Source: Candidatus Stackebrandtia faecavium (GTDB lineage: Bacteria; Actinomycetota; Actinomycetes; Mycobacteriales; Micromonosporaceae). Taken from it: DNA of 64,000 nucleotides. Below, one piece after another: positions 1 through 64,000 of this stretch. A program made the translations under genes and the position numbers. The notes beneath the pieces were generated by a model, which was not told the DNA's origin, searched no databases, and was given only the letters and a program-made list of their open reading frames with translations. How positions within the stretch are numbered: position 1 is the first letter of the stretch; the number at the start of each line of letters is the position of its first letter. The stretch covers positions 54,344-118,343 of the forward strand of contig DXIM01000062.1 in assembly GCA_019112895.1 (NCBI GenBank). The letters are read 5' to 3'.

Positions 1-293
1 GCAGGTTGGGCCTGCCTAGTGACGATCGGACCGTGCATCACCGAGTTGGCGAGGTTAACCAGCCCGAAACCCAGCCGGTATTTGCCGCTTTCCAGGTGCT
101 GTTCCACGAGTCCACGATTTTCTAGGGTGCTGAGCAACCGAAAAGCCGTGGACTTGTGAACACCGATCTCTTTGCCCACTTCAGTGACGCCCGACCACTC
201 GTTCGACGCCAGGAACTCCAGAATCGTGATGGCACGGTCAACGGACTGAACCTGGCCGGAGGGCGGCGACGATGCGTTTTGATCGGAATCCAC
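1..293 (-). CDS. IclR-family transcriptional regulator (N-terminal HTH part; truncated by window edge)
   Basis: Reverse translation gives VDSDQNASSPPSGQVQSVDRAITILEFLASNEWSGVTEVGKEIGVHKSTAFRLLSTLENRGLVEQHLESGKYRLGFGLVNLANSV, a typical IclR winged helix; GTG start inferred at 293. Confidence 0.85.
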   Translation of the reverse strand, partial: MDSDQNASSPPSGQVQSVDRAITILEFLASNEWSGVTEVGKEIGVHKSTAFRLLSTLENRGLVEQHLESGKYRLGFGLVNLANSVMHGPIVTRQAQP

Positions 294-348
294 GCCCAGT
301 AATGCTACAGGCTGGTGCCGTGGCCGCCAGGTACAGCGGCGGCCACGA

Positions 349-1293
349 CTATCCACGTCTTCTGTGTACCTCCGCAATGACGGCGTTCAAGACTTCGTGC
401 ACGTCACCGATCACCGCGTATGCGGCACGCGTCACCATCGGGGCTTCGGAATCGGTGTTGATGGCAAGAATCGTCTTAGCGCCCATGCATCCGACCCAGT
501 GTTGGGTCGCCCCGCTTATCCCGCAAGCCATGTACAGGTCTGGATTCACTTTCGTTCCGGTCTGGCCGACCTGGTCGGAATGAGGGCGCCAGCCGTTGTT
601 GGTCGCCACACGCGAACAGCCGACGGCCCCGTGAAGGAGCTCAGCCAATTCTTCGAGCGGGGCGAAACCCTCGGCGCTGCCGACTCCCCGACCGCCGGAG
701 ACCACCACGCGGGCATTCCCCAGCACGACACCGTCGGCCCGCGTCGTGCGTTCGACGAGGCGGCTACGGGCGACGCCATCAAGGTCCGGCACGAACGTGT
801 TGACTTCGACGTCGCCGACCGTGTCTTGGGCCTGGAGCGGCTCCAGCGTCCCGGGCACAAGTGTCGCCAGCTTGACGTCAGCGTCGAGCCGTGCATCTTC
901 CAACAGCATGCCGCCGGCGCGCACACGCGTGACGTTCCAGGTTTCCCCACTTATGACGGCGATGCAGTTCGCGGCCAGCGGGAGTTGCGAACGGGCCGCC
1001 GCCTGGGCCATGACCTCGTTGCCTCGTTCGTGGCCCGGGGCCATCACAGCGGCAGGACGGAGCCGGTCGATGAGCTGAGACACTGCGCTTCCATGAGCTT
1101 CGGGCGAATAGCCATCTATGTCTACTTTAAGCACCTTGCGGACGCCGTAGCCCGCCAGATCCGTCGGAATCGCTTCATCGGCGCCGACCATCACCGCGTG
1201 CAAGTCGCTGTCAAGGTCGCGCGCAAACGTCAACAGTTCCGCGCTCGTTTGGGTCAGGGCTTCACCGTCGCCCTCGATCAATGCCAATAGCAC
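349..1293 (-). CDS. etfA: Electron transfer flavoprotein alpha subunit
   Basis: 314 aa; C-terminal FAD-binding motif VVVSGGRGVGSAEGF...GQTGTKVNPDLYMACGISGATQHWVG...AINTDSEAPM. Confidence 0.95.
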   Translation of the reverse strand: MLLALIEGDGEALTQTSAELLTFARDLDSDLHAVMVGADEAIPTDLAGYGVRKVLKVDIDGYSPEAHGSAVSQLIDRLRPAAVMAPGHERGNEVMAQAAARSQLPLAANCIAVISGETWNVTRVRAGGMLLEDARLDADVKLATLVPGTLEPLQAQDTVGDVEVNTFVPDLDGVARSRLVERTTRADGVVLGNARVVVSGGRGVGSAEGFAPLEELAELLHGAVGCSRVATNNGWRPHSDQVGQTGTKVNPDLYMACGISGATQHWVGCMGAKTILAINTDSEAPMVTRAAYAVIGDVHEVLNAVIAEVHRRRG

Positions 1294-1294
1294 C

Positions 1295-2068
1295 TCACAT
1301 CACCTCCAGCTCCTCGAATACGTCGACCACGGCCGCGGCCGCCTGCTCCCCTTCGCCCAGGAACACGGTCTCGTTCGCCTGCGGGGGTGGCTGATGCAGC
1401 CGGACCTTCGTGAGTCCGCCTGATCGATGCGTCGGCGTAAAAGTGCGAAGCTGCGCCTTTTTCGCGTGTAGTCGACCTCGGATAGTCGGATACCTCGGCA
1501 GGTTCAAGCCTTCCTTCACTGCTGCCGCCGCCGGCAACGCGGCTTCATACACCTCGATTCCGGCCGCTACATCGCGGCGGAAACGCGCGCTGCGCTGCTC
1601 ATCGTCGAATTCGATGCCTTTGATGCCGCCGACGAGTGGGAGGCCGAGAGCGCACGCCACCCGCACCCCGACCTGATAGTTCCCTGCGTCCGGGGTCTCG
1701 TTGCCGAACAGCACGAGGTCGAACGTCAACGACAGCGCGCCGATAGCTTCGACGATGGCCGCGGCGGTGGCCTGCGGATCCCATTCCTCCTCGCCGCTGT
1801 CGACCAGAACACCGTCGTGCATTCCCATCGACATGGCGTAACGCAGCTGTTCCTCCGCTTGTTGTGGGCCCACAGTCAATACAGTCGCCGTGCCACCGGT
1901 CCGGGTGGCGATCTGCACGGCTTCTTCTATCGCGCATTCCTCGTGGGGTCCGACGGTGAAACCTAGATGCTTTGTGTCCACATTGAGGTTGTCCGGGGTC
2001 AGCGGGATCGACGATCCGGTCCCCGGTACTCGCTTCACACACACCAATATGTCCATCGGAAACGGCAC
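1295..2068 (-). CDS. etfB: Electron transfer flavoprotein beta subunit
   Basis: MDILVCVKRVPGT...NPHEE/GPHEECAIEEAV...GNETPDAGNYQVG; directly upstream of etfA; start may be the internal Met at about 2056. Confidence 0.95.
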   Translation of the reverse strand: MPFPMDILVCVKRVPGTGSSIPLTPDNLNVDTKHLGFTVGPHEECAIEEAVQIATRTGGTATVLTVGPQQAEEQLRYAMSMGMHDGVLVDSGEEEWDPQATAAAIVEAIGALSLTFDLVLFGNETPDAGNYQVGVRVACALGLPLVGGIKGIEFDDEQRSARFRRDVAAGIEVYEAALPAAAAVKEGLNLPRYPTIRGRLHAKKAQLRTFTPTHRSGGLTKVRLHQPPPQANETVFLGEGEQAAAAVVDVFEELEVM

Positions 2069-4597
2069 CTACCCTTTCATTCTCGAGTCGGAAGGATCGA
2101 ACAGCGGGGTCCGGCCAACCCGTGCCACCTCGACCGGGTGGCGGTGACCCATGTAGTCGACCCACAGGGTCTCGCCTTCTTCGGCGTATTCCGGGGGTAG
2201 ATAGGCCATCAACAGGTATGCCCCCACCGACGGACCCATGCCGGCGCTGGTCACATAGGAACTTCTGCCCTTCGAATCCACAATGCGCTTGCCATCCCGG
2301 TTCAGGATCGGCTCCGTGCCTTGCGGGTAGCGGGCGACGCCGTCGAAACCGGCATGGTCGGCAACGGTCAAAGTGCACAACTGCGCGGCCGGTGTCGTCT
2401 CGCGCGCCTGCAAGTATGCCTCCTTCCCGATGAAGTCGGGGGCCTTCACTTTCGGCAGCGCCAGCCCGGCTTCGACTGGATCGTGTTCGGCGTCGAGTTC
2501 GGCCCCCATGAGCCGGTACCCCTTCTCCATACGCCCGGATGTCCCGTACACCCCGATACCGGCCGGGACCACCCCCAGCGGTGCACCGGCCGCCGCCAAC
2601 GCATCCCACAACCGCAGTCCCTGTTCACTGCGCGCATGCAGTTCCCAGCCGAGTTCGCCCACATACGACACCCGCAGAGCCAGAACCTCGACACCGTCCA
2701 CCACGATGTATCTGGCCGTCCCGAACGGGAATCCCTCGTTGGAGACGTCGTCATTCGTCGCCGCGGAGAGAAGGTCCCTGGCACGCGGCCCCCAAACGCC
2801 GATGGTGCAGGTAGCCGAGGTCTGGTCGTGGAAGGCGACCGACCCGTTGTCGGGAAGATGGTCGGTGAACCATTTTCGATCGCGGGCGCCGTCCGCTCCA
2901 CCAGTGATGACGCGGAAATGCTCGTCGCCTTCACGCACGATGGTCAGGTCGCTTCGGAAACCACCGTTGGGCGCCAGCAGTGGCGTGTACACCATTTTGC
3001 CCACGGGTTTATCGACTTGAGCCATCGCCAGGTTCTGGAGGTAATCGAGGGCTCCGGGACCGCGGATGTCGAACTGCGCGAATGCGGACAAGTCGATCAT
3101 GGCCACCCGCTCGCGCATCGCGAGGTGTTCAGCTGTGCTGATCGGCGACCACCAACGGCTGTCCCACTCGTGAGGACGGTCGGCGATCCGATCGGAGAAT
3201 TCGTCGATCAGGCCGAGGTTCGATTCGTACCATTGTGGTCTCTCCCAGCCCCCAGCCTCGAAGAATTTTGCGCCGAGTTCGCATTCACGCTGGTAGAACG
3301 GCGACACCCTCGCAGGACGGTTGGATTCCCACTGTTCCCGCGGATGCACGATCCCGTACGTTTTGATGAACCCTTCATCGGCCCGCGCCTTGACGTGAGT
3401 GTCGAGCCGCTGATGACTGTAGAAACGGGAGATGTCCGCGCCGTGCAGGTCGATGTGTGACCAGCCGTATGTCATCCATTGCGCCAGTGCACGCCCCACG
3501 CCCGGTCCTTCCTTGATCCAGACTGCCGCCGCCGACCACAGGCCACGTACCTCGACGGTTTCGCCAAGTACCGGTGCCCCATCCGGAGTCAGAGACAACA
3601 AACCGTTAATGGCGTGACGGATACCGGCACCGGGGCTGTTGAGGATCTCCGGGAAGAGTTCCAGGGCGTCCTCCATCTGCGGGTCGAAATCGTCCTGCGT
3701 AAACGGCAGCTGTGTCGGCGACAGCGCTGCGGCGGCCAGGGACGGGATCTCGTCGGCGCTGTGCAGGATCGCCCGGTGCGCGTAGGAGCCGATCTCGAGG
3801 TCGGCGCCGCTTTGGCGCTCATACATGAGCGGGTCCATATCCCGCACAATCGGGTAGCCGATCTCGGATCCGGTCTCGGCCAGTTCCGGGATGGGACCGA
3901 CATCGATCATCTGGTGCACCGCCGGCGTCAACGGGATCCGGGCACCCGCCATTCGTGCGATCCGTGGGCTCCACACACCGCACGCCACGACGACGGTGTT
4001 CGTGGCGATGTCGCCGCGGTCGGTACGGACTGCGGTTACTTTCCCGCCGGTCGTTTCGATGTCGAGGACCTCGGTGTTGGCCGATACGGTCAACGCTCCG
4101 AGCGCAATTGCGTGCTCTCGCATCAGCGCGCCCGTGCGCAGGGGGTCGACGACCGCGACCGACGGGGTCCAAAATCCCGCGAGGATCTTGCTCGCGTCGA
4201 TGAAGGGCACGAGTTCGGCAACACGCTCCGGGGTGATCATCTCGGACTCGATTCCCCATGCTTGCGCCGACGACATTCTGCGGTACAGCTCGGCGATCCG
4301 TTGCGGTTCGCGAGCCACTTCGATTCCGCCGCAAGTCGTCAGCGTGTCGAATTGCCGATACTGGTCCATGGAGTCGAGCGTCAGCGCAGTGATCTCTTTG
4401 GAATGGTCCACCGGGAAGATGAAGTTGGAAGCATGACCGGTGGAACCTCCCGGGTCCGGCAGCGGCCCTTTATCAACTTGAACGATGTTGCGCCAACCAA
4501 GCTCCGCCAAGTGATACACCATCGAGTTCCCCACGATTCCGGCGCCGATGACGACGGCATCTGCGTGCTCGAGTTCGCTGCTCATCGTGTCCTCCAA
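2069..4597 (-). CDS. Dimethylglycine oxidase/dehydrogenase-like FAD oxidoreductase fused to a GcvT (aminomethyltransferase) domain
   Basis: 842 aa; N-terminal DAVVIGAGIVGNSMVYHLAELGW Rossmann FAD motif, GSTGHAS (candidate covalent-flavin His), then GcvT fold; ending PLFDPSDSRMKG resembles the C-terminus of Arthrobacter dimethylglycine oxidase. Confidence 0.88.
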   Translation of the reverse strand: MEDTMSSELEHADAVVIGAGIVGNSMVYHLAELGWRNIVQVDKGPLPDPGGSTGHASNFIFPVDHSKEITALTLDSMDQYRQFDTLTTCGGIEVAREPQRIAELYRRMSSAQAWGIESEMITPERVAELVPFIDASKILAGFWTPSVAVVDPLRTGALMREHAIALGALTVSANTEVLDIETTGGKVTAVRTDRGDIATNTVVVACGVWSPRIARMAGARIPLTPAVHQMIDVGPIPELAETGSEIGYPIVRDMDPLMYERQSGADLEIGSYAHRAILHSADEIPSLAAAALSPTQLPFTQDDFDPQMEDALELFPEILNSPGAGIRHAINGLLSLTPDGAPVLGETVEVRGLWSAAAVWIKEGPGVGRALAQWMTYGWSHIDLHGADISRFYSHQRLDTHVKARADEGFIKTYGIVHPREQWESNRPARVSPFYQRECELGAKFFEAGGWERPQWYESNLGLIDEFSDRIADRPHEWDSRWWSPISTAEHLAMRERVAMIDLSAFAQFDIRGPGALDYLQNLAMAQVDKPVGKMVYTPLLAPNGGFRSDLTIVREGDEHFRVITGGADGARDRKWFTDHLPDNGSVAFHDQTSATCTIGVWGPRARDLLSAATNDDVSNEGFPFGTARYIVVDGVEVLALRVSYVGELGWELHARSEQGLRLWDALAAAGAPLGVVPAGIGVYGTSGRMEKGYRLMGAELDAEHDPVEAGLALPKVKAPDFIGKEAYLQARETTPAAQLCTLTVADHAGFDGVARYPQGTEPILNRDGKRIVDSKGRSSYVTSAGMGPSVGAYLLMAYLPPEYAEEGETLWVDYMGHRHPVEVARVGRTPLFDPSDSRMKG

Positions 4598-4611
4598 GGA
4601 TGTGTGCGTGC

Positions 4612-5322
4612 TTACATGACGGCGCGGAGCCGCTTTTCGAAGTCGGCGACGTGTGCGCGCATGAGACGCCGCGCGAGTCGCGCCTGACCGTCGTGGATGG
4701 CGATCAGGAGTTCCACGTGTTCGCTAACGGCGTCTTCGATATGGCGCATGCGGTCCAAAACCAGGAACCACATGCGCAGGGAATGGATGTAGTACTCACG
4801 AAGAGTCGACAGTAGATACGCGTTTCGCGCTGCTCGGTGTATCAGTGCATGAGTCTGGTGATCGAGCTGCATCAGTTCGCGTGCCGCGGCACATTCCCTG
4901 CGAGCGTTCAACGCGCTGATCAGGTTCTCGATCTCGCCGGCGTCTTTGTCCTCGACGCGGCCGGACGCCAAAAAAGCAGCGTGTCCTTCCAGCTCGACGC
5001 GCACCTCGTTGACGGCTCTGAGGTCTGCGAGGTCGATAGAGCTGGCGAACATTCCCCTGTACGGGGCGACGACGATCAGTTTTTCACGCGCGAGCCTGTG
5101 CAGGGCCTCCCTGATGGGCGTGCGGCCGAGCTCGAGCTCGTTTTGGAGCGCGCGCTCATCGATGGTCGCGCCGGGCGCGATGTCCAGCGTGACGATTCGT
5201 TCCCGAAGCAGGTAGTAGGCCCTGTCGCTGAGGCTGTTGACGTAATCGCTGCCGGGCTCGAACGTCACCAGGTCAGGAAGGTCGCGACGACCCACCTTCG
5301 AGTGTGATGTAACAGCACCCAT
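4612..5322 (-). CDS. GntR-family (FCD domain) transcriptional regulator
   Basis: 236 aa; YYLLRERIVTLDIAPGATIDERALQNELELGRTPIREALHRLAREKLI wHTH plus all-helical FCD C-terminus. Confidence 0.92.
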   Translation of the reverse strand: MGAVTSHSKVGRRDLPDLVTFEPGSDYVNSLSDRAYYLLRERIVTLDIAPGATIDERALQNELELGRTPIREALHRLAREKLIVVAPYRGMFASSIDLADLRAVNEVRVELEGHAAFLASGRVEDKDAGEIENLISALNARRECAAARELMQLDHQTHALIHRAARNAYLLSTLREYYIHSLRMWFLVLDRMRHIEDAVSEHVELLIAIHDGQARLARRLMRAHVADFEKRLRAVM

Positions 5323-5351
5323 ACTGATACATCCTAAATATATTGCTCGCT

Positions 5352-5378
5352 ATGCGCAACGGTTTCCTAATGCGCAAC
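5352..5378. promoter_or_regulatory. Candidate operator: direct repeat atgcgcaac (5352-5360 and 5370-5378)
   Basis: Exact 9-nt repeat with 18-nt period just upstream of the GntR start. Confidence 0.4.
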
Positions 5379-5381
5379 CAA

Positions 5382-5906
5382 TCATTCCTTGACAAGGTCC
5401 GCCGCATGTCGCGCCACGCGCGCGCTCGTGTCGACAGCCGAGCCTCGACCGAGGTTGGCGCGCACAAGATCGGCGGCGACCCGGGCACACGACGCCGCAA
5501 GGGTCGCCGCCCCATGCGCGTCGTGGTAGAGGTTGGGATTACCGGCGGCGCCGAGCTTGACGCCGAGAACGCCGACATCGGCAGACACCACGGCGACGCG
5601 CCACGGCACCGCACTCGCTATCGACATGGCATTCGGGTCGCCGGCGTGCGACAACGTCATCGCCCTACGAAACGACGGCCCATCCTCCTGCGCCAACGCC
5701 AGGAGGCTGTCGCGGAGATGTTCGGCGTCGGCCACATGATCAGCAGCATCCGCCATATGGTCTCGGCTTCGCCGCGCCACCTTCGCCAAGACGCTGGCAG
5801 CCATGGCCGCCGACAACGCCGTGGCTGCCCCGACAGCCGGCACGGGACGTGAGGACGACAACGCGTCGAACCAGCCGTCAAGATCGCCGTAGCCTTGCGT
5901 GGGCAT
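5382..5906 (-). CDS. Cyclodeaminase/methenyl-THF cyclohydrolase family protein (FTCD_C / FchA-like)
   Basis: MPTQGYGDLDGWFDALSSSRPVPAVGAATALSAAMAASVLAKVARRSR; FTCD_C-type helical domain; start overlaps the folC stop (TGATG). Confidence 0.8.
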   Translation of the reverse strand: MPTQGYGDLDGWFDALSSSRPVPAVGAATALSAAMAASVLAKVARRSRDHMADAADHVADAEHLRDSLLALAQEDGPSFRRAMTLSHAGDPNAMSIASAVPWRVAVVSADVGVLGVKLGAAGNPNLYHDAHGAATLAASCARVAADLVRANLGRGSAVDTSARVARHAADLVKE

Positions 5907-7228
5907 CACCGTTCGCGTCCTCCATCCTCGGCGAGCCATTGCCGGGCGGCAGCCACAAGATAAAGCGAACCGGTCACGACGATGACGTCGTCATCGGACG
6001 CGACGCCGTCGGCGAGTGCGAAGGCCTCCCTAAGGTCAGCGGCACTCATGTGGCTGCCACCCGCCGAAGCGATGATCGTCGTCAGAGTGTCGGCATCCGC
6101 CGCGCGCGCCTGCGGCAGAGACACCGAAATGAACCGGTCCGCCACCATGGACAGAGTGGTCAGCACCGACACCGTGTCCTTATCGGACATCATGCCCACA
6201 ATCGCGACGACTCTATGCTGCCCGTAACGCGTGTGCAGCGTTTTCACCATCGCCTGGCTCGCGGCCGCGTTATGGGCCCCGTCGAGCCAGACATCGACAC
6301 CGAAACGACGGGATACGACCTCACCACGGCCCGGTGCGGACCATTGCGACAACGCAGCGGCAGCAACACCAGGATCTATAGACATTACGGCTTCGGCGGC
6401 CGCGACCGCCAGTGCGGCGTTCACCCGGTGATGTTCACCCAACAGCGACAACCATGCCCGCATTGGTCCGCCTGCGGGTGAGCAGATGTCGACCTCCTGT
6501 CCCCCACCGCTGCTGCGCACCAGGCGTGCCGAGAAATCATGTCCGTAACGGTGCAGTCGCGCATCCATGCGCCGAGCATGTGCCGCTATGACGGTGTCGA
6601 CGACGTCATCTTGAGGGCCGGACAGGACGGTCGCGGACTCGGCGATGATCCCGGCTTTCCGCGCGGCTATGTCCTCAAGCCGGGTCCCGAGCTGATCAGC
6701 ATGGTCATGCCCCACCGAACCGATGATCGCCACTGGAGCCGCGATCACATTGGTGGCATCGGTGTCACCACCTATTCCGACCTCGATCACGGCCGCATCC
6801 ACTCCGACCTGAGCAAAATGCAATAGCGCCAGCGCGGTCATCAGTTCGAAAAATGTCGGCTCTTCACCGCAGCCGGCCGCCGCGGTCTGCGCGGCCTGCT
6901 CGACCACATCGATGAGCTCACTCAAATCCGCATCATCGATCGGTTCAGCATCTACCTGCACCCGCTCGTTCACTCGATGCAGGTGAGGCGAGGTGTACAG
7001 CCCGGTACGCCAGCCGTGCGCACGCAACAGGGCCGCCGTCATCTGCGCAGTCGACGTTTTTCCGTTGGTGCCTGTGATGTGGACGGTCGGATACTGCGGC
7101 CGCGGCAGCTTCAACGCCGACATCAGTGCGTGCTGTCGGTGCAAACCCGCTTTCTTCGCGCCGCGACGGCGGCCGTACCAGCGCGCCAACTTCTCGCGCA
7201 GACTCGCCGACACGGGGTCGAAGGTCAT
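5906..7228 (-). CDS. folC: Bifunctional folylpolyglutamate synthase/dihydrofolate synthase
   Basis: 440 aa; VHITGTNGKTSTAQMTAALLRAHGWRTGLYTSPHLHRVNERV; overlaps the fhs stop by 4 nt. Confidence 0.93.
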   Translation of the reverse strand: MTFDPVSASLREKLARWYGRRRGAKKAGLHRQHALMSALKLPRPQYPTVHITGTNGKTSTAQMTAALLRAHGWRTGLYTSPHLHRVNERVQVDAEPIDDADLSELIDVVEQAAQTAAAGCGEEPTFFELMTALALLHFAQVGVDAAVIEVGIGGDTDATNVIAAPVAIIGSVGHDHADQLGTRLEDIAARKAGIIAESATVLSGPQDDVVDTVIAAHARRMDARLHRYGHDFSARLVRSSGGGQEVDICSPAGGPMRAWLSLLGEHHRVNAALAVAAAEAVMSIDPGVAAAALSQWSAPGRGEVVSRRFGVDVWLDGAHNAAASQAMVKTLHTRYGQHRVVAIVGMMSDKDTVSVLTTLSMVADRFISVSLPQARAADADTLTTIIASAGGSHMSAADLREAFALADGVASDDDVIVVTGSLYLVAAARQWLAEDGGRER

Positions 7229-8922
7229 GAGAGCCCGACGATCTGCCCGTCGTCATCGATGTCGATCCGCTCGGCAGCCGGCGCGGACGACAGCCCCGGC
7301 ATGGTGCGCATGTCGCCGCAGATCGGATACACGAACCCGGCGCCCGCCGAGACACGCACCTCACGCACCGGCAGCCGCCATCCGGTCGGCGCGCCCTTCA
7401 GCTTCGGGTCGGCAGACAACGACAGGTGGGTCTTGGCGATGCAGACCGGGAATGTACCGAACCCGTTGGCCTCGTAACTGTCGAGCTGACGCTTCGCCAG
7501 GGGCGACAGGTCGATCCCGTCCGCCCCGTACATGCGTCGCGCCACGGTCTCGATCTTCTCCTCGAGCGAAGCCTCGTCCGGGTACAGGAAGGTGAAGTCG
7601 TTGGGCTCATCGCAAGCCTGCATCACCACTTCGGCGAGGTCCAAAGCGCCCTTACCGCCTTTGGTGAAGTGGTGGCTGACGGCGGCTCGCACTCCTTCAT
7701 CCGCGGCGATGTCCATGATGGCCTGATGCTCACTGGCGTAGTCGGTCGGGAACGAGTTGATCGCCACGACCGGAGTGATCCCGTGTGCTTTGACGTTGTC
7801 AATCTGCTTGCGAAGGTTCGCGGCGCCGGCGCGGACATCCTCGGGGTTTTCGGCCACCAACTCCGGCGGTAGCGGTTTGCCCGCCACGATCCGGTATTTA
7901 TCGGTGTGCGCCTTCAACGCCCGCACTGTCGCCACAATGACGGCGGCGTCGGGTGTGAGCCCGGAAGCACGGCACTTGATGTTGAAGAAGCGCTCGCAAC
8001 CCATGTCGGCACCGAAACCCGCCTCGGTGATGAGGTAGTCCCCGGAATGTATTCCGATGCGATCGGCCATCACGGACGAGTTGCCGTGCGCAATATTCCC
8101 GAACGGACCGCAGTGGATCAGCACCGGGGATCCCTCGATGGTCTGCATGAGGTTCGGTTTCAGAGCCTCTTTCAAGATGACGCACATCGCGCCGGCCGCC
8201 TTCAGCTGCTCGGCCGTGACCGGCTGCCCGGAGCGGTTGTACCCGACCACGATGCGGCCCAGACGGTTGCGCAAATCGCGCAACGAGGTGGCCAGTGCCA
8301 GGATCGCCATGACTTCGCTGGCCGCCGTGATGTCGAATCCGGTCTGTCGCGGCGTGCCATCGGCTTTGCCACCGAGGCCGGTGATGATCTGGCGTAGATC
8401 GCGATCGTTCACGTCGAGCACCCGACGCCAGCTGATCTCGTTAGGGTCCAGGTCGAGGTGGTTGCCCCGATGCAGGTGGTTATCCACCATCGCCGACAAC
8501 AGGTTATGAGCCGCGGTCACCGCATGCATATCGCCAGTGAGGTGAAGGTTTAGCGCTTCCATCGGCGCGACTTGGGCGTAACCGCCGCCGGCCGCACCTC
8601 CTTTGATGCCGAATGTGGGCCCCATCGATGGTTGCCGAACCGCGACGATGCTCTGATAGCCCAAATGATTGATGCCCTGGCCCAGACCAACGGTCGTCGT
8701 CGTTTTTCCTTCACCGGGGGGCGTGGGTGTGATGGCGGTGACGACCACGTATTTGGCCTTGGGCCGCTCGCTCAAACGCTCCGCCGCATCGAGCGCAATC
8801 TTCGCCGTCGAATGTCCGTACGGTTCCCAAAGGTCATCGTCGATGCCCATCGTGTGGGCGATATCTTGCATCGGCCGCAGCGAAGCGTTACGGGAAATTT
8901 CCAGGTCGGAGGGCATTGACAT
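7225..8922 (-). CDS. fhs: Formate--tetrahydrofolate ligase
   Basis: 565 aa; TPTPPGEGKTTTTVGLGQGINHLG P-loop; FGIKGGAAGGGYAQV; strong family match over full length. Confidence 0.97.
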   Translation of the reverse strand: MSMPSDLEISRNASLRPMQDIAHTMGIDDDLWEPYGHSTAKIALDAAERLSERPKAKYVVVTAITPTPPGEGKTTTTVGLGQGINHLGYQSIVAVRQPSMGPTFGIKGGAAGGGYAQVAPMEALNLHLTGDMHAVTAAHNLLSAMVDNHLHRGNHLDLDPNEISWRRVLDVNDRDLRQIITGLGGKADGTPRQTGFDITAASEVMAILALATSLRDLRNRLGRIVVGYNRSGQPVTAEQLKAAGAMCVILKEALKPNLMQTIEGSPVLIHCGPFGNIAHGNSSVMADRIGIHSGDYLITEAGFGADMGCERFFNIKCRASGLTPDAAVIVATVRALKAHTDKYRIVAGKPLPPELVAENPEDVRAGAANLRKQIDNVKAHGITPVVAINSFPTDYASEHQAIMDIAADEGVRAAVSHHFTKGGKGALDLAEVVMQACDEPNDFTFLYPDEASLEEKIETVARRMYGADGIDLSPLAKRQLDSYEANGFGTFPVCIAKTHLSLSADPKLKGAPTGWRLPVREVRVSAGAGFVYPICGDMRTMPGLSSAPAAERIDIDDDGQIVGLS

Positions 8923-8945
8923 CGCAGATCCCTAATCTCGAACGG

Positions 8946-9797
8946 TTACGCGATTCCGCGGCTTCGCAGCTGTTGTACCCACCGCACGGTCGCATTGACA
9001 TGATTAAAGGTGTAAATATGCACGCCCGAGAGCTCACATTCACCGGATCGCGTGCGCGCAGACAGCTTGCGCACCAAAGAGTTGGGGCGGTAACCGCCCA
9101 ACCGCAATAGTTTCCGAACCGCAGCGAAGTTACCACGCAGAAACTTGATCGAATCCCCAATGCCGATCCGCATGCTGACGCGCAGTAGACGTGCGGGGTC
9201 GGCGATGCCGGGGATGCCGGCGACCACAGGTAGGGAGATGCCTTTGCCGCGCATACGATATACGAACTGCGCAATCGCATCGGCGTCGAAACACATCTGC
9301 GTCACCGTGTACGTCGCGTAGTCCTGCTTGGCATACAGGTCAGCCCACAGTGTCTCGTCGTCGATCAGGTGATGCCCTTCCGGATACGACGGGACACCGA
9401 TGTGTTCGAGCCGATGTCCGATCGCGTCCATCGCGCGCAGCAGCTCGAGGCCGTTTTTGAAACCGCCACCGATACCGTCACCACCGACGACGAATGCATC
9501 GCGTATCTCGGAATTATCGAGGCGCTGCAGTACCTCGACCAGCTCCGCTTCGTCCCGCACTTGTCGTGCCGCGAGATGTGGCACGGGCCGAAAACCCAAA
9601 ACGGCGAGACGTTCGGCCAGCTCCACAGTCGCCATCGTGCCCCGGGACGGCGAGGACGTCACCGTCACGGTCGCGCCAGCAGGCAGATACGGAAGTTGAC
9701 TGTCCAACCCACCCAACGGCAACAGCTCATAGCGCGGATTGTCCAACAACGACGATGCCGACGCCCGCCGAGATCGCGCTTTCGAGATGACACTCAT
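8946..9797 (-). CDS. Methylenetetrahydrofolate reductase family protein
   Basis: 283 aa; TIM-barrel MTHFR-like pattern (VTSSPSRG...PHLAARQV...FVVGGDG...QMCFDADAIAQFVYRMR...GVHIYTFN); diverged. Confidence 0.82.
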   Translation of the reverse strand: MSVISKARSRRASASSLLDNPRYELLPLGGLDSQLPYLPAGATVTVTSSPSRGTMATVELAERLAVLGFRPVPHLAARQVRDEAELVEVLQRLDNSEIRDAFVVGGDGIGGGFKNGLELLRAMDAIGHRLEHIGVPSYPEGHHLIDDETLWADLYAKQDYATYTVTQMCFDADAIAQFVYRMRGKGISLPVVAGIPGIADPARLLRVSMRIGIGDSIKFLRGNFAAVRKLLRLGGYRPNSLVRKLSARTRSGECELSGVHIYTFNHVNATVRWVQQLRSRGIA

Positions 9798-9864
9798 AAC
9801 AAGCTTTCCGACAATGTGGGTGGTTGTTGCGCCGGCGGCGGCATGGCCACCGCCGGCATTCTGT

Positions 9865-11085
9865 TCACGCCTTCGGCGTTTCCTTCAAAGGGTCTATGAA
9901 GGGTTTTTGCACGACGGTTCCCTGCCGCATGCCTTGCGGCGTGCTGATACCGATGGTGGTGCCAGGCTCGCTCAACGCTACAGGCAGCATCGCCAAACCG
10001 ATATTGCGTTCCAGGCGCGGCGAGTTACACGCGCTTGTGACCTGCCCCACCGTTACGTCGGCCGAGATGATCGGGAAGCGTTCGATCATCGAGCCATCGT
10101 TGTAGGTCCCCAATGGCGGTCCATCGATCTCGACGCCGGCCATGATCCGCGAAACACCGCGTTCGCGGACCCGACGCAGGGCTTCCTTGCCGACGAAGTC
10201 GGCCTCCTGCTCCAGGTCCACCATCCATTTGTAGTCGTAGCCGACCTCCATCGGATTAGTATCCAATGTGATGTCACAACCGTAGGCGAGCATCCCGGCC
10301 TCGATACGCCGGATATGACACGGTCCGATCGGTCGCAGACTGTGCGGTGTCCCGGCTTGCCAGATCGCGTCCCACAGTCGCGGAGCATCGGCAACAGCGT
10401 TGTACAGGTAGACCTCGTAACCGAGTTCGGCGGTGTAACCGGTACGGCTGACGACCATCTCCATGCCATCGAGCGTGTAGTGACGCAGGTAGTAGTACGG
10501 AATGTCCATGATCGATTCGCCGAACAGGTCGACCATCAGGTCTTTCGATTTCGGCCCCTGGATTTGAACAGGAGATACGTCGACCTCCTTGACCTCGACG
10601 TTCCAGTTCCCGGAATATGCCAGGCCCATTGCCCATAGGCCGACGTCGCTGTCCGCCAGAGACAGCCAGAACCGGTTCTCTTCAAGCCGCAACAGGACCG
10701 GATCGTTGATGATGCCGCCGTCGGGTGCGGTGATGAACACGTATTTGCATTGACCGACCTTGCATTTGCTCAGGTCGCGAGGGATCAGCATGTTGGTGAA
10801 GTCGAACGCATCGGGTCCGGAGATCTCCAATTGGCGCTCCACTCCCACGTCCCAGATCGTGACGTCGTTGAGCAGGGACCAGTACTCACCGATCGGGTCA
10901 CCGTAGTGACGCGGGTGGTACGTGTGGTTGTACACGCTGTACATGGCGACGCCATGTTCCCGGGACTTCCAGAAGTACGGAGACTTCCTGATCCGGGTGT
11001 ACAGCATTATCGATGGATCAGGGACGACCGCGGACGACGCTTCTGCGGTAGTCGCTGTGGTGTGCGGGTTGAGTACGTCCGACAT
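9865..11085 (-). CDS. GcvT-superfamily THF-dependent demethylase, DmdA-like
   Basis: 406 aa; YSVYNHTYHPRHY...EYWSLLNDVTIWDVGVERQLEISGPDAFDFTNMLIPRDLSKCKVGQCKYV...NDPVLLRLEENRFWLSLADSDVGLW...VSPVQIQGPKSKDLM...RRIEAGMLAYGCDITLDTNPMEVG, recalled to resemble DMSP demethylase DmdA. Confidence 0.8.
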   Translation of the reverse strand: MSDVLNPHTTATTAEASSAVVPDPSIMLYTRIRKSPYFWKSREHGVAMYSVYNHTYHPRHYGDPIGEYWSLLNDVTIWDVGVERQLEISGPDAFDFTNMLIPRDLSKCKVGQCKYVFITAPDGGIINDPVLLRLEENRFWLSLADSDVGLWAMGLAYSGNWNVEVKEVDVSPVQIQGPKSKDLMVDLFGESIMDIPYYYLRHYTLDGMEMVVSRTGYTAELGYEVYLYNAVADAPRLWDAIWQAGTPHSLRPIGPCHIRRIEAGMLAYGCDITLDTNPMEVGYDYKWMVDLEQEADFVGKEALRRVRERGVSRIMAGVEIDGPPLGTYNDGSMIERFPIISADVTVGQVTSACNSPRLERNIGLAMLPVALSEPGTTIGISTPQGMRQGTVVQKPFIDPLKETPKA

Positions 11086-11131
11086 GACGCCTCCTACGGA
11101 AGACCGGAAATTACGGCAGCCTCATTTGATT

Positions 11132-11166
11132 GTTGCGCAGTAAGCAACAGTTCTGTACTACGCAAC
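11132..11166. promoter_or_regulatory. Candidate operator: imperfect inverted repeat gttgcgcagta...tactacgcaac
   Basis: 10/11 inverted arms about 46-80 nt upstream of the DmdA-like start; contains GTTGCGCA (= TGCGCAAC reversed), which also occurs upstream of the GntR gene. Confidence 0.4.
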
Positions 11167-11282
11167 TCAAGTGTGACCGCGGAACATTGGCACCGTCAAG
11201 GGATTCGATGAACTTTTGTAATCGAATCACTACCCGAATCGGAATAATGGCGCGATCGATTAACTCGCGTCGACCAGCGTCT

Positions 11283-12299
11283 TCACTGTTTAGCCGCGGG
11301 TATCTCCACCCGCACCTCCATGCCCCCGCCATCCGGCAGAGCACGCGCAAACACCTCACCGTCGTGAGCATGCGCCACAGCGCGCACGATCGACATGCCC
11401 AAGCCCGCGCCATCGCGGCCCACTCGGGCCTTATTGCCACGGTTGAACGGTTCGAAAAGCATGGACAACGTCTCCAGCTCCACCGCGGCGCCGGTATTGC
11501 CCACCACCACCCATGAGACGTGCGCGTCCCCGCCCGTCAACATCCAGATGCGCCCCTCGGGCACGTTGTGCCGGATCGCGTTCTCAACCAGATTCGCGAC
11601 CAACCGTTCCAATAGTCGCGGTGCACCCAGGACCGGCGCGGGCAACCGCGACTTCGCCAAAGAAAGGTTCAACTCATCGGCGACGCTCTCCACAGCGGAT
11701 AGCGCCGAATCGAGACACTCCCCCAGGTCGGTGAGAACTTTCTCCGGCAACATATGGGCAGCACCCGATTCCGCCTGGGTCAGCCACAGCAAGGACTCGA
11801 TAAGCTCGTTGGCGCGAACGCAGCCCTCATGCACGACCCGGGCCATATGACGCAGCTCGTCGACGTCCTCGTCAGGATTCGACAAGGCGACGTCGATCTC
11901 GGTGCGCATCACCGTCAACGGCGTGCGCAACTCGTGGCTCGCGTTGGAAACGAATCGGCGGGTGGACGCCAACGATTCGCTCAGCCGATCCAAGGTGTCA
12001 TCGAGCGCGTCGGCGAGTTCTTTCACCTCATCATTCCGGCCCTGTAGCCGGACACGTTCGTCCATGTTCTGTGCGGACACTCGCCGCGCGGTGTTCGTGA
12101 CCTCCGCAAGCGGCCGAAGCAACCACCCCACCACGAAATAGGCCGCGCCGGTAACAACCGATACCGCGGCAACCACCGCCACGACATACCACGGGCGCAC
12201 ACCCGCCAACGACAGACATACCGCACCCATCGCGACGGCCGCCCCGGCGATGCACGCAACGAGCTTCCACCGCAGAGTCGGGCGGAAACCGGGTATCAC
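11283..12299 (-). CDS. Two-component sensor histidine kinase
   Basis: Two TM segments, HAMP, FVSNASHELRTPLTVMRTEIDVAL H-box, NLVENAIRHN N-box, GAGLGMSIVRAVAHAHDG. Confidence 0.95.
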   Translation of the reverse strand: MIPGFRPTLRWKLVACIAGAAVAMGAVCLSLAGVRPWYVVAVVAAVSVVTGAAYFVVGWLLRPLAEVTNTARRVSAQNMDERVRLQGRNDEVKELADALDDTLDRLSESLASTRRFVSNASHELRTPLTVMRTEIDVALSNPDEDVDELRHMARVVHEGCVRANELIESLLWLTQAESGAAHMLPEKVLTDLGECLDSALSAVESVADELNLSLAKSRLPAPVLGAPRLLERLVANLVENAIRHNVPEGRIWMLTGGDAHVSWVVVGNTGAAVELETLSMLFEPFNRGNKARVGRDGAGLGMSIVRAVAHAHDGEVFARALPDGGGMEVRVEIPAAKQ

Positions 12300-13033
12300 C
12301 GCGGTTGTTCCTCAGCCACCACGGCAACGATGCGGTAACCGGCGCGTGGAACGTTCTCAATGACGGGAGGGTCGCCCAGTTTGCGCCGCAACGTGCGCAC
12401 CGTGACCCGCACTGTCGAGGTGAACGGATCAGTGTGGGCATCCCAAACACGATCCAGCAACTCCTCGGTCGACACGAGTCCACCCTTCGCCTTCATCAGC
12501 TCCTCCATGACCCCGAACTCCTTGTGGGTCAGTTCGAGATCCCGGCCGTCGCGGCGCGCGCGGCGCTGTGCCTGGTCGATCTCGAGCTCGCCGAGGGTCA
12601 ACACCGGTGGCGCCGGAGGAGTCGCGCGCCGCCCGAGCGCCTGCACCCGCGCGATCAACTCGTCGAACGCGAACGGCTTAGCCAGGTAGTCGTCGGCACC
12701 GAGGTTCAGGCCGCGCACACGGTCGGCCAGCGTGCTGCTGGCCGTCAGCATGAGGACCCGCGTCAAGACCCCGCTGGCCGACAGATCCGCACAGATCTTG
12801 TCCCCGTGGACACCGGGCAGGTCCCTGTCCAAAACGATGACGTCGTAGCGCAACGACTTCGCCTCATGTAGACCATCGACACCGTCATATGCGACATCCA
12901 CCGCCAGCCCCTGCCGACGCAGGCCGCGCGCGATCGCGTCGGCGAGATGGGCTTCATCCTCGATTACCAGTACTCGCATTCGTGGCTTCCTAGAGCGGTC
13001 CGTCGGTTCCTTATTACGGGCTACATTACGCAA
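12296..13033 (-). CDS. OmpR/PhoB-type response regulator
   Basis: RVLVIEDEAHLADAIARGLRRQG...VLDRDLPGVHGD...LGADDYLAKPF; winged-helix C-terminus; 4-nt overlap with the kinase. Confidence 0.96.
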   Translation of the reverse strand: MRNVARNKEPTDRSRKPRMRVLVIEDEAHLADAIARGLRRQGLAVDVAYDGVDGLHEAKSLRYDVIVLDRDLPGVHGDKICADLSASGVLTRVLMLTASSTLADRVRGLNLGADDYLAKPFAFDELIARVQALGRRATPPAPPVLTLGELEIDQAQRRARRDGRDLELTHKEFGVMEELMKAKGGLVSTEELLDRVWDAHTDPFTSTVRVTVRTLRRKLGDPPVIENVPRAGYRIVAVVAEEQPR

Positions 13034-13364
13034 TCGCTTGTCTCACTCACGGTGGGCAACCGGCGCACACATAGTCATCCGAATGACCCACAGTGCTGTA
13101 TCAACGTCAGCACCCTTCGCCATAAAGTAACGAACGTCACATTGTAGAAATACGTCGATGTAACTCACCTGGTTGGCGGATTCCATCCGACCCGGCGTAG
13201 GAAGGCAAAAACCCAGTTTCAGCGCGGCACAGAACAAAACGATGTTAAGCGACTTAACACCCAAAACGCCCACACGGCGCAACAGTGGAATTTCGCCAAT
13301 GTGGTAAGACGCTCCCTCGATCTTGGTGCTTTTCACCTGGGGTTTCGCCGCTTAGTGTGGCCGA

Positions 13365-14723
13365 ATGCCAAAGCATCTGTGCAAAAAGACCGAGGAAGAC
13401 GGCGTCGTTATCAGCCGTGCGTCCTCGCGCAGCGGGCGTCACCGATTCCATGTCCCCGGTTCCCAACCGCGATTCACCCGAATCCTGCGGGTCTGGGTGT
13501 GGCTCCCGCAAATCAGCATCGAACTCCTGGCAGTCCTGGCCGGCAACATCAAAACCGTGGCCACAACCCGCGGCATGGTGCAGGCCCGCCGACTCGTCAA
13601 AGTCGCATCATCCGCACTACGCGAAGCACTACCCACACGTGCCGATGCGGCAAACCTGGCACGTCGCATCAACAGCACCAAGACAACCCTGATGGACCCG
13701 ACACTGCCGCGCCGTGCGGTGTCCGGACTACGCAGCACGGCCGTGGCCGCCAAAGGGGCCGCGCCACAGGTTGCGCAGCGCATCGCCTCAGCCGGCCGGA
13801 CCACAGCAGGTGTACTGACCGATCCCCAAACCCCTCGGCGAATCGTCGAATCAACCCACAACGCCACCCGAAGCGGTGTGCGCATGACCCGCGACGCCAT
13901 CAACGACCCCCGCGGGACGTACCAGGCCATCACCGAACATGTCAGTAACTCCACGGCGACGATAACCGCGACCTCCAAATCCGGTCTGCGCCACGGCATG
14001 GCGCTGCTGGGATGCGCCGCGATCGTGACCATGGCGATGACGGGCTTCAACTCCAACGACGCCGAGTCCGATTCACAGTTCACGGTCGCGACCGGAACCG
14101 CGGCGGAAAAGCACGCCGAGCGGGGCGCCGAACGCGGCGAAGATCCGCAGGCCGCGAACGAGCCGGACAACGAGGTGGCTCCCGAAGCCGAGGACGCGCC
14201 CCAAAGCGACGAGCCCGAGGCCGAGGAAAAGGACTCCAAGGACGAAAAAGAGTCCGAAAAGAAGGAAAAGACCATCAACACCAAACCGAAATCGGTGAAG
14301 GGTCTCGACAAAGCACAAATGGCCAACGCCTTGGCCGTCATCCAAGTGGGCGAAGAGATGAACGTCCCCAAGCGCGGCCAAGCGATTGCGCTGATGACCG
14401 TCATGCAGGAGACGAAGTTCTACAACCTCGCCAGCGATAAGTACCCCTCGTCGCTGAAGATCGACAACGAAGGTGTCGGCAGTGACCACGACTCGGTCGG
14501 GATCTTCCAGCAGCGGCCCAGCATGGGTTGGGGCAGCGTCAAGGAATGCATGGACGTGGAATACGCCTCGACCGCGTTCTACTCCAAGCTGCTCAAGGTG
14601 AAGAACTGGGACGACATGAAACTGACCGACGCCGCGCAAAAGGTACAGGGCTCGGCGTTCCCCAACGCGTACGCCAAATGGGACAAGTTGGCTTACGCGC
14701 TGCTGGACGAGATCCACCAATAA
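13365..14723 (+). CDS. Membrane-anchored protein with acidic/Lys-rich linker and C-terminal lysozyme/transglycosylase-like extracytoplasmic domain
   Basis: 452 aa; one TM (HGMALLGCAAIVTMAMTGF), E/K-rich linker, then IALMTVMQETKFYNLASDKYPSSLKIDNEGVGSDHDSVGIFQQRPSMGWGSV. Confidence 0.75.
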   Translation: MPKHLCKKTEEDGVVISRASSRSGRHRFHVPGSQPRFTRILRVWVWLPQISIELLAVLAGNIKTVATTRGMVQARRLVKVASSALREALPTRADAANLARRINSTKTTLMDPTLPRRAVSGLRSTAVAAKGAAPQVAQRIASAGRTTAGVLTDPQTPRRIVESTHNATRSGVRMTRDAINDPRGTYQAITEHVSNSTATITATSKSGLRHGMALLGCAAIVTMAMTGFNSNDAESDSQFTVATGTAAEKHAERGAERGEDPQAANEPDNEVAPEAEDAPQSDEPEAEEKDSKDEKESEKKEKTINTKPKSVKGLDKAQMANALAVIQVGEEMNVPKRGQAIALMTVMQETKFYNLASDKYPSSLKIDNEGVGSDHDSVGIFQQRPSMGWGSVKECMDVEYASTAFYSKLLKVKNWDDMKLTDAAQKVQGSAFPNAYAKWDKLAYALLDEIHQ

Positions 14724-14744
14724 AACTTCGCCTACCGCCTCCTG

Positions 14745-14782
14745 AAACGGGGAGTGACCGCGATTGCGGTCACTCCCCGTTT
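14745..14782. terminator. Bidirectional rho-independent terminator candidate
   Basis: aaacggggagtgaccgc-gatt-gcggtcactccccgttt: perfect 17-bp stem between convergent genes. Confidence 0.85.
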
Positions 14783-14798
14783 GTTTGGATCGTCGGCG

Positions 14799-16721
14799 TT
14801 ACAGCGTCAAGCTCTCAGAATCGCCCAAGTGTTTCGCCGCTGCCTCAACCACTCCGCGGGAGATCGCTTGAGGCGTGAGGTTCAGGTCGTTGAGCAATTC
14901 GTCGCGCGAACCGTGGCGGTGCCATCCGAGCTCGACGCCGAAATCCTTCAACGGGGTGGATACGTGCGCATCGCGCAGGGTCTGGGCAAGGGCGGAGCCG
15001 AAACCACCCACGCGCAAGCCGTCTTCGACTGTGACCACCAAACGGTGCTGCGCAGCCATTCCGACCAGTGCATCGGGCACCGGGGCAACCCATCGCGGAT
15101 CGACCACGGTGACGCCGTAGCCCTGCTCGCTGCAGCTCTTCGCCGCTTCGAGGGCCGGTGCGCCGAACGCGCCACACGCCACCAACAGGATGTCGTTGGT
15201 CTCGCCCTGCGCCAGGATGTCGATACCGTCGCGCCGTTCCAGGGCCGGCACATCGGCGCCGACTTTCCCGGTGGGAAACCGCACGATCGATGGTCCATCA
15301 TCGATCGACATGGCCTCGCGAAACTCTTCGCGCAAGGTAGCCGCGTCACGCGGCGCGGCGATCGACATGCCGGGGACCGCACGGAACACGGACATGTCGT
15401 AGATCCCGTAATGGCTGGGGCCGTCGGGTCCGGTCAATCCGGCACGGTCCAGCACGAAAGTCACCGGCAGCTTGTGCATGGCGACGTCGAACAGGACCTG
15501 GTCGAAGGCGCGGTTCACGAACGTGGAGTACAAAGCCACAACCGGGTGCATACCCTCCATCGCCAAGCCCGCTGCCGACGTCGTGGCGTGTTGTTCGGCA
15601 ATACCGACGTCGAACACACGCTCCGGGTGTTTGTCCTGCAGCTTGTCGATACCTGTCGGTATCGGCATGGCCGCGGTGATCCCGACGACATCGGGACGCT
15701 CGTCGGCGATGGCCACGAGCTCTTCGGAGAAGACCGCGGTCCATTTTTGCCCGCCGCCCGACAGCGACTGGCCGGTTTGAGGATCAAACGACGACGGCGA
15801 ATGCAGATGGTCGGCCTCGTCGTCCTCCGCGGGCTGATATCCGTTGCCCTTGCGCGTGATCGCGTGAACGATCACGGGACCGCCGAAACGCTTGGCGCGT
15901 TCCAGGGCGCTCATCATGGCGTCGACGTCGTGGCCGTCCACCGGTCCCACGTACTTGATACCGAGGTCTTCGAACATGACCTGAGGAGCCACGACGTCCT
16001 TGATACCGCGTTTGATCGCGTGCATCGCCTCAAACAGGGGCGGCCCCACCAAAGGTGTGCTGCCCAAGGATTCACGGATCCGATCCAGTGCCTTCTCATA
16101 CGAAGGGTCCAGGCGCAGTGTCGCCAAGTGGTCGGCCAGGCCACCGATGGTCGGGGCGTAGGAACGCCCGTTGTCGTTGACGACGATCACCACGGGCCGG
16201 TCCTTGCTGGCGGCGATATTGTTGAGCGCTTCCCAGCACATACCGCCGGTCAATGCGCCATCGCCCACGACCGCGACAGCGTGGCGGGATTCGCCTCGCA
16301 GCGCCATGGCTTTGGCGATGCCATCGGCGTACGACAATGCGGTCGACGCGTGGCAGTTCTCGACGACGTCGTGTTCGCTTTCAGCCTGCGAAGGGTAGCC
16401 GGACAAGCCGTCACGTTTACGCAAGCGATCGAAGCCGTCCATGCGACCGGTCAGCATCTTATGGACGTAGGCCTGGTGCCCCGTGTCGAAAATGATCCTG
16501 TCTCGGGGGGATTCGAAGACGCGGTGGAGAGCCATCGTTAGTTCGATGACACCCAGGTTCGGTCCTATATGTCCACCAGTTCGCGACACCTTGTCGATAA
16601 GAAATTCACGTATCTCGCTGGCAAGACTCGGCAACGCCTCACTAGGAAGCTGCTGAAAATCCACCAGGCTTTGGATCGTGCTCAGTATCTCTCCCGCCGA
16701 AGCGGCCTCACCGCGGTTCAT
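14799..16721 (-). CDS. dxs: 1-deoxy-D-xylulose-5-phosphate synthase
   Basis: [45 protein letters not shown]...[21 protein letters not shown] extends to 16784. Confidence 0.97.
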
Positions 16722-16850
16722 AGTCGCCGAGTCTAGCTGTCGATGAGTCAAGGTCCACACCTCCAGGGGACCGCGGTGACTCACCGCGGTCTAATGGGAT
16801 TTGCGGACATTGTGCCGATAACTGGGCGAAAGGTCCACCAACGGTGCGGA

Positions 16851-18035
16851 TCAAGTCAGCAATGCCACCGACTCGAAGTGTTGGGTCATCGGGAAAGCGT
16901 CGAATGCCCGCACGGTTTCGACCCGGTACCCCAGGTCGGTGAACAAGGACACGTCGCGCGCCAACGCCGCCGGATCGCACGCAACATAGACGACGGCACG
17001 TGGACGTCCGTCCACGATAGCCTTCACCACGTTGGATCCCAGCCCTTTCCGAGGCGGATCCACCACCACGACGTCGGGTGTCGGCAGTTGTGTCACGACG
17101 TCCTCCACATCCGCGACATGGGCCTTCGCGGTTGGTAGTTTCGCCAGGTTGCGACGCAGGCGCGACGTCGGTGCTGACTCCACCGCGGCCACATGGCCGC
17201 CGGAACCAACCGAATCGGCTAGCGCGGCGGCGAACAGCCCCGCACCGGAGTACAGGTCCCACACCGTTTCCCCGGATTTGACTTGCGCCATCTCCCGCAC
17301 GGTTGCGGTCAGGGCCCGGGCCGCTTCCGGATGCACCTGCCAAAACGAGTCGCACGACAATTCGAAAGTATGACCATCGTTGCGCTCTTCGACCTTGCGC
17401 GGACCGGACACCATGCGAGGCTGCTTGTGGCGCCGTGACTGCGTATACACCGACAGCTGCCCGGTGCCGCTTTGGGTCACGCACACGTTGCTCGCCCCCG
17501 GCCAATGTTCTTGCAGCACATCGCTGTCCCGGATGGAATCCGAGGCAATCGGACAGTCATCGATATCGATGACCTCCTTCGAACGATGCGGCCGCAAGCC
17601 GGGCTTGCCGTCGCGGTCAACCGCGTATTGCATGCGGGTCCGCCATCCCAACAGCCCGCCCGGCAACGGTTCGACCCCGAACCGACTGACGTCCTCGGCG
17701 TTCATGCCGCCCAACCGAACGAGCTGCTCCCGCAGAACATCGCTCTTCAATCGCAGCTGGCCCTCGGCCGAGACATGCTGAAAATCGCAGCCTCCACATG
17801 TACCGGCGAAGCGGCACGGTGGTGTCACTCGATCCTCCCCGGCACGCAGCACCTCGACCGCGTCCGCACGCCAGAATTTGCTGTTTCGCTGAGTTACGGC
17901 GATTCTCACGCGTTCACCGGGGAGAGCGTGACGCACGAAAATGACGCGCCCATCGGCTCGCGCTACGCAGTGGCCCCCATGGGCCACCGGGCCCACGTCC
18001 ACGATCATCGTCGCGGAGTCGTCCTGTTCAGTCAC
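16851..18035 (-). CDS. Class I SAM-dependent RNA (uracil-5-)methyltransferase, TrmA/RumA family
   Basis: TRAM-like N-terminus; CRFAGTCGGCDFQH; SFWQVHPEAARAL; VWDLYSGAGLFAAALA; VVDPPRKGLG. Confidence 0.93.
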   Translation of the reverse strand: MTEQDDSATMIVDVGPVAHGGHCVARADGRVIFVRHALPGERVRIAVTQRNSKFWRADAVEVLRAGEDRVTPPCRFAGTCGGCDFQHVSAEGQLRLKSDVLREQLVRLGGMNAEDVSRFGVEPLPGGLLGWRTRMQYAVDRDGKPGLRPHRSKEVIDIDDCPIASDSIRDSDVLQEHWPGASNVCVTQSGTGQLSVYTQSRRHKQPRMVSGPRKVEERNDGHTFELSCDSFWQVHPEAARALTATVREMAQVKSGETVWDLYSGAGLFAAALADSVGSGGHVAAVESAPTSRLRRNLAKLPTAKAHVADVEDVVTQLPTPDVVVVDPPRKGLGSNVVKAIVDGRPRAVVYVACDPAALARDVSLFTDLGYRVETVRAFDAFPMTQHFESVALLT

Positions 18036-18156
18036 GTACGTCGGTACCCCATCGTTCAGCAGTACGGTGTGCAGCTGTGAAGCGTAACGCCTCAGTCGAT
18101 TCGCCCCAACGACGCACAGGCAGCCTCAGGTATTCAGCGGGGGCCGGATGGCCGGC

Positions 18157-18987
18157 TCAACGGACAGCCGTCACAGCCCCGGGCTCGTCCATCGAGTGCT
18201 TGCGTCGGGTGTAGCGCACCGCACCAAACGAGATGGCCACCAACAGCGCCGTAACGGGGTACCCCCCGATCAAGGTGACGATGCCCAGCAGGGTGTCTTG
18301 GTCGATCAGGTGGAGCCAGAGCCGGAAAATGTTCTTGATCAAGAACACGACTCCCCACAACATCGTCAACCACGAGAACAAACGCACCATACGAGCGTCC
18401 TCCCGCCACACGTTGCGGCCACCCGCCGCGACGATCGCCCAGAACCAGCCCACCAAGGGATGTTTGACGGCCACCGACCCCATGAGGATGAAACCGTAGA
18501 TGCCGCCCTGGATGATCCCCGGCAAATAGAAGTCGGCGGCGTCGCCGGTGTTCCAGGCCAGGACCGCGCCGATACTGATGCCCAGCAGGCCGTTGATGGC
18601 GTGTCGTATCGGCTCACGCCGTACCGCGCGCACGATCGCGATGATGACCGCTACCGCAACTGCGGCAGCGATGACCCACCGCAGTGAGTCCTCCCAGATG
18701 ACGTTCGCGACCACGAAGATACCGATCGGGATTCCCGACTCGATGAGACCGCCGATCCCGCCGAGCTGTTGCGAGATCTGTTCCGTCAGCGGAGGAAGCT
18801 CGTCCTCATCCTCACCTGTGTCGGCGGCGTCGGCTGTGGCTTCAGCGGCATCGAGGTGGGGGGGTTCTTCCGCCGCCGGATCCGTTTCGTCCAGCATGTG
18901 AGGATCCGGCTGTCCACCATCGTGGGTGTCGTGGACCGAATCCGCTGCGACGGTGAATTCGGGCCGGCTACGTGGCTGATCCACCAT
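18157..18987 (-). CDS. DUF3159 family membrane protein
   Basis: Multi-TM; GGLIESGIPIGIFVVANVIW...DFYLPGIIQGGIYGFILMGSV; synteny with DUF3710/dut. Confidence 0.85.
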   Translation of the reverse strand: MVDQPRSRPEFTVAADSVHDTHDGGQPDPHMLDETDPAAEEPPHLDAAEATADAADTGEDEDELPPLTEQISQQLGGIGGLIESGIPIGIFVVANVIWEDSLRWVIAAAVAVAVIIAIVRAVRREPIRHAINGLLGISIGAVLAWNTGDAADFYLPGIIQGGIYGFILMGSVAVKHPLVGWFWAIVAAGGRNVWREDARMVRLFSWLTMLWGVVFLIKNIFRLWLHLIDQDTLLGIVTLIGGYPVTALLVAISFGAVRYTRRKHSMDEPGAVTAVR

Positions 18988-19084
18988 TTTTTCCTCTCCG
19001 CCGGACGCCGACCGGCGACGTCTGGATCGGTAGCTACGTGCCTCGGCCGGGACGGCCGAGGCGTCAATGCCGCGACGATTCGTC

Positions 19085-19807
19085 TTAGCGGGGCTTGGGT
19101 GAAGGCTTACGCCGCGATCCACCGGCTCCGGCAGTCGCGGGTTTAGCTTTTTGCGCCTGTTGCTTCTCCACATGTTTCTTACGTGCTTCCATCATCTCTT
19201 CCGGAAGCTGCAATGTCAGTCCCTCGCGCAGCGGCATCGCCTCGTTGCCCCGCTCGACGATCATTCCTTGGAGGCATTCGTCGAGCGTCGATTCGGCTTC
19301 GTTTTTCTCGGCGCGTGCCCCATGGAACAACGCCCGCACGAACCAGCGCGGGCCGTCGATGCCGATGTAACGCACCAGCGTCGTCTTGTTCCGCCCATCC
19401 GGTTGGTAAGCAAGCAATTCGGTGCCATAAGCGCCTTCGGCGAGTTCGAAGCGGCCGCCCCGCTCCTTCACCGACTGGGCAATCTCGTCCCGGATTTCGT
19501 CCCAAATGCCTTCGTTGCGGGGCGCGGCGCACGCGGCTACACGCAAGACACTGTCTTCATTGGAAATCACGACTTCTTGCCGCAGTCGACCGTTTTCATC
19601 TGCGGGCATCCCGAACTTCAGGTTCGGCAATGCCGGGATCTTCAAACCGCCCAAGTCGAGACGCATAATGTCGTCATCGGGTGCATGCGACGAGTCGTAC
19701 GGGCCGTGCCCAGGCGACGTGTCTTCGGCCGAAGCTTCCTGCTCCGTCGCGTCGAGGCTCTCCTCGAGCTCTTCTTCTTTACGTCGCCGTCGTCCAAACA
19801 CGCTCAT
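19085..19807 (-). CDS. DUF3710 family protein
   Basis: MSVFGRRRRKEEE...DDDIMRLDLGGLKIPALPNLKF...IGIDGPRWFVRALFHG. Confidence 0.87.
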   Translation of the reverse strand: MSVFGRRRRKEEELEESLDATEQEASAEDTSPGHGPYDSSHAPDDDIMRLDLGGLKIPALPNLKFGMPADENGRLRQEVVISNEDSVLRVAACAAPRNEGIWDEIRDEIAQSVKERGGRFELAEGAYGTELLAYQPDGRNKTTLVRYIGIDGPRWFVRALFHGARAEKNEAESTLDECLQGMIVERGNEAMPLREGLTLQLPEEMMEARKKHVEKQQAQKAKPATAGAGGSRRKPSPKPR

Positions 19808-19855
19808 TCTCCATCTGTTCCATGACCATCAGTCATGCTTGCCGGTATAGGCACG

Positions 19856-20311
19856 TCACGTCAATCCGCCGGTCGAACCATGCCCACCGATGCCACGCGC
19901 CGATTCGGGCAGCTGCGACACTTCATGGAATACCACCTGTGCCACCTGCTGGACCACGAGCTGAGCGATACGGTCGCCTCGGCTCACACGCACCGGCGTG
20001 TCACCGTCGAGGTTGACCAGGTTGACGCGGATTTCGCCACGATAGCCAGCGTCGACGGTACCGGGTGCGTTGAGCACAGTCACGCCGTGCCGTGCGGCCA
20101 GGCCCGAACGCGGGTGCACCAAACCCACGTACCCGGGGGGAAGCGCACACGCGATACCGGTGTTGACCAGTGCCCGTTCCCCCGGTTTCAGTTCCACATC
20201 GTGCGCGGCATACAGGTCGACACCGGCGTCGAGCGGATGCGCATAACGCGGCAACGGTAGCTGCGGATCCAGCCGCGTGATTGCGACGCTCACCTCGTTC
20301 ACTTCACGCAC
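19856..20311 (-). CDS. dut: dUTP diphosphatase
   Basis: [62 protein letters not shown]. Confidence 0.97.
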
Positions 20312-20348
20312 TCCTTGGGTTCAAATGGCGCAGCGGTATTGTCGGCCC

Positions 20349-20822
20349 ATGCCGCTCGATGACCGTACCCTCTTTCACGAAAGGCTCCTCCTGCCGTGGT
20401 GGTGGTGGCCCATCTGCCTCGCCCTCGCGATCGGGCTGGCCATTGAATTGGGCATGGGGGTTCCCGGGATGGTCACCTGGCTGCCGCTGGCTGTGCTGAT
20501 ACCGGCGACGATCGGCGGACTGTTGTGGCTCGGCCGTCTGCGGATCCAGATCGACGACACGCATTTTCGGGTCGACGATGCGTGTCTGCCGCGGGAATTC
20601 ATTGAATCGGTCGAACCTTTGTCCCAAACACCGTTGCGCGACGCCCTCACTGCGCAACTGCACCCGTTGGCGTTCGTCATCAAGCGCCCGTGGATTCGAA
20701 GCGCCGTTCGCATCACTTTGAACGACCCCGCCGATCCGACCCCCTACTGGATCATCTCCACCAAGCGCCCCGACGAAATATGCACGGCACTAGAAAAAAC
20801 TCGATGCGACGCCAATAGCTAG
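20349..20822 (+). CDS. DUF3093 family membrane protein
   Basis: MPLDDRTLFHERLLLPWWWWPICLALAI...TKRPDEICTAL; between dut and the DUF4193 gene. Confidence 0.85.
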   Translation: MPLDDRTLFHERLLLPWWWWPICLALAIGLAIELGMGVPGMVTWLPLAVLIPATIGGLLWLGRLRIQIDDTHFRVDDACLPREFIESVEPLSQTPLRDALTAQLHPLAFVIKRPWIRSAVRITLNDPADPTPYWIISTKRPDEICTALEKTRCDANS

Positions 20823-20834
20823 CGTCGCATCGAG
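20800..20834. terminator. Bidirectional terminator candidate overlapping the DUF3093 stop codon
   Basis: ctcgatgcgacgc-caatagcta-gcgtcgcatcgag: perfect 13-bp stem preceded by A-run. Confidence 0.75.
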
Positions 20835-20845
20835 ATTCGGGCGAT

Positions 20846-21148
20846 TTACGCCGCGCAATCGCGGCAGATGAGCTTGCCTTTCTTCTGTGTCGCAAGCTGG
20901 CTGCGATGGTGCACCAAAAAGCAACTGGAGCAACGGAACTCATCGTTTTGCATCGGCAATACTTTGACGGTCAGTTCCTCATCGGCAAGGTCTGCTCCCG
21001 GAAGCTCGAAGTTTTCAGCGACTTCGGCTTCGTCAACATCCACACTGCCTGATTGCGCATCGGTGCGCCGAGCCTTCAACTCTTCGAGGCTGTCGTCGCC
21101 TGACTCCTCGCTATCGCGGCGCGGTGCGTCGTAGTCGGTGGCCATAGC
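20846..21148 (-). CDS. DUF4193 family zinc-ribbon-like protein
   Basis: MATDYDAPRRDSEESGDDSLEELKARR...FRCSSCFLVHHRSQLA...LICRDCAA. Confidence 0.88.
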   Translation of the reverse strand, partial: AMATDYDAPRRDSEESGDDSLEELKARRTDAQSGSVDVDEAEVAENFELPGADLADEELTVKVLPMQNDEFRCSSCFLVHHRSQLATQKKGKLICRDCAA

Positions 21149-21582
21149 TAGTCTCACTCCCACTGTGGTCAATAAACCAAGTTCCTGCGGTCAGGCACGG
21201 AATCATCCCTTCGGCGTGGGTCATCAACTCGAACCTTCGTCCCTCGACCAGGTTGAGCTAATACGCGCCCACTCTCGCGAGAAGACACCCCCCGCGAGCG
21301 CGGTACCTTACCCCGCCTTGGAAATGCAACGACAGCCGGTACCCGACAGTTCTTCCCAAATGTGAGGCATCCAACCCGCAAAATCGCGAGGAATCGATCG
21401 ACGAATCCGACAATCTCGTCTTACCCACCCAGAAGCGACGCCACCAGGAAGCGACTTTACATACGGTCATGACGGATCGGATCGGGCACGCAATCATTTC
21501 GGTGACAAGTTCTCAAACCCGACTGCGCATCATGAGGGCAGCACGATAACCTCACCAGCAACGTTTGGACAGGGGAGGCAGT

Positions 21583-22098
21583 GTGCGCATCACGCAGGTA
21601 CGTGCCCTGATCGTGGTCGGATTCCTAACTGTCGTTGCGATCGCCACGTCGTTGTTCGCCATTGCCAGCGACTCCCAGACTGCGTCAGGCAGCCAAAATT
21701 GCGATCCCGGCGACGTTCCGGTCGATATCTCGTTGCCGGAAGAACATGACATCAACGTACGGATCACAAACGCCACCGATGGTGCCGGACTTGCCGAAGC
21801 GGCCAAGGAAGCCCTCGACGAATACGGTTTCAATGTCGAAGACATTTCGACGGACAAACAAAAAACGGAAGCTCCCGCGGAGCTTTACTACGGACCGAAC
21901 ATGGTCGCGGGAGGGCACCTGCTGCGTGCCTATTTCGCGAGTTCGGAACATCATTTTTCACTCGACAACGACACCGATTATGTCGAAGTTGTTTTGGGGG
22001 AAGGCTTCCAACAGGTGAACACGAAAAGCGATGCGCGCAACGCGTTGGGCATCATCGGACACCCGCAGGCGCCGGACGGCACCTGCCCGACGGGATGA
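21583..22098 (+). CDS. Envelope integrity protein Cei-like (LytR_C domain), secreted/anchored
   Basis: N-terminal signal anchor; VRITNATDGAGLAEAAKEALDEYGFNVEDIS; GTG start after gggagg; synteny with DUF4193 and sigA. Confidence 0.75.
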   Translation: MRITQVRALIVVGFLTVVAIATSLFAIASDSQTASGSQNCDPGDVPVDISLPEEHDINVRITNATDGAGLAEAAKEALDEYGFNVEDISTDKQKTEAPAELYYGPNMVAGGHLLRAYFASSEHHFSLDNDTDYVEVVLGEGFQQVNTKSDARNALGIIGHPQAPDGTCPTG

Positions 22099-22320
22099 TC
22101 CTATTTTCACGTCACTGCAATCCGAATCCCAAACTGCCACAACGGAAACACGCCTCGCGGCAATGGCTGTTGGTTGTTTCCCAAACTCCAGCGTTACAAT
22201 TCACGCCTGTCCGTATGGCGCAAGAGCCAACGGGCTGGTCCACAATCCAATGTCAGGTTCGTTTGGTGTGCACACATACCACAGCGAATCTCGCCCACCA
22301 TACGCCTCGGAAGGTAGTTC

Positions 22321-23907
22321 GTGACAGACGCGAGCCCAAACGGTACAGACGTCCGTTCACTGACAGATTCGCTTCTTCAGCTAGCCAACGATCGCGGTGG
22401 ACAACTCACTTCAGCCGACGTTGCGGGGTTCCTGGAATCCGCGGCGGTCGCTCCGGCTCAAGGAAAAAAGATCCTTCGGGCCCTGTCGGACGCCAACGTG
22501 ACCGTCGTCGTGGATGGTTCCGCCAGCACGCGCCGTTCCGTTGCCGCACGCTCCACCAGTCCCGCTTCGAAAGCGACGACTGCTAAGACCGGCACGAAGA
22601 AGTCGACCGCGAAGAAAGCAACGAAGAAGAAGGCAGAAGCGGAGGCTCCTGCTGCCAAGAGCGAAGCTGCCAGCGCCGTGACCGTTGATGCGGACGAAAG
22701 CCCGGAAGCTCCGGCGAAGAAAACCGCCAAAAAAGCCGCTAAAAAGGCGACGAAGAAGACCGCCGCCAAGCCTGACGCCGAGGCATCTTCCGAGGACAAA
22801 GAAAAGTCCGAAGCAAAGCCGGCAAAGAAGGCCGCTAAAAAAGCGGCCAAGAAATCCACCGCGAAAAAGGCGGCCAAGAAGGCTTCGTCGAAGAAATCGA
22901 AACAGGACGAAGAATCGTCCGAATTCGACTGGGATGACGAAGACTCTGAAGCCTTGAAGCAGGCCCGCAAAGACGCCGAGATGACGGCTTCGGCCGACTC
23001 GGTGCGCGCCTATTTGAAGCAGATCGGCAAAGTGCCGCTGTTGAACGCCGCTCAGGAAGTCGAGCTGGCCAAGCGCATTGAGGCCGGCCTGTACGCCGTG
23101 GAACGCCTGCGGCAAATCCGGGAAGCCGGAGAAGAACTTCCGATCAAACCGCGTCGTGAACTCGAATGGGTGAGCCGCGACGGAGAGCGAGCCAAGAACC
23201 ACCTGCTGGCCGCGAACCTACGTCTGGTCGTGTCGCTGGCGAAGCGTTACACCGGACGCGGCATGGCGTTCTTGGACCTCATCCAGGAAGGCAACCTGGG
23301 TCTGATCCGTGCCGTCGAGAAGTTCGACTACACCAAGGGCTTCAAGTTCTCTACCTACGCCACCTGGTGGATCCGGCAAGCCATCACCCGCGCCATGGCA
23401 GACCAGGCCCGCACCATCCGTATCCCGGTGCACATGGTCGAGGTCATCAACAAGTTGGGCCGGATCCAACGCGAGCTGCTTCAAGACCTCGGTCGCGAGC
23501 CGACCCCGGAAGAGCTGGCTAAGGAAATGGATATCTCCCCGGAGAAAGTCCTGGAGATCCAGCAGTACGCTCGGGAACCGATCTCGCTCGACCAGACCAT
23601 CGGCGATGAGGGCGACAGTCAGCTCGGCGACTTCATCGAGGACTCCGAGGCGGTCGTCGCCGTCGATGCCGTATCGTTCTCGCTCTTGCAGGGTCAGTTG
23701 CAGCAAGTACTCCAGACCCTGTCGGAACGTGAAGCGGGCGTTGTCCGTCTTCGATTCGGTCTGACCGACGGCCAGCCACGCACGCTGGACGAGATCGGAC
23801 AGGTCTACGGGGTCACCCGGGAACGCATCCGCCAGATCGAGTCGAAGACGATGTCGAAGCTTCGGCACCCATCTCGGTCGCAAGTGCTACGCGATTACCT
23901 CGATTAG
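22321..23907 (+). CDS. sigA: Principal RNA polymerase sigma factor (RpoD/SigA/HrdB), Lys/Ala-rich N-terminus
   Basis: Regions 1.2-4.2: [31 protein letters not shown]...[32 protein letters not shown]...[22 protein letters not shown]. Confidence 0.97.
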
Positions 23908-24163
23908 CCGATGTGTTTTGTCGCATCCTGCGTGCACAATTGCAGCTATGGGCGCTTGCCGACGGCCTACTGCGTCGTATAGCGTATTCGGACTACGCAC
24001 GAAGCCATCGGCAAGTGGTCAGTGTGAGCCCAGTCGCGAAGGCCGCGAGCGGGAAGCAAACGCGTCAATTGCGTGTTGCAGTAATTGAACAATGAACTCC
24101 ACCCCGGGGTTCATGACAGTGATTGTCAACTGTGATAACAAGATCACAGCCGAAGGAGAGGCC

Positions 24164-24403
24164 ATGACACCCACCCTGACGCCCCCACCCGAGACGGACA
24201 CTCAGCCCGTCGCCGGTGAGCGCTGCGACCGGTGTAGCGCTTCGGCGAAGCTGCGTATCACGCTCGCGGGAGGAGACGATCTCGTGTTCTGCGGACACCA
24301 CGCCAATAAGTACGCGGATGATCTTGTGAAGATCGCCGTCGATTTCACTGCCGACAACGAGTTTGACTGGCGCGGCAGCGAACTTTTGGCCTCGAAAAAC
24401 TGA
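24164..24403 (+). CDS. Small conserved actinobacterial zinc-binding-like protein (DUF7455-like)
   Basis: ERCDRCSASAKLRITLAGGDDLVFCGHHANKY; RBS gaaggag upstream; downstream of sigA. Confidence 0.75.
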   Translation: MTPTLTPPPETDTQPVAGERCDRCSASAKLRITLAGGDDLVFCGHHANKYADDLVKIAVDFTADNEFDWRGSELLASKN

Positions 24404-24416
24404 CCCTTTAGACCAC

Positions 24417-24451
24417 AAGCGGTGGTCCGGTCAGCGACCGGATCACCGCTT
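24417..24451. terminator. Terminator candidate
   Basis: aagcggtggtccggtc-agc-gaccggatcaccgctt: 16-bp stem with one G-T wobble. Confidence 0.75.
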
Positions 24452-24469
24452 CTTTGTGTTCTAGGGCAG

Positions 24470-26173
24470 CTAGATCTTCTGGATCGCTTCGATGCGCTGT
24501 TCCAGTTGCTCGATCGTCGCTTGAGCGCTCGGCGGACCGCCGCAGATGCGCCGCAGCTCCGCATGGATCTTGCCGTGAGGCGTGTTCGTCGCATGGTGTT
24601 GCGCCGCCACGAGCGCGTTGAGGCGCTTGCGCAATGCGACACGTTTTTGTGCCGGGCTCTCCGGTTCCAGCGGATCCTTCTGGGCCGGCGGCGTCACTTT
24701 CGCATCGCGCGCCGACAACTGCTGTGCCTGGCGCTTCGACAGCAACATCGACACCTGCTCTGGGGTCAGCAACCCGGGTAGCCCCAAGAACTCCTGTTCT
24801 TCGGGGCTACCGGGCTGAATGGGGGTACCGAACGATGCCCCGTCGAAGATCACCTGATCCAGTTCCGCCGTGGATGCCAGCGTTTCTCGGCTATTTCCGA
24901 TCAACCCGTCCGGTTCGTCGCTGCGGCGTTGCGCTTCAGCGAGCAGATCTTCGGGATCGGGGTCGTCGGGGGGCCCGATGACATGGTCTCGGTCCTCCTC
25001 GAGGGCAGCCGCGAGCTCCAGTAGCGGCGCCACGCTCGGAAGGAATATCGAGGCGGTCTCCCCTTTGCGGCGTGACCGCACGAAGCGTCCGACAGCTTGC
25101 GCGAAGAACAACGGCGTGTGCGCGTTCGTCGCGTATACGCCCACGGCCAGTCGCGGGATGTCGACTCCTTCGCTCACCATCCGCACGGCGATCATCCAGC
25201 GATCATCGGAATCAGCGAACTTTGCGATCCGGTCGGAAGCTCCTGCGTCATCGGACAGCACCACGACGGCACGCTGACCGGTCACCTGTTCGAGGATCTT
25301 GGCGTAGGCGCGAGCGTCCTGTTGGTCGGAGGCGATGACCAGGCCGCCGGCGTCCGGCATACCCGCGTTACGAAGGGCACTCAGGCGAGCATCGGCGGCG
25401 CGCAGCACCTGCGGTATCCACTCGCCTGACGGGTCCAGCGCGGTCCGCCACGCCTGGGCAGTTAGGTCCTTGGTCATGGGCTCTCCCAGACGAACCGCGA
25501 GCTCGTCGCCGGCGCTGTTGCGCCACCGGGCATCGCCGGAATAAGCCAAGAACATGATCGGGCGCACGACGCCGTCCGCGAGCGCATGGGAATAGCCGTA
25601 GACGGTGTCGGGGCGCGACCGCAGGGAGCCGTCTGTCATGTGCTCGTATTCGACGAACGGGATCGGATTCTCATCGGACCGAAAGGGCGTTCCTGTCAGG
25701 CACAGGCGCCGCACCGCGGGTGTGAACGCCGCCTGCACGCCTTCGCCCCAGGATCGCGCGTCGCCGGCATGGTGGATCTCGTCGAGGATCACCAGTGTCG
25801 GTTTCGTCAATGTGCGGCGCTTATGCACCGCAGGGTCCGCCCCGACCTGTGCATAGGTGACCACGGCACCGTGGAAGTCGCTGGAAGTGTGTATATCCGC
25901 GTTACGAAACTGCGGGTCGAGAGCTATACCCACCTTCGCCGCGGCTTGCGCCCACTGCGTTTTCAAGTGCTCGGTCGGCGCCACGACGGTCACGGCGGTG
26001 ACGGCACCGCTGTCGAGCAGGTCCACAGCGACCCGTAGCGCGAACGTGGTCTTTCCCGCTCCGGGCGTTGCCACGGCGAGAAAATCGTCATCGTTGGCGC
26101 GATGGTAAGCGACCATGGCTTTTCGCTGCCACGTACGCAATGGTGCGAGAACTCCCCGACCGGTCACCGGCAT
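24470..26173 (-). CDS. SF2 DEAD/DEAH-box helicase
   Basis: LRTWQRKAMVAYH...VATPGAGKTTFALRVA...VILDEIHHAGDARSWGEGVQAAF...MVSEGVDIPRLAVGVYATN...AVGRFVRSRRKGE; start placed at MPVTGR. Confidence 0.92.
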   Translation of the reverse strand: MPVTGRGVLAPLRTWQRKAMVAYHRANDDDFLAVATPGAGKTTFALRVAVDLLDSGAVTAVTVVAPTEHLKTQWAQAAAKVGIALDPQFRNADIHTSSDFHGAVVTYAQVGADPAVHKRRTLTKPTLVILDEIHHAGDARSWGEGVQAAFTPAVRRLCLTGTPFRSDENPIPFVEYEHMTDGSLRSRPDTVYGYSHALADGVVRPIMFLAYSGDARWRNSAGDELAVRLGEPMTKDLTAQAWRTALDPSGEWIPQVLRAADARLSALRNAGMPDAGGLVIASDQQDARAYAKILEQVTGQRAVVVLSDDAGASDRIAKFADSDDRWMIAVRMVSEGVDIPRLAVGVYATNAHTPLFFAQAVGRFVRSRRKGETASIFLPSVAPLLELAAALEEDRDHVIGPPDDPDPEDLLAEAQRRSDEPDGLIGNSRETLASTAELDQVIFDGASFGTPIQPGSPEEQEFLGLPGLLTPEQVSMLLSKRQAQQLSARDAKVTPPAQKDPLEPESPAQKRVALRKRLNALVAAQHHATNTPHGKIHAELRRICGGPPSAQATIEQLEQRIEAIQKI

Positions 26174-26285
26174 CGACCGAACTCCCCTCTCGTGTTGGCG
26201 GCGCCGCGACCACGGTGCATCGCGCATCGCGACACGGAGCCTAGAAGTTATGTGCGTCTTACAAAACCTGATGAGCCTACGCGGG

Positions 26286-26708
26286 CTACCGTTCAAGCAA
26301 TATTGTGCGTGGCCCGACGTTGACGCTGTTCACTAGCATCTGCGCACCAAACTCTCCGGTAGCGACAGTGGCGCCGAGCGCACGAAGCGCCTCAACCACA
26401 TCAGTCACCAACGGTTCGGCGACCTGAGAAGGAGCGGCCTCGATCCAGCTGGGCCGGCGTCCCTTACGCGTATCGGCGTACAAAGTGAACTGGCTGACGA
26501 CGAGAATCTCCGCCCCGAGATCGGCTGCCGAACGGTCTCCATCGAGAATCCTCAGGTGCCAGATTTTATGCGCGAGCGCCACAGCATCTTCGCGGGTGTC
26601 GTCGTGGGTCACACCCACTAGCACCAACAAGCCATCCTTAATCGCGCCAACGGTTTCGTCGTCGACGGTGACGGCCGCCTCGCTGACTGTCTGAACTACT
26701 GCACGCAT
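26286..26708 (-). CDS. dtd: D-aminoacyl-tRNA deacylase
   Basis: [18 protein letters not shown]...LVGVTHDDT...[21 protein letters not shown]...[23 protein letters not shown]. Confidence 0.97.
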
Positions 26709-26784
26709 CCAACTATCCTGCCCGTCTGCGTATTACATCCGACCCCGGGTGGCCATTCGCCGAGCGCAGTGCAACGCTTGAGGA

Positions 26785-27192
26785 ATGGGTCACGCGCACA
26801 ATAAACCCGCGCTCGTGACCGACGCTGAGCCTAGTCGGCACGAGCAGCTTCGGTCACGGCAGCTCCGCTACGGCATCATGATGGCAATCCGGGCGGTGCT
26901 GCTGATCGTGGCAAGCATCTTGGTCACAACCAAAACGCCGGGGCTGTGGCTGTGGCTGTCGCTATGCGCGGCCGGCATGGTTATTCTGCCTTGGGCCGCG
27001 GTCATGATAGCTAACGATCGACCGCCCAAGGATCGGTACAAAATGACGCGCTGGAGGCGAGGCCGCAAGTCCCAAGAACACCCGAACGAGTTGGGGCACA
27101 CCGAATTCAAGACGATCGACAGCGAGTTACACCCATGTAACACTGTCGCATGTACTGCTCGGCTAGAACTAAAGGCAACAGACGATGACTGA
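26785..27192 (+). CDS. DUF3099 family membrane protein
   Basis: Two TM; AVMIANDRPPKDRYKM; adjacent to DUF3039 gene. Confidence 0.75.
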   Translation: MGHAHNKPALVTDAEPSRHEQLRSRQLRYGIMMAIRAVLLIVASILVTTKTPGLWLWLSLCAAGMVILPWAAVMIANDRPPKDRYKMTRWRRGRKSQEHPNELGHTEFKTIDSELHPCNTVACTARLELKATDDD

Positions 27193-27454
27193 GACTTTCC
27201 ATGGCGATGGCGGCACTATCCTCGACGAACGCACCGAGTCCGATTATCGCTACGACGAGGGCGACGAGGACAAGTTCGCGCACTATGTACCCAAAGACAA
27301 GCTCATGGACGCGATGGTGTCCGGAAAGCCGATCCGGGCGTTGTGCGGAAAACTGTGGGTCCCTTCCCGAGACCCCGAGCGATTCCCGTTGTGCCCGCGA
27401 TGTCAGGAGATATACGAAACCATGAAGGGCGGCGGCGACGACAGCGAGGAATAA
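27185..27454 (+). CDS. DUF3039 family protein
   Basis: FAHYVPKDKLMDAMVSGKPIRALCGKLWVPSRDPERFPLCPRCQEIYE. Confidence 0.9.
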   Translation: MTETFHGDGGTILDERTESDYRYDEGDEDKFAHYVPKDKLMDAMVSGKPIRALCGKLWVPSRDPERFPLCPRCQEIYETMKGGGDDSEE

Positions 27455-27497
27455 CCTCGTCTCCGGTTCTGCCTGTCGCGCCGCCGTGCGGCATTCA

Positions 27498-28436
27498 TTA
27501 GTACAGGCTCGCACCGACGGCATTGATCGGCACGCTGACCAGCGCTATCGCCAACAGGTACGCGCTTATCCGCCACCCCCAGGAGCGCGGGGGCGGGTCG
27601 AGCAGACGATGTACTCGCGCCAGTACGCTCCCCCCGTCGATCGGCAAGGATCCGGGGGGAGTGTGCGCACCGGAGCCCATTCGCGCCAATGCCGAGGCCA
27701 GGGTCGCCGGCTTAGTGCTGCTGGTGGCCCTGTCGTCGGCAACCATCTCAAGCAAAGTGGCCACGGCGAAGCGCGCCCGCCGTACCCCCGGGAACCAGGG
27801 GAACGCCGTGACCCACGCCAGGAACGGGAGCGCAACAAGGTCGTGGCGCTCGGTCAGGTGCGCGTCCTCATGAGCCAAAACGGCGGCCACTTCAGCGTCA
27901 TCGAGGCGAGACAAGGCGCCGGTGGTGAAGATGATGCGGGTCCTACCTCGCGCCACCCGTCCTGGTAGGCAGTACGCGGCCGCGTCCGGATGATCCAGGA
28001 CCCGCCCGTCCCCGGGCCGGGCTGTCGGCCATGGACGCGACACCAGATCGACCAACTGACGGTGTCGCTTACGGGCCTTGAATGTGCGCCAGATCGTCAC
28101 CGGGAGCACGCCGACGAGCCACGCGGTGATCATGACGGCTATGGCCAGCAAAATGAGGTGGCCTATCCCCAGGCCCCCGGTGAGGTCTCCGGAGGCAAGA
28201 TTGCGGACGTATACCGCGGCGGCTTCCCACAGTGTCGGCCCCAACGGTGCAAGTGCCATCGCGGCCGCGGTGCCCAGGACAGTGAGCCCGCCGGCCAGGC
28301 CGACTGCCTGCCACAACACCAGCGCGGCACGGGGTTCACGGTAGGGCCAGCGCGCACGGTCCAATACCGCCGGGATGGGCCCCAGCAGGGCCGCGGCCAA
28401 GATCCCCATCACTGCGACGGCAACGAAGCTGCCCAC
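27498..28436 (-). CDS. M56-family (BlaR1-like) metallopeptidase, membrane protein
   Basis: Multi-TM with VAAVLAHEDAHLTERHDLVALPFLAW HExxH-like motif (HEDAH); paired with BlaI-type regulator. Confidence 0.92.
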   Translation of the reverse strand: MGSFVAVAVMGILAAALLGPIPAVLDRARWPYREPRAALVLWQAVGLAGGLTVLGTAAAMALAPLGPTLWEAAAVYVRNLASGDLTGGLGIGHLILLAIAVMITAWLVGVLPVTIWRTFKARKRHRQLVDLVSRPWPTARPGDGRVLDHPDAAAYCLPGRVARGRTRIIFTTGALSRLDDAEVAAVLAHEDAHLTERHDLVALPFLAWVTAFPWFPGVRRARFAVATLLEMVADDRATSSTKPATLASALARMGSGAHTPPGSLPIDGGSVLARVHRLLDPPPRSWGWRISAYLLAIALVSVPINAVGASLY

Positions 28437-28438
28437 GA

Positions 28439-28813
28439 CTAGTCACCGTCCCTCCGTCGGCGCGCCATGGCTTCCTCCAAGGCGTCTGTCAGCGCCGCTG
28501 CTTCGCTCGGTGTCACAGCATCGGCGAATCGCGCCAATGCTGCATCAGAATCAGGGGCGCTGTCCAGGGCCTGACGCATCAAGCTGGCGACGTGAACGTC
28601 GCGGCCATCCACTGGACGGTACCTGTGCGCGCGACTGCTACGGTCACGCACGACAAGTCCCTTGCTTTCGAGGCGCGACAACACCGTGAGAACGGTCGTG
28701 GCGGCCAGGTCGCGGTCACTGAGCTGTTCTCGAACTTCGCGAGCTGTCAGGGGTTCCGTGCCCGTCCACAGTATGTTCATGATGGCGTGTTCGAGCTCTC
28801 CCAGTCTCGCCAT
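28439..28813 (-). CDS. BlaI/MecI/CopY-family transcriptional regulator
   Basis: LGELEHAIMNILWTGTEPLTAREVREQLSDRDLAATTVLTVLSRLESKGLVVRDRSSRAHRY. Confidence 0.95.
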   Translation of the reverse strand: MARLGELEHAIMNILWTGTEPLTAREVREQLSDRDLAATTVLTVLSRLESKGLVVRDRSSRAHRYRPVDGRDVHVASLMRQALDSAPDSDAALARFADAVTPSEAAALTDALEEAMARRRRDGD

Positions 28814-28849
28814 TCGTTCGCTCCTTCTTGAAATTGGTAGACCATACGA

Positions 28850-28866
28850 TTCTACATACAGTAGAA
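28850..28866. promoter_or_regulatory. Candidate BlaI-type operator ttctac-ataca-gtagaa
   Basis: Perfect 6-bp arm palindrome 37 nt upstream of the BlaI-like start; embedded in an AT-rich promoter-like region. Confidence 0.6.
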
Positions 28867-29035
28867 GGATTGGCGATCTTGGCGTCCACCCAGCTATAGC
28901 GGTCGCCCGCTTGTCTCCCTTATTTGTGCCACGAATCGGGCCGCCCCATTTTCAAAGGTCGGCTTCGCCGTAATGCTGAGTTCTGGACATCACGCACGGA
29001 CGTGACACCCAAGATCTCCAGGAGAGGTAAGAACC

Positions 29036-30019
29036 GTGGTAACGCTGAGCAAGAAGACAAGCGCCATAACCGTCAATGATGCGGCCCTCCACGGGGCGAG
29101 TGCTGCGCCGGTCGACTCGATTCGGGCTTACCTTGACGGAATCGGCAAACACCGGCTCGTGACGGCCGGTGAAGAAGTCGAATTGGCGAAAGCGATCGAG
29201 GCCGGCCTTTACGCCGCTCACCTCCTCGACAACGACCCGGCCATGGCTGCGGATTCCGCAACGCGCCACGACCTTGAGGTCATCGCCAGGGACGGTAAAC
29301 GAGCCAAAGACGCGCTGATGAAGGCCAACCTACGACTCGTCGTCAGCATCGCCAAGCGCTACAACAGCCGTGGCGTGAGCCTGCTGGACTTGATCCAGGA
29401 GGGCAACGTGGGTCTGATCCGTGCGGTCGAGAAGTTCGACTACAGCAAGGGCTTCAAGTTCTCCACCTACGCCACCTGGTGGATCCGGCAAGCCATCACC
29501 CGCGCCATGGCAGACCAGGCCCGCACCATCCGCATCCCGGCTCACACCGTGGAACAGATCAATAAGCTGTCCCGCGTCCGGCGGGAGTTGACGGCGACAT
29601 ACGGGCGCGAACCGCAGTACACCGAAATCGCGCAGGCTATGGATGTTGAGCCGTACCGCGTCCTGGAGTTGCTGTCCTACGACAAAGACCCCATCAGCCT
29701 GGACCAGTCGGTCGGCGACGACGGCAACACGCCGTTGTCGGACATACTCCCCTGCACCGTCGAGGATCACCCCGCCGCAGAAGGCTCCTACCTGCAGCTG
29801 CGCAGCGAGATCGCCCGCGTCCTGGCCGAACTTCCGCCGCGCGAGCAAGGCGTGTTGCGCTCCCGTTTCGGCCTCGAAGATGGGCGGCAACGCACGCTCG
29901 AAGAGGTGGGTAAGGAATTCGGACTTTCGCGGGAACGCGTGCGGCAGATTGAGAAACTGACGCTGCACAAGCTCCGCAGCCAGAACCTTGCCGATCAACT
30001 CTCGGTCTACGTGGCTTAA
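29036..30019 (+). CDS. SigB/HrdB-like group 2 sigma-70 factor
   Basis: [34 protein letters not shown]...[46 protein letters not shown]...[17 protein letters not shown]. Confidence 0.95.
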
Positions 30020-30281
30020 GGCGCCTGATCGAGTTTCCGCAACGTCGTGACGGTCATTCCGTGACCGATTGAGTCAGCCGCATGATCGTGCTGAGCGCCA
30101 CAAAAAGCACAGGCTAACATTGCAGGTACGAGCCTACGCTGATCGAAAATCTAGCGGTACGCATCGCTAGCACGAGCACATCGGCACACAACAATCAATC
30201 GGACGCCAGCTGGGGGAATAACACCACGATCATCCGGTGTTTTACCTGCATCGAGCATTTTTAGTGCGCGAAGGACGCGGC

Positions 30282-30968
30282 ATGACTACAGACCTTGTGG
30301 ACACGACAGAAATGTATCTTCGGACCATTTTGGAGTTCGAAGAAGAAGGCATTGCGCCCCTGCGAGCGCGAATCGCAGAACGACTTAACCAAAGCGGCCC
30401 AACTGTCAGCCAAACAGTGGCAAGGATGCAGCGCGACGGGCTGCTCAACATCTTGGGCGACCGTCACCTGGAGCTGACCGAATCGGGGCGCGAGCGCGCG
30501 GTAGGCGTCATGCGGAAACACCGCCTCGCCGAACTTCTGCTCGTCGACGTCATCGGAATGTCTTATGAGGACGCCCATGACGAGGCCTGTCGGTGGGAGC
30601 ACGTCATGAGCGACGCAGTGGAAGAAAAAGTCTTCGCGTTGCTGGACAACCCGACCCGGTCCCCATACGGAAACCCGATACCGGGACTCGAAGCGCTGGG
30701 CGCCGGACTCGAACCAACCAAACTAGACCCGTCGGAACAGCACCTGGCTTCCCAGGGGCTACCCGACACCGTCAAGGTCACTCGACTGTGCGAAAGCGTC
30801 CAGACGGATGCGAGCGTGCTGCGCGAACTCCACCTCGCCGGTGTGAACCCTGGCGCCGTGGTGACCGTGTCACGACACGATGACCGGATTCGGTTGTCCC
30901 ATAACGACGCGCAGACGGACCTGTCGCTGCAAGACGCCAGTCGCGTGTTCGTCGTTCCGGCGGCATAG
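30282..30968 (+). CDS. DtxR/IdeR-family metal-dependent transcriptional regulator
   Basis: LVDTTEMYLRTILEFEEEGIAPLRARIAERLNQSGPTVSQTVARMQRDGLL...EDAHDEACRWEHVMSDAVEEKV; C-terminal SH3-like FeoA domain; downstream of sigB-like gene. Confidence 0.95.
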   Translation: MTTDLVDTTEMYLRTILEFEEEGIAPLRARIAERLNQSGPTVSQTVARMQRDGLLNILGDRHLELTESGRERAVGVMRKHRLAELLLVDVIGMSYEDAHDEACRWEHVMSDAVEEKVFALLDNPTRSPYGNPIPGLEALGAGLEPTKLDPSEQHLASQGLPDTVKVTRLCESVQTDASVLRELHLAGVNPGAVVTVSRHDDRIRLSHNDAQTDLSLQDASRVFVVPAA

Positions 30969-30970
30969 TC

Positions 30971-31001
30971 GAAAAAGACGACGCCACTAGTCGTCTTTTT
31001 C
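30971..31001. terminator. Bidirectional terminator overlapping the 3' end of the convergent lipoprotein gene
   Basis: gaaaaagacgac-gccacta-gtcgtctttttc: perfect 12-bp stem with A/T flanks on both strands. Confidence 0.9.
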
Positions 31002-31613
31002 GGTGGCTTCACCGACATCCTTGACCACTGCGATGAGATCGTCGACCACGGCCTCAGCATCGTCTTTCGAAGTATCGGCAGCAGTCGTATACCGGAAGCT
31101 GTACATGTGGCCGTCGGTCAACCAACCGATCTCGATAACCGGCCCACCGCCTTTCACCTTGTCCCGCACGGCACTGTAGCCGGCTTTACCGAAATCCTCG
31201 ATCTTCTCGGCGCCCTTCGGAGGGATCTCCTCTCGATAGGTCTTGGAATCGGTCGCAGTGTTCGCACGCGTGAAAGTGATGTCCGGGAAAGAACCCGCCG
31301 TGGTCTGCAACACGCAGCTGGGCACTTCCTCGCTACCGCCGGACTCGGCGACACCGAACGGTTGCCCGGTCGCTTTATTGATGACCTCGAAATCGAGATA
31401 CTCACAGATCCCGCCGGCCTCCGCAGCCTCGTTACTCGGAGTGAACTGCGGCGATGACGGTTCCTCCTTCGACGCCTCCTGTTTCGACGTCTCTTCCGGC
31501 TCTGCGCTGCGCTCGAGACTGCTGGGCGGGTCCGCCAGCACACCGCAACTACTCGCCAGACACGCGACTGCGCTCACGACAATCAGCGAAGAAAGACGCC
31601 TGAGGGGACGCAT
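30987..31613 (-). CDS. Lipoprotein, DUF3558-like
   Basis: Signal peptide with lipobox LASSCG; GGICEYLDFEVINKATGQPFG...CVLQT...DITFTRANT. Confidence 0.8.
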   Translation of the reverse strand: MRPLRRLSSLIVVSAVACLASSCGVLADPPSSLERSAEPEETSKQEASKEEPSSPQFTPSNEAAEAGGICEYLDFEVINKATGQPFGVAESGGSEEVPSCVLQTTAGSFPDITFTRANTATDSKTYREEIPPKGAEKIEDFGKAGYSAVRDKVKGGGPVIEIGWLTDGHMYSFRYTTAADTSKDDAEAVVDDLIAVVKDVGEATEKDD

Positions 31614-31730
31614 CGACTCGTATACCTTCCGATCTGGCGCGCGGCGCCGGGGAGCGCACGGCGGGGGTAACCGTCGCCCAACTTACCCCGTTGCTGCGCC
31701 CACTCAAAAATTGCGTCCGGCAGTTGACGG

Positions 31731-32546
31731 TCAAGCGCCACCCGCGTCCGCGGGGCGGTCCAACGCGCACCAATTGCTCCACGATCCGATATACACCGGT
31801 GGCACGGCTCTCCCTGCGGCGGCCATGGCCAAGGCAGTGCGCGCGGCCGTTACGCCCGAACCGCAATACACAGCTGTGTCATCGCCGCAATCAGCGAACT
31901 GCGCGGCCAGCTCCTCCCGGCTCACGAAGCCGCCTTTACTGGCGACGTTGGCTCCACCGAAAAGATTCTTCGCTCCCGGGATGTGGCCCGCGACCGGGTC
32001 GATCGGCTCGTCCTCGCCCCGGAAACGCTCCGGCGCGCGCACATCCAACAGGGCGCCAACACGCGCCCGTTCAGCAGCGCCATCGGCATCCAGAACCGGC
32101 AAATGACCCGGCCGCACAGTCACCGCGCCGGGCGTCGGCTCCGGGATCACGCTCGTCACCGGCAGCTGTGCGTCGTTCCAGGCGACCACACCGCCGTCGA
32201 GGACACGCACGTCGCCGAGGCCAGCCCAGCGAAGGGTCCACCAGGTCCGGGCCGCGGCCATCATGTCGCCGCCGTCGTACACGACGACAACGCTGTCGTC
32301 ATCGATTCCCGATCGGCGCAGCACGGCCGTCAGTTGCCCCGGCTCCGGCAGCGGATGCCGCCCATCCGGACCGGCGACACCACATAGGTCCCGGTCGAGG
32401 TCGAGGAACACCGCGCCGTCGATATGGCCGCGCGCGTACTCCTCGCCCAAGGCCCCGGCGCTCAAACTCCAACGCACGTCCACAACCACGGTCGTGGGGT
32501 CAGCGCGCAGTAGTTCGGCGAGTTCGGAAGCATCGATCAGCGGCAT
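31731..32546 (-). CDS. Rhodanese-family sulfurtransferase (two rhodanese domains)
   Basis: MPLIDASELAELLRADPTTVVVDVRWSL...HIDGAVFLDLDRDLCG...VVVYDGGDMMAAARTWWTLRWAG...VYCGSGVTAARTALAMAAAG. Confidence 0.92.
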   Translation of the reverse strand: MPLIDASELAELLRADPTTVVVDVRWSLSAGALGEEYARGHIDGAVFLDLDRDLCGVAGPDGRHPLPEPGQLTAVLRRSGIDDDSVVVVYDGGDMMAAARTWWTLRWAGLGDVRVLDGGVVAWNDAQLPVTSVIPEPTPGAVTVRPGHLPVLDADGAAERARVGALLDVRAPERFRGEDEPIDPVAGHIPGAKNLFGGANVASKGGFVSREELAAQFADCGDDTAVYCGSGVTAARTALAMAAAGRAVPPVYIGSWSNWCALDRPADAGGA

Positions 32547-32998
32547 CAGGGGTTTCTCCGTTCGGGTTGGTCCAACAAATGTGCGTTCGGTTCTGCCGCC
32601 AGCGGCGCCAAATCCGTCAATGCCACCACCTCGACGCCGGCCCGGCGCAAGATCCGCGCGCCCATAGGCGCGACGAACGTGTCCGGCTCGGACCATGCGT
32701 AAACGACACGTCCGATGCCCGCGGCCACGATCAGGTTCGCGCAGGGTTCGGGACGGGAAGCACGCTGTCCGCACGGTTCCAGGGAACTGTAGAGCGTCAT
32801 GGAAGCATTCACCGACTGCAGCTGACGAAGCGCAACCTCCTCGGCATGGTCGGCCGGCGATTCCTGGCGGGAATGGCCCTCCGCCACGAGAGTTCCCGCG
32901 TCAACGATCAGCGCCCCCACGCTGAATGCGGTGTCCGAGGCCGGGCAATGATGCGCCAGTGCGATCGCGCGCCGCAACCAATATTCATCATCTGCCAC
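32546..32998 (-). CDS. Cytidine/deoxycytidylate deaminase-family protein, RibD-N-like deaminase
   Basis: GTG start after aaggtgaag; DDEYWLRRAIALAHHCPASDTAFSVGALIVD...DHAEEVALRQ...SSLEPCGQRASRPEPCANLIVAAGIGRVVYA. Confidence 0.82.
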   Translation of the reverse strand: MADDEYWLRRAIALAHHCPASDTAFSVGALIVDAGTLVAEGHSRQESPADHAEEVALRQLQSVNASMTLYSSLEPCGQRASRPEPCANLIVAAGIGRVVYAWSEPDTFVAPMGARILRRAGVEVVALTDLAPLAAEPNAHLLDQPERRNP

Positions 32999-33002
32999 AA
33001 CT

Positions 33003-33650
33003 TCACCTTGCCAATCGGTAACGCAAGACGGCCATGTCGTGCAACTGTGCCGTATCCACCAGCTCGGCACGATGCCTCTTGTCATGACCGAACGCACCGG
33101 GATTGACGAATCGGGGCGCGGCCACGTCGCCGACGAAAAACGGCGCGATCGCCAAGCGGAGCTCGTCGGCAAGCCCGCGAGTCAAGAACTCGGTCAAGAC
33201 TGTGCCTCCGCCTTCCACCATGACGCGCCTGATCCCTTTCGCCTTCCGCAGTTCGGCCAGGCATCTACCGAGCTGATCGAAACCATCGAATGCTATTGCC
33301 GACGCCGCCCGCCCGTACCGTTCAGAAATGCGCGCACGCGCGGCTCGACCGCACAAGATGATCTTCTCCGAATCACCAGTGGTGAAGAAACGGCTCTGCG
33401 GGTCGAGGTCGGCGGACTCGCTGATGACGATCTTGGCCGGCTGGCTCTGTCCCGTAGCGAGCAGACTCGGGTTGTCGCGCCGAACGGTACGCCCCCCGAC
33501 GACGACAGCGTCATATGTGGACCGCAACTGCCTCACGGCGGCCATGTCTCGTTCATTCGACAGCAACAGACGCCGATCGGACGCATCATCGAGATACCCG
33601 TCCAATGAGATAGCGGCAGACAACAGGACGTGCGTGCGGTCCTCACCCAT
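33003..33650 (-). CDS. RibD C-terminal/dihydrofolate-reductase-like reductase
   Basis: VLLSAAISLDGYLDDASDRRLLLSNERD...YDAVVVGGRTVRRDNPSLL...RRVMVEGGGTVLTEFLTRGLADELRL. Confidence 0.88.
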   Translation of the reverse strand: MGEDRTHVLLSAAISLDGYLDDASDRRLLLSNERDMAAVRQLRSTYDAVVVGGRTVRRDNPSLLATGQSQPAKIVISESADLDPQSRFFTTGDSEKIILCGRAARARISERYGRAASAIAFDGFDQLGRCLAELRKAKGIRRVMVEGGGTVLTEFLTRGLADELRLAIAPFFVGDVAAPRFVNPGAFGHDKRHRAELVDTAQLHDMAVLRYRLAR

Positions 33651-33714
33651 GACCGAATTCTAGGTACGCCCAAGCGGCCGGTGACAGTACCGGTCCGGCA
33701 AATATGATCGCAAC

Positions 33715-34644
33715 GTGGAAAGAGGCAGGAACTCTTGTTGCGGCGCAAGCAACCTCGACGAGATGGCACCCATGTGTCTATCGTCGGCGCGGCGCGAACG
33801 GCGATGCGACCGCTGTGGTTCCTCGCGCCTCGATCCCTTCCGTTATTGCGTCGTCTGTGGCAACCGCACCGTGCCGACGTGCTTCCGCAGCGAACTGGCG
33901 TTGTCGCGTGTGGGCGGCGTGACCGATGTCGGCCGTCACAAGCGACACAATCAAGACGCGATCGCGATCGGCACCGGTCCGGCGTCCGCGATCGCGATCG
34001 TCTGCGACGGAATATCGCAGTCCACTTTCGGCGAGCTGGCCGCACTACACGCGAGCGAGACCGGGGTGGAACAGCTGCTCTTCGGCCTTGCTTCGGGAAA
34101 GAGCAATGATGCGGCGAGCAACCTGGCGGCGGCGTCCGCAGCCACTGCCGCGGCACGAATCGGCCGCGGCATCACCACCACTCCCCCGGGTTGCACGTAC
34201 GCCTCGATCGTGGTCGATCACGAAACGATCACCGTATCGTCGATTGGCGACAGTCGCGTGTACTGGATATCGGGGGATCACGCCGAATGCCTCACAGTCG
34301 ACGACACCAAAGCCGGATACCTCGCGGCGAGCGGCGTGCCGTTCGATGACGACAGGTACCGCGATCCCGACACCAACGCTCTACTGCGCTGGTTGGGGGC
34401 CGACGCCCCGCCGGTCGATGCACCGACGACCGTACACCGGCCGGACCGGGAAGGATTCGTCGTCGTGTGCAGCGACGGGCTGTCCGGGTACACCGACCGG
34501 CCCCGCGACCTGCTGCCGATGCCGAGCGGACCGCCCGTAGCCCAGGCTTCCGCCCTGGTCGGCCGGGCGCTGCGGCAGGGCGGCCGCGATAATGTGAGCG
34601 TCGCGGTAGCTCCATTTCCGCAACCGACACGTCGTGCTTCGTAG
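33715..34644 (+). CDS. PP2C-type protein phosphatase with N-terminal Cys4 zinc ribbon
   Basis: CDRCGSSRLDPFRYCVVCGN; GRHKRHNQDAIAIG; AIVCDGIS; SIGDSRVYW; VCSDGLSGYTD; GGRDNVSVAV. Confidence 0.9.
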   Translation: MERGRNSCCGASNLDEMAPMCLSSARRERRCDRCGSSRLDPFRYCVVCGNRTVPTCFRSELALSRVGGVTDVGRHKRHNQDAIAIGTGPASAIAIVCDGISQSTFGELAALHASETGVEQLLFGLASGKSNDAASNLAAASAATAAARIGRGITTTPPGCTYASIVVDHETITVSSIGDSRVYWISGDHAECLTVDDTKAGYLAASGVPFDDDRYRDPDTNALLRWLGADAPPVDAPTTVHRPDREGFVVVCSDGLSGYTDRPRDLLPMPSGPPVAQASALVGRALRQGGRDNVSVAVAPFPQPTRRAS

Positions 34645-34656
34645 ACGCGGACCGGT

Positions 34657-35709
34657 TCACGGCACACGCGCGGTCCACTCCGGATCGTTGAACTTCTCTG
34701 CTTCGAGGCGCTGCGCTTCCTTCCGCTCGGCGCCGGTCAGCTCACCGGAAGTCAACCCGTAGCGCGCCTTGAAGAACGAGATCATGCGTTCAATGATTTC
34801 CTCTCGGGCGAGACCGGTCTGCCGCCGCAACGGGTCGACGCGTTTTTTTGCGCTCGTAATTCCCTTATCGGAAAGCTTTTCCTTGCCGACACGCAAGACC
34901 TGCGACATCTTGTCGGCATCGATGTCATACGACATCGTCACGTGGTGCAGCACCGCGCCGTTTGCCAGGCGTTTCTGGGCCGCACCGGCGATCTTTCCCT
35001 TGTCCGAAGTGATGTCGTTGACCGGCTGATACCAGGCTTTGATACCCATCTGCGACAACGCACCCAGGACCCAATCATCGAGATACGCATAACTATCGGT
35101 GAAGGACATGCCCGCCACAAGCTGCGTGGGCGCGTACAACGAATATGTAATCGTGTTGCCGGGCTCCACGAACATGGCACCGCCGCCGCTGATCCGTCGC
35201 ATCACTTCGATCCCATGCTGCGTAGCCGCTTCGGCGTCGACCTCGTTACGCAACGATTGGAAACTGCCGATGATGACAGCCGGGGACGCCCACTCCCACA
35301 CTCGCAGCGTTGGGGGACGATTGCCGTTAGCCACCTCCGCAGCCAAGACCTCGTCCAGGGCCATATGCATTGACGGATGCTGCGGGCCCTCGTGGATCAG
35401 CTGCCAGTCGTAATCGGTCCAGTGGCTGGCATCGGCCAACGCTCGACGCACTGCGATGGCGATGGCGGTTTCGTCGAAACCCAACATGACCGTCTCCGGC
35501 GGCAGGGCCTGCCGGATCCGGTTGGCGATCCCTTTGGTGTCAGTCGCCGTCGGCATCCCGTTGAGCGCTTCATTGATGCTGTGCAACGCCTCGTCTGGTT
35601 CTAGGAAGAAGTCGCCGTTCAACTGCGCATTGCGGATCACCCCGTCGGCGACGTCGAAATTCACCCGAACGAGTTTCCCACCCGAGACCTTGTATTCACC
35701 GCTTGGCAT
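34657..35709 (-). CDS. Lipoate--protein ligase family protein with N-terminal accessory (LplB-like) domain
   Basis: N-term KVSGGKLVRVNFDVADGVIRNAQLNGDFFLEPDEAL; then LRVWEWASPAVIIGSFQSLRNEVD...VMRRISGGGAMFVEPGNTITYSL...DKGKIAGAAQKRLANGAVLHHVTMSYDID. Confidence 0.92.
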   Translation of the reverse strand: MPSGEYKVSGGKLVRVNFDVADGVIRNAQLNGDFFLEPDEALHSINEALNGMPTATDTKGIANRIRQALPPETVMLGFDETAIAIAVRRALADASHWTDYDWQLIHEGPQHPSMHMALDEVLAAEVANGNRPPTLRVWEWASPAVIIGSFQSLRNEVDAEAATQHGIEVMRRISGGGAMFVEPGNTITYSLYAPTQLVAGMSFTDSYAYLDDWVLGALSQMGIKAWYQPVNDITSDKGKIAGAAQKRLANGAVLHHVTMSYDIDADKMSQVLRVGKEKLSDKGITSAKKRVDPLRRQTGLAREEIIERMISFFKARYGLTSGELTGAERKEAQRLEAEKFNDPEWTARVP

Positions 35710-35728
35710 ATCTGCAGAAACTACCGGC

Positions 35729-35764
35729 CGGCCCGCGGGCCCCCGATCGGGGGCCCGCGGGCCG
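35729..35764. repeat. Perfect 36-nt loopless GC palindrome
   Basis: cggcccgcgggcccccgatcgggggcccgcgggccg is its own reverse complement. Confidence 0.95.
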
Positions 35765-35774
35765 ACGGACGCAT

Positions 35775-35802
35775 CGTGGGCGGGACTTCAATCCCGCCCA
35801 CG
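35775..35802. terminator. Hairpin downstream of nrdJ
   Basis: cgtgggcggga-cttcaa-tcccgcccacg: perfect 11-bp stem, no clear U-tract. Confidence 0.6.
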
Positions 35803-35813
35803 ACCTCAAGCGT

Positions 35814-38645
35814 TTAGCTGCAACCGCTGGTCGATCCGCAGCCTTCGCATACGTAACAGCTTCCGGCGGGCCGCATCTTCGAACCGCAAGTCATACACAG
35901 CGGAGCATCCGCGGCGGCTCCTTGCATCGCCTCAGCCGCCTCGGTGGAGGAATGCACGATGCTGCTGGAGTCGTCATCCTGGTTCTTGCGGTTGTCGATG
36001 TGCGCCGACGACGCCAGCGCCGCGAAGTCGACCTCGTTGTTGGCGGCGACCTCGGCCGGATCCTCGCCTCGGGCCTCAGCGGACCGCTCCGCCGCCGTCA
36101 AGATCCCCAGTTCGGAGCGCTTGTCGTACGGAAGGTAATCCAGGGCCAGGCGCCGGAACAGGTAATCCACCACAGAGGAAGCCATGCGCAGGTCCGGATC
36201 GTCGGTCATCCCGGCAGGCTCGAAGCGCATGTTGGTGAACTTTTCGACGTACTTCTCCAGCGGAACACCGTATTGGAGCGCGATCGATATCGCCACGGAG
36301 AACGCGTCCATGATCCCGGCCAGCGTCGAACCTTGCTTCGACATCTTGAAGAAGACTTCGCCAACACCATTGTCCGGATAGCTGGAGGAGGTCATGTAGC
36401 CCTCGGCGCCACCGACCGAGAACGAAACCGTCTGGCTCGGGCGCGTCTTCGGCAACCGTTTACGGACGGGCCGGTACTCGACGACCTTTTCGGGTTCGCT
36501 GTCTTCCTTCTTGTCCTTAGCCACCGACAGCGGCTGGCCCACTTTGCAGTTGTCGCGGTAGACCGCCAGCGCTTTGAGCCCCAGCTTCCACGACTCGAGG
36601 TAGATGTGCTCCATCTCTTCGACCGTGGCCGATTCGGGCACGTTCACGGTCTTGGAGATCGCACCGGAGATGAACGGCTGCACCGCGGCCATCATCTTCA
36701 CGTGCCCCATCGCCTTGATGGACCGCTCCCCCATGGCGCAGTCGAACACCGGGTAGTGCTCGGTCTTGAGCGCGGGGGCATCGATGACGTGCCCATTCGT
36801 GGCAATGTATTCGACAATCGCCTCGACCTGATCCGGCTTGTAGCCCAAAGTGGCCAGCGCCCGCGGGACAGTCTGGTTCACGATCTGCATCGAACCGCCG
36901 CCGACAAGCTTCTTGTACTTGACCAGAGCCAGGTCCGGCTCGATACCGGTCGTGTCGCTATCCATCATGAACGAGATGGTGCCGGTCGGGGCCAGCACAG
37001 AGGCCTGTGCGTTGCGCCAGCCGTTCTTGGAACCGGTTTCGATGCCGGTCTTCCACTCCTTGGACGCCACATCGAGGATCCCGCGCGCCATCGGACTGTC
37101 GGTGCGCACATCGTCGACGGCCGCGGCGTGTTTGCGCATCACGCGGGCATGCGCCTCGGCGTTCGCTTCGTATCCGGCGTACGGCCCCACGACGCCCGCG
37201 ATCTCGGCCGAACGCCGGTACGACACGCCTGTCATCACGGCCGTGATGGCCGCAGCAAGGGAGCGCCCCTGCTCCGAGTCGTACGGCATGCCCGACGCCA
37301 TCAAAAGAGCGCCAAGGTTCGCGTAACCGATGCCGAGCTGGCGGAAATCGCGCGTGGTCTCGGCAATCTTTTCGGTCGGGAAGTCCGCGAAGGAAATGGA
37401 AATCTCCATCGCGGTGATGACGAATTCGACCGCCTTGACGAAGTGCTCGGTGTCGAATGACCCGTCCTCGTTCAGGAACTTCATGAGGTTCAGCGAAGCA
37501 AGGTTGCACGAGGAGTTGTCCAACGACATGTACTCCGAGCAGGGGTTGCTCGCGCTGATGCGGCCGGAGTTCGGGTTCGTGTGCCAATCGTTGATCGTGT
37601 CGTCGTACTGGATACCAGGGTCGGCGCATTCCCACGCCGCCTTGGCCATCTTGCGGAACAGTTTCTGCGCGTCGACGCGTTCAACCTCGCTGCCGTCGCC
37701 GCGTGCACGCAGCGGGAAGTCGGTGCCGGCGTCGACCGCATGCATGAACTCGTCGGAGACCCGAACGGAGTTGTTGGCGTTTTGGTACTGCACCGACACG
37801 ATGTCTTTGCCGCCTAGGTCCATGTCGAAACCGGCGTCGCGCAGCGCGCGGATCTTGTCTTCCTCGCGCGCCTTGGTCTCGATGAACTCTTCAATGTCAG
37901 GATGGTCCACGTCGAGAACGACCATTTTCGCGGCACGACGGGTGGCGCCACCGGACTTGATGGTGCCCGCGCTGGCATCGGCGCCGCGCATGAAGCTGAC
38001 GGGACCCGACGCGTTGCCGCCGGAGGACAGCAGTTCTTTGGACGAGCGAATCTTGGAGAGGTTGACCCCGGAACCGGAACCTCCCTTAAAGATCAGCCCC
38101 TCCTCTTTGTACCAATCCAGGATGGAATCCATCGAGTCGTCGACACTCAAGATGAAGCACGCCGAGACCTGTTGCGGTGACAACGTTCCGACGTTGAACC
38201 ACACTGGAGAGTTGAAGCTGAAGTACTGGTGCAGCAGCAGCCACGTCAGCTCTTCTTCGAAGATGGTGGCGTCGCGGGACGAGGCGAAATAGCCGTCCTT
38301 TTCTCCCGCGGCCCGGTATGTGCGGACCACGCGGTCGATCAGCTGTTTGAGGCTGGACTCCCGATCCGGCGTGCCGACAGCGCCCCGGAAGTATTTGGAG
38401 GCGACAATGTTGGTGGCGTTGGCGCTCCAAAACTCCGGGAACTCCACACCGCGTTGCTCAAAATTGACGCTTCCATCGCGCCAGTTCGTCATGACGACGT
38501 CACGCTTCTCCCAGGTGACCTCGTCGTATGGATGCATGCCTTCGGTGGTCCACACGCGCGAAACGCTCAGACCCTTACCCGGCGTTCCGTTGGGTCCGGA
38601 CCGCTTCTTGTTCGAACCGGCCGGTGCGCTCGTCGACTTACTCAT
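35814..38645 (-). CDS. nrdJ: Vitamin B12-dependent (class II) ribonucleoside-diphosphate reductase
   Basis: 943 aa; FNSPVWFNVG...ACFILSVDDSMDSILDWYKEEGLIFKGGSGSGVNLSKIRSSKE...NPCSEYMSLDNSSCNLASLNL; C-terminal Cys motif LCMTCGSKMRPAGSCYVCEGCGSTSGCS. Confidence 0.98.
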   Translation of the reverse strand: MSKSTSAPAGSNKKRSGPNGTPGKGLSVSRVWTTEGMHPYDEVTWEKRDVVMTNWRDGSVNFEQRGVEFPEFWSANATNIVASKYFRGAVGTPDRESSLKQLIDRVVRTYRAAGEKDGYFASSRDATIFEEELTWLLLHQYFSFNSPVWFNVGTLSPQQVSACFILSVDDSMDSILDWYKEEGLIFKGGSGSGVNLSKIRSSKELLSSGGNASGPVSFMRGADASAGTIKSGGATRRAAKMVVLDVDHPDIEEFIETKAREEDKIRALRDAGFDMDLGGKDIVSVQYQNANNSVRVSDEFMHAVDAGTDFPLRARGDGSEVERVDAQKLFRKMAKAAWECADPGIQYDDTINDWHTNPNSGRISASNPCSEYMSLDNSSCNLASLNLMKFLNEDGSFDTEHFVKAVEFVITAMEISISFADFPTEKIAETTRDFRQLGIGYANLGALLMASGMPYDSEQGRSLAAAITAVMTGVSYRRSAEIAGVVGPYAGYEANAEAHARVMRKHAAAVDDVRTDSPMARGILDVASKEWKTGIETGSKNGWRNAQASVLAPTGTISFMMDSDTTGIEPDLALVKYKKLVGGGSMQIVNQTVPRALATLGYKPDQVEAIVEYIATNGHVIDAPALKTEHYPVFDCAMGERSIKAMGHVKMMAAVQPFISGAISKTVNVPESATVEEMEHIYLESWKLGLKALAVYRDNCKVGQPLSVAKDKKEDSEPEKVVEYRPVRKRLPKTRPSQTVSFSVGGAEGYMTSSSYPDNGVGEVFFKMSKQGSTLAGIMDAFSVAISIALQYGVPLEKYVEKFTNMRFEPAGMTDDPDLRMASSVVDYLFRRLALDYLPYDKRSELGILTAAERSAEARGEDPAEVAANNEVDFAALASSAHIDNRKNQDDDSSSIVHSSTEAAEAMQGAAADAPLCMTCGSKMRPAGSCYVCEGCGSTSGCS

Positions 38646-38754
38646 GTCGCTCCTTTATCGACGCGCCACACGCGTCACTTCGCAATGAATGTCGTTGTTT
38701 CGGCACCCACAGCCTCCCCGGACTCGCGTGGCGCCTGATTATTCAAATGAACCG

Positions 38755-39225
38755 CTACGACACGGCAGGATTATTGGACCGTGCCCGTTGACGAAGCGTC
38801 TCTATCTCGGCCGCGAAGTCCTCCACCGATTCGAAAGACCGGTAGACGCTCGCGAACCGCAAGTAGGCCACTTCGTCCAGCTCTCGCAGTGGCCCCAAGA
38901 TCGCCAGCCCGACTTCGTTGCTGGGCAGTTCGGCCACGCCCTGTGCTCTCACATCGTCTTCGACCCGTTTGGCCAGCACCGCCAGCGCGTCCTCGTCGAC
39001 CGGTCGGCCCTGGCAGGCTTTCCGCACGCCGGACACCACCTTGGCGCGGTTGAACGGTTCCGTCACGCCACTCCGCTTCACCACCGCAAGGATCGATTCC
39101 TCCACGGTCGTGAATCGTTTACCGCACTCCTGGCACGAACGGCGACGACGAATACCCAGACCGTCGTCGACTTCGCGCGAGTCGACGACTCGCGAATCGG
39201 GATGTTTGCAGTACGGACACCGCAC
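38755..39225 (-). CDS. nrdR: Transcriptional repressor NrdR
   Basis: [43 protein letters not shown] Zn ribbon + ATP-cone. Confidence 0.98.
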
Positions 39226-39308
39226 GTTGAACCCTCTCTTTGAGGTGTTGGCGCTAATGGCCGCGAGGCGACGTCAGGCGTGAACGCCTCGCCGAAATCC
39301 CCGTTTGA

Positions 39309-39324
39309 CCACTATTACTGGCTT
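39309..39324. promoter_or_regulatory. Degenerate second NrdR box candidate
   Basis: ccactattactggctt; good left half-site; exactly 32 bp from the strong box. Confidence 0.45.
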
Positions 39325-39340
39325 GATCTCATCAATGTAA

Positions 39341-39356
39341 CCACAATATGTTGTGC
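39341..39356. promoter_or_regulatory. NrdR box
   Basis: ccacaatatgttgtgc versus consensus acaCwAtATaTwGtgt; upstream of nrdR-nrdJ. Confidence 0.85.
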
Positions 39357-39554
39357 CTCGACCTTAAGCCGTCGCTATCTGAGTTGCAAGCCGGGGTCGC
39401 CCGAATCAAGCATCGCAAATGTCTCATCAGCCCGTAGTACCCGACTCGACACGGTCACTCACGTCGACTATGACCCCTGCCTCATCGAGTTCGAATCGTA
39501 CGACAAGCCTGTGACACGATCTCGACTCACACCGTCGCGAGGCGGTGGAATTTA

Positions 39555-39570
39555 TCGAACTCCTGTTTCA
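39555..39570. promoter_or_regulatory. SOS (LexA) box 1
   Basis: TCGAAC-tcct-GTTTCA, close to the actinobacterial TCGAACnnnnGTTCGA consensus, upstream of lexA. Confidence 0.75.
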
Positions 39571-39575
39571 TTCTT

Positions 39576-39591
39576 TCGAACGCATGGTCTA
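39576..39591. promoter_or_regulatory. SOS (LexA) box 2 candidate
   Basis: TCGAAC-gcat-GGTCTA, 21 bp centre-to-centre from box 1. Confidence 0.5.
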
Positions 39592-39659
39592 GAGTCGGAG
39601 GGGACCGCAGCGTGATCGTTCGCCGCTTGCCGTCGCACCACCAACGAGGAGGAACGCAC

Positions 39660-40340
39660 GTGTCCACATCAGATCCACGTCCACACGTGCAGACCACGGG
39701 AAAGCCCAAATCCACCGCGGGCAACGCCAAGCTCAGCAAGCGTCAAGAAAAAATCTTGGCCTACATCCGAGACTCGGTCGCCCATCGCGGCTACGCCCCC
39801 AGCGTCCGCGAGATCGGGGCAGTCGTCGGTCTCGCCTCGGCGTCCAGCGTTTCGTACCAGCTCAAGCAGCTTCAACTCAAGGGTTTCCTGCGTAAGGACG
39901 CCAACCGGCCGCGAGCTATGGACGTCCGCGCTTCGCGCGCCGATGAGGCCGACAGCCTCCGGCGTCCGCCGCGGTATGTGCCCGTTGTGGGCGAGATCGC
40001 CGCCGGCACGCCGATCCTGGCAGAAGAGCATGTGGAGGAAATGTTCCCGTTGCCGGCCGAGTTCGTCGGCGAAGGCGACGTCTTCCTCCTCAAGGTCAAG
40101 GGCGACTCGATGATCGAAGCAGCCATCACCGACGGCGACTGGGTCGTGGTACGCCAGCAGCCGGAGGCGCACAGCGGCGAGATCGTCGCCGCGATGATCG
40201 GCGACGAGGCCACGATCAAGACCTTCAAGCGTCGCGACGGACGCGTGGAACTGCTCCCAGCGAACCCGGCCTATGACCCGATCCCGGCCGACGACGCCGA
40301 AATCCTCGGTCGCGTCGTTGCCATCATGCGGCGGATCTAG
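39660..40340 (+). CDS. lexA: LexA repressor / SOS autopeptidase
   Basis: [57 protein letters not shown]...[16 protein letters not shown]...[26 protein letters not shown] start. Confidence 0.98.
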
Positions 40341-40349
40341 AACTTCGGG

Positions 40350-41729
40350 TTAGCGAAACGGATCCCGGCCGCCGTAAACGGTGCCGGTTCCGTCGTCGCC
40401 TCGCGGAGGCATGGGGTCGAACAGCCGTCCGCCGGACAGGCCGTCATCGGGCCGAGACCGATGCGGCGGCTCCATACGCTCATCGAACGGCCTCCTCCCT
40501 TCGGGGTCGGGCCGGGCATCGTCGTCGTATGGCCCCGACTCGTATGCCATCTGCCGCGCGGCTTCTTCCTCTTCTTCCTTGCGCATACGCTCTTCGCGTT
40601 CGGCGTCGCGCCGACGGCGGCGCTTACGTGAGCGCACGATGACGATGACGCCCCACAGCGCCAAGAGGCCGCCCAATAGGCCGATCGCCGCGATCGTCAT
40701 AAGAATCCCGTTAGGCCCCAAGACGTCCAGCAGGAAGTCGGTAATGCTTTGGTTCGACCCGGCCGCCTCGTCGTCCTTTTTGTCCTTATCGGACTTTTTG
40801 CTCGCCGCCTTGGCGGGCTCGTAGGTCCATACCTGAGGGGCGAGCCCCTCCTCCTGATTGCCTTCGGAGGCGGTCACGAACTTCTTGCCATCGCTGGTGT
40901 ACGAAATGGCTTCGCCTTGCGGCTCGTCGGGAAGCGGCGTGACCGTCGGCTCCGAATCGCCGTCAAGGGTCCCGGCCACATCGCCGTCGGAGATGTTCCA
41001 TTCATAGGCGTCGGTATAGGTGCGCAGGACGGCCTTCTCCCCGTCTGGCGACACGGCGCCACCGGTGACCATCGTCGAGGGCGCGTCCCCAAGCGGTACT
41101 CCGCCGACTTCTTCGGGGCCGCCCGGGGTTTCCGTCGCATCGATTTTGACGGAACCGACGTTTTCCAAGGCGAGCGGATTATTGATGTCTGTGGCTTGGT
41201 CGAGCTCACCAGACGGCGCGAACAGCAACGATTCGCCCGGACCCTTGGTCGCGAAGATCGGGGTACCGTCGGGCTGCATCAGCAGGGCCTCGGTGTCGTA
41301 AGACTTGCCCTCGGGGTAGGAGAACCGGTAGGTCACGACGTTGCCATCGCTCGAAACCTGGTGAAGCGCGATGTGGGGTCGGTTGCCCTGGTTATCTCCG
41401 GAATCGGCGACCCAGAACGTGCCGTCGGAGTCGACCGCGAGGTCTTCGGGGTCGTACGGGTCGGCCGCCCCGATCAGGTTTTGCGTCTCCTGGCAGGAGT
41501 CATCCAAATGCACCAAGTCGATCTGCGTCTGGTCGCGCGAGCCGTCGGAGATGGCCACGTAACCGTCTTCGGTGGCGGCGATGCCGGACAGTTCCCACAA
41601 CATCTCGCTATTGACGTCGCAGACCTTATCGCCGGGCTTGGGTTCCTCGGCTTGCGCCGGTGTCGCCGTTACCGTGATTCCCAGCGCGGCGAGGGCTACG
41701 ACCGCGGCTGACTTAGATATTTTCCGCAT
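40350..41729 (-). CDS. Secreted/membrane-anchored beta-propeller-like protein with C-terminal TM and cytoplasmic tail
   Basis: Signal peptide MRKISKSAAVVALAALGITVTATPAQAEE; repeated DLAVDSDGTFWVADSGDNQGNRP-type blades; C-terminal TM and charged tail. Confidence 0.75.
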   Translation of the reverse strand: MRKISKSAAVVALAALGITVTATPAQAEEPKPGDKVCDVNSEMLWELSGIAATEDGYVAISDGSRDQTQIDLVHLDDSCQETQNLIGAADPYDPEDLAVDSDGTFWVADSGDNQGNRPHIALHQVSSDGNVVTYRFSYPEGKSYDTEALLMQPDGTPIFATKGPGESLLFAPSGELDQATDINNPLALENVGSVKIDATETPGGPEEVGGVPLGDAPSTMVTGGAVSPDGEKAVLRTYTDAYEWNISDGDVAGTLDGDSEPTVTPLPDEPQGEAISYTSDGKKFVTASEGNQEEGLAPQVWTYEPAKAASKKSDKDKKDDEAAGSNQSITDFLLDVLGPNGILMTIAAIGLLGGLLALWGVIVIVRSRKRRRRRDAEREERMRKEEEEEAARQMAYESGPYDDDARPDPEGRRPFDERMEPPHRSRPDDGLSGGRLFDPMPPRGDDGTGTVYGGRDPFR

Positions 41730-41819
41730 CAAATGACCATGCTGCACTCAGCAAGTCTCGCATTAAATGTCAAGCCGCGTTCTTTCACCATCGTGCTGTA
41801 ACCGTGGGAAAACGAAAGC

Positions 41820-43325
41820 CTACGCAGCGTCGACTGCAAATTCCTCGATCTGCGCGGCGAGGGATTCGTCGACCCGCACACTCATGAACGTGCCATCGCT
41901 GCGGTGGTCGATATCGGCAACCTCGCCACGCTGACGCACCCGATTGACCAGATCGCCGCGCACGTACGGGATGCATACCCGCAGCGCCACCTGCGGCCGC
42001 GGCAAGGACGACTCAATGTGCTCGCGGAGCTTATCGATGCCTTCGCCGGTACGGGCCGACACGAAGATCGCCTCGGGCCATTGACTCCGCAACATCAACA
42101 GTTCGTCAGGGTCCACTGCATCGATCTTGTTGACCACCAACAGTTCCGGCACGCCGCCCGCATCGATCTGCGACAACACCTCCCGAACGGCGCGAGCCTG
42201 GCCGAACGGGTCAACGTGGCTGCCATCCACCACATGCACAACGATGTCGGCGTCAGTGACCTCTTCCAACGTGGAACGGAATGCATCGATCAACTGGTGC
42301 GGCAGATGAGACACGAACCCGACCGTGTCGGACAGCGTGTAATCGCGGCCGTCCGGCGTCTGCGCGCGACGCGTCGTCGGGTCCAGGGTTGCGAACAAGG
42401 CGTCCTCAACCAAGACTCCGGCATTCGTGATCTGGTTCAACAGGGACGACTTTCCGGCGTTGGTGTACCCCGCGATCGCCACCGACGGGACCGAAAATGC
42501 GCGGCGACCGGAACGTTTCGTGTCGCGCACGGTGCGCATCGCAGCCAGGTCGCGACGCAGCCGCGCGATGCGGGCGCGGATCCGGCGTCGGTCGATCTCC
42601 AGTTTCGTCTCACCGGGACCACGCAACCCGACACCACCACCCTGACCACCGGCACGGCCGCCCGCCTGCCGGCTCAGCGTCTGCCCCCAACCACGCAACC
42701 GCGGTACGAGATACTGCAGCTGAGCCAACTCGACCTGCGCCTTACCCTCGCGGCTTTTGGCGTGCTGGGCGAAGATGTCGAGGATCAGCGCCGTACGGTC
42801 GACCACTTTCACTCCCGTTTCGACCTCAAGGTTGCGCAGCTGGCTCGGGGTCAGTTCACCATCGCAAATGATCGTGTCCGCTCCCGACTCCACGACCACA
42901 TCGCGCAGGTGCGAAACCTTGCCGTGGCCGACGTAAGTAGCCGCGTCCGGGGCGCTGCGGCGCTGCGTCACGCCGTCGCAGACTTGGGATCCCGCGGTCT
43001 CGGCCAAGGCTGCCAATTCCGCCATCGAATTATCGGCATCGCTTTGGCTGCCTCTGGTCCACACGCCGACCAAAACCACCTTCTCCAGGCGAAGCTGGCG
43101 GTTTTCGACCTCAATGACGTCTTCGAGCTCCGTCGACAAACCGACAACGCGGCGAAGGGCCTGCCGCTCAGCCAGCTCGTAATGCCCGGTACCCGCGGTG
43201 TTGTTGTCAAAGTTCTCCATTAAGTCAACAATGACACGTTCGCGCAGGAATTGCATCGCCATAAACGCGGCACCGAACCCGCCGGATGGAGGGGGTGGAG
43301 TAATTCCCGTTTCGTGCTGATGCAA
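41820..43325 (-). CDS. hflX: GTPase HflX
   Basis: GPGETKLEIDRRRIRARIARLRRDL...VAIAGYTNAGKSSLLNQIT...DPTTRRAQTPDGRDYTLSDTVGFVSHLPHQLIDAFRSTLEE; start uncertain (Met at 43220 also possible). Confidence 0.96.
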   Translation of the reverse strand: MHQHETGITPPPPSGGFGAAFMAMQFLRERVIVDLMENFDNNTAGTGHYELAERQALRRVVGLSTELEDVIEVENRQLRLEKVVLVGVWTRGSQSDADNSMAELAALAETAGSQVCDGVTQRRSAPDAATYVGHGKVSHLRDVVVESGADTIICDGELTPSQLRNLEVETGVKVVDRTALILDIFAQHAKSREGKAQVELAQLQYLVPRLRGWGQTLSRQAGGRAGGQGGGVGLRGPGETKLEIDRRRIRARIARLRRDLAAMRTVRDTKRSGRRAFSVPSVAIAGYTNAGKSSLLNQITNAGVLVEDALFATLDPTTRRAQTPDGRDYTLSDTVGFVSHLPHQLIDAFRSTLEEVTDADIVVHVVDGSHVDPFGQARAVREVLSQIDAGGVPELLVVNKIDAVDPDELLMLRSQWPEAIFVSARTGEGIDKLREHIESSLPRPQVALRVCIPYVRGDLVNRVRQRGEVADIDHRSDGTFMSVRVDESLAAQIEEFAVDAA

Positions 43326-43372
43326 TCTTTAAACGAGCGAGTCAATAAGTCCCAAAGTGAGGTGTCACGGGT

Positions 43373-44770
43373 ATGTCCGTTGCGAAGCTGCCCAGCGCAG
43401 GTTTTTCCATCACCGTGCGGTTGTCGTTGACCGCGGACGCCGGGGCCGTCGGTCGGCTGACCACTGCCGTGGGGCAGGCCGGCGCGATCGTTACCGCTTT
43501 GGACGTGGTGTCTTCCGACCACAAGCGGGTTGTGGTCGACTTGACCTGCGACACAGCCGACTCCGCCCATGCGCAGGAAGTCACCGCCTCCTTGTCGGAG
43601 GCCCCAGGCATCACCGTCCGTAAGGTTTCCGACCGCACGTTTTTGCTACACCTCGGCGGAAAGATCGAGGTCAGTTCGAAGGTCTCGCTGCGCAACCGTG
43701 ACGAACTGTCGATGGCGTACACGCCGGGCGTGGCTCGCGTGTGCCGTGCTATCGCAGAGAACCCGGAGGACGCTCGCCGCCTCACCATTAAACGCAACAC
43801 GATCGCGGTAGTGACCGACGGGACCGCCGTTCTCGGGCTGGGCAACATCGGCCCCTCCGCCGCGCTGCCGGTGATGGAAGGTAAGGCAGCCCTATTCAAG
43901 AAGTTCGCCGGAGTGGACGCCTGGCCGGTCTGTTTGGACACGCAGGATTCCGACGAGATCGTCGACATCGTCGCCGCAATGGCGCCCGCTTACGGCGGGA
44001 TCAACCTCGAAGACATCGCGGCACCCCGGTGTTTCGAGATCGAGGCTCGGCTGAGGGAGCGCCTCAACATCCCTGTGTTCCACGACGACCAGCACGGCAC
44101 CGCGATCGTCGTCAACGCCGCGCTCACCAACGCGCTCCGCGTGGTCGACAAACGAATCGAGGATGTGCGGGTCACCGTGTCGGGCGCAGGCGCGGCCGGC
44201 ACCGCGATCATCAATCTCCTCTTGAAGTCCGGTGTGGGCGACGTGGTTGTCTGCGACCGCGACGGCGCCCTGCATCGCGGTAGCGCCAACCTCACCCCAC
44301 AGTGGCAGAAGCTTGTGGACTGCACCAACCGTGACAGCGCCAGCGGCACTCTGTCAGATGTCGTGGCAGGCTCGGATGTCTTCATCGGAGTGAGCGCGCC
44401 GAACGTGCTCACTGGCGAAGACGTCAAAAGCATGGCCAAGGACCCGATCGTGTTCGCGCTGGCTAACCCCGATCCGGAGATCGACCCGCGCGAAGCTGCC
44501 GAGCACGCCGCCATCGTCGCCACCGGCAGGTCCGACCGCCCGAACCAGATCAACAATGTGCTCGCGTTCCCTGGCGTTTTCCGCGGAATGCTGGACGCGC
44601 AAGCGGAAAGCTGGAGCGACGATGCGGCACTCGCGGCCTCCGTGGCAATCGCCGATGTCGTCGGGGCCGAAGAGGTCAATCCGTCCTACATCATCCCCAG
44701 CGTCTTCGACAACCATGTCGCCCCCGCTGTGGCGCAGGCGGTCAAGGACGCCTTGCGGCCCGAAGGCTAA
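43373..44770 (+). CDS. NAD(P)-dependent malic enzyme with N-terminal ACT-like domain
   Basis: DELSMAYTPGVARVCRAI...AVVTDGTAVLGLGNIGPSAALPVMEGKAALFKKFAGVDAWPVCLD...VFHDDQHGTAIVV. Confidence 0.96.
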   Translation: MSVAKLPSAGFSITVRLSLTADAGAVGRLTTAVGQAGAIVTALDVVSSDHKRVVVDLTCDTADSAHAQEVTASLSEAPGITVRKVSDRTFLLHLGGKIEVSSKVSLRNRDELSMAYTPGVARVCRAIAENPEDARRLTIKRNTIAVVTDGTAVLGLGNIGPSAALPVMEGKAALFKKFAGVDAWPVCLDTQDSDEIVDIVAAMAPAYGGINLEDIAAPRCFEIEARLRERLNIPVFHDDQHGTAIVVNAALTNALRVVDKRIEDVRVTVSGAGAAGTAIINLLLKSGVGDVVVCDRDGALHRGSANLTPQWQKLVDCTNRDSASGTLSDVVAGSDVFIGVSAPNVLTGEDVKSMAKDPIVFALANPDPEIDPREAAEHAAIVATGRSDRPNQINNVLAFPGVFRGMLDAQAESWSDDAALAASVAIADVVGAEEVNPSYIIPSVFDNHVAPAVAQAVKDALRPEG

Positions 44771-44800
44771 AGCCGCACGCGCCGGCGGCACCCCGCGGGG

Positions 44801-45595
44801 TCACACCAATACGGTGGTGCCTTCGGCGACGATGACTGCCTGACCACGGAGAAGAATCGTGTCGGGTGTGACGGTGACGGTCAGGCGTCCACCTGGCACC
44901 TCGACGACACATTCGCCCTGGTTTCCCACGACGACCGCGGCGGCCGCGCACGCGCCCGTCCCGCACGACAGTGTTTCGCCGACCCCTCGTTCATGGACGC
45001 GCATGCGGATCCCCTCTGGCGTGGGTTCGATGAACTCCACATTCACTCCGTCAGGGAAGCGCTCGTGGTCGACGCGCGGCGCCTCGGTCAGATCGAGCGT
45101 GTCGATATCGTCAACCCGGCACACGAGATGTGGGTTCGGCATGTAGGCGCGTTTCCCGGAGTATGCGCGGCCGGCGGCAAGCACGGCGGTAGCGTCCCCG
45201 TCCAGCCGCACCGGCCCCATGTCGACCTGGTATTCACCGTCGACACGCGTCACCGTCTTGACGCCTGCGCGCGTGGCGATCGCGACCGAGTCGGCTTTTT
45301 CCAAGCCCGCTTCCCGAAGTGCTTGCGCATACACGCGCACACCATTGCCGCACATCTCGGCGATGCTGCCGTCGGCGTTGTAGTAGTCCATGAACCATTC
45401 GGCGTCGGCCGCCATACCGGCGGCGTCGGGATGACGGCTCGCGCGCACGATCCGCAGCAAGCCATCGCCTCCGATACCTCTACGCCGGTCGCACAGAGCT
45501 GCTATCTGCGCCGACGTCAACGGCTCGGCGTTATCCGGGTCGCTGACGATGACGAAGTCGTTTCCGGTGCCGTGTCCCTTCGAGAATCGAATCAC
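44801..45595 (-). CDS. dapF: Diaminopimelate epimerase
   Basis: FSKGHGTGNDFVIV...RRGIGGDGLLRI...YYNADGSIAEMCGNGVRVYA...MRVHERGVGETLSCGTGACAAA. Confidence 0.97.
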   Translation of the reverse strand: MIRFSKGHGTGNDFVIVSDPDNAEPLTSAQIAALCDRRRGIGGDGLLRIVRASRHPDAAGMAADAEWFMDYYNADGSIAEMCGNGVRVYAQALREAGLEKADSVAIATRAGVKTVTRVDGEYQVDMGPVRLDGDATAVLAAGRAYSGKRAYMPNPHLVCRVDDIDTLDLTEAPRVDHERFPDGVNVEFIEPTPEGIRMRVHERGVGETLSCGTGACAAAAVVVGNQGECVVEVPGGRLTVTVTPDTILLRGQAVIVAEGTTVLV

Positions 45596-45717
45596 GGATC
45601 AATCATGCCTGTGGAAGCTGCGTCACATGAACGCTGTCGGAGGATTGCGCGCAACTGAAGCGAGTTACCGGCCGCCCGCTCGCGCGCTAGCTTCGCGACG
45701 GCATTACCTTTGTCGAC

Positions 45718-46839
45718 GTGAGCCATGACGATAATCCTCTAGCCGACATGAAGGTGCCGTTCCCGGACGCGTCGTTTTCGATCGACGCCGAGGGCCGTCT
45801 CCAAAAAGCACTTGTAGAAGGGACTGGCCTGGGGCAACTGGACAAAATTGTCTCTTGGTCGGCGAAGGTGCAGCAAACCGATCGACCGTCGCCTTTTCGT
45901 AACGTCATGGGTCTGGCCGTCACGGCCAAACACGATGGGAACTTCGCTGCCGGTGAAGACGCCTCCCACGATCACGACCCAAACCAGCTGTTGACGCAGC
46001 TGGCCCAGCAGGCCAAGGTCCCGCTCGAATTCGTCGACGCTGGGCAGTGCGTCGCTGCCGAGCATGAACCGGCGCTTGAGCACGACGCATACATCGACAT
46101 CCTTGAACGTGGACGGCAGGCCGCCGACCGTTGCATCGACTCCGGCGCCGACCTCTTGATCCTGGGCGGAATGGGACCCGGAACGACGACGGCGGCGATC
46201 GCGGTCACCGCTCACCTGACCCGTACGCCGTTCGTCGACTTGTCACCCAGGATCTACCGGCCCAACGGCGTCATCGACGACTACATCTGGATGCGCCGTA
46301 CTGCCGCGATCCGCGATGCGATGGCGCGCGCGAAGGGGCCGAAGCGCAATGCAGCGGAGACGATGACTCACTTCGGCGGCCCGGCGATCACGATGGCCGC
46401 GGCGATCATCGTTGCGGCTGGCGCGCGGCGCACGCCGATCCTGATCGACGGGCCCGTTGGACACGCCGCCGCGCTCACGTCGCGCGACTTCTCGCTAGGC
46501 GCACCGAAATGGTGCTACGCGCCCGACCGGATCCCCCACCCTGTCGTGAAAAAGGCCGCTGGTCAGGCGGGAATGATCGAACCGATCGGTCCAGGACTCG
46601 ACATCGGGGAAGGCTGCGCGAGCATGCATTCGTTCCCTGGGCTACAGAGTGCGTTGCGACTGGTCAACGAGCTTCCCTACCTGCCCGACGAACCGGAAAC
46701 ATCCGCTGACGTTGCAGAATCCAACGAACCGGAAGCCATCGAGGAACCGGGGCAGGCCGACGAACACGGCGAGGGTGTGTCGCCGGACCCGCAGGCGACA
46801 ACGACTGACGGCTCCGAGGACACACCCGAGGCGAATTAG
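45718..46839 (+). CDS. cobT: Nicotinate-nucleotide--dimethylbenzimidazole phosphoribosyltransferase
   Basis: VMGLAVTAKHDG...LLILGGMGPGTTTAAIAVTAHL...GGPAITMAAAIIVAAGARRTPILIDGPVGHAAAL; GTG start. Confidence 0.9.
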   Translation: MSHDDNPLADMKVPFPDASFSIDAEGRLQKALVEGTGLGQLDKIVSWSAKVQQTDRPSPFRNVMGLAVTAKHDGNFAAGEDASHDHDPNQLLTQLAQQAKVPLEFVDAGQCVAAEHEPALEHDAYIDILERGRQAADRCIDSGADLLILGGMGPGTTTAAIAVTAHLTRTPFVDLSPRIYRPNGVIDDYIWMRRTAAIRDAMARAKGPKRNAAETMTHFGGPAITMAAAIIVAAGARRTPILIDGPVGHAAALTSRDFSLGAPKWCYAPDRIPHPVVKKAAGQAGMIEPIGPGLDIGEGCASMHSFPGLQSALRLVNELPYLPDEPETSADVAESNEPEAIEEPGQADEHGEGVSPDPQATTTDGSEDTPEAN

Positions 46840-46846
46840 GACCGGG

Positions 46847-47965
46847 CTAGCGTGTCCCGATGAACGGAGGTTTGACGACCTCCACCGGGACACGGCGGCC
46901 GCGTACGTCGATGTGAAGCTGTGCTCCCAGTTCGATCCCGGCGGACGTATTCAAAAGCGCCAACGCGATACCGACTTTTTTCGTCGGCGAGTACGTGCCG
47001 CTAGTGGTGGTCCCGATCGCATCGTCGCCGTTGTAGACGGTCATTTCGGCTCGCGGGATTCCGCGGCCGGTGACCTCCAAGCCATAAATCCGGTGTGCGG
47101 GGCCTTGTTCTTTCTCCTTCGTCAGGGCTTCCTTGCCCCAAAAACGTTCCTTCTTCCAGCCCACAGCCCAACTTGATTTCGCCTGGACGGGAGTGATGCT
47201 GCGGGACAGTTCGTGGCCGTGCAGCGACAGACCCGCCTCCAGGCGCAGCGTGTCACGAGCTCCCAAACCCGCGGGCTGGATTGAGGCATCCTCCCCCGCG
47301 GCCATCAAGGCGTCCCACACGGCGACGGCGTGAGTGCTCGGGATGACAAGCTCGTAGCCGTGCTCGCCGGTGTATCCGGTACGGCACACCACGATCCGAC
47401 AGGTGTCACCGTCAGAGCCGGCGAACTCGGTTTCCTCGAAGGACATGAAGCCGCTCGCGCGCGGCAGCCCGGCGGCGTCCAACACCTCGGCCGATTTCGG
47501 GCCCTGCACGGCCAGCACTGCGTAGTCACGGTGACAGTCGGTGACCGCGATATCTGGGCCGGCAACCTCGGCCAGGCGGCGAGCGACCTCGGCGTTGTTG
47601 GCCGCGTTAGGGACGAGGAATACGCGGTCATCACCGTAGAGATAGGCGATCATGTCGTCGACGACGCCCCCAGATTCGTCGCAACACATGGTGTATTGCG
47701 CCTTCGACGGCTCAATCTTGCGGAGATCGTTGCTGAGGCAATCATTGACGAAAGCGGCCGCACCTGGGCCGACGACATCGATCTTGCCCAGGTGGGAAAC
47801 GTCGAAAATGCCGACACCGGTACGCACGGCGGTGTGTTCGGCGACGACGCCCGCATTGGCGTATTCGAGCGGCATGTTCCAGCCGCCGAACTCGGCAAAC
47901 TTCGCGCCGAGTTCCTCGTGACGCTGATGCAACGGAGAGTACAGAGATGTACGCGACTGTGTCAT
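46847..47965 (-). CDS. gcvT: Glycine cleavage system aminomethyltransferase
   Basis: TSLYSPLHQRHEELGAKFAEFGGWNMPLEYANAGVVAEHTAVRTGVGIFDVSHLGKIDVVGPGAAAFVN...RDTLRLEAGLSLHGHEL. Confidence 0.96.
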   Translation of the reverse strand: MTQSRTSLYSPLHQRHEELGAKFAEFGGWNMPLEYANAGVVAEHTAVRTGVGIFDVSHLGKIDVVGPGAAAFVNDCLSNDLRKIEPSKAQYTMCCDESGGVVDDMIAYLYGDDRVFLVPNAANNAEVARRLAEVAGPDIAVTDCHRDYAVLAVQGPKSAEVLDAAGLPRASGFMSFEETEFAGSDGDTCRIVVCRTGYTGEHGYELVIPSTHAVAVWDALMAAGEDASIQPAGLGARDTLRLEAGLSLHGHELSRSITPVQAKSSWAVGWKKERFWGKEALTKEKEQGPAHRIYGLEVTGRGIPRAEMTVYNGDDAIGTTTSGTYSPTKKVGIALALLNTSAGIELGAQLHIDVRGRRVPVEVVKPPFIGTR

Positions 47966-48070
47966 GGTCCGCAACCTACCCGGTTGCGCTCCTGCGCGTA
48001 CGATCGGCTGGTCCGATTCGAGGGCGCGGTCAGCTTCGCCACCCTCGCTCATTCATTGATGGGAGTTTGT

Positions 48071-49531
48071 GTGCCAACACTCGCGTTGTCTTCCGCCGAT
48101 CCAAGCACGATAGAAACCGACGTCCTTGTGGTCGGCCTTTATAAGGATGAAAACGGACCGGCTTTGGCGGAAGGGGCTGCGGCCGTCGAGTCCGCATTCG
48201 AAGGGTTCACCGACAGCCTTAAAACCTTGGGCGCGACAGGTGCGCCGGGAACTGTGACGACCCTACCTTCCTTCGGCCACGTGTCCGCGCCGCTCATCGT
48301 TGCCGTCGGTCTCGGCAAGCGCGCCGACGGCCCGAGCACCGAGACCGTGCGTCGCGCAGCCGGTGCGGCGGCCCGCGCCAGCGCCGGCAAGTCGACGATG
48401 ACGTTCGCGATCGACGCCGACAGCGAAGCCTTGGGCCTGGGTGCTTTGCTCGGCGCCTATAAGTTCGACGGCTACAAGACCACACCCGCGTCGGAACGCA
48501 AGAAGCCCGTCGAGACGGTCACCTTGTTGGACGAAACGGCTAACGTCAAGCGGATTCATGGCCTGGCATCCGCCGTGTCGACTACCCGCGACTGGGTCAA
48601 CACTCCCGCCAACATGCTCCGCCCGCCGCAGTTCGCCGACCAAGTGTCGGCTGCCGCCACCGAGGCCGGCCTCGAGGTGGAGGTTCTGGACGAGACCGCG
48701 CTTGAAGCCGGTGGCTACGGCGGGATCCTTGCGGTCGGCATGGGTTCTGCGGCGAAACCTCGCCTGGTCCGCGTCGCCTACCGCGGCAAAGGGGCTACGA
48801 AACACGTCGCGCTTGTCGGTAAAGGCATCACATTCGACACCGGCGGTATCTCGATCAAACCGTCGTCGGGTATGTGGGACATGAAGACCGATATGGGTGG
48901 CGCCGCCGCCGTCGCCGGCACGATGCTGGCTGTCGCCGCGTTGGCCCCGGCCGTCAATGTCACCGCCTACATCCCCATGGCCGAGAACATGCCGTCAAGC
49001 ACCGCCTACCGCCCCGGCGACGTCGTGACCGCTTACGGCGGCAAGACCATCGAGGTCCTCAACACGGACGCCGAAGGACGCATGGTTTTGTGCGACGCGC
49101 TGACCCGCGCCGCCGAAGACAAGCCGGACGTCATCTACGACACCGCGACCCTGACGGGTGGTCAGGTCGTCGGTCTCGGTAAACGCACCGCCGGTGTCAT
49201 GGGCACCGACGAGGAGTGCACCCGTGTCAAGAAAGTCGGTGAGGAAGTCGGCGAGCTGGCTTGGCCGATGCCCATGCCGGAAGAGATCCGCAAGACGATG
49301 GAGTCGAGCATCGCCGACGTCTCGCAGACTGCGGCCAACATGGAACGTTCCGGACACATGCTTCAGGGCGGCATCTTCCTGTCGCACTTCGTGCCCGAGG
49401 ACATGCCGTGGGCGCACATCGACATCGCCGGCCCGTCGCAGCACTCGGGCGAACCGTACGGCTACATCGTGAAGGGCGCCACCGGGGTCCCGGTCCGGAC
49501 TCTCGTGGGCCTCATCGAGTCGCACGCCTAA
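48071..49531 (+). CDS. pepA: Leucyl aminopeptidase (M17)
   Basis: VALVGKGITFDTGGISIKPSSGMWDMKTDMGGAAAVAG...NTDAEGRMVLCDAL; GTG start after ggga. Confidence 0.97.
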   Translation: MPTLALSSADPSTIETDVLVVGLYKDENGPALAEGAAAVESAFEGFTDSLKTLGATGAPGTVTTLPSFGHVSAPLIVAVGLGKRADGPSTETVRRAAGAAARASAGKSTMTFAIDADSEALGLGALLGAYKFDGYKTTPASERKKPVETVTLLDETANVKRIHGLASAVSTTRDWVNTPANMLRPPQFADQVSAAATEAGLEVEVLDETALEAGGYGGILAVGMGSAAKPRLVRVAYRGKGATKHVALVGKGITFDTGGISIKPSSGMWDMKTDMGGAAAVAGTMLAVAALAPAVNVTAYIPMAENMPSSTAYRPGDVVTAYGGKTIEVLNTDAEGRMVLCDALTRAAEDKPDVIYDTATLTGGQVVGLGKRTAGVMGTDEECTRVKKVGEEVGELAWPMPMPEEIRKTMESSIADVSQTAANMERSGHMLQGGIFLSHFVPEDMPWAHIDIAGPSQHSGEPYGYIVKGATGVPVRTLVGLIESHA

Positions 49532-49540
49532 ACGTCGGGC

Positions 49541-49583
49541 GAAGGCGCGGCGGCCCGTGCCCGTAAGGCACCGCCGCGCCTTC
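49541..49583. terminator. Terminator candidate after pepA
   Basis: gaaggcgcggcgg...ccgccgcgccttc: perfect 13-bp stem with 17-nt loop. Confidence 0.7.
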
Positions 49584-49618
49584 CAGCATCCACAAATCCA
49601 AGCCGTTACTGTCAATTT

Positions 49619-50398
49619 ATGTCTAAACACGACATCGAGTCGTTCACATTGCATGCCGACGACGGGGTCCGCATCGATGCGGCACTGTATGCGTCGACGA
49701 GACCGTCGGATACGGCCGTGGTACTCGCTCATGGCTTCAGTGGCACGTGGCGCAGTCAACGCACCCGCCACATCGCCGGCATGTTTCGCAGCCAAGCGAG
49801 CGTGTTGGCGTTCGACTTTCGTGGTCATGGCCGAAGCGGTGGCGTCAGCACGGTCGGCGACCTCGAGATCCTGGATGTTCATGCCGCGGTCGCGTTCCTG
49901 CGCCGGCACGGGTACGCGCGCATAGCGCTGGTCGGGTTCTCCATGGGTGCCGCAGTGACGGTGCGCTATGCGGGGATCTACGGCGATATCGACGCGATCG
50001 CGGCCGTCAGTGGGCCGGCGCATTGGTACTACAAGGGCACCCCGCACATGCGGATGCTGCATCGCGCGGTCGAGTGGCCTTTGGGGCGGATGGTGTCGCG
50101 ACTCGCCCTGCGCACACGAATCAGCAACGGGGGTTGGGCGGACGTACCGAAGACCCCCGTGGAGCTGGCCGCCAACATCTCCCCGATACCGCTGCTTATC
50201 ATGCACGGCGACCAGGACCCGTATTTCCCGCTACGCCATGCCTTCGCGATCGCCGAGGCGGCCGCGGAACCGAAGACTTTGTGGGTGGTTCCCGGCATGG
50301 GGCACGCCGAATCCGGGATGACCCCCCAGTTGACACGGCGACTGCGTACATGGGTGATCGATTGCCTCGAACACGAGGATGTCAGCCCCGTCGCTTAG
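49619..50398 (+). CDS. Alpha/beta hydrolase
   Basis: AVVLAHGFSGTWRS; FDFRGHGRSGG; ALVGFSMGAAVTVRYAG (GxSxG); MHGDQDPYFPL; PGMGHAESG. Confidence 0.93.
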   Translation: MSKHDIESFTLHADDGVRIDAALYASTRPSDTAVVLAHGFSGTWRSQRTRHIAGMFRSQASVLAFDFRGHGRSGGVSTVGDLEILDVHAAVAFLRRHGYARIALVGFSMGAAVTVRYAGIYGDIDAIAAVSGPAHWYYKGTPHMRMLHRAVEWPLGRMVSRLALRTRISNGGWADVPKTPVELAANISPIPLLIMHGDQDPYFPLRHAFAIAEAAAEPKTLWVVPGMGHAESGMTPQLTRRLRTWVIDCLEHEDVSPVA

Positions 50399-50407
50399 GC
50401 TCGCCGC

Positions 50408-52129
50408 GTGTCAAGCTCAGTCGCGGGCAAATACGTGCAGCCGTCTTTGGAAGACCTGGGTACACCGCTGTCGTGCGTCACGTTCATGGTGGTCGACCTC
50501 GAGACCACGGGCGTATCCAGTGATTCGTGCGCGATCACCGAGATCGGCGCCGTGAAGGTTCGCGGCGGCGAGATCCTCGGCGAATACTCCACCTTGGTCA
50601 ATCCTCTGGAACACATCGATCCGCGCGTCCAGGCGCTGACGGGCATCAGTGATGAAATGGTCGCTCACGCCCCCACGATCGAAGCGGTGTTGCCGTCGTT
50701 TGCGGAGTTCGCCGCCGGCGCTACCTGGGTAGCGCACAACGCCCCTTTCGATGTCGGTTTCCTGCGTGCCGCATATACCCAGTGCGATATTCCATGGCCC
50801 CGCCCGCAGGTTGTCGACACCGTCACCTTGGCGCGACGACTGCTCGACCGTAGCGAGGTAGCGAATAAGAAGCTGTCGACGCTGGCACGTTTTTTCGGCG
50901 CGGACACGTCCCCCGACCACCGCGCACTCCACGACGCAAAGGCCACAGTAGATGTCCTCCACGGCCTACTCGAGCGACTCGGCGGTCATTATGTACTAAC
51001 CGATACCGACCTGGTTGATTTCATGCGTGCCATCCCAGCCGCGCACCAGGCAAAGAAGCGACATCTGGCGCGCGATCTTCCGCGTGGGCCGGGCGTTTAC
51101 ATTTTTAAGGACGAGAACGAAAGTCCACTGTATGTGGGTGTATCCAACGATGTCGCTACTCGCGTGCGCAGCTACTTCAGCGGCGCGGAGCGTCGATCCC
51201 GGATGCGCAACATGATCAATGCCACACACGCCATCGACGCGATCGAATGCGCGCACGACCTCGAAGCGCGCGTCCGCGAACTGCAATTGATCGGTGCGAC
51301 CAAGCCGCCCTACAACCGCCGGTCCAAGTATCCCGAACGATTGACGTGGATCCGGCTGACGTCCGAGCCGTACCCGCGCCTGAGCCTGAGCCGTAAACCT
51401 CCGCTCACGACCTCGACCGCGCTGGGCCCATTCACGTCGCGGCAACACGCACACGAAGCCATGCAAGCGATATGGGACGCGATGCCGCTTCGGCAATGCA
51501 CCACGCGGCTATCGCCGCACAGGCCCGGACCTTCCTGCGCCTTGGCGGACCTGGGCTGCCCGGCACCATGCGAACTGAAGATCGATGTCCCGCAATACGA
51601 TCGCATCGTTCACAACCTCGTGGAGGCACTGTCGACAGATGCCACCGCGATCGTGGAACCGCTGCTGGACCGGATTACGCGGCTGGCCGGCGAGCAACGG
51701 TTCGAGGACGCCGCCGAGGTGAGGCAACGGCTGTCCAGCTTGCTACACGGCGTCGTCCGCATGCAACAGGCGCGCTCGCTGATCTCGATCCCGAACCTCA
51801 TCGCCGCGCGGCGCGCCACGACCGGGGGCTGGGAGCTCGCCTCGATCCGTCACGGCCGGCTCGCCGGCGCCGACGTCACACCAGCCCGTACCGATCCGAT
51901 GCCGTACGTCGACAAGCTGGAGGTGTCGAGCACGACCATCATCGACGACGCCCACGTGCGCGCGGGCGGCCATGTCGCCGAAACGGAATTGGTATTGAAA
52001 TGGCTCGAATCGGCACATACTCGACTTGTTCGCAGCGACTCGGGCTGGAACCTGCCGATACGGTCCGCGGCACGGCACGCAGCGCTACTCGAAAAACTTT
52101 CGGCCCCCAAGGACACTTACCGCTGGTGA
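50408..52129 (+). CDS. DEDDh exonuclease (DnaQ-like) fused to UvrC-like GIY-YIG nuclease
   Basis: VVDLETTGVSSDSCAITEIGAVKVRGG...HNAPFDVGFL...HRALHDAKATVDVLHGLL then LPRGPGVYIFKDENESPLYVGVSNDVATRVRSYFSGAERRSRMRNM and UvrB-binding-like region. Confidence 0.93.
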   Translation: MSSSVAGKYVQPSLEDLGTPLSCVTFMVVDLETTGVSSDSCAITEIGAVKVRGGEILGEYSTLVNPLEHIDPRVQALTGISDEMVAHAPTIEAVLPSFAEFAAGATWVAHNAPFDVGFLRAAYTQCDIPWPRPQVVDTVTLARRLLDRSEVANKKLSTLARFFGADTSPDHRALHDAKATVDVLHGLLERLGGHYVLTDTDLVDFMRAIPAAHQAKKRHLARDLPRGPGVYIFKDENESPLYVGVSNDVATRVRSYFSGAERRSRMRNMINATHAIDAIECAHDLEARVRELQLIGATKPPYNRRSKYPERLTWIRLTSEPYPRLSLSRKPPLTTSTALGPFTSRQHAHEAMQAIWDAMPLRQCTTRLSPHRPGPSCALADLGCPAPCELKIDVPQYDRIVHNLVEALSTDATAIVEPLLDRITRLAGEQRFEDAAEVRQRLSSLLHGVVRMQQARSLISIPNLIAARRATTGGWELASIRHGRLAGADVTPARTDPMPYVDKLEVSSTTIIDDAHVRAGGHVAETELVLKWLESAHTRLVRSDSGWNLPIRSAARHAALLEKLSAPKDTYRW

Positions 52130-52300
52130 GGAGGGGTCTACTGGCGGGTTAGGACGTCGGATAGTTGACATACATCTGGCGCTGAGACCCATTTCATAGG
52201 ACAGTAGACAGCAGATCCCATCCAGCCGCGCTTCAGCCGATGTTCGCCGGCCAATAGAATCGGGCTATCATTTGCCAACACCAACGGTCGGAGGTGTCAA

Positions 52301-54058
52301 ATGTTGCGGACCATACTGAATCGGTCCTACCCCTCCAACGACCCTTGGGGGCTGCAAGCAAGCATTGATGCGTTGGAGTCCACTCATAGGGCGAAAAACA
52401 GCTCGCCCGCAATCCCGTTGCTGCGCAAGGCTTACCGCATTGCGGAGCAGATGCATCGCGGTCAGAACCGCAAGAGCGGTGAGCCTTACATCACCCACCC
52501 CATCGCCGTATCTCAGATCCTCGCCGACATCGGCCTCGACACGACCACGCTCGCGGCGGCACTCCTCCACGACACGGTGGAGGATACTAGTTACACCCTT
52601 CAGCGGCTGCGAGACGATTTCGGCAACGAGGTTGCGCTGCTTGTGGACGGGGTGACCAAGCTCGACAAAGTCTATTTCGGAGACGCAGCGGAGGCGGAAA
52701 CGTTCCGTAAACTGATCGTGACCGCCGGCCGCGATGTGCGCGTCATGACGATCAAGCTCGCCGACCGACTCCACAACATGCGCACCATCGGCGCGAAGTC
52801 GCGTCCGTCGCAGATCCGCATTGCCGAAGCCACACGCGACGTGCTGATCCCACTCGCCGACCGACTCGGCCTGTACGTCATCAAGCGCGAACTCGAAGAC
52901 ATCGTCTTGTCGACAGTAGACCCAGATGTCTACTCCGAAATCGACGACTACCTCAAAAACAATGCCACCCGCGAATCGCAGGTCAATAAGGCGGTGTCGA
53001 AGCTTCGTAGCGAGATGCGCGCATCGAAGATCCCGACCCAGATCCTCGACCGACCCCGGCACCATTACTCCGTCTACCGCGAAATGGCCGTCAATCCCCG
53101 GCGCGGCCCCCAAGATCCGCCCCGTGTCGTCCTCGTCATCAACGGACCCTTGACCGACTGTTACGCCGCGCTCGGTGCCGTCCATCGCCTGTGGCGTCCC
53201 ATCCCCGGGCGCTTCAAAGACTTCATCGCGACCCCTAAATTCAATCTCTACCAGTCGTTGCACACCTCCGTGATCGGCCCAGGCGACGTGCCCATGGATG
53301 TGTTGATCCGAACGAAACAGATGCACCAAACTGCGGAGGTCGGGATCGCCGCCCACCTCGACGCGGAACAGTCCGACTCCGACCACCCGACCCAGGAACT
53401 CAAATGGCTGGACCGACTCCTCGACTGGCAGCGTGACGCAATCGAACCTGGCCGTTTCCTCGAATCGCTGCGCTGCGACCTAGCCGACGAACAAATCCTC
53501 GTGTTCACCACCAACGGGGGGCAACACATTCTCCCCGTATCCGCAACCCCCGTCGACCTGGCCTACTGCTACGGCCCGTCGGGAGGAGACAGGCTCATCG
53601 GTGCCTACGTCAACGGGGTCCTGGCTCCGCTATCGACTCCACTCATGGAAGGTGACCTGATCGAGACGATCACTGCGGAGTCCCACAGTGGATACCCGGG
53701 GCCGTCACGGGAATGGTTGCTCTCAGCGAAGACTCCGCAAGCACAGCTGCTCATCTCGCAATGGTTCGCCGGGTATCGCGGTCCCGACGCCACCGAATCA
53801 GCCAGCCACATTGGCGGCCAACGCACGCTCGTGGACGGCATCGAAGCCGGCAAACAGGCCGTTGACGCGGCGCTGCGCCGACGTGACCGCGGTCTGGCCT
53901 CAACGGAACCGCTGCTGCGTCTGGCCAGGGACCTGGCATTCCCGGACCTCGACACGCTGTACCTGGCAGTTTATGAAGCCAAAGTCGATGCCAGCGAGCT
54001 CATCGACCAACTGATCGCCGCCGTCGATTGCAAGCCTGAGCCGAACGCCCAGACATAG
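52301..54058 (+). CDS. RelA/SpoT homologue: HD hydrolase, degenerate synthetase-like domain, TGS-like domain; no ACT domain
   Basis: GEPYITHPIAVSQILADIGLDTTTLAAALLHDTVEDTSYTL...IKLADRLHNMRT; HHYSVYREM...DCYAALGAVHRLWRPIPGRFKDFIATPKFNLYQSLHTSVIGP...MDVLIRTKQMHQTAEVGIAAHL. Confidence 0.9.
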   Translation: MLRTILNRSYPSNDPWGLQASIDALESTHRAKNSSPAIPLLRKAYRIAEQMHRGQNRKSGEPYITHPIAVSQILADIGLDTTTLAAALLHDTVEDTSYTLQRLRDDFGNEVALLVDGVTKLDKVYFGDAAEAETFRKLIVTAGRDVRVMTIKLADRLHNMRTIGAKSRPSQIRIAEATRDVLIPLADRLGLYVIKRELEDIVLSTVDPDVYSEIDDYLKNNATRESQVNKAVSKLRSEMRASKIPTQILDRPRHHYSVYREMAVNPRRGPQDPPRVVLVINGPLTDCYAALGAVHRLWRPIPGRFKDFIATPKFNLYQSLHTSVIGPGDVPMDVLIRTKQMHQTAEVGIAAHLDAEQSDSDHPTQELKWLDRLLDWQRDAIEPGRFLESLRCDLADEQILVFTTNGGQHILPVSATPVDLAYCYGPSGGDRLIGAYVNGVLAPLSTPLMEGDLIETITAESHSGYPGPSREWLLSAKTPQAQLLISQWFAGYRGPDATESASHIGGQRTLVDGIEAGKQAVDAALRRRDRGLASTEPLLRLARDLAFPDLDTLYLAVYEAKVDASELIDQLIAAVDCKPEPNAQT

Positions 54059-54088
54059 TCTGGCTCCGCGATTTCGGACCGGAAACGT

Positions 54089-54136
54089 AACGGCTGAGGG
54101 GCCGCATGCTCGCGAGCATGCGGCCCCTCAGCCGTT
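54089..54136. terminator. Perfect 48-nt loopless palindrome between convergent rel-like and qcrB genes
   Basis: aacggctgaggggccgcatgctcgcgagcatgcggcccctcagccgtt equals its reverse complement. Confidence 0.9.
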
Positions 54137-54144
54137 TGAGACCG

Positions 54145-55743
54145 TTACTGTTTGCCGGCCCCTACTTCCTTCTTCGGCTCCTGGCCCTCGACCGCCTCTT
54201 CCGTCTTTTCGACGGGTTGTTCGATCGGTTTGAAGAAGCCTCGGATCGCCGGAGCCAGCGCCCCGATCCGGTTCATCTTCTTTGGCACAGTCCAGCCGTT
54301 GTATTCGAGCTCGGTGTGACCGTGCTCGTCCGGCTCAGTCAGAGGCTGGTGGACCTCGTAGAACCCGCCATTCGGATCACGGCGCAAAATACCTGTCTCG
54401 ATACCGTGCGCGAGAACCTCCCGGTCGTGCTGCTGCAGGCCCAGGCAGATTCGGTGCGTGATGTAGAACGTGATCACCGGGATAACGACGATGCCGATAC
54501 GACCGCCCCACGTCATAGCGTTCAAACTGATGTGGAACTGGTCGGCGATGACGTCGTTGGCACCCGAGATCGACGAGATCAGGAAGATGCTGGTCACCAT
54601 CGCGCCGACTGCGGTACGCGTCGGGTTGTCGCGCGGACGTTCCAACAAGTTGTGGTGCGTATTGTCCTTCGTGAATCTTCGTTCGATGAACGGATACAGG
54701 ATTGGCACCGTGAACGCCACGCCCATACCAACCACGGCGGGCCAGAACGTTCCCGGCAGTGTCAGACCGAACGCGCGTGTCTCCCAAGCGGGGAATAGGC
54801 GAACAAGTCCTTCCAAGAACAAGACATAGAAGTCCGGCTGACTCGCCGACGACACCACGGAAGCTTGATACGGCCCGAACAGCCACAACGGGTTGATCTG
54901 GAATAGGCCGCCCAGCAGCGCGATGACCGCGAAGACGAGCATGAAGAAGCCGCCCTGCTTCGCCGCATAGTTCGGGAACATGCGGAAACCGACGACGTTC
55001 TTCTCGGTACGCATCGGTCCGGGCCATTGCGAGTGCTTCTGCGCGAAGACGAGGCCCACATGCGCGCCGATCAGAGCCAGCATGAGCCCTGGAAGCAGCA
55101 GCACGTGCAGGATGTAGAACCGGGTCACGATGACGTCACCAGGGAACTCGCCGCCGAACAGCGAGTGGTTCGCCCACGAACCGATCAGCGGCACCGATTC
55201 GGTAATACCGCTGACGATACGCAGACCCGTGCCGGACAGGCCGTCGTCCGGGATCGAGTAACCCATGAGGCCTTCGAAGAACGCCAACGGGAACAAGATC
55301 GCGCCGATGACCCAGTTCGCTTCGCGCGGCTTGCGGAACGCACCGCTGAAGAACACGCGTCCCATGTGCACCAAGATCGCGGCGACAAACAGCAGCGCGC
55401 CCCAGTGGTGCATCTGACGGATGATCAAACCGCCGCGGATATCGAACGAGATGTCCAGCGTCGATTCGTACGCCTTCGACATTTCGATGCCTCGAAGCGG
55501 AACATAGCTTCCGTCGTATTTGACTTCGACCATCGACGGCTCGAAGAACAACGCCAGGAACGTACCGGTCAACAGCAAAACGATGAACGAGAACAATGCG
55601 ATCTCGCCCAGCAGGAACGACCAGTGGTCCGGGAAGACCTTCGTCATCAACTGTCTGGCCGGCGAAGCCATCTTAAAGCGGTCGTCGAGCTCGCCCCCCA
55701 CCTTTCCGGGGAGCTGCTTCATATCGAACTTGCGACGCTTCAT
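54145..55743 (-). CDS. qcrB: Cytochrome bc1 complex cytochrome b subunit
   Basis: PDHWSFLLGEIALFSFIVLLLTGTFLALFF...MHHWGALLFVAAILVHMGRVFF...GYSIPDDGLSGTGLRI. Confidence 0.97.
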   Translation of the reverse strand: MKRRKFDMKQLPGKVGGELDDRFKMASPARQLMTKVFPDHWSFLLGEIALFSFIVLLLTGTFLALFFEPSMVEVKYDGSYVPLRGIEMSKAYESTLDISFDIRGGLIIRQMHHWGALLFVAAILVHMGRVFFSGAFRKPREANWVIGAILFPLAFFEGLMGYSIPDDGLSGTGLRIVSGITESVPLIGSWANHSLFGGEFPGDVIVTRFYILHVLLLPGLMLALIGAHVGLVFAQKHSQWPGPMRTEKNVVGFRMFPNYAAKQGGFFMLVFAVIALLGGLFQINPLWLFGPYQASVVSSASQPDFYVLFLEGLVRLFPAWETRAFGLTLPGTFWPAVVGMGVAFTVPILYPFIERRFTKDNTHHNLLERPRDNPTRTAVGAMVTSIFLISSISGANDVIADQFHISLNAMTWGGRIGIVVIPVITFYITHRICLGLQQHDREVLAHGIETGILRRDPNGGFYEVHQPLTEPDEHGHTELEYNGWTVPKKMNRIGALAPAIRGFFKPIEQPVEKTEEAVEGQEPKKEVGAGKQ

Positions 55744-55745
55744 GT

Positions 55746-56828
55746 CTAGTCACGCTCCCAGAAGGCCGGGCCGACAGGCACGAGGTAGTCGGACTTGGCG
55801 TAGAAATAGCCTTCGTCATCGACGCCCAGCGGCAGCATCGGCAGGTGTCGAGTCGCCGGACCGAACACCGGCTTCGCGTTGTCCGTCACCAAAAACTGCG
55901 ACTGGTGGCACGGGCACAGCAGCCGGTTCGTCTGCTGCTCGAACAAACTGGCCGGGCAACCAACATGGGTACAGATCTTCGAGTGCGCGATGAAGTTGTT
56001 CCACTGCGCGCCCTCGTACATTTCGTAGGCGTTCTCGCGCGTCTTGACCGCGTCTTCTTCGCGCAGATGAATCAACAGAGTCGGCGAATCCGCATGCTGA
56101 TTCGTGGCCCCATGCGGGATCGCCGGGAACACCGTGACCTGCCCGCCGACGCTGACCATGTCGGGACGCACCAGTGTGCCGTCCTCGAGCATGAGGCGCA
56201 CCGGCTTGCCGTCGTTGAATTCGTCGGCGTCGAAACCGGTGATCTGGAGGTCCTTCGTCGGGCTCTTGATCAGCGCACCGATCGGCGCGATGGCCGCCAA
56301 CCCCAGCGGAGCGGCACCGAAAAGCAATGCGCGCTTCAGCATCGGACGGCGACGGATACCGGTGTCCTCCACGACCGTCTTGACGGTCGCGCCGGCGATG
56401 ATGCGGTCTTCGGGGTCCGAAGCACCGTCGTGACGATCCTGAATCAGCTCCTCCTTGGGGAGCAGCTTCTTCGCCCAGGTCAAGATGCCGATACCGAGCC
56501 CGCCGAGGGCGATACCGAGACAAACGCCAAGCATCGGGGTGTACCACTTGCTCAGCGTGGTCGCGTCACCGTATTCGTACTGCCACGGCCAGAAGGCGTA
56601 TACGGCCACGAAGCCGAGGCTGCCGAGCCCCGCAAGGAGGAAGCACGCCGCGATGACCCGCTCGATGCGCTTCTCCTCCGGAGTACCCGGGACCGGGAAC
56701 GCCGGTTCGTAATGCACGATCTCGATGCCGTCACGGCGCATGCCTTCCTTGGCGATTTCAAAGGAAGACAGTTTCGGATCGTTGACGTCCACCGGTTTGT
56801 CTGAAGATGAATTGTTGTCCGCACTCAT
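55746..56828 (-). CDS. qcrA: Cytochrome bc1 complex Rieske iron-sulfur subunit
   Basis: CTHVGCPASLFEQQTNRLLCPCHQSQF Rieske motif; N-terminal TM helices. Confidence 0.97.
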   Translation of the reverse strand: MSADNNSSSDKPVDVNDPKLSSFEIAKEGMRRDGIEIVHYEPAFPVPGTPEEKRIERVIAACFLLAGLGSLGFVAVYAFWPWQYEYGDATTLSKWYTPMLGVCLGIALGGLGIGILTWAKKLLPKEELIQDRHDGASDPEDRIIAGATVKTVVEDTGIRRRPMLKRALLFGAAPLGLAAIAPIGALIKSPTKDLQITGFDADEFNDGKPVRLMLEDGTLVRPDMVSVGGQVTVFPAIPHGATNQHADSPTLLIHLREEDAVKTRENAYEMYEGAQWNNFIAHSKICTHVGCPASLFEQQTNRLLCPCHQSQFLVTDNAKPVFGPATRHLPMLPLGVDDEGYFYAKSDYLVPVGPAFWERD

Positions 56829-56832
56829 GTCT

Positions 56833-57636
56833 CTACGACTTCCCCGCGATCCACAAGGTGGCGACCGCCAGCGTGCCGATTCCGATCAAGAAGATCGCCA
56901 GTCCTTCAGTCGAAGGGCCGAAACGACCAAGCGTCATCGGACCGCCCATGTCTCGGTCGGTGTTGATGTATTCGATGTAAGCAATGACCTCCGCCTTTTC
57001 CTCGGGGGTGAGTTGGGCATCGGCGAAGACCGGCATGTTCTGCGGGCCCGTCAGCATCGCTTCGTAGATCTGGTCCGAAGGAACGCCTTCGAGAGACGGC
57101 GCGAATTTGCCGGACGACAAAGCACCACCACCAGTAGCGAAGCCGTGACAGCTCGAGCAGTTCACGCGGTAGAGCTCACCGCCCCTGGCCGGGTTGGCGT
57201 CGTCGACCATGTCGTCCACGACTTCGGCGGGTACTGCTTCGGGGCCACCGCCCAAGCTTTGGATGTATACCGCGATCGCTTCGGCCTCTTCAGGCGTGAA
57301 CACCGGGTTTTTGCGTGGGGCTTGCGCTTCTTGGCGCGCCATCGGCATACGACCCGAGTTCACCTGGAACTCCACGGAAGCGCTACCCACGCCGATCAGG
57401 CTGGGGCCGCGACCATCCACGCCAGTGGCGTTGGGGCCGTGACAACTCACGCAGCTGGTGTCGAAGAGTTCCTTGCCTTCTTCGGCCATGGCAGCGAGAG
57501 ATTCGGACTCGTCCGCGGAAATGCCAGGAGCGAATGCGGTGTACACACCGCCGACCAAGGCGAGCGCACCGACAAAGCGGGCCAACGCCCCGAGTCGCTT
57601 ACGCCACCGCTTGCGGTGTCGGGATGGTGCAGCCAC
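56833..57636 (-). CDS. qcrC: Cytochrome bc1 complex dihaem cytochrome c subunit
   Basis: Two CxxCH motifs: CVSCHG and CSSCHG; C-terminal TM. Confidence 0.97.
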   Translation of the reverse strand: MAAPSRHRKRWRKRLGALARFVGALALVGGVYTAFAPGISADESESLAAMAEEGKELFDTSCVSCHGPNATGVDGRGPSLIGVGSASVEFQVNSGRMPMARQEAQAPRKNPVFTPEEAEAIAVYIQSLGGGPEAVPAEVVDDMVDDANPARGGELYRVNCSSCHGFATGGGALSSGKFAPSLEGVPSDQIYEAMLTGPQNMPVFADAQLTPEEKAEVIAYIEYINTDRDMGGPMTLGRFGPSTEGLAIFLIGIGTLAVATLWIAGKS

Positions 57637-57739
57637 GGTTATTGCCTCACCTTTACTATCGTCCGACGCGGGCGGCGCCGGAGCCTTACGAGTAGTTACT
57701 GACTCCTTTGTGTGCCGAGCGCTGTCGGCCCACCCTGCC

Positions 57740-58345
57740 TCACTGCAGGAAGTAGATCATGGCGAAAAGTGCAACCCAGACCACATCAACGAAGTGCCAG
57801 TAGTAGGACACGACGATCGCTGATGTCGCCTGCGCAGGCGTGAAACGCCCCATGGTCGTACGAATCATGTAGATCAGGAAGGCCACCAGACCACCGATCA
57901 CGTGCAAGCCGTGGAAACCGGTCGTCAGGTAGAACATCGTTCCGTAGCCGTCGGTGCTGATCGTCAGACCCTCATGCATCACGAGCGTTCGGTATTCATT
58001 GGCCTGTCCGAGCACGAAGATCAGCCCCATGACGAAGGTCAACATGAACCATCGCCGTAGGCCGTATACATCTCCACGTTCAGCAGCGAACACACCCATC
58101 TGACACGTGAACGACGACGCTACGAGGATCAACGTGAACGTCACCGCGTAGGGGATGTTCAGGTTCTGGGTATGTTCCGCCCAGATCTCCGGTGCTGCTG
58201 CGCGAATGGAGAAGTACATCGCGAACAGGCCAGCAAAAAACATCAATTCACTTGATAGCCAGACGATCGTCCCGACGCTGACCATGTTCGGTCGCGTCAG
58301 GGAGTGGATTCGCCTGGGATCAATAGAGGCTTCAGCCGCAGTCAC
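57740..58345 (-). CDS. ctaE: Cytochrome c oxidase subunit III
   Basis: [26 protein letters not shown]...[14 protein letters not shown]...[15 protein letters not shown]. Confidence 0.97.
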
Positions 58346-58605
58346 GCGGCCATTATTGCCGCTGATCTTCTACGAGTTGTGGCGGGGTACCGATCCCGCG
58401 CGTTTCGTTACCCCAGCTGTACCGAAACTGCAGGACAATGTCGTGCAATTCTTGGATGCCCAACGCCGAAGTTACGATTGTGTATCGATATTCGGGCCGC
58501 CTTTGTGAGGGCGAGTGCCGTTGACACCGGCGTCGGCGCTCATCGTGACTCATGGCGGTAAGCTTCGAGACGTCAATAACCCAACCCGGCCCGGAGCTTG
58601 ATCAC

Positions 58606-59004
58606 ATGAGTACCTACTCCGTCATCCTGTACAGCGATAATCCCAAGACCCGCGCCGCCATGCATGGCGCGCTCGGTGATCGTCCCGCCGATGACGTCGA
58701 GATCGAATACCTAGAGGCCAGCGGATACGACGAGATCATCCGCTACATCGACACCTTCGAGATCGACTTGGTGCTTCTGGACGGCGAAGCCCAGCCCGCG
58801 GGAGGCATGGGCGTCTCCCGGCAGATGCAGGACGAATTCGAAGACCCGCCGACGACCTGCCTGGTGATCAAACGCGCCGCTGACCGTTGGCTCGCTGCGT
58901 GGTCACGTGCCGACGCGGTCCTGGTCCACCCCTTGGACCCGTTGAACACCGCCAGCGTGATCGTCGACCTCCTGCGCGCGCGCCGCGCCCTAGTGAAGCC
59001 CTAA
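58606..59004 (+). CDS. Stand-alone receiver-like (CheY-fold) protein
   Basis: [22 protein letters not shown]...[22 protein letters not shown]; no output domain. Confidence 0.65.
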
Positions 59005-59018
59005 TCGGGATAGTCGCG

Positions 59019-60062
59019 ATGGTGGACCGGGCCTGGCCGCAGGTACTTCGCACGCTGCTGAACCGGCAGGAGCTTTCCGCGGACGAGGCGCGGTGGGCGA
59101 TGAACGAGATCATGTCCGGCGAGGCAACCCCCGCCCAGGTGGCCGCCTTCGCCGTACTGCTGCGCGCGAAAGGCGAGTCCGCCCCCGAGGTCGACGGGCT
59201 CGTATCGGCGATGCTGACGCACACAGAGAAGGTCCCCGTCGAGGCCGACTGCGCCGACATCGTCGGTACCGGCGGAGACAATGCGCACACCGTCAACATC
59301 TCGACCATGGCTTCCCTCGTGGTCGCCGGCGGCGGCGTCCCCGTGGTCAAGCACGGTAACCGTGCCGCCTCATCGAAATGCGGTTCCGCCGATCTGCTCG
59401 AAGAGCTCGGTATACCCCTGGACCTGTCCTCGGAAGCGGTCGTGCGTTGCGTTACGGAGGCCGGAATCGGCTTCTGCTTCGCGGCCCGTTTCCACCCCGG
59501 CATGCGGCATGCGGCCAAGCCGCGGCGCGAAATGGGCATTCCGACGGCCTTCAACTTCCTCGGTCCCCTGTCGAACCCGGCTCAGCCGCGGGCCACCGCC
59601 GTCGGTTGCGCCGACGCGACGATCGCTCCAGTTATGGCCGAGGTCCTTGCTAAGCGCGGCGCCAGCGCGCTGGTCGTCCGCGGTGAGGACGGCATCGACG
59701 AGCTCTCGATCGCCGCGCCAACCCGGATATGGCTCGTCGCCAGCGGCACCGTGACGGAAACAGTCATCGACGCCGCCGAGCTGGGAATCGCGCGCGCCCC
59801 GTTGGAGTCTTTGCGCGGAGGCGACGCCAAGTACAACGCCCGCGTCGCACGCGAGGTGCTGGCCGGCGCCCACGGGCCCGCTCGCGACAGCGTGGTGCTG
59901 AACGCGGCCGCGGCCTTCGCCGCCCACGAGGGACTGCGACAAGACATCTCGGGCGGTGTGACGCAAGCGTTGACGCGCGGCATCGCACGCGCGAACGAAA
60001 CGCTCGACTCCGGTGCGGCTGCCCAGGCGTTGGACGCTTGGCGGACGGTCGCGAACCGTTAA
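59019..60062 (+). CDS. trpD: Anthranilate phosphoribosyltransferase
   Basis: [52 protein letters not shown]...[31 protein letters not shown]. Confidence 0.97.
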
Positions 60063-60089
60063 GCGTGAGCTTATCGATAGGCTGACCGG

Positions 60090-60635
60090 ATGACCGGTCG
60101 TGGGCAGTCCTCAGGCAACGCCGCTTCCTTTGTGCGGTCAGCGATCTACAAGACGTTCTACAGCCTGCCTAAGCCGCTGAAGCGTCGAATCGTGCGAGTC
60201 GTGGCGCCCACCTATACCGTCGGCGCCGTCATGATGGTGTATTCGCCCGATAAGACACGGTTGTTGCTTCTTCGCCAGCCTCCAGGGCACGGCTGGGGCC
60301 TGCCCGCGGGGCTGCTGAATCGTGGCGAACGCCCCGAAACGGCAGCCGTACGGGAACTGGGCGAAGAAACCGGTATCAAGCTGACCATCGACGACATCGA
60401 GCTCGCCTCGCCGAACGCGATCGTCCACGCGCGGGGCCGCTGGGTCGACATGGTTTTCACCACGACTTTGGTCCCTGAAGACGTCACGCTCGAAGTCGAC
60501 GGCGCCGAGGTCTGGGAGGCACAGTGGCATCGACTCGATGCACTGCCGCCGATCACCGTCGCCGCCTCGCGGCTACTCGCGCACTACGGCATCGGCCCCT
60601 ACGCCGACTACCCCGCGGACGCACGCATCGACTGA
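60090..60635 (+). CDS. NUDIX hydrolase
   Basis: GLPAGLLNRGERPETAAVRELGEETGI Nudix box. Confidence 0.94.
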   Translation: MTGRGQSSGNAASFVRSAIYKTFYSLPKPLKRRIVRVVAPTYTVGAVMMVYSPDKTRLLLLRQPPGHGWGLPAGLLNRGERPETAAVRELGEETGIKLTIDDIELASPNAIVHARGRWVDMVFTTTLVPEDVTLEVDGAEVWEAQWHRLDALPPITVAASRLLAHYGIGPYADYPADARID

Positions 60636-60725
60636 GCCCGGCCAGGACCAATGCCTTCCGGCCGGACTCGGACGCACACGCTAGGCTCGGTACCTGCTAA
60701 CAACGCCGACGGAAAGGATCGCGCC

Positions 60726-61007
60726 GTGATCACCGCGATCGTGCTCATAGAATGCGCCACCGACTCCATTCCGGAGGTCGCCGAAACCATCGCGAACCTA
60801 GATGGGGTCAGCGAGGTGTACTCCACTGCCGGCAACGTCGATTTGATCGCGGTGGTGCGGGTGCGCGAGTTCGATCAAACAGCCGACGTGATCGCCGGAG
60901 GCATCAGCAAGGTGCCTGGGGTATCCGACACCGAAACCCATATTGCGTTCCGGGCTTATTCAAAGCACGACCTCGAAGAAACCTTCGAGATCGGCTTTTC
61001 CGACTAG
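60726..61007 (+). CDS. Stand-alone Lrp/AsnC ligand-binding (RAM) domain protein
   Basis: VITAIVLIECATDSIPEVAETIANLDGVSEVYSTAGNVDLIAVVRV...GVSDTETHIAFRAYSKHD; GTG start after ggaaagg. Confidence 0.88.
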   Translation: MITAIVLIECATDSIPEVAETIANLDGVSEVYSTAGNVDLIAVVRVREFDQTADVIAGGISKVPGVSDTETHIAFRAYSKHDLEETFEIGFSD

Positions 61008-61021
61008 CTACGCCCTGGCGG

Positions 61022-61951
61022 TCAGCTCACCACCGCGCCCTCGTGCGGCCGTATCGGCATGCATCCGCATTTGGGATGCGGTGTCCATGTGCGGCGAATC
61101 ATCGTCAACGACGGACGGACCTGAACCGTGGCCGCCTCCGCTTCGCAATGTTCGCCATCGATGTGTTGCAGCACCGACGAGGCGATGATCGCCGCGGAGA
61201 GGCCCCGCACGGTCGCCTCGATCGGCTCGCCCTCGTCATTATCGAAACCGACCGCGGTACGCCATTGCGGCACAGCATCGAGATGGTGGAGCTCCACACA
61301 CCGCACGCACGGGCCCCGACCGGGTTGGACCAGCGGCCCGACGTTGACGAGACCATCCATGATGTTCACGGACAGATAGGGACGCTCGCGACGCGCGTGA
61401 GCTCTCGCCGTCAGTACCGACGGCTGCGAAGAATTGATCAATACCGTTAGCGTCGCCTTGCTGCGTCGGCTCTCGTTAGCGCACCACACGCGCCCCAACT
61501 CGGATTCCCGCAGGATCTCCGCGGCTCGCTGCGCCAAACGTCCCGTGCCGTTGACAAACACCCGTTGCCGACGCCGACGCGCCAGGACGGGGCCGGGTGC
61601 TTTTCCTCGGCGCAAGACGAGCGCCTGCGTTTCCGGTGTCAACGGTGAACGTCGGTCCGCTCCCGTCCCGTCCGGCGACAAAGCATCGGTGTCTAGAAGG
61701 AGTCCCGCCCCGCGAAGCTGCTCCAACATGGCTGTCGCATGCTCCATGCGAACCCCCAGCCGCTTCGCGGTGACGGCGTACGCGGCCTCGTCAAGCCACG
61801 TGTCGAGCCGGTCCAGAAGTTCAATAAACCTCTTGTCGGGCAACTCCAGCTGCAGGGCCAGTTCGGGGTCACTTCCCAGCTGCACCGAAGTACCGGGAAG
61901 GCTAAACCGACAAAGGCCAGGAAGTAGTCTAAAACGTCGCATGACAGACAT
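61022..61951 (-). CDS. ThiF/E1-like or TOMM leader-peptide-binding-like protein
   Basis: VFVNGTGRLAQRAAEILRESELGRVWCAN; GPCVRCVELHHLDAVPQWRT; C-terminal HPKCGCMP; start at 61951 or 61942. Confidence 0.6.
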   Translation of the reverse strand: MSVMRRFRLLPGLCRFSLPGTSVQLGSDPELALQLELPDKRFIELLDRLDTWLDEAAYAVTAKRLGVRMEHATAMLEQLRGAGLLLDTDALSPDGTGADRRSPLTPETQALVLRRGKAPGPVLARRRRQRVFVNGTGRLAQRAAEILRESELGRVWCANESRRSKATLTVLINSSQPSVLTARAHARRERPYLSVNIMDGLVNVGPLVQPGRGPCVRCVELHHLDAVPQWRTAVGFDNDEGEPIEATVRGLSAAIIASSVLQHIDGEHCEAEAATVQVRPSLTMIRRTWTPHPKCGCMPIRPHEGAVVS

Positions 61952-62076
61952 ATTGCCAAGGCGTAGGTTAAGCCACGGTAAAGTGACAGAGGCGACTTTT
62001 TCGATGCGCGATGAGTCGAGCCGCAAAGTGCCCGCCCGGTTCAATACCGGACGGGCACTCGCTACAGCAACAGCTA

Positions 62077-62676
62077 TTAGAATCCGCAGACTTTCCACTC
62101 ACCGTCTTCGAGAACGACATCGACAGTCTCAGGGTCTTCACCCTCCGCTTTCACGGTGACAGTGCCCTCGTTACCGTCTTCGGACTCGTCAATGATTTCC
62201 CAGTCCTTGAGGTCTTCGTCTTCCCACCCTTTGAAGAAGTCTTCCTCGCTCGCACCGGCATCAAGAGCATCGTCGATCTGGTCGCGCTGCTTCTTACAAA
62301 AGCTGTCCTTCACGCCATCCAGGTCACGGTTCTCCATGGCCTGGACAAGGGACTTCACCGGCGTGCTCGGTCCGCCACCGGACAGGGCGAACACCAAGAC
62401 AATGGCCAGCACCACGACGAAGAATCCGCCGACACCGATGCCGATGAATAGGCCAGTTTTGTTCTTCGGCGGCTGGCCCGGCATTCCTCCTTGCGGCGGG
62501 AATCCTCCGGGTGGAGGCCCCTGAGGCGGGTAACCACCGGGGCCTGGAGGGGGCCCCTGTGGCGGGTAACCACCGGGCGGTTGCTGCGGATAACCGCCCT
62601 GACCTTGCGGCGGGTAACCCCCGGGAGGCTGCTGGTTCGGGTCAGGGAATTGACCGCCCTGCGGCGGATAGGTCAT
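62077..62676 (-). CDS. Membrane protein with PPGGYPPQG-repeat N-terminus and extracytoplasmic DUF4878/lumazine-binding-like domain
   Basis: Pro/Gly/Gln repeats, one TM (GLFIGIGVGGFFVVVLAIVLVFAL), C-terminal EGEDPETVDVVLEDGEWKVCGF. Confidence 0.7.
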   Translation of the reverse strand: MTYPPQGGQFPDPNQQPPGGYPPQGQGGYPQQPPGGYPPQGPPPGPGGYPPQGPPPGGFPPQGGMPGQPPKNKTGLFIGIGVGGFFVVVLAIVLVFALSGGGPSTPVKSLVQAMENRDLDGVKDSFCKKQRDQIDDALDAGASEEDFFKGWEDEDLKDWEIIDESEDGNEGTVTVKAEGEDPETVDVVLEDGEWKVCGF

Positions 62677-62867
62677 AACTGCTCCTCAAATACCGGAAGA
62701 ACCGGGAAGTCTGGTGTAGAGACCACGGACTGGCCGGCGCACGTACCCACGGGCACACCGCCAGCAAGCGGACATTAGACGATTTCAATGCGGATTCTAG
62801 CGAGCCCTGCAAGCGTCCCGGTCACCGCGATGGGACGCGCACACCACCGGTGCGACGACCGACACGA

Positions 62868-62899
62868 AAAAGGCCGGTCAGCAGTGTGACCGGCCTTTT
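62868..62899 (-). terminator. Rho-independent terminator for the ctaC/ctaF transcript
   Basis: aaaaggccggtca-gcagtg-tgaccggcctttt; T-run on the minus strand downstream of ctaF. Confidence 0.88.
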
Positions 62900-62910
62900 C
62901 TTAAAGTCGT

Positions 62911-63333
62911 TTACAGCTCTGCGCGGCGAGTACCGGAGTAGTACTCGAACAGGAGCCCCGCGGTCGCCATGATCACCGCGGCGAAGCCGGCAATCATGAG
63001 CCACGTGAACCAGTACGCCACGCCGACACCAGTCAAGGTCACCGCGAGCGCCAGGCCGAACGGCCAGTAGCTACCGGGCGAGAAGAACCCGACATCGCCG
63101 GCGGCATCGGCTATCTCGCCATCGGCGCGGTCTTCGGGACGCGGGTCGATACGGCGCGCGATGAAGGCGGCAAAACCCCAGATCATGCCCGTCAGCGTGC
63201 CCGACAGCAACAGCGCCACGAACCCGATGTATTCGATGCTTCCGCCGTCATACCAGGTCCACCATCCATAGACAGCGCCGAACAGGTACAGGCTGCCCGT
63301 GACGACGCCAAAAACGGCTGCTTCGGTTTTCAC
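62911..63333 (-). CDS. ctaF: Actinobacterial cytochrome c oxidase subunit IV
   Basis: MKTEAAVFGVVTGSLYLFGAVYGWWTWYDGGSIEYIGFVALLLSGTLTGMIWGF...ADAAGDVGFFSPGSYWPFGLA. Confidence 0.93.
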   Translation of the reverse strand: MKTEAAVFGVVTGSLYLFGAVYGWWTWYDGGSIEYIGFVALLLSGTLTGMIWGFAAFIARRIDPRPEDRADGEIADAAGDVGFFSPGSYWPFGLALAVTLTGVGVAYWFTWLMIAGFAAVIMATAGLLFEYYSGTRRAEL

Positions 63334-63347
63334 CTAGGCGCTCCCCT

Positions 63348-64000
63348 CTAGCTAACCGTGCCCGCGTTGGGCTTGGTGTCGAATGGTTTCGTCGTGGTGG
63401 CGTACGGGTCCTGGCCGATCGATTCCAAAGCGTCGGCCGTCGACATGCCCTCTTGACGGGCTTCCAGGTAAGCCTCGTAGTCCTCACTGGAGACGGCACG
63501 CATCTCGAAGTTCATCATCGAGTGGTAAGCGCCACACAACTCGGCGCAGCGGCCAACGTAGGCGCCCTCTTCTTCGATCGTGACTTCGAACATATTGTCC
63601 TCGCCCGGCATGACGTCCTGCTTGAACAGCAGGTCCGGAACCCAGAACGAGTGGATGACGTCTTTAGAGACCTCGTTGAACCGAAGCCGTTCATCGGTCG
63701 GGACGACCAGAATCGGGATGGTGTCGCTCGTGCCCACCGTCTTAACCGGATCCTCGGGGCCATCGCCATCGGGGTCAGTCTCTGGGTACGAGAATTCCCA
63801 GTTCCATTTGAAGGCCGTGACGGTAACTTCGCGATCTGGGTTCTCACTCAAGTGGGTGATGTCCGTCTGGATCACCGCGGTGTAGTAGAAGAGCACGGAG
63901 ATGGCCAAGAACGGCGTGACCGTGAACAGCAGCTCCATCGGCAGGTTGTAACGCGTCTGGACTGGCAGTTCGTCACTCTTCTTGCGGTACCGGATAATGC
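63348..64000 (-). CDS. ctaC: Cytochrome c oxidase subunit II (5' part beyond window)
   Basis: RYNLPMELLFTVTPFLAISVLFYYTAV...FKWNWEFSY...DVIHSFWVPDLLFKQDVMPG...YVGRCAELCGAYHSMMNFEM CuA motif; reading frame open to the window end. Confidence 0.95.
   Translation of the reverse strand, partial: IIRYRKKSDELPVQTRYNLPMELLFTVTPFLAISVLFYYTAVIQTDITHLSENPDREVTVTAFKWNWEFSYPETDPDGDGPEDPVKTVGTSDTIPILVVPTDERLRFNEVSKDVIHSFWVPDLLFKQDVMPGEDNMFEVTIEEEGAYVGRCAELCGAYHSMMNFEMRAVSSEDYEAYLEARQEGMSTADALESIGQDPYATTTKPFDTKPNAGTVS

Follow-up and report, generated by a model that had tools for sequence, protein, structure and literature searches.

Glycine betaine is a leading osmolyte of saline soils and the sea. For its aerobic breakdown, a 2025 paper describes three first steps, namely the Rieske enzyme GbcAB, BHMT and the cobalamin enzyme MtgBCD (PMC12478193). 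The oxidation of C1 units in SAR11 proceeds through DmdA, MetF, FolD, Fhs, DMGDH and SARDH (PMC3160333), and in Sphingobium SYK-6 an MTHFR oxidises 5-methyl-THF alongside the THF demethylase LigM (PMC12585457, PMC13001107). LigH is the formyl-THF ligase of the SYK-6 system. We describe here an actinobacterial operon that is likely dedicated to the folate-linked catabolism of glycine betaine. The family identity of its genes and their co-conservation are shown, while the substrate, the direction of MetF and Fhs, and the use of sarcosine are inferred.

Layout of the operon

The window, the whole 64,000-nucleotide stretch that was analysed, carries nine minus-strand genes at 349-11085 in the order DmdA-like, MetF, Fhs, FolC, FTCD_C, GntR, DMGO-like, EtfB and EtfA. 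The initial annotation, made from the letters and their reading frames, had listed these nine same-strand genes with their families and overlaps, all of which held. Its gene set was incomplete, however, as a tenth gene, out of its view, encodes an IclR-family regulator. This gene, of which the N-terminal part lies in the window (1..377, minus strand), extends beyond the window edge and is complete at L005:15810-16721 (303 aa), directly downstream of etfA. A 4-bp ATGA overlap joins fhs and folC, and the folC stop overlaps the FTCD_C ATG (TGATG), provided that the downstream ATG is the start; that start, at 5906, is probably the true one and gives 174 aa. The spacing of dmgo, etfB and etfA is 0-1 bp, and an AGGAGG ribosome site precedes the DmdA-like gene. 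No riboswitch was found at the locus, and promoter and terminator scans gave signal no greater than in shuffled sequence.

Enzymes and regulators of the operon

The first gene (9865..11085, minus strand) encodes a 406-residue GCV_T methyltransferase. Full-length homology, an N-D/W-S-D motif and a presumed methyl transfer to THF are common to this protein and the DmdA of Pelagibacter and Ruegeria. Its best solved structure is 3tfh (E=9.2e-71), E224 and Y226 are conserved, and N127/D128, W140, S142 and D145 occur also in DmdA-type proteins but not in GcvT, which has DD at the N127-D128 positions and lacks the W, S and D. On the other hand, it scores only 338.7 bits against its best NCBIfam model, DMSP demethylase NF009133, under the equivalog cut-off of 410 bits, the annotated DMSP demethylases branch apart from it in the tree, and its neighbours are DMGO, Sox and ETF genes rather than DmdBCD. 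That the best family model is nevertheless a DMSP demethylase counts against a glycine betaine reading. We infer the type of reaction from the family and the substrate from the neighbouring genes; the protein is thus likely a glycine betaine:THF methyltransferase yielding dimethylglycine and 5-methyl-THF, with activity and substrate both inferred. The W197-equivalent position (Y217) was dropped as a DMSP marker, Tyr being found also in the DmdA of Phaeobacter DSM 17395, and a structure model built from eight near relatives was set aside (pLDDT 46.7).

The MetF-like protein (8946..9797, minus strand, 283 aa), a second and divergent MetF of this genome, matches Pfam MTHFR at 48.4 bits, above cut-off. 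A profile of 17 operon MetFs finds 7xg9 at 1.5e-50, with the next MTHFR at 2.8e-16; 7xg9 we take to be the SYK-6 MTHFR, reported to run oxidatively. E24, T47, H74, D107, Y138, H142, K157 and Q167 are invariant. We propose that the operon MetF is a 5-methyl-THF oxidase, its activity and direction being inferred only. Fhs (7225..8922, minus strand, 565 aa) is a formate-THF ligase by NF010030 (FTHFS; 820.5 bits, cut-off 652) and is proposed to work toward formate and ATP, the direction again being inferred. FolC (5906..7228, minus strand), a folylpolyglutamate/dihydrofolate synthase and the second copy in the genome, scores 332 bits against TIGR01499 (cut-off 162.65). The FTCD_C protein (5382..5939, minus strand; Pfam FTCD_C 51.7 bits, cut-off 24.5) is probably an FchA-like methenyl-THF cyclohydrolase; a profile with three relatives matches the cyclodeaminase 1o5h at 5e-25 and the methenyl-THF cyclohydrolase 7vg4 at 2e-22.

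The DMGO-like protein (2069..4597, minus strand, 842 aa) is an FAD oxidoreductase that carries a fused folate domain of the GcvT type. It matches the dimethylglycine oxidase 1pj5 over its full length (E=1.3e-162), and its DAO-FAO_M-GCV_T-GCV_T_C architecture is that expected for DMGO/DMGDH. H55, H228, Y259 and D550 are conserved; we take H55 to be the covalent-FAD position and the others to match the catalytic His225 and Tyr259 and the folate Asp552 of Arthrobacter DMGO. The gene product is thus a full-length homologue of Arthrobacter dimethylglycine oxidase and mammalian DMGDH, with key residues kept. It differs in being paired with a dedicated ETF, made of EtfB (1295..2068, minus strand; Pfam ETF), its proposed electron acceptor, and EtfA (349..1293, minus strand; Pfam ETF_alpha and ETF), and is therefore probably a dehydrogenase. 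Two regulators complete the operon, a GntR/FCD protein (4612..5322, minus strand; Pfam GntR and FCD) and the IclR protein, which matches the NCBIfam BhcR-like IclR model at 172 bits.

Conservation of the locus and choice of substrate

Public genomes hold 169 relatives of the DmdA-like gene; the protein of Haloechinothrix is 78% identical. The best 80 loci, mostly from Actinomycetota, were examined, and 71 of them are complete. Many of these loci come from halophilic genera, and glycine betaine is a common osmolyte of such organisms. The initial annotation would have been refuted had the genes not been co-conserved in relatives; they are, with DMGO/DMGDH beside the DmdA-like gene in 60, MetF in 59 and Fhs in 53 of the 71 complete loci. 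Where collinear, the core genes lie at a median spacing of 20-74 bp. EtfB follows DMGO in 39 of the 80 loci and EtfA is present in 36; IclR genes occur in 36/80, downstream of etfA where collinear, and GntR/FCD relatives (36-55% identity) in 14. The arrangement is far beyond chance, because the same genes recur by the DmdA-like gene across actinobacterial families. FolC and FTCD_C, which had been counted as parts of the pathway, are instead lineage-specific additions outside the conserved core: FTCD_C is found in 4/80 loci (L080, L083, L086 and L097), placed after fhs, and FolC, rejected as a core gene, only in the window and in L102.

The neighbours favour glycine betaine over DMSP, both of which had been left possible, together with related compounds, by the initial annotation. 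SoxBDAG or an amine oxidase of the MSOX/N-methyltryptophan-oxidase type occurs in 19 loci, and L083 has a full chain in one row (DMGO, DmdA-like, MetF, Fhs, FTCD_C, FolD, GcvT and amine oxidase), along with ProP. The main rival holds that DMSP is the first substrate, the DmdA-like protein then being a genuine DMSP demethylase and some other compound the substrate of the DMGO-like enzyme. In its favour, DmdA is the nearest curated family and solved structure, and Roseobacter relatives (48-52%) on Phaeobacter and Loktanella plasmids adjoin acyl-CoA synthetase and enoyl-CoA hydratase genes, a DMSP-like setting that is also evidence against glycine betaine. We nevertheless consider this rival unlikely. 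First, the score and the tree branch set the protein apart from annotated DMSP demethylases. Second, no recurrent DmdB/DmdC/DmdD-type set is found in the 80 loci, only scattered 26-41% matches. Third, genes of the DMGO/DMGDH or sarcosine/amine oxidase (Sox/MSOX) type are linked to the DmdA-like gene instead, in 64/71 complete loci.

A further rival, also improbable, keeps the same THF drain but lets the DmdA-like protein take its methyl groups from a different N-methylated compound: carnitine, proline betaine, a compound derived from choline, or dimethylglycine itself as the growth substrate. The choline-type BCCT transporter BetT lies near the gene in L063, L066 and L108, and in P. acaciae (L058) a BetB-like and a GbcA-like gene adjoin it; these neighbours also count in favour of glycine betaine. 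Furthermore, some Arthrobacter loci (L060, L061) have the DmdA-like gene without the rest of the set, which also weighs against the glycine betaine reading. Against this rival, adjacent DMGO and Sox genes most simply fit a betaine-dimethylglycine-sarcosine-glycine chain, and carnitine or proline-betaine genes were not found among recurring neighbours.

The window genome is a 195-contig draft, 99% complete, and statements of absence rest on that draft. The view that the locus lacks a Rieske GbcAB or BHMT first step held: Pfam searches of this genome found no Rieske oxygenase alpha subunit, no BHMT (the sole S-methyl_trans match being MetH-sized) and no MttB/MtgB family protein. The absence of a FolD/MtdA-type dehydrogenase from the locus also held, FolD being encoded on a different contig. 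The P. acaciae locus, with its GbcA-like gene, shows that the routes are not strictly alternative. The order-wide occurrence of the DmdA-like gene and of GbcA (7 and ~20 of 299 genomes, overlap 0, ~0.5 expected) gave no information on mutual exclusion. The window genome has two BCCT transporters. Neither a recognisable separate sarcosine oxidase or dehydrogenase nor a classical ETF-QO was found in it, which is counter-evidence to the glycine betaine reading; the DMGO-like gene is the only candidate of the former kind, the other full-length DAO match resembling GlpD by sequence.

Proposed pathway and known systems

In the pathway that we favour, the DmdA-like protein would use THF as the acceptor for a methyl group of glycine betaine, so that dimethylglycine and 5-methyl-THF are formed. 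The DMGO-like flavoprotein would then convert dimethylglycine to sarcosine, with 5,10-methylene-THF as the folate product and the operon's own ETF as electron acceptor, and in the window genome may also convert sarcosine to glycine. MetF would oxidise 5-methyl-THF to 5,10-methylene-THF, which FolD and the FTCD_C cyclohydrolase would take to 10-formyl-THF and reverse Fhs to formate and ATP; methylene-THF and glycine could alternatively leave as serine. FolC may polyglutamylate extra folate, and the two regulators, IclR and GntR, probably respond to the substrate or to glycine/glyoxylate. The whole route would likely dispense with oxygen-inserting enzymes and vitamin B12, although this too is inferred. 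The proposal of a THF-linked locus for methyl catabolism is thus supported, as sequence inference only: the folate logic is strongly supported and the substrate inferred, without biochemistry, expression or growth data.

A last rival, which we regard as very unlikely, is one-carbon supply for methionine and purines, with betaine methyls salvaged on folate without full oxidation or growth. In its support, genes such as FolC and a second MetF are of a housekeeping type, and reverse flux through Fhs and MetF is unproven. However, the dedicated ETF and regulators suggest catabolism, and a canonical MetF (C44, 336 bits), FolC (C153, 360 bits), FolD and MetH are encoded separately in the genome, so the operon set is extra.

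We lean, with some reserve, to a bolder form of the glycine betaine reading, in which a cobalamin-free, oxygen-independent methyltransferase of the DmdA/GcvT family feeds an all-folate chain that is spread among halophilic Actinomycetota and that haloarchaea run with a related enzyme, the ETF-linked form having one DMGO-like enzyme for both later demethylations. Haloarchaeal plasmids carry a relative of the DmdA-like gene and MetF with variable other members of the set: FolD and BCCT in L134; Fhs, FolD and DAO-GcvT oxidoreductases in L152; a DAO-GcvT oxidoreductase and a ring-hydroxylating oxygenase in L135. If true, halophilic actinobacteria with the operon hold a fourth aerobic first step, with every methyl kept on folate. 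The DmdA-like gene, now labelled glycine cleavage T protein or DMSP demethylase, would then be a marker for betaine use in saline environments and could correct inflated counts of DMSP demethylation in metagenomes.

The LigM/DesA-MetF-LigH system of SYK-6 has the same logic, a THF demethylase with an oxidative MetF (PMC12585457). LigM is, however, only distantly related to the DmdA-like protein (40.7 bits), and that system acts on aromatic methoxy substrates and has no DMGO or ETF. SAR11 has the same set of THF steps as the operon, but uses BHMT for betaine and has its genes scattered. GbcAB, BHMT (SAR11) and MtgBCD all yield dimethylglycine (PMC12478193), the product proposed here; in the operon, on the other hand, the methyl group would pass straight to THF, with no need for O2, homocysteine or cobalamin.

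Operon layout and its conservation

The locus comprises nine minus-strand genes identified by family search: DmdA-like (9865-11085), MetF-like (8946-9797), Fhs (7225-8922), FolC (5906-7228), FTCD_C (5382-5939), GntR/FCD (4612-5322), DMGO-like (2069-4597), EtfB (1295-2068) and EtfA (349-1293), with intergenic distances of -34 to +67 bp. The initial annotation had proposed these genes, with their positions and families, and the ATGA and TGATG overlaps between them, all of which held. An IclR regulator directly follows etfA beyond the window start (L005:15810-16721, the same genome's extended DNA), and the locus is thus counted as ten genes; its regulation remains inferred. Directly upstream, on the same strand, lies a CopR/S- or VanR/S-like two-component regulator/sensor pair (11283-13033). 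On the other side (L005:7317-15746), dihydroxybenzoate siderophore genes (dhbA-like, dhbC-like, DAHP synthase, isochorismatase-like) and ABC transport genes adjoin the operon as unrelated neighbours.

Relatives of the DmdA-like gene were sought in one genome per species, and the best 80 of 169 loci were read. Many come from Haloechinothrix, Saccharomonospora, Prauserella, Phytoactinopolyspora, Actinopolyspora, Nesterenkonia, Nocardiopsis and Saccharopolyspora, which are halophilic or halotolerant genera; Rubrobacter and Arthrobacter also appear. Co-conservation is clear: the 71 complete loci contain DMGO/DMGDH (60), MetF (59), Fhs (53), IclR (35), EtfB (34), EtfA (31), SoxA (16) and SoxB (16), and collinear core genes have median gaps of 20-74 bp. 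In 64 of the 71, a DMGO or sarcosine/amine oxidase sits beside the DmdA-like gene; by our rough estimate, a randomly chosen gene would have a DMGO gene within 10 kb in about a percent of cases. Two layouts recur, the window type, DmdA-MetF-Fhs-DMGO-EtfB-EtfA(-IclR), and Sox/MSOX types carrying another DMGO. No locus combines ETF (39 loci) with Sox/MSOX (19 loci), a contrast inflated by relatedness of the loci. In one actinobacterial relative, L083, genes for DMGO, DmdA-like, MetF, Fhs, FTCD_C, FolD, GcvT and an N-methyltryptophan/monomeric sarcosine oxidase-type amine oxidase follow one another, downstream of a ProP-type transporter; three other loci (L063, L066, L108) have BetT-type BCCT genes nearby.

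Enzymes of the proposed pathway

The DmdA-like protein would transfer a methyl group from glycine betaine to THF, giving dimethylglycine and 5-methyl-THF; the substrate is inferred. It scores highest against the DMSP demethylase family (338.7 bits, short of the curated cut-off of 410), and its best solved structure is 3tfh (E 9.2e-71), labelled GcvT-like aminomethyltransferase, which we take to be Pelagibacter DmdA. True GcvT and TMAO demethylase rank below 3tfh, and similarity to LigM/DesA is only remote. Residues that distinguish DmdA from GcvT (N127-D128, W140, S142, D145) are all DmdA-type. In a quick 47-protein tree, with some deep forks unresolved, the actinobacterial set, annotated DMSP demethylases, a Roseobacter-plasmid set and a haloarchaeal set form separate branches. 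We infer, from sequence alone, that the protein works like DmdA, passing methyl to THF, but by score and by placement in the tree it falls outside the DMSP demethylases.

Over its whole length the DMGO-like protein matches Arthrobacter dimethylglycine oxidase (E 1.3e-162), and it retains equivalents of the covalent-FAD position, the catalytic His225 and Tyr259, and the folate-site Asp552. It would convert dimethylglycine to sarcosine, and possibly on to glycine, yielding methylene-THF and passing electrons to ETF. MetF, a second copy beside the genome's canonical one, would oxidize 5-methyl-THF to methylene-THF, a direction that is inferred. A 17-protein profile of operon MetFs matches 7xg9 at 1.5e-50, which we take to be SYK-6 MTHFR (the organism was not shown in the search result), and every other MTHFR at 3e-16 or weaker; the SYK-6 enzyme, partner of LigM, oxidizes 5-methyl-THF (PMC12585457, PMC13001107). 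FolD and FTCD_C would then give formyl-THF, from which Fhs would release formate and ATP. Among solved proteins, cyclodeaminase and methenyl-THF cyclohydrolase match FTCD_C about equally well, and the cyclohydrolase role put forward initially is therefore kept only as an inference from the gene's proximity to fhs in five loci, the window among them. In the other four, from distant actinobacteria (L080, L083, L086, L097), a cyclohydrolase-like FTCD_C gene likewise follows fhs; three aligned relatives share 33-35% identity with the window protein.

The genomic setting

The assembly (3.38 Mb, 195 contigs) is 99% complete. A Pfam search of it found no Rieske alpha subunit, MttB/MtgB or classical ETF-QO, and no BHMT, the sole match being MetH-sized; these absences agree with the initial inference of a route without GbcAB or BHMT. 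FolD, which the initial annotation left to be sought elsewhere in the genome, is present, as are a second FolC and two BCCT transporters. No separate sarcosine oxidase was seen among GCV_T and DAO matches, since GCV_T is limited to GcvT, the DMGO-like and DmdA-like proteins and one further weak member, and the only other strong DAO match reads like GlpD. On the simplest reading, an inference, sarcosine is a further substrate of the ETF-linked DMGO-like enzyme; alternatively, it is the end product. The DmdA-like gene was not found in a sampled same-genus genome and its closest relatives are in other families, which suggests horizontal gain.

Distant relatives and known routes

In Pseudonocardia acaciae (L058), which also has a BetB-like gene, a GbcA-like Rieske gene (L058:12076-13191; 208 bits, below the family cut-off) adjoins the DmdA-like gene, suggesting either that both betaine routes are present or that the Rieske enzyme has a different substrate. 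Haloarchaeal plasmids (L152, L134, L135, L153) hold folate-dependent C1 clusters in which a DmdA-like gene (38-41% identity) lies next to MetF and a variable set of FolD, Fhs, FolP/PabB, dihydrofolate reductase and DMGDH-like oxidoreductases, tying folate use in haloarchaea to methyl catabolism. Phaeobacter inhibens and Loktanella plasmids (L131, L132, L130; about 9300-14100) share a mobile-looking cassette, Lrp/AsnC - DmdA-like - OsmC - enoyl-CoA hydratase - acyl-CoA synthetase, with DmdA-like proteins 48-52% identical to the window protein; it may encode a further route for demethylating onium compounds, separate from the same species' DmdA. A Lichenihabitans psoromatis plasmid (L133, 8603-13170) pairs a DmdA-like gene (48%) with MetF, PurU, FolD and ABC transporters, with no DMGO among its annotated genes, and represents a related THF demethylation set of unknown substrate.

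The open-access literature searched contained neither this combination of steps nor the substrate proposed for the first of them; the search did not extend to the SYK-6 genome survey or to papers behind a subscription, and prior description is not excluded. Each step type is already known, and the aerobic options for glycine betaine in a 2025 PNAS paper are GbcAB, BHMT and MtgBCD (PMC12478193).
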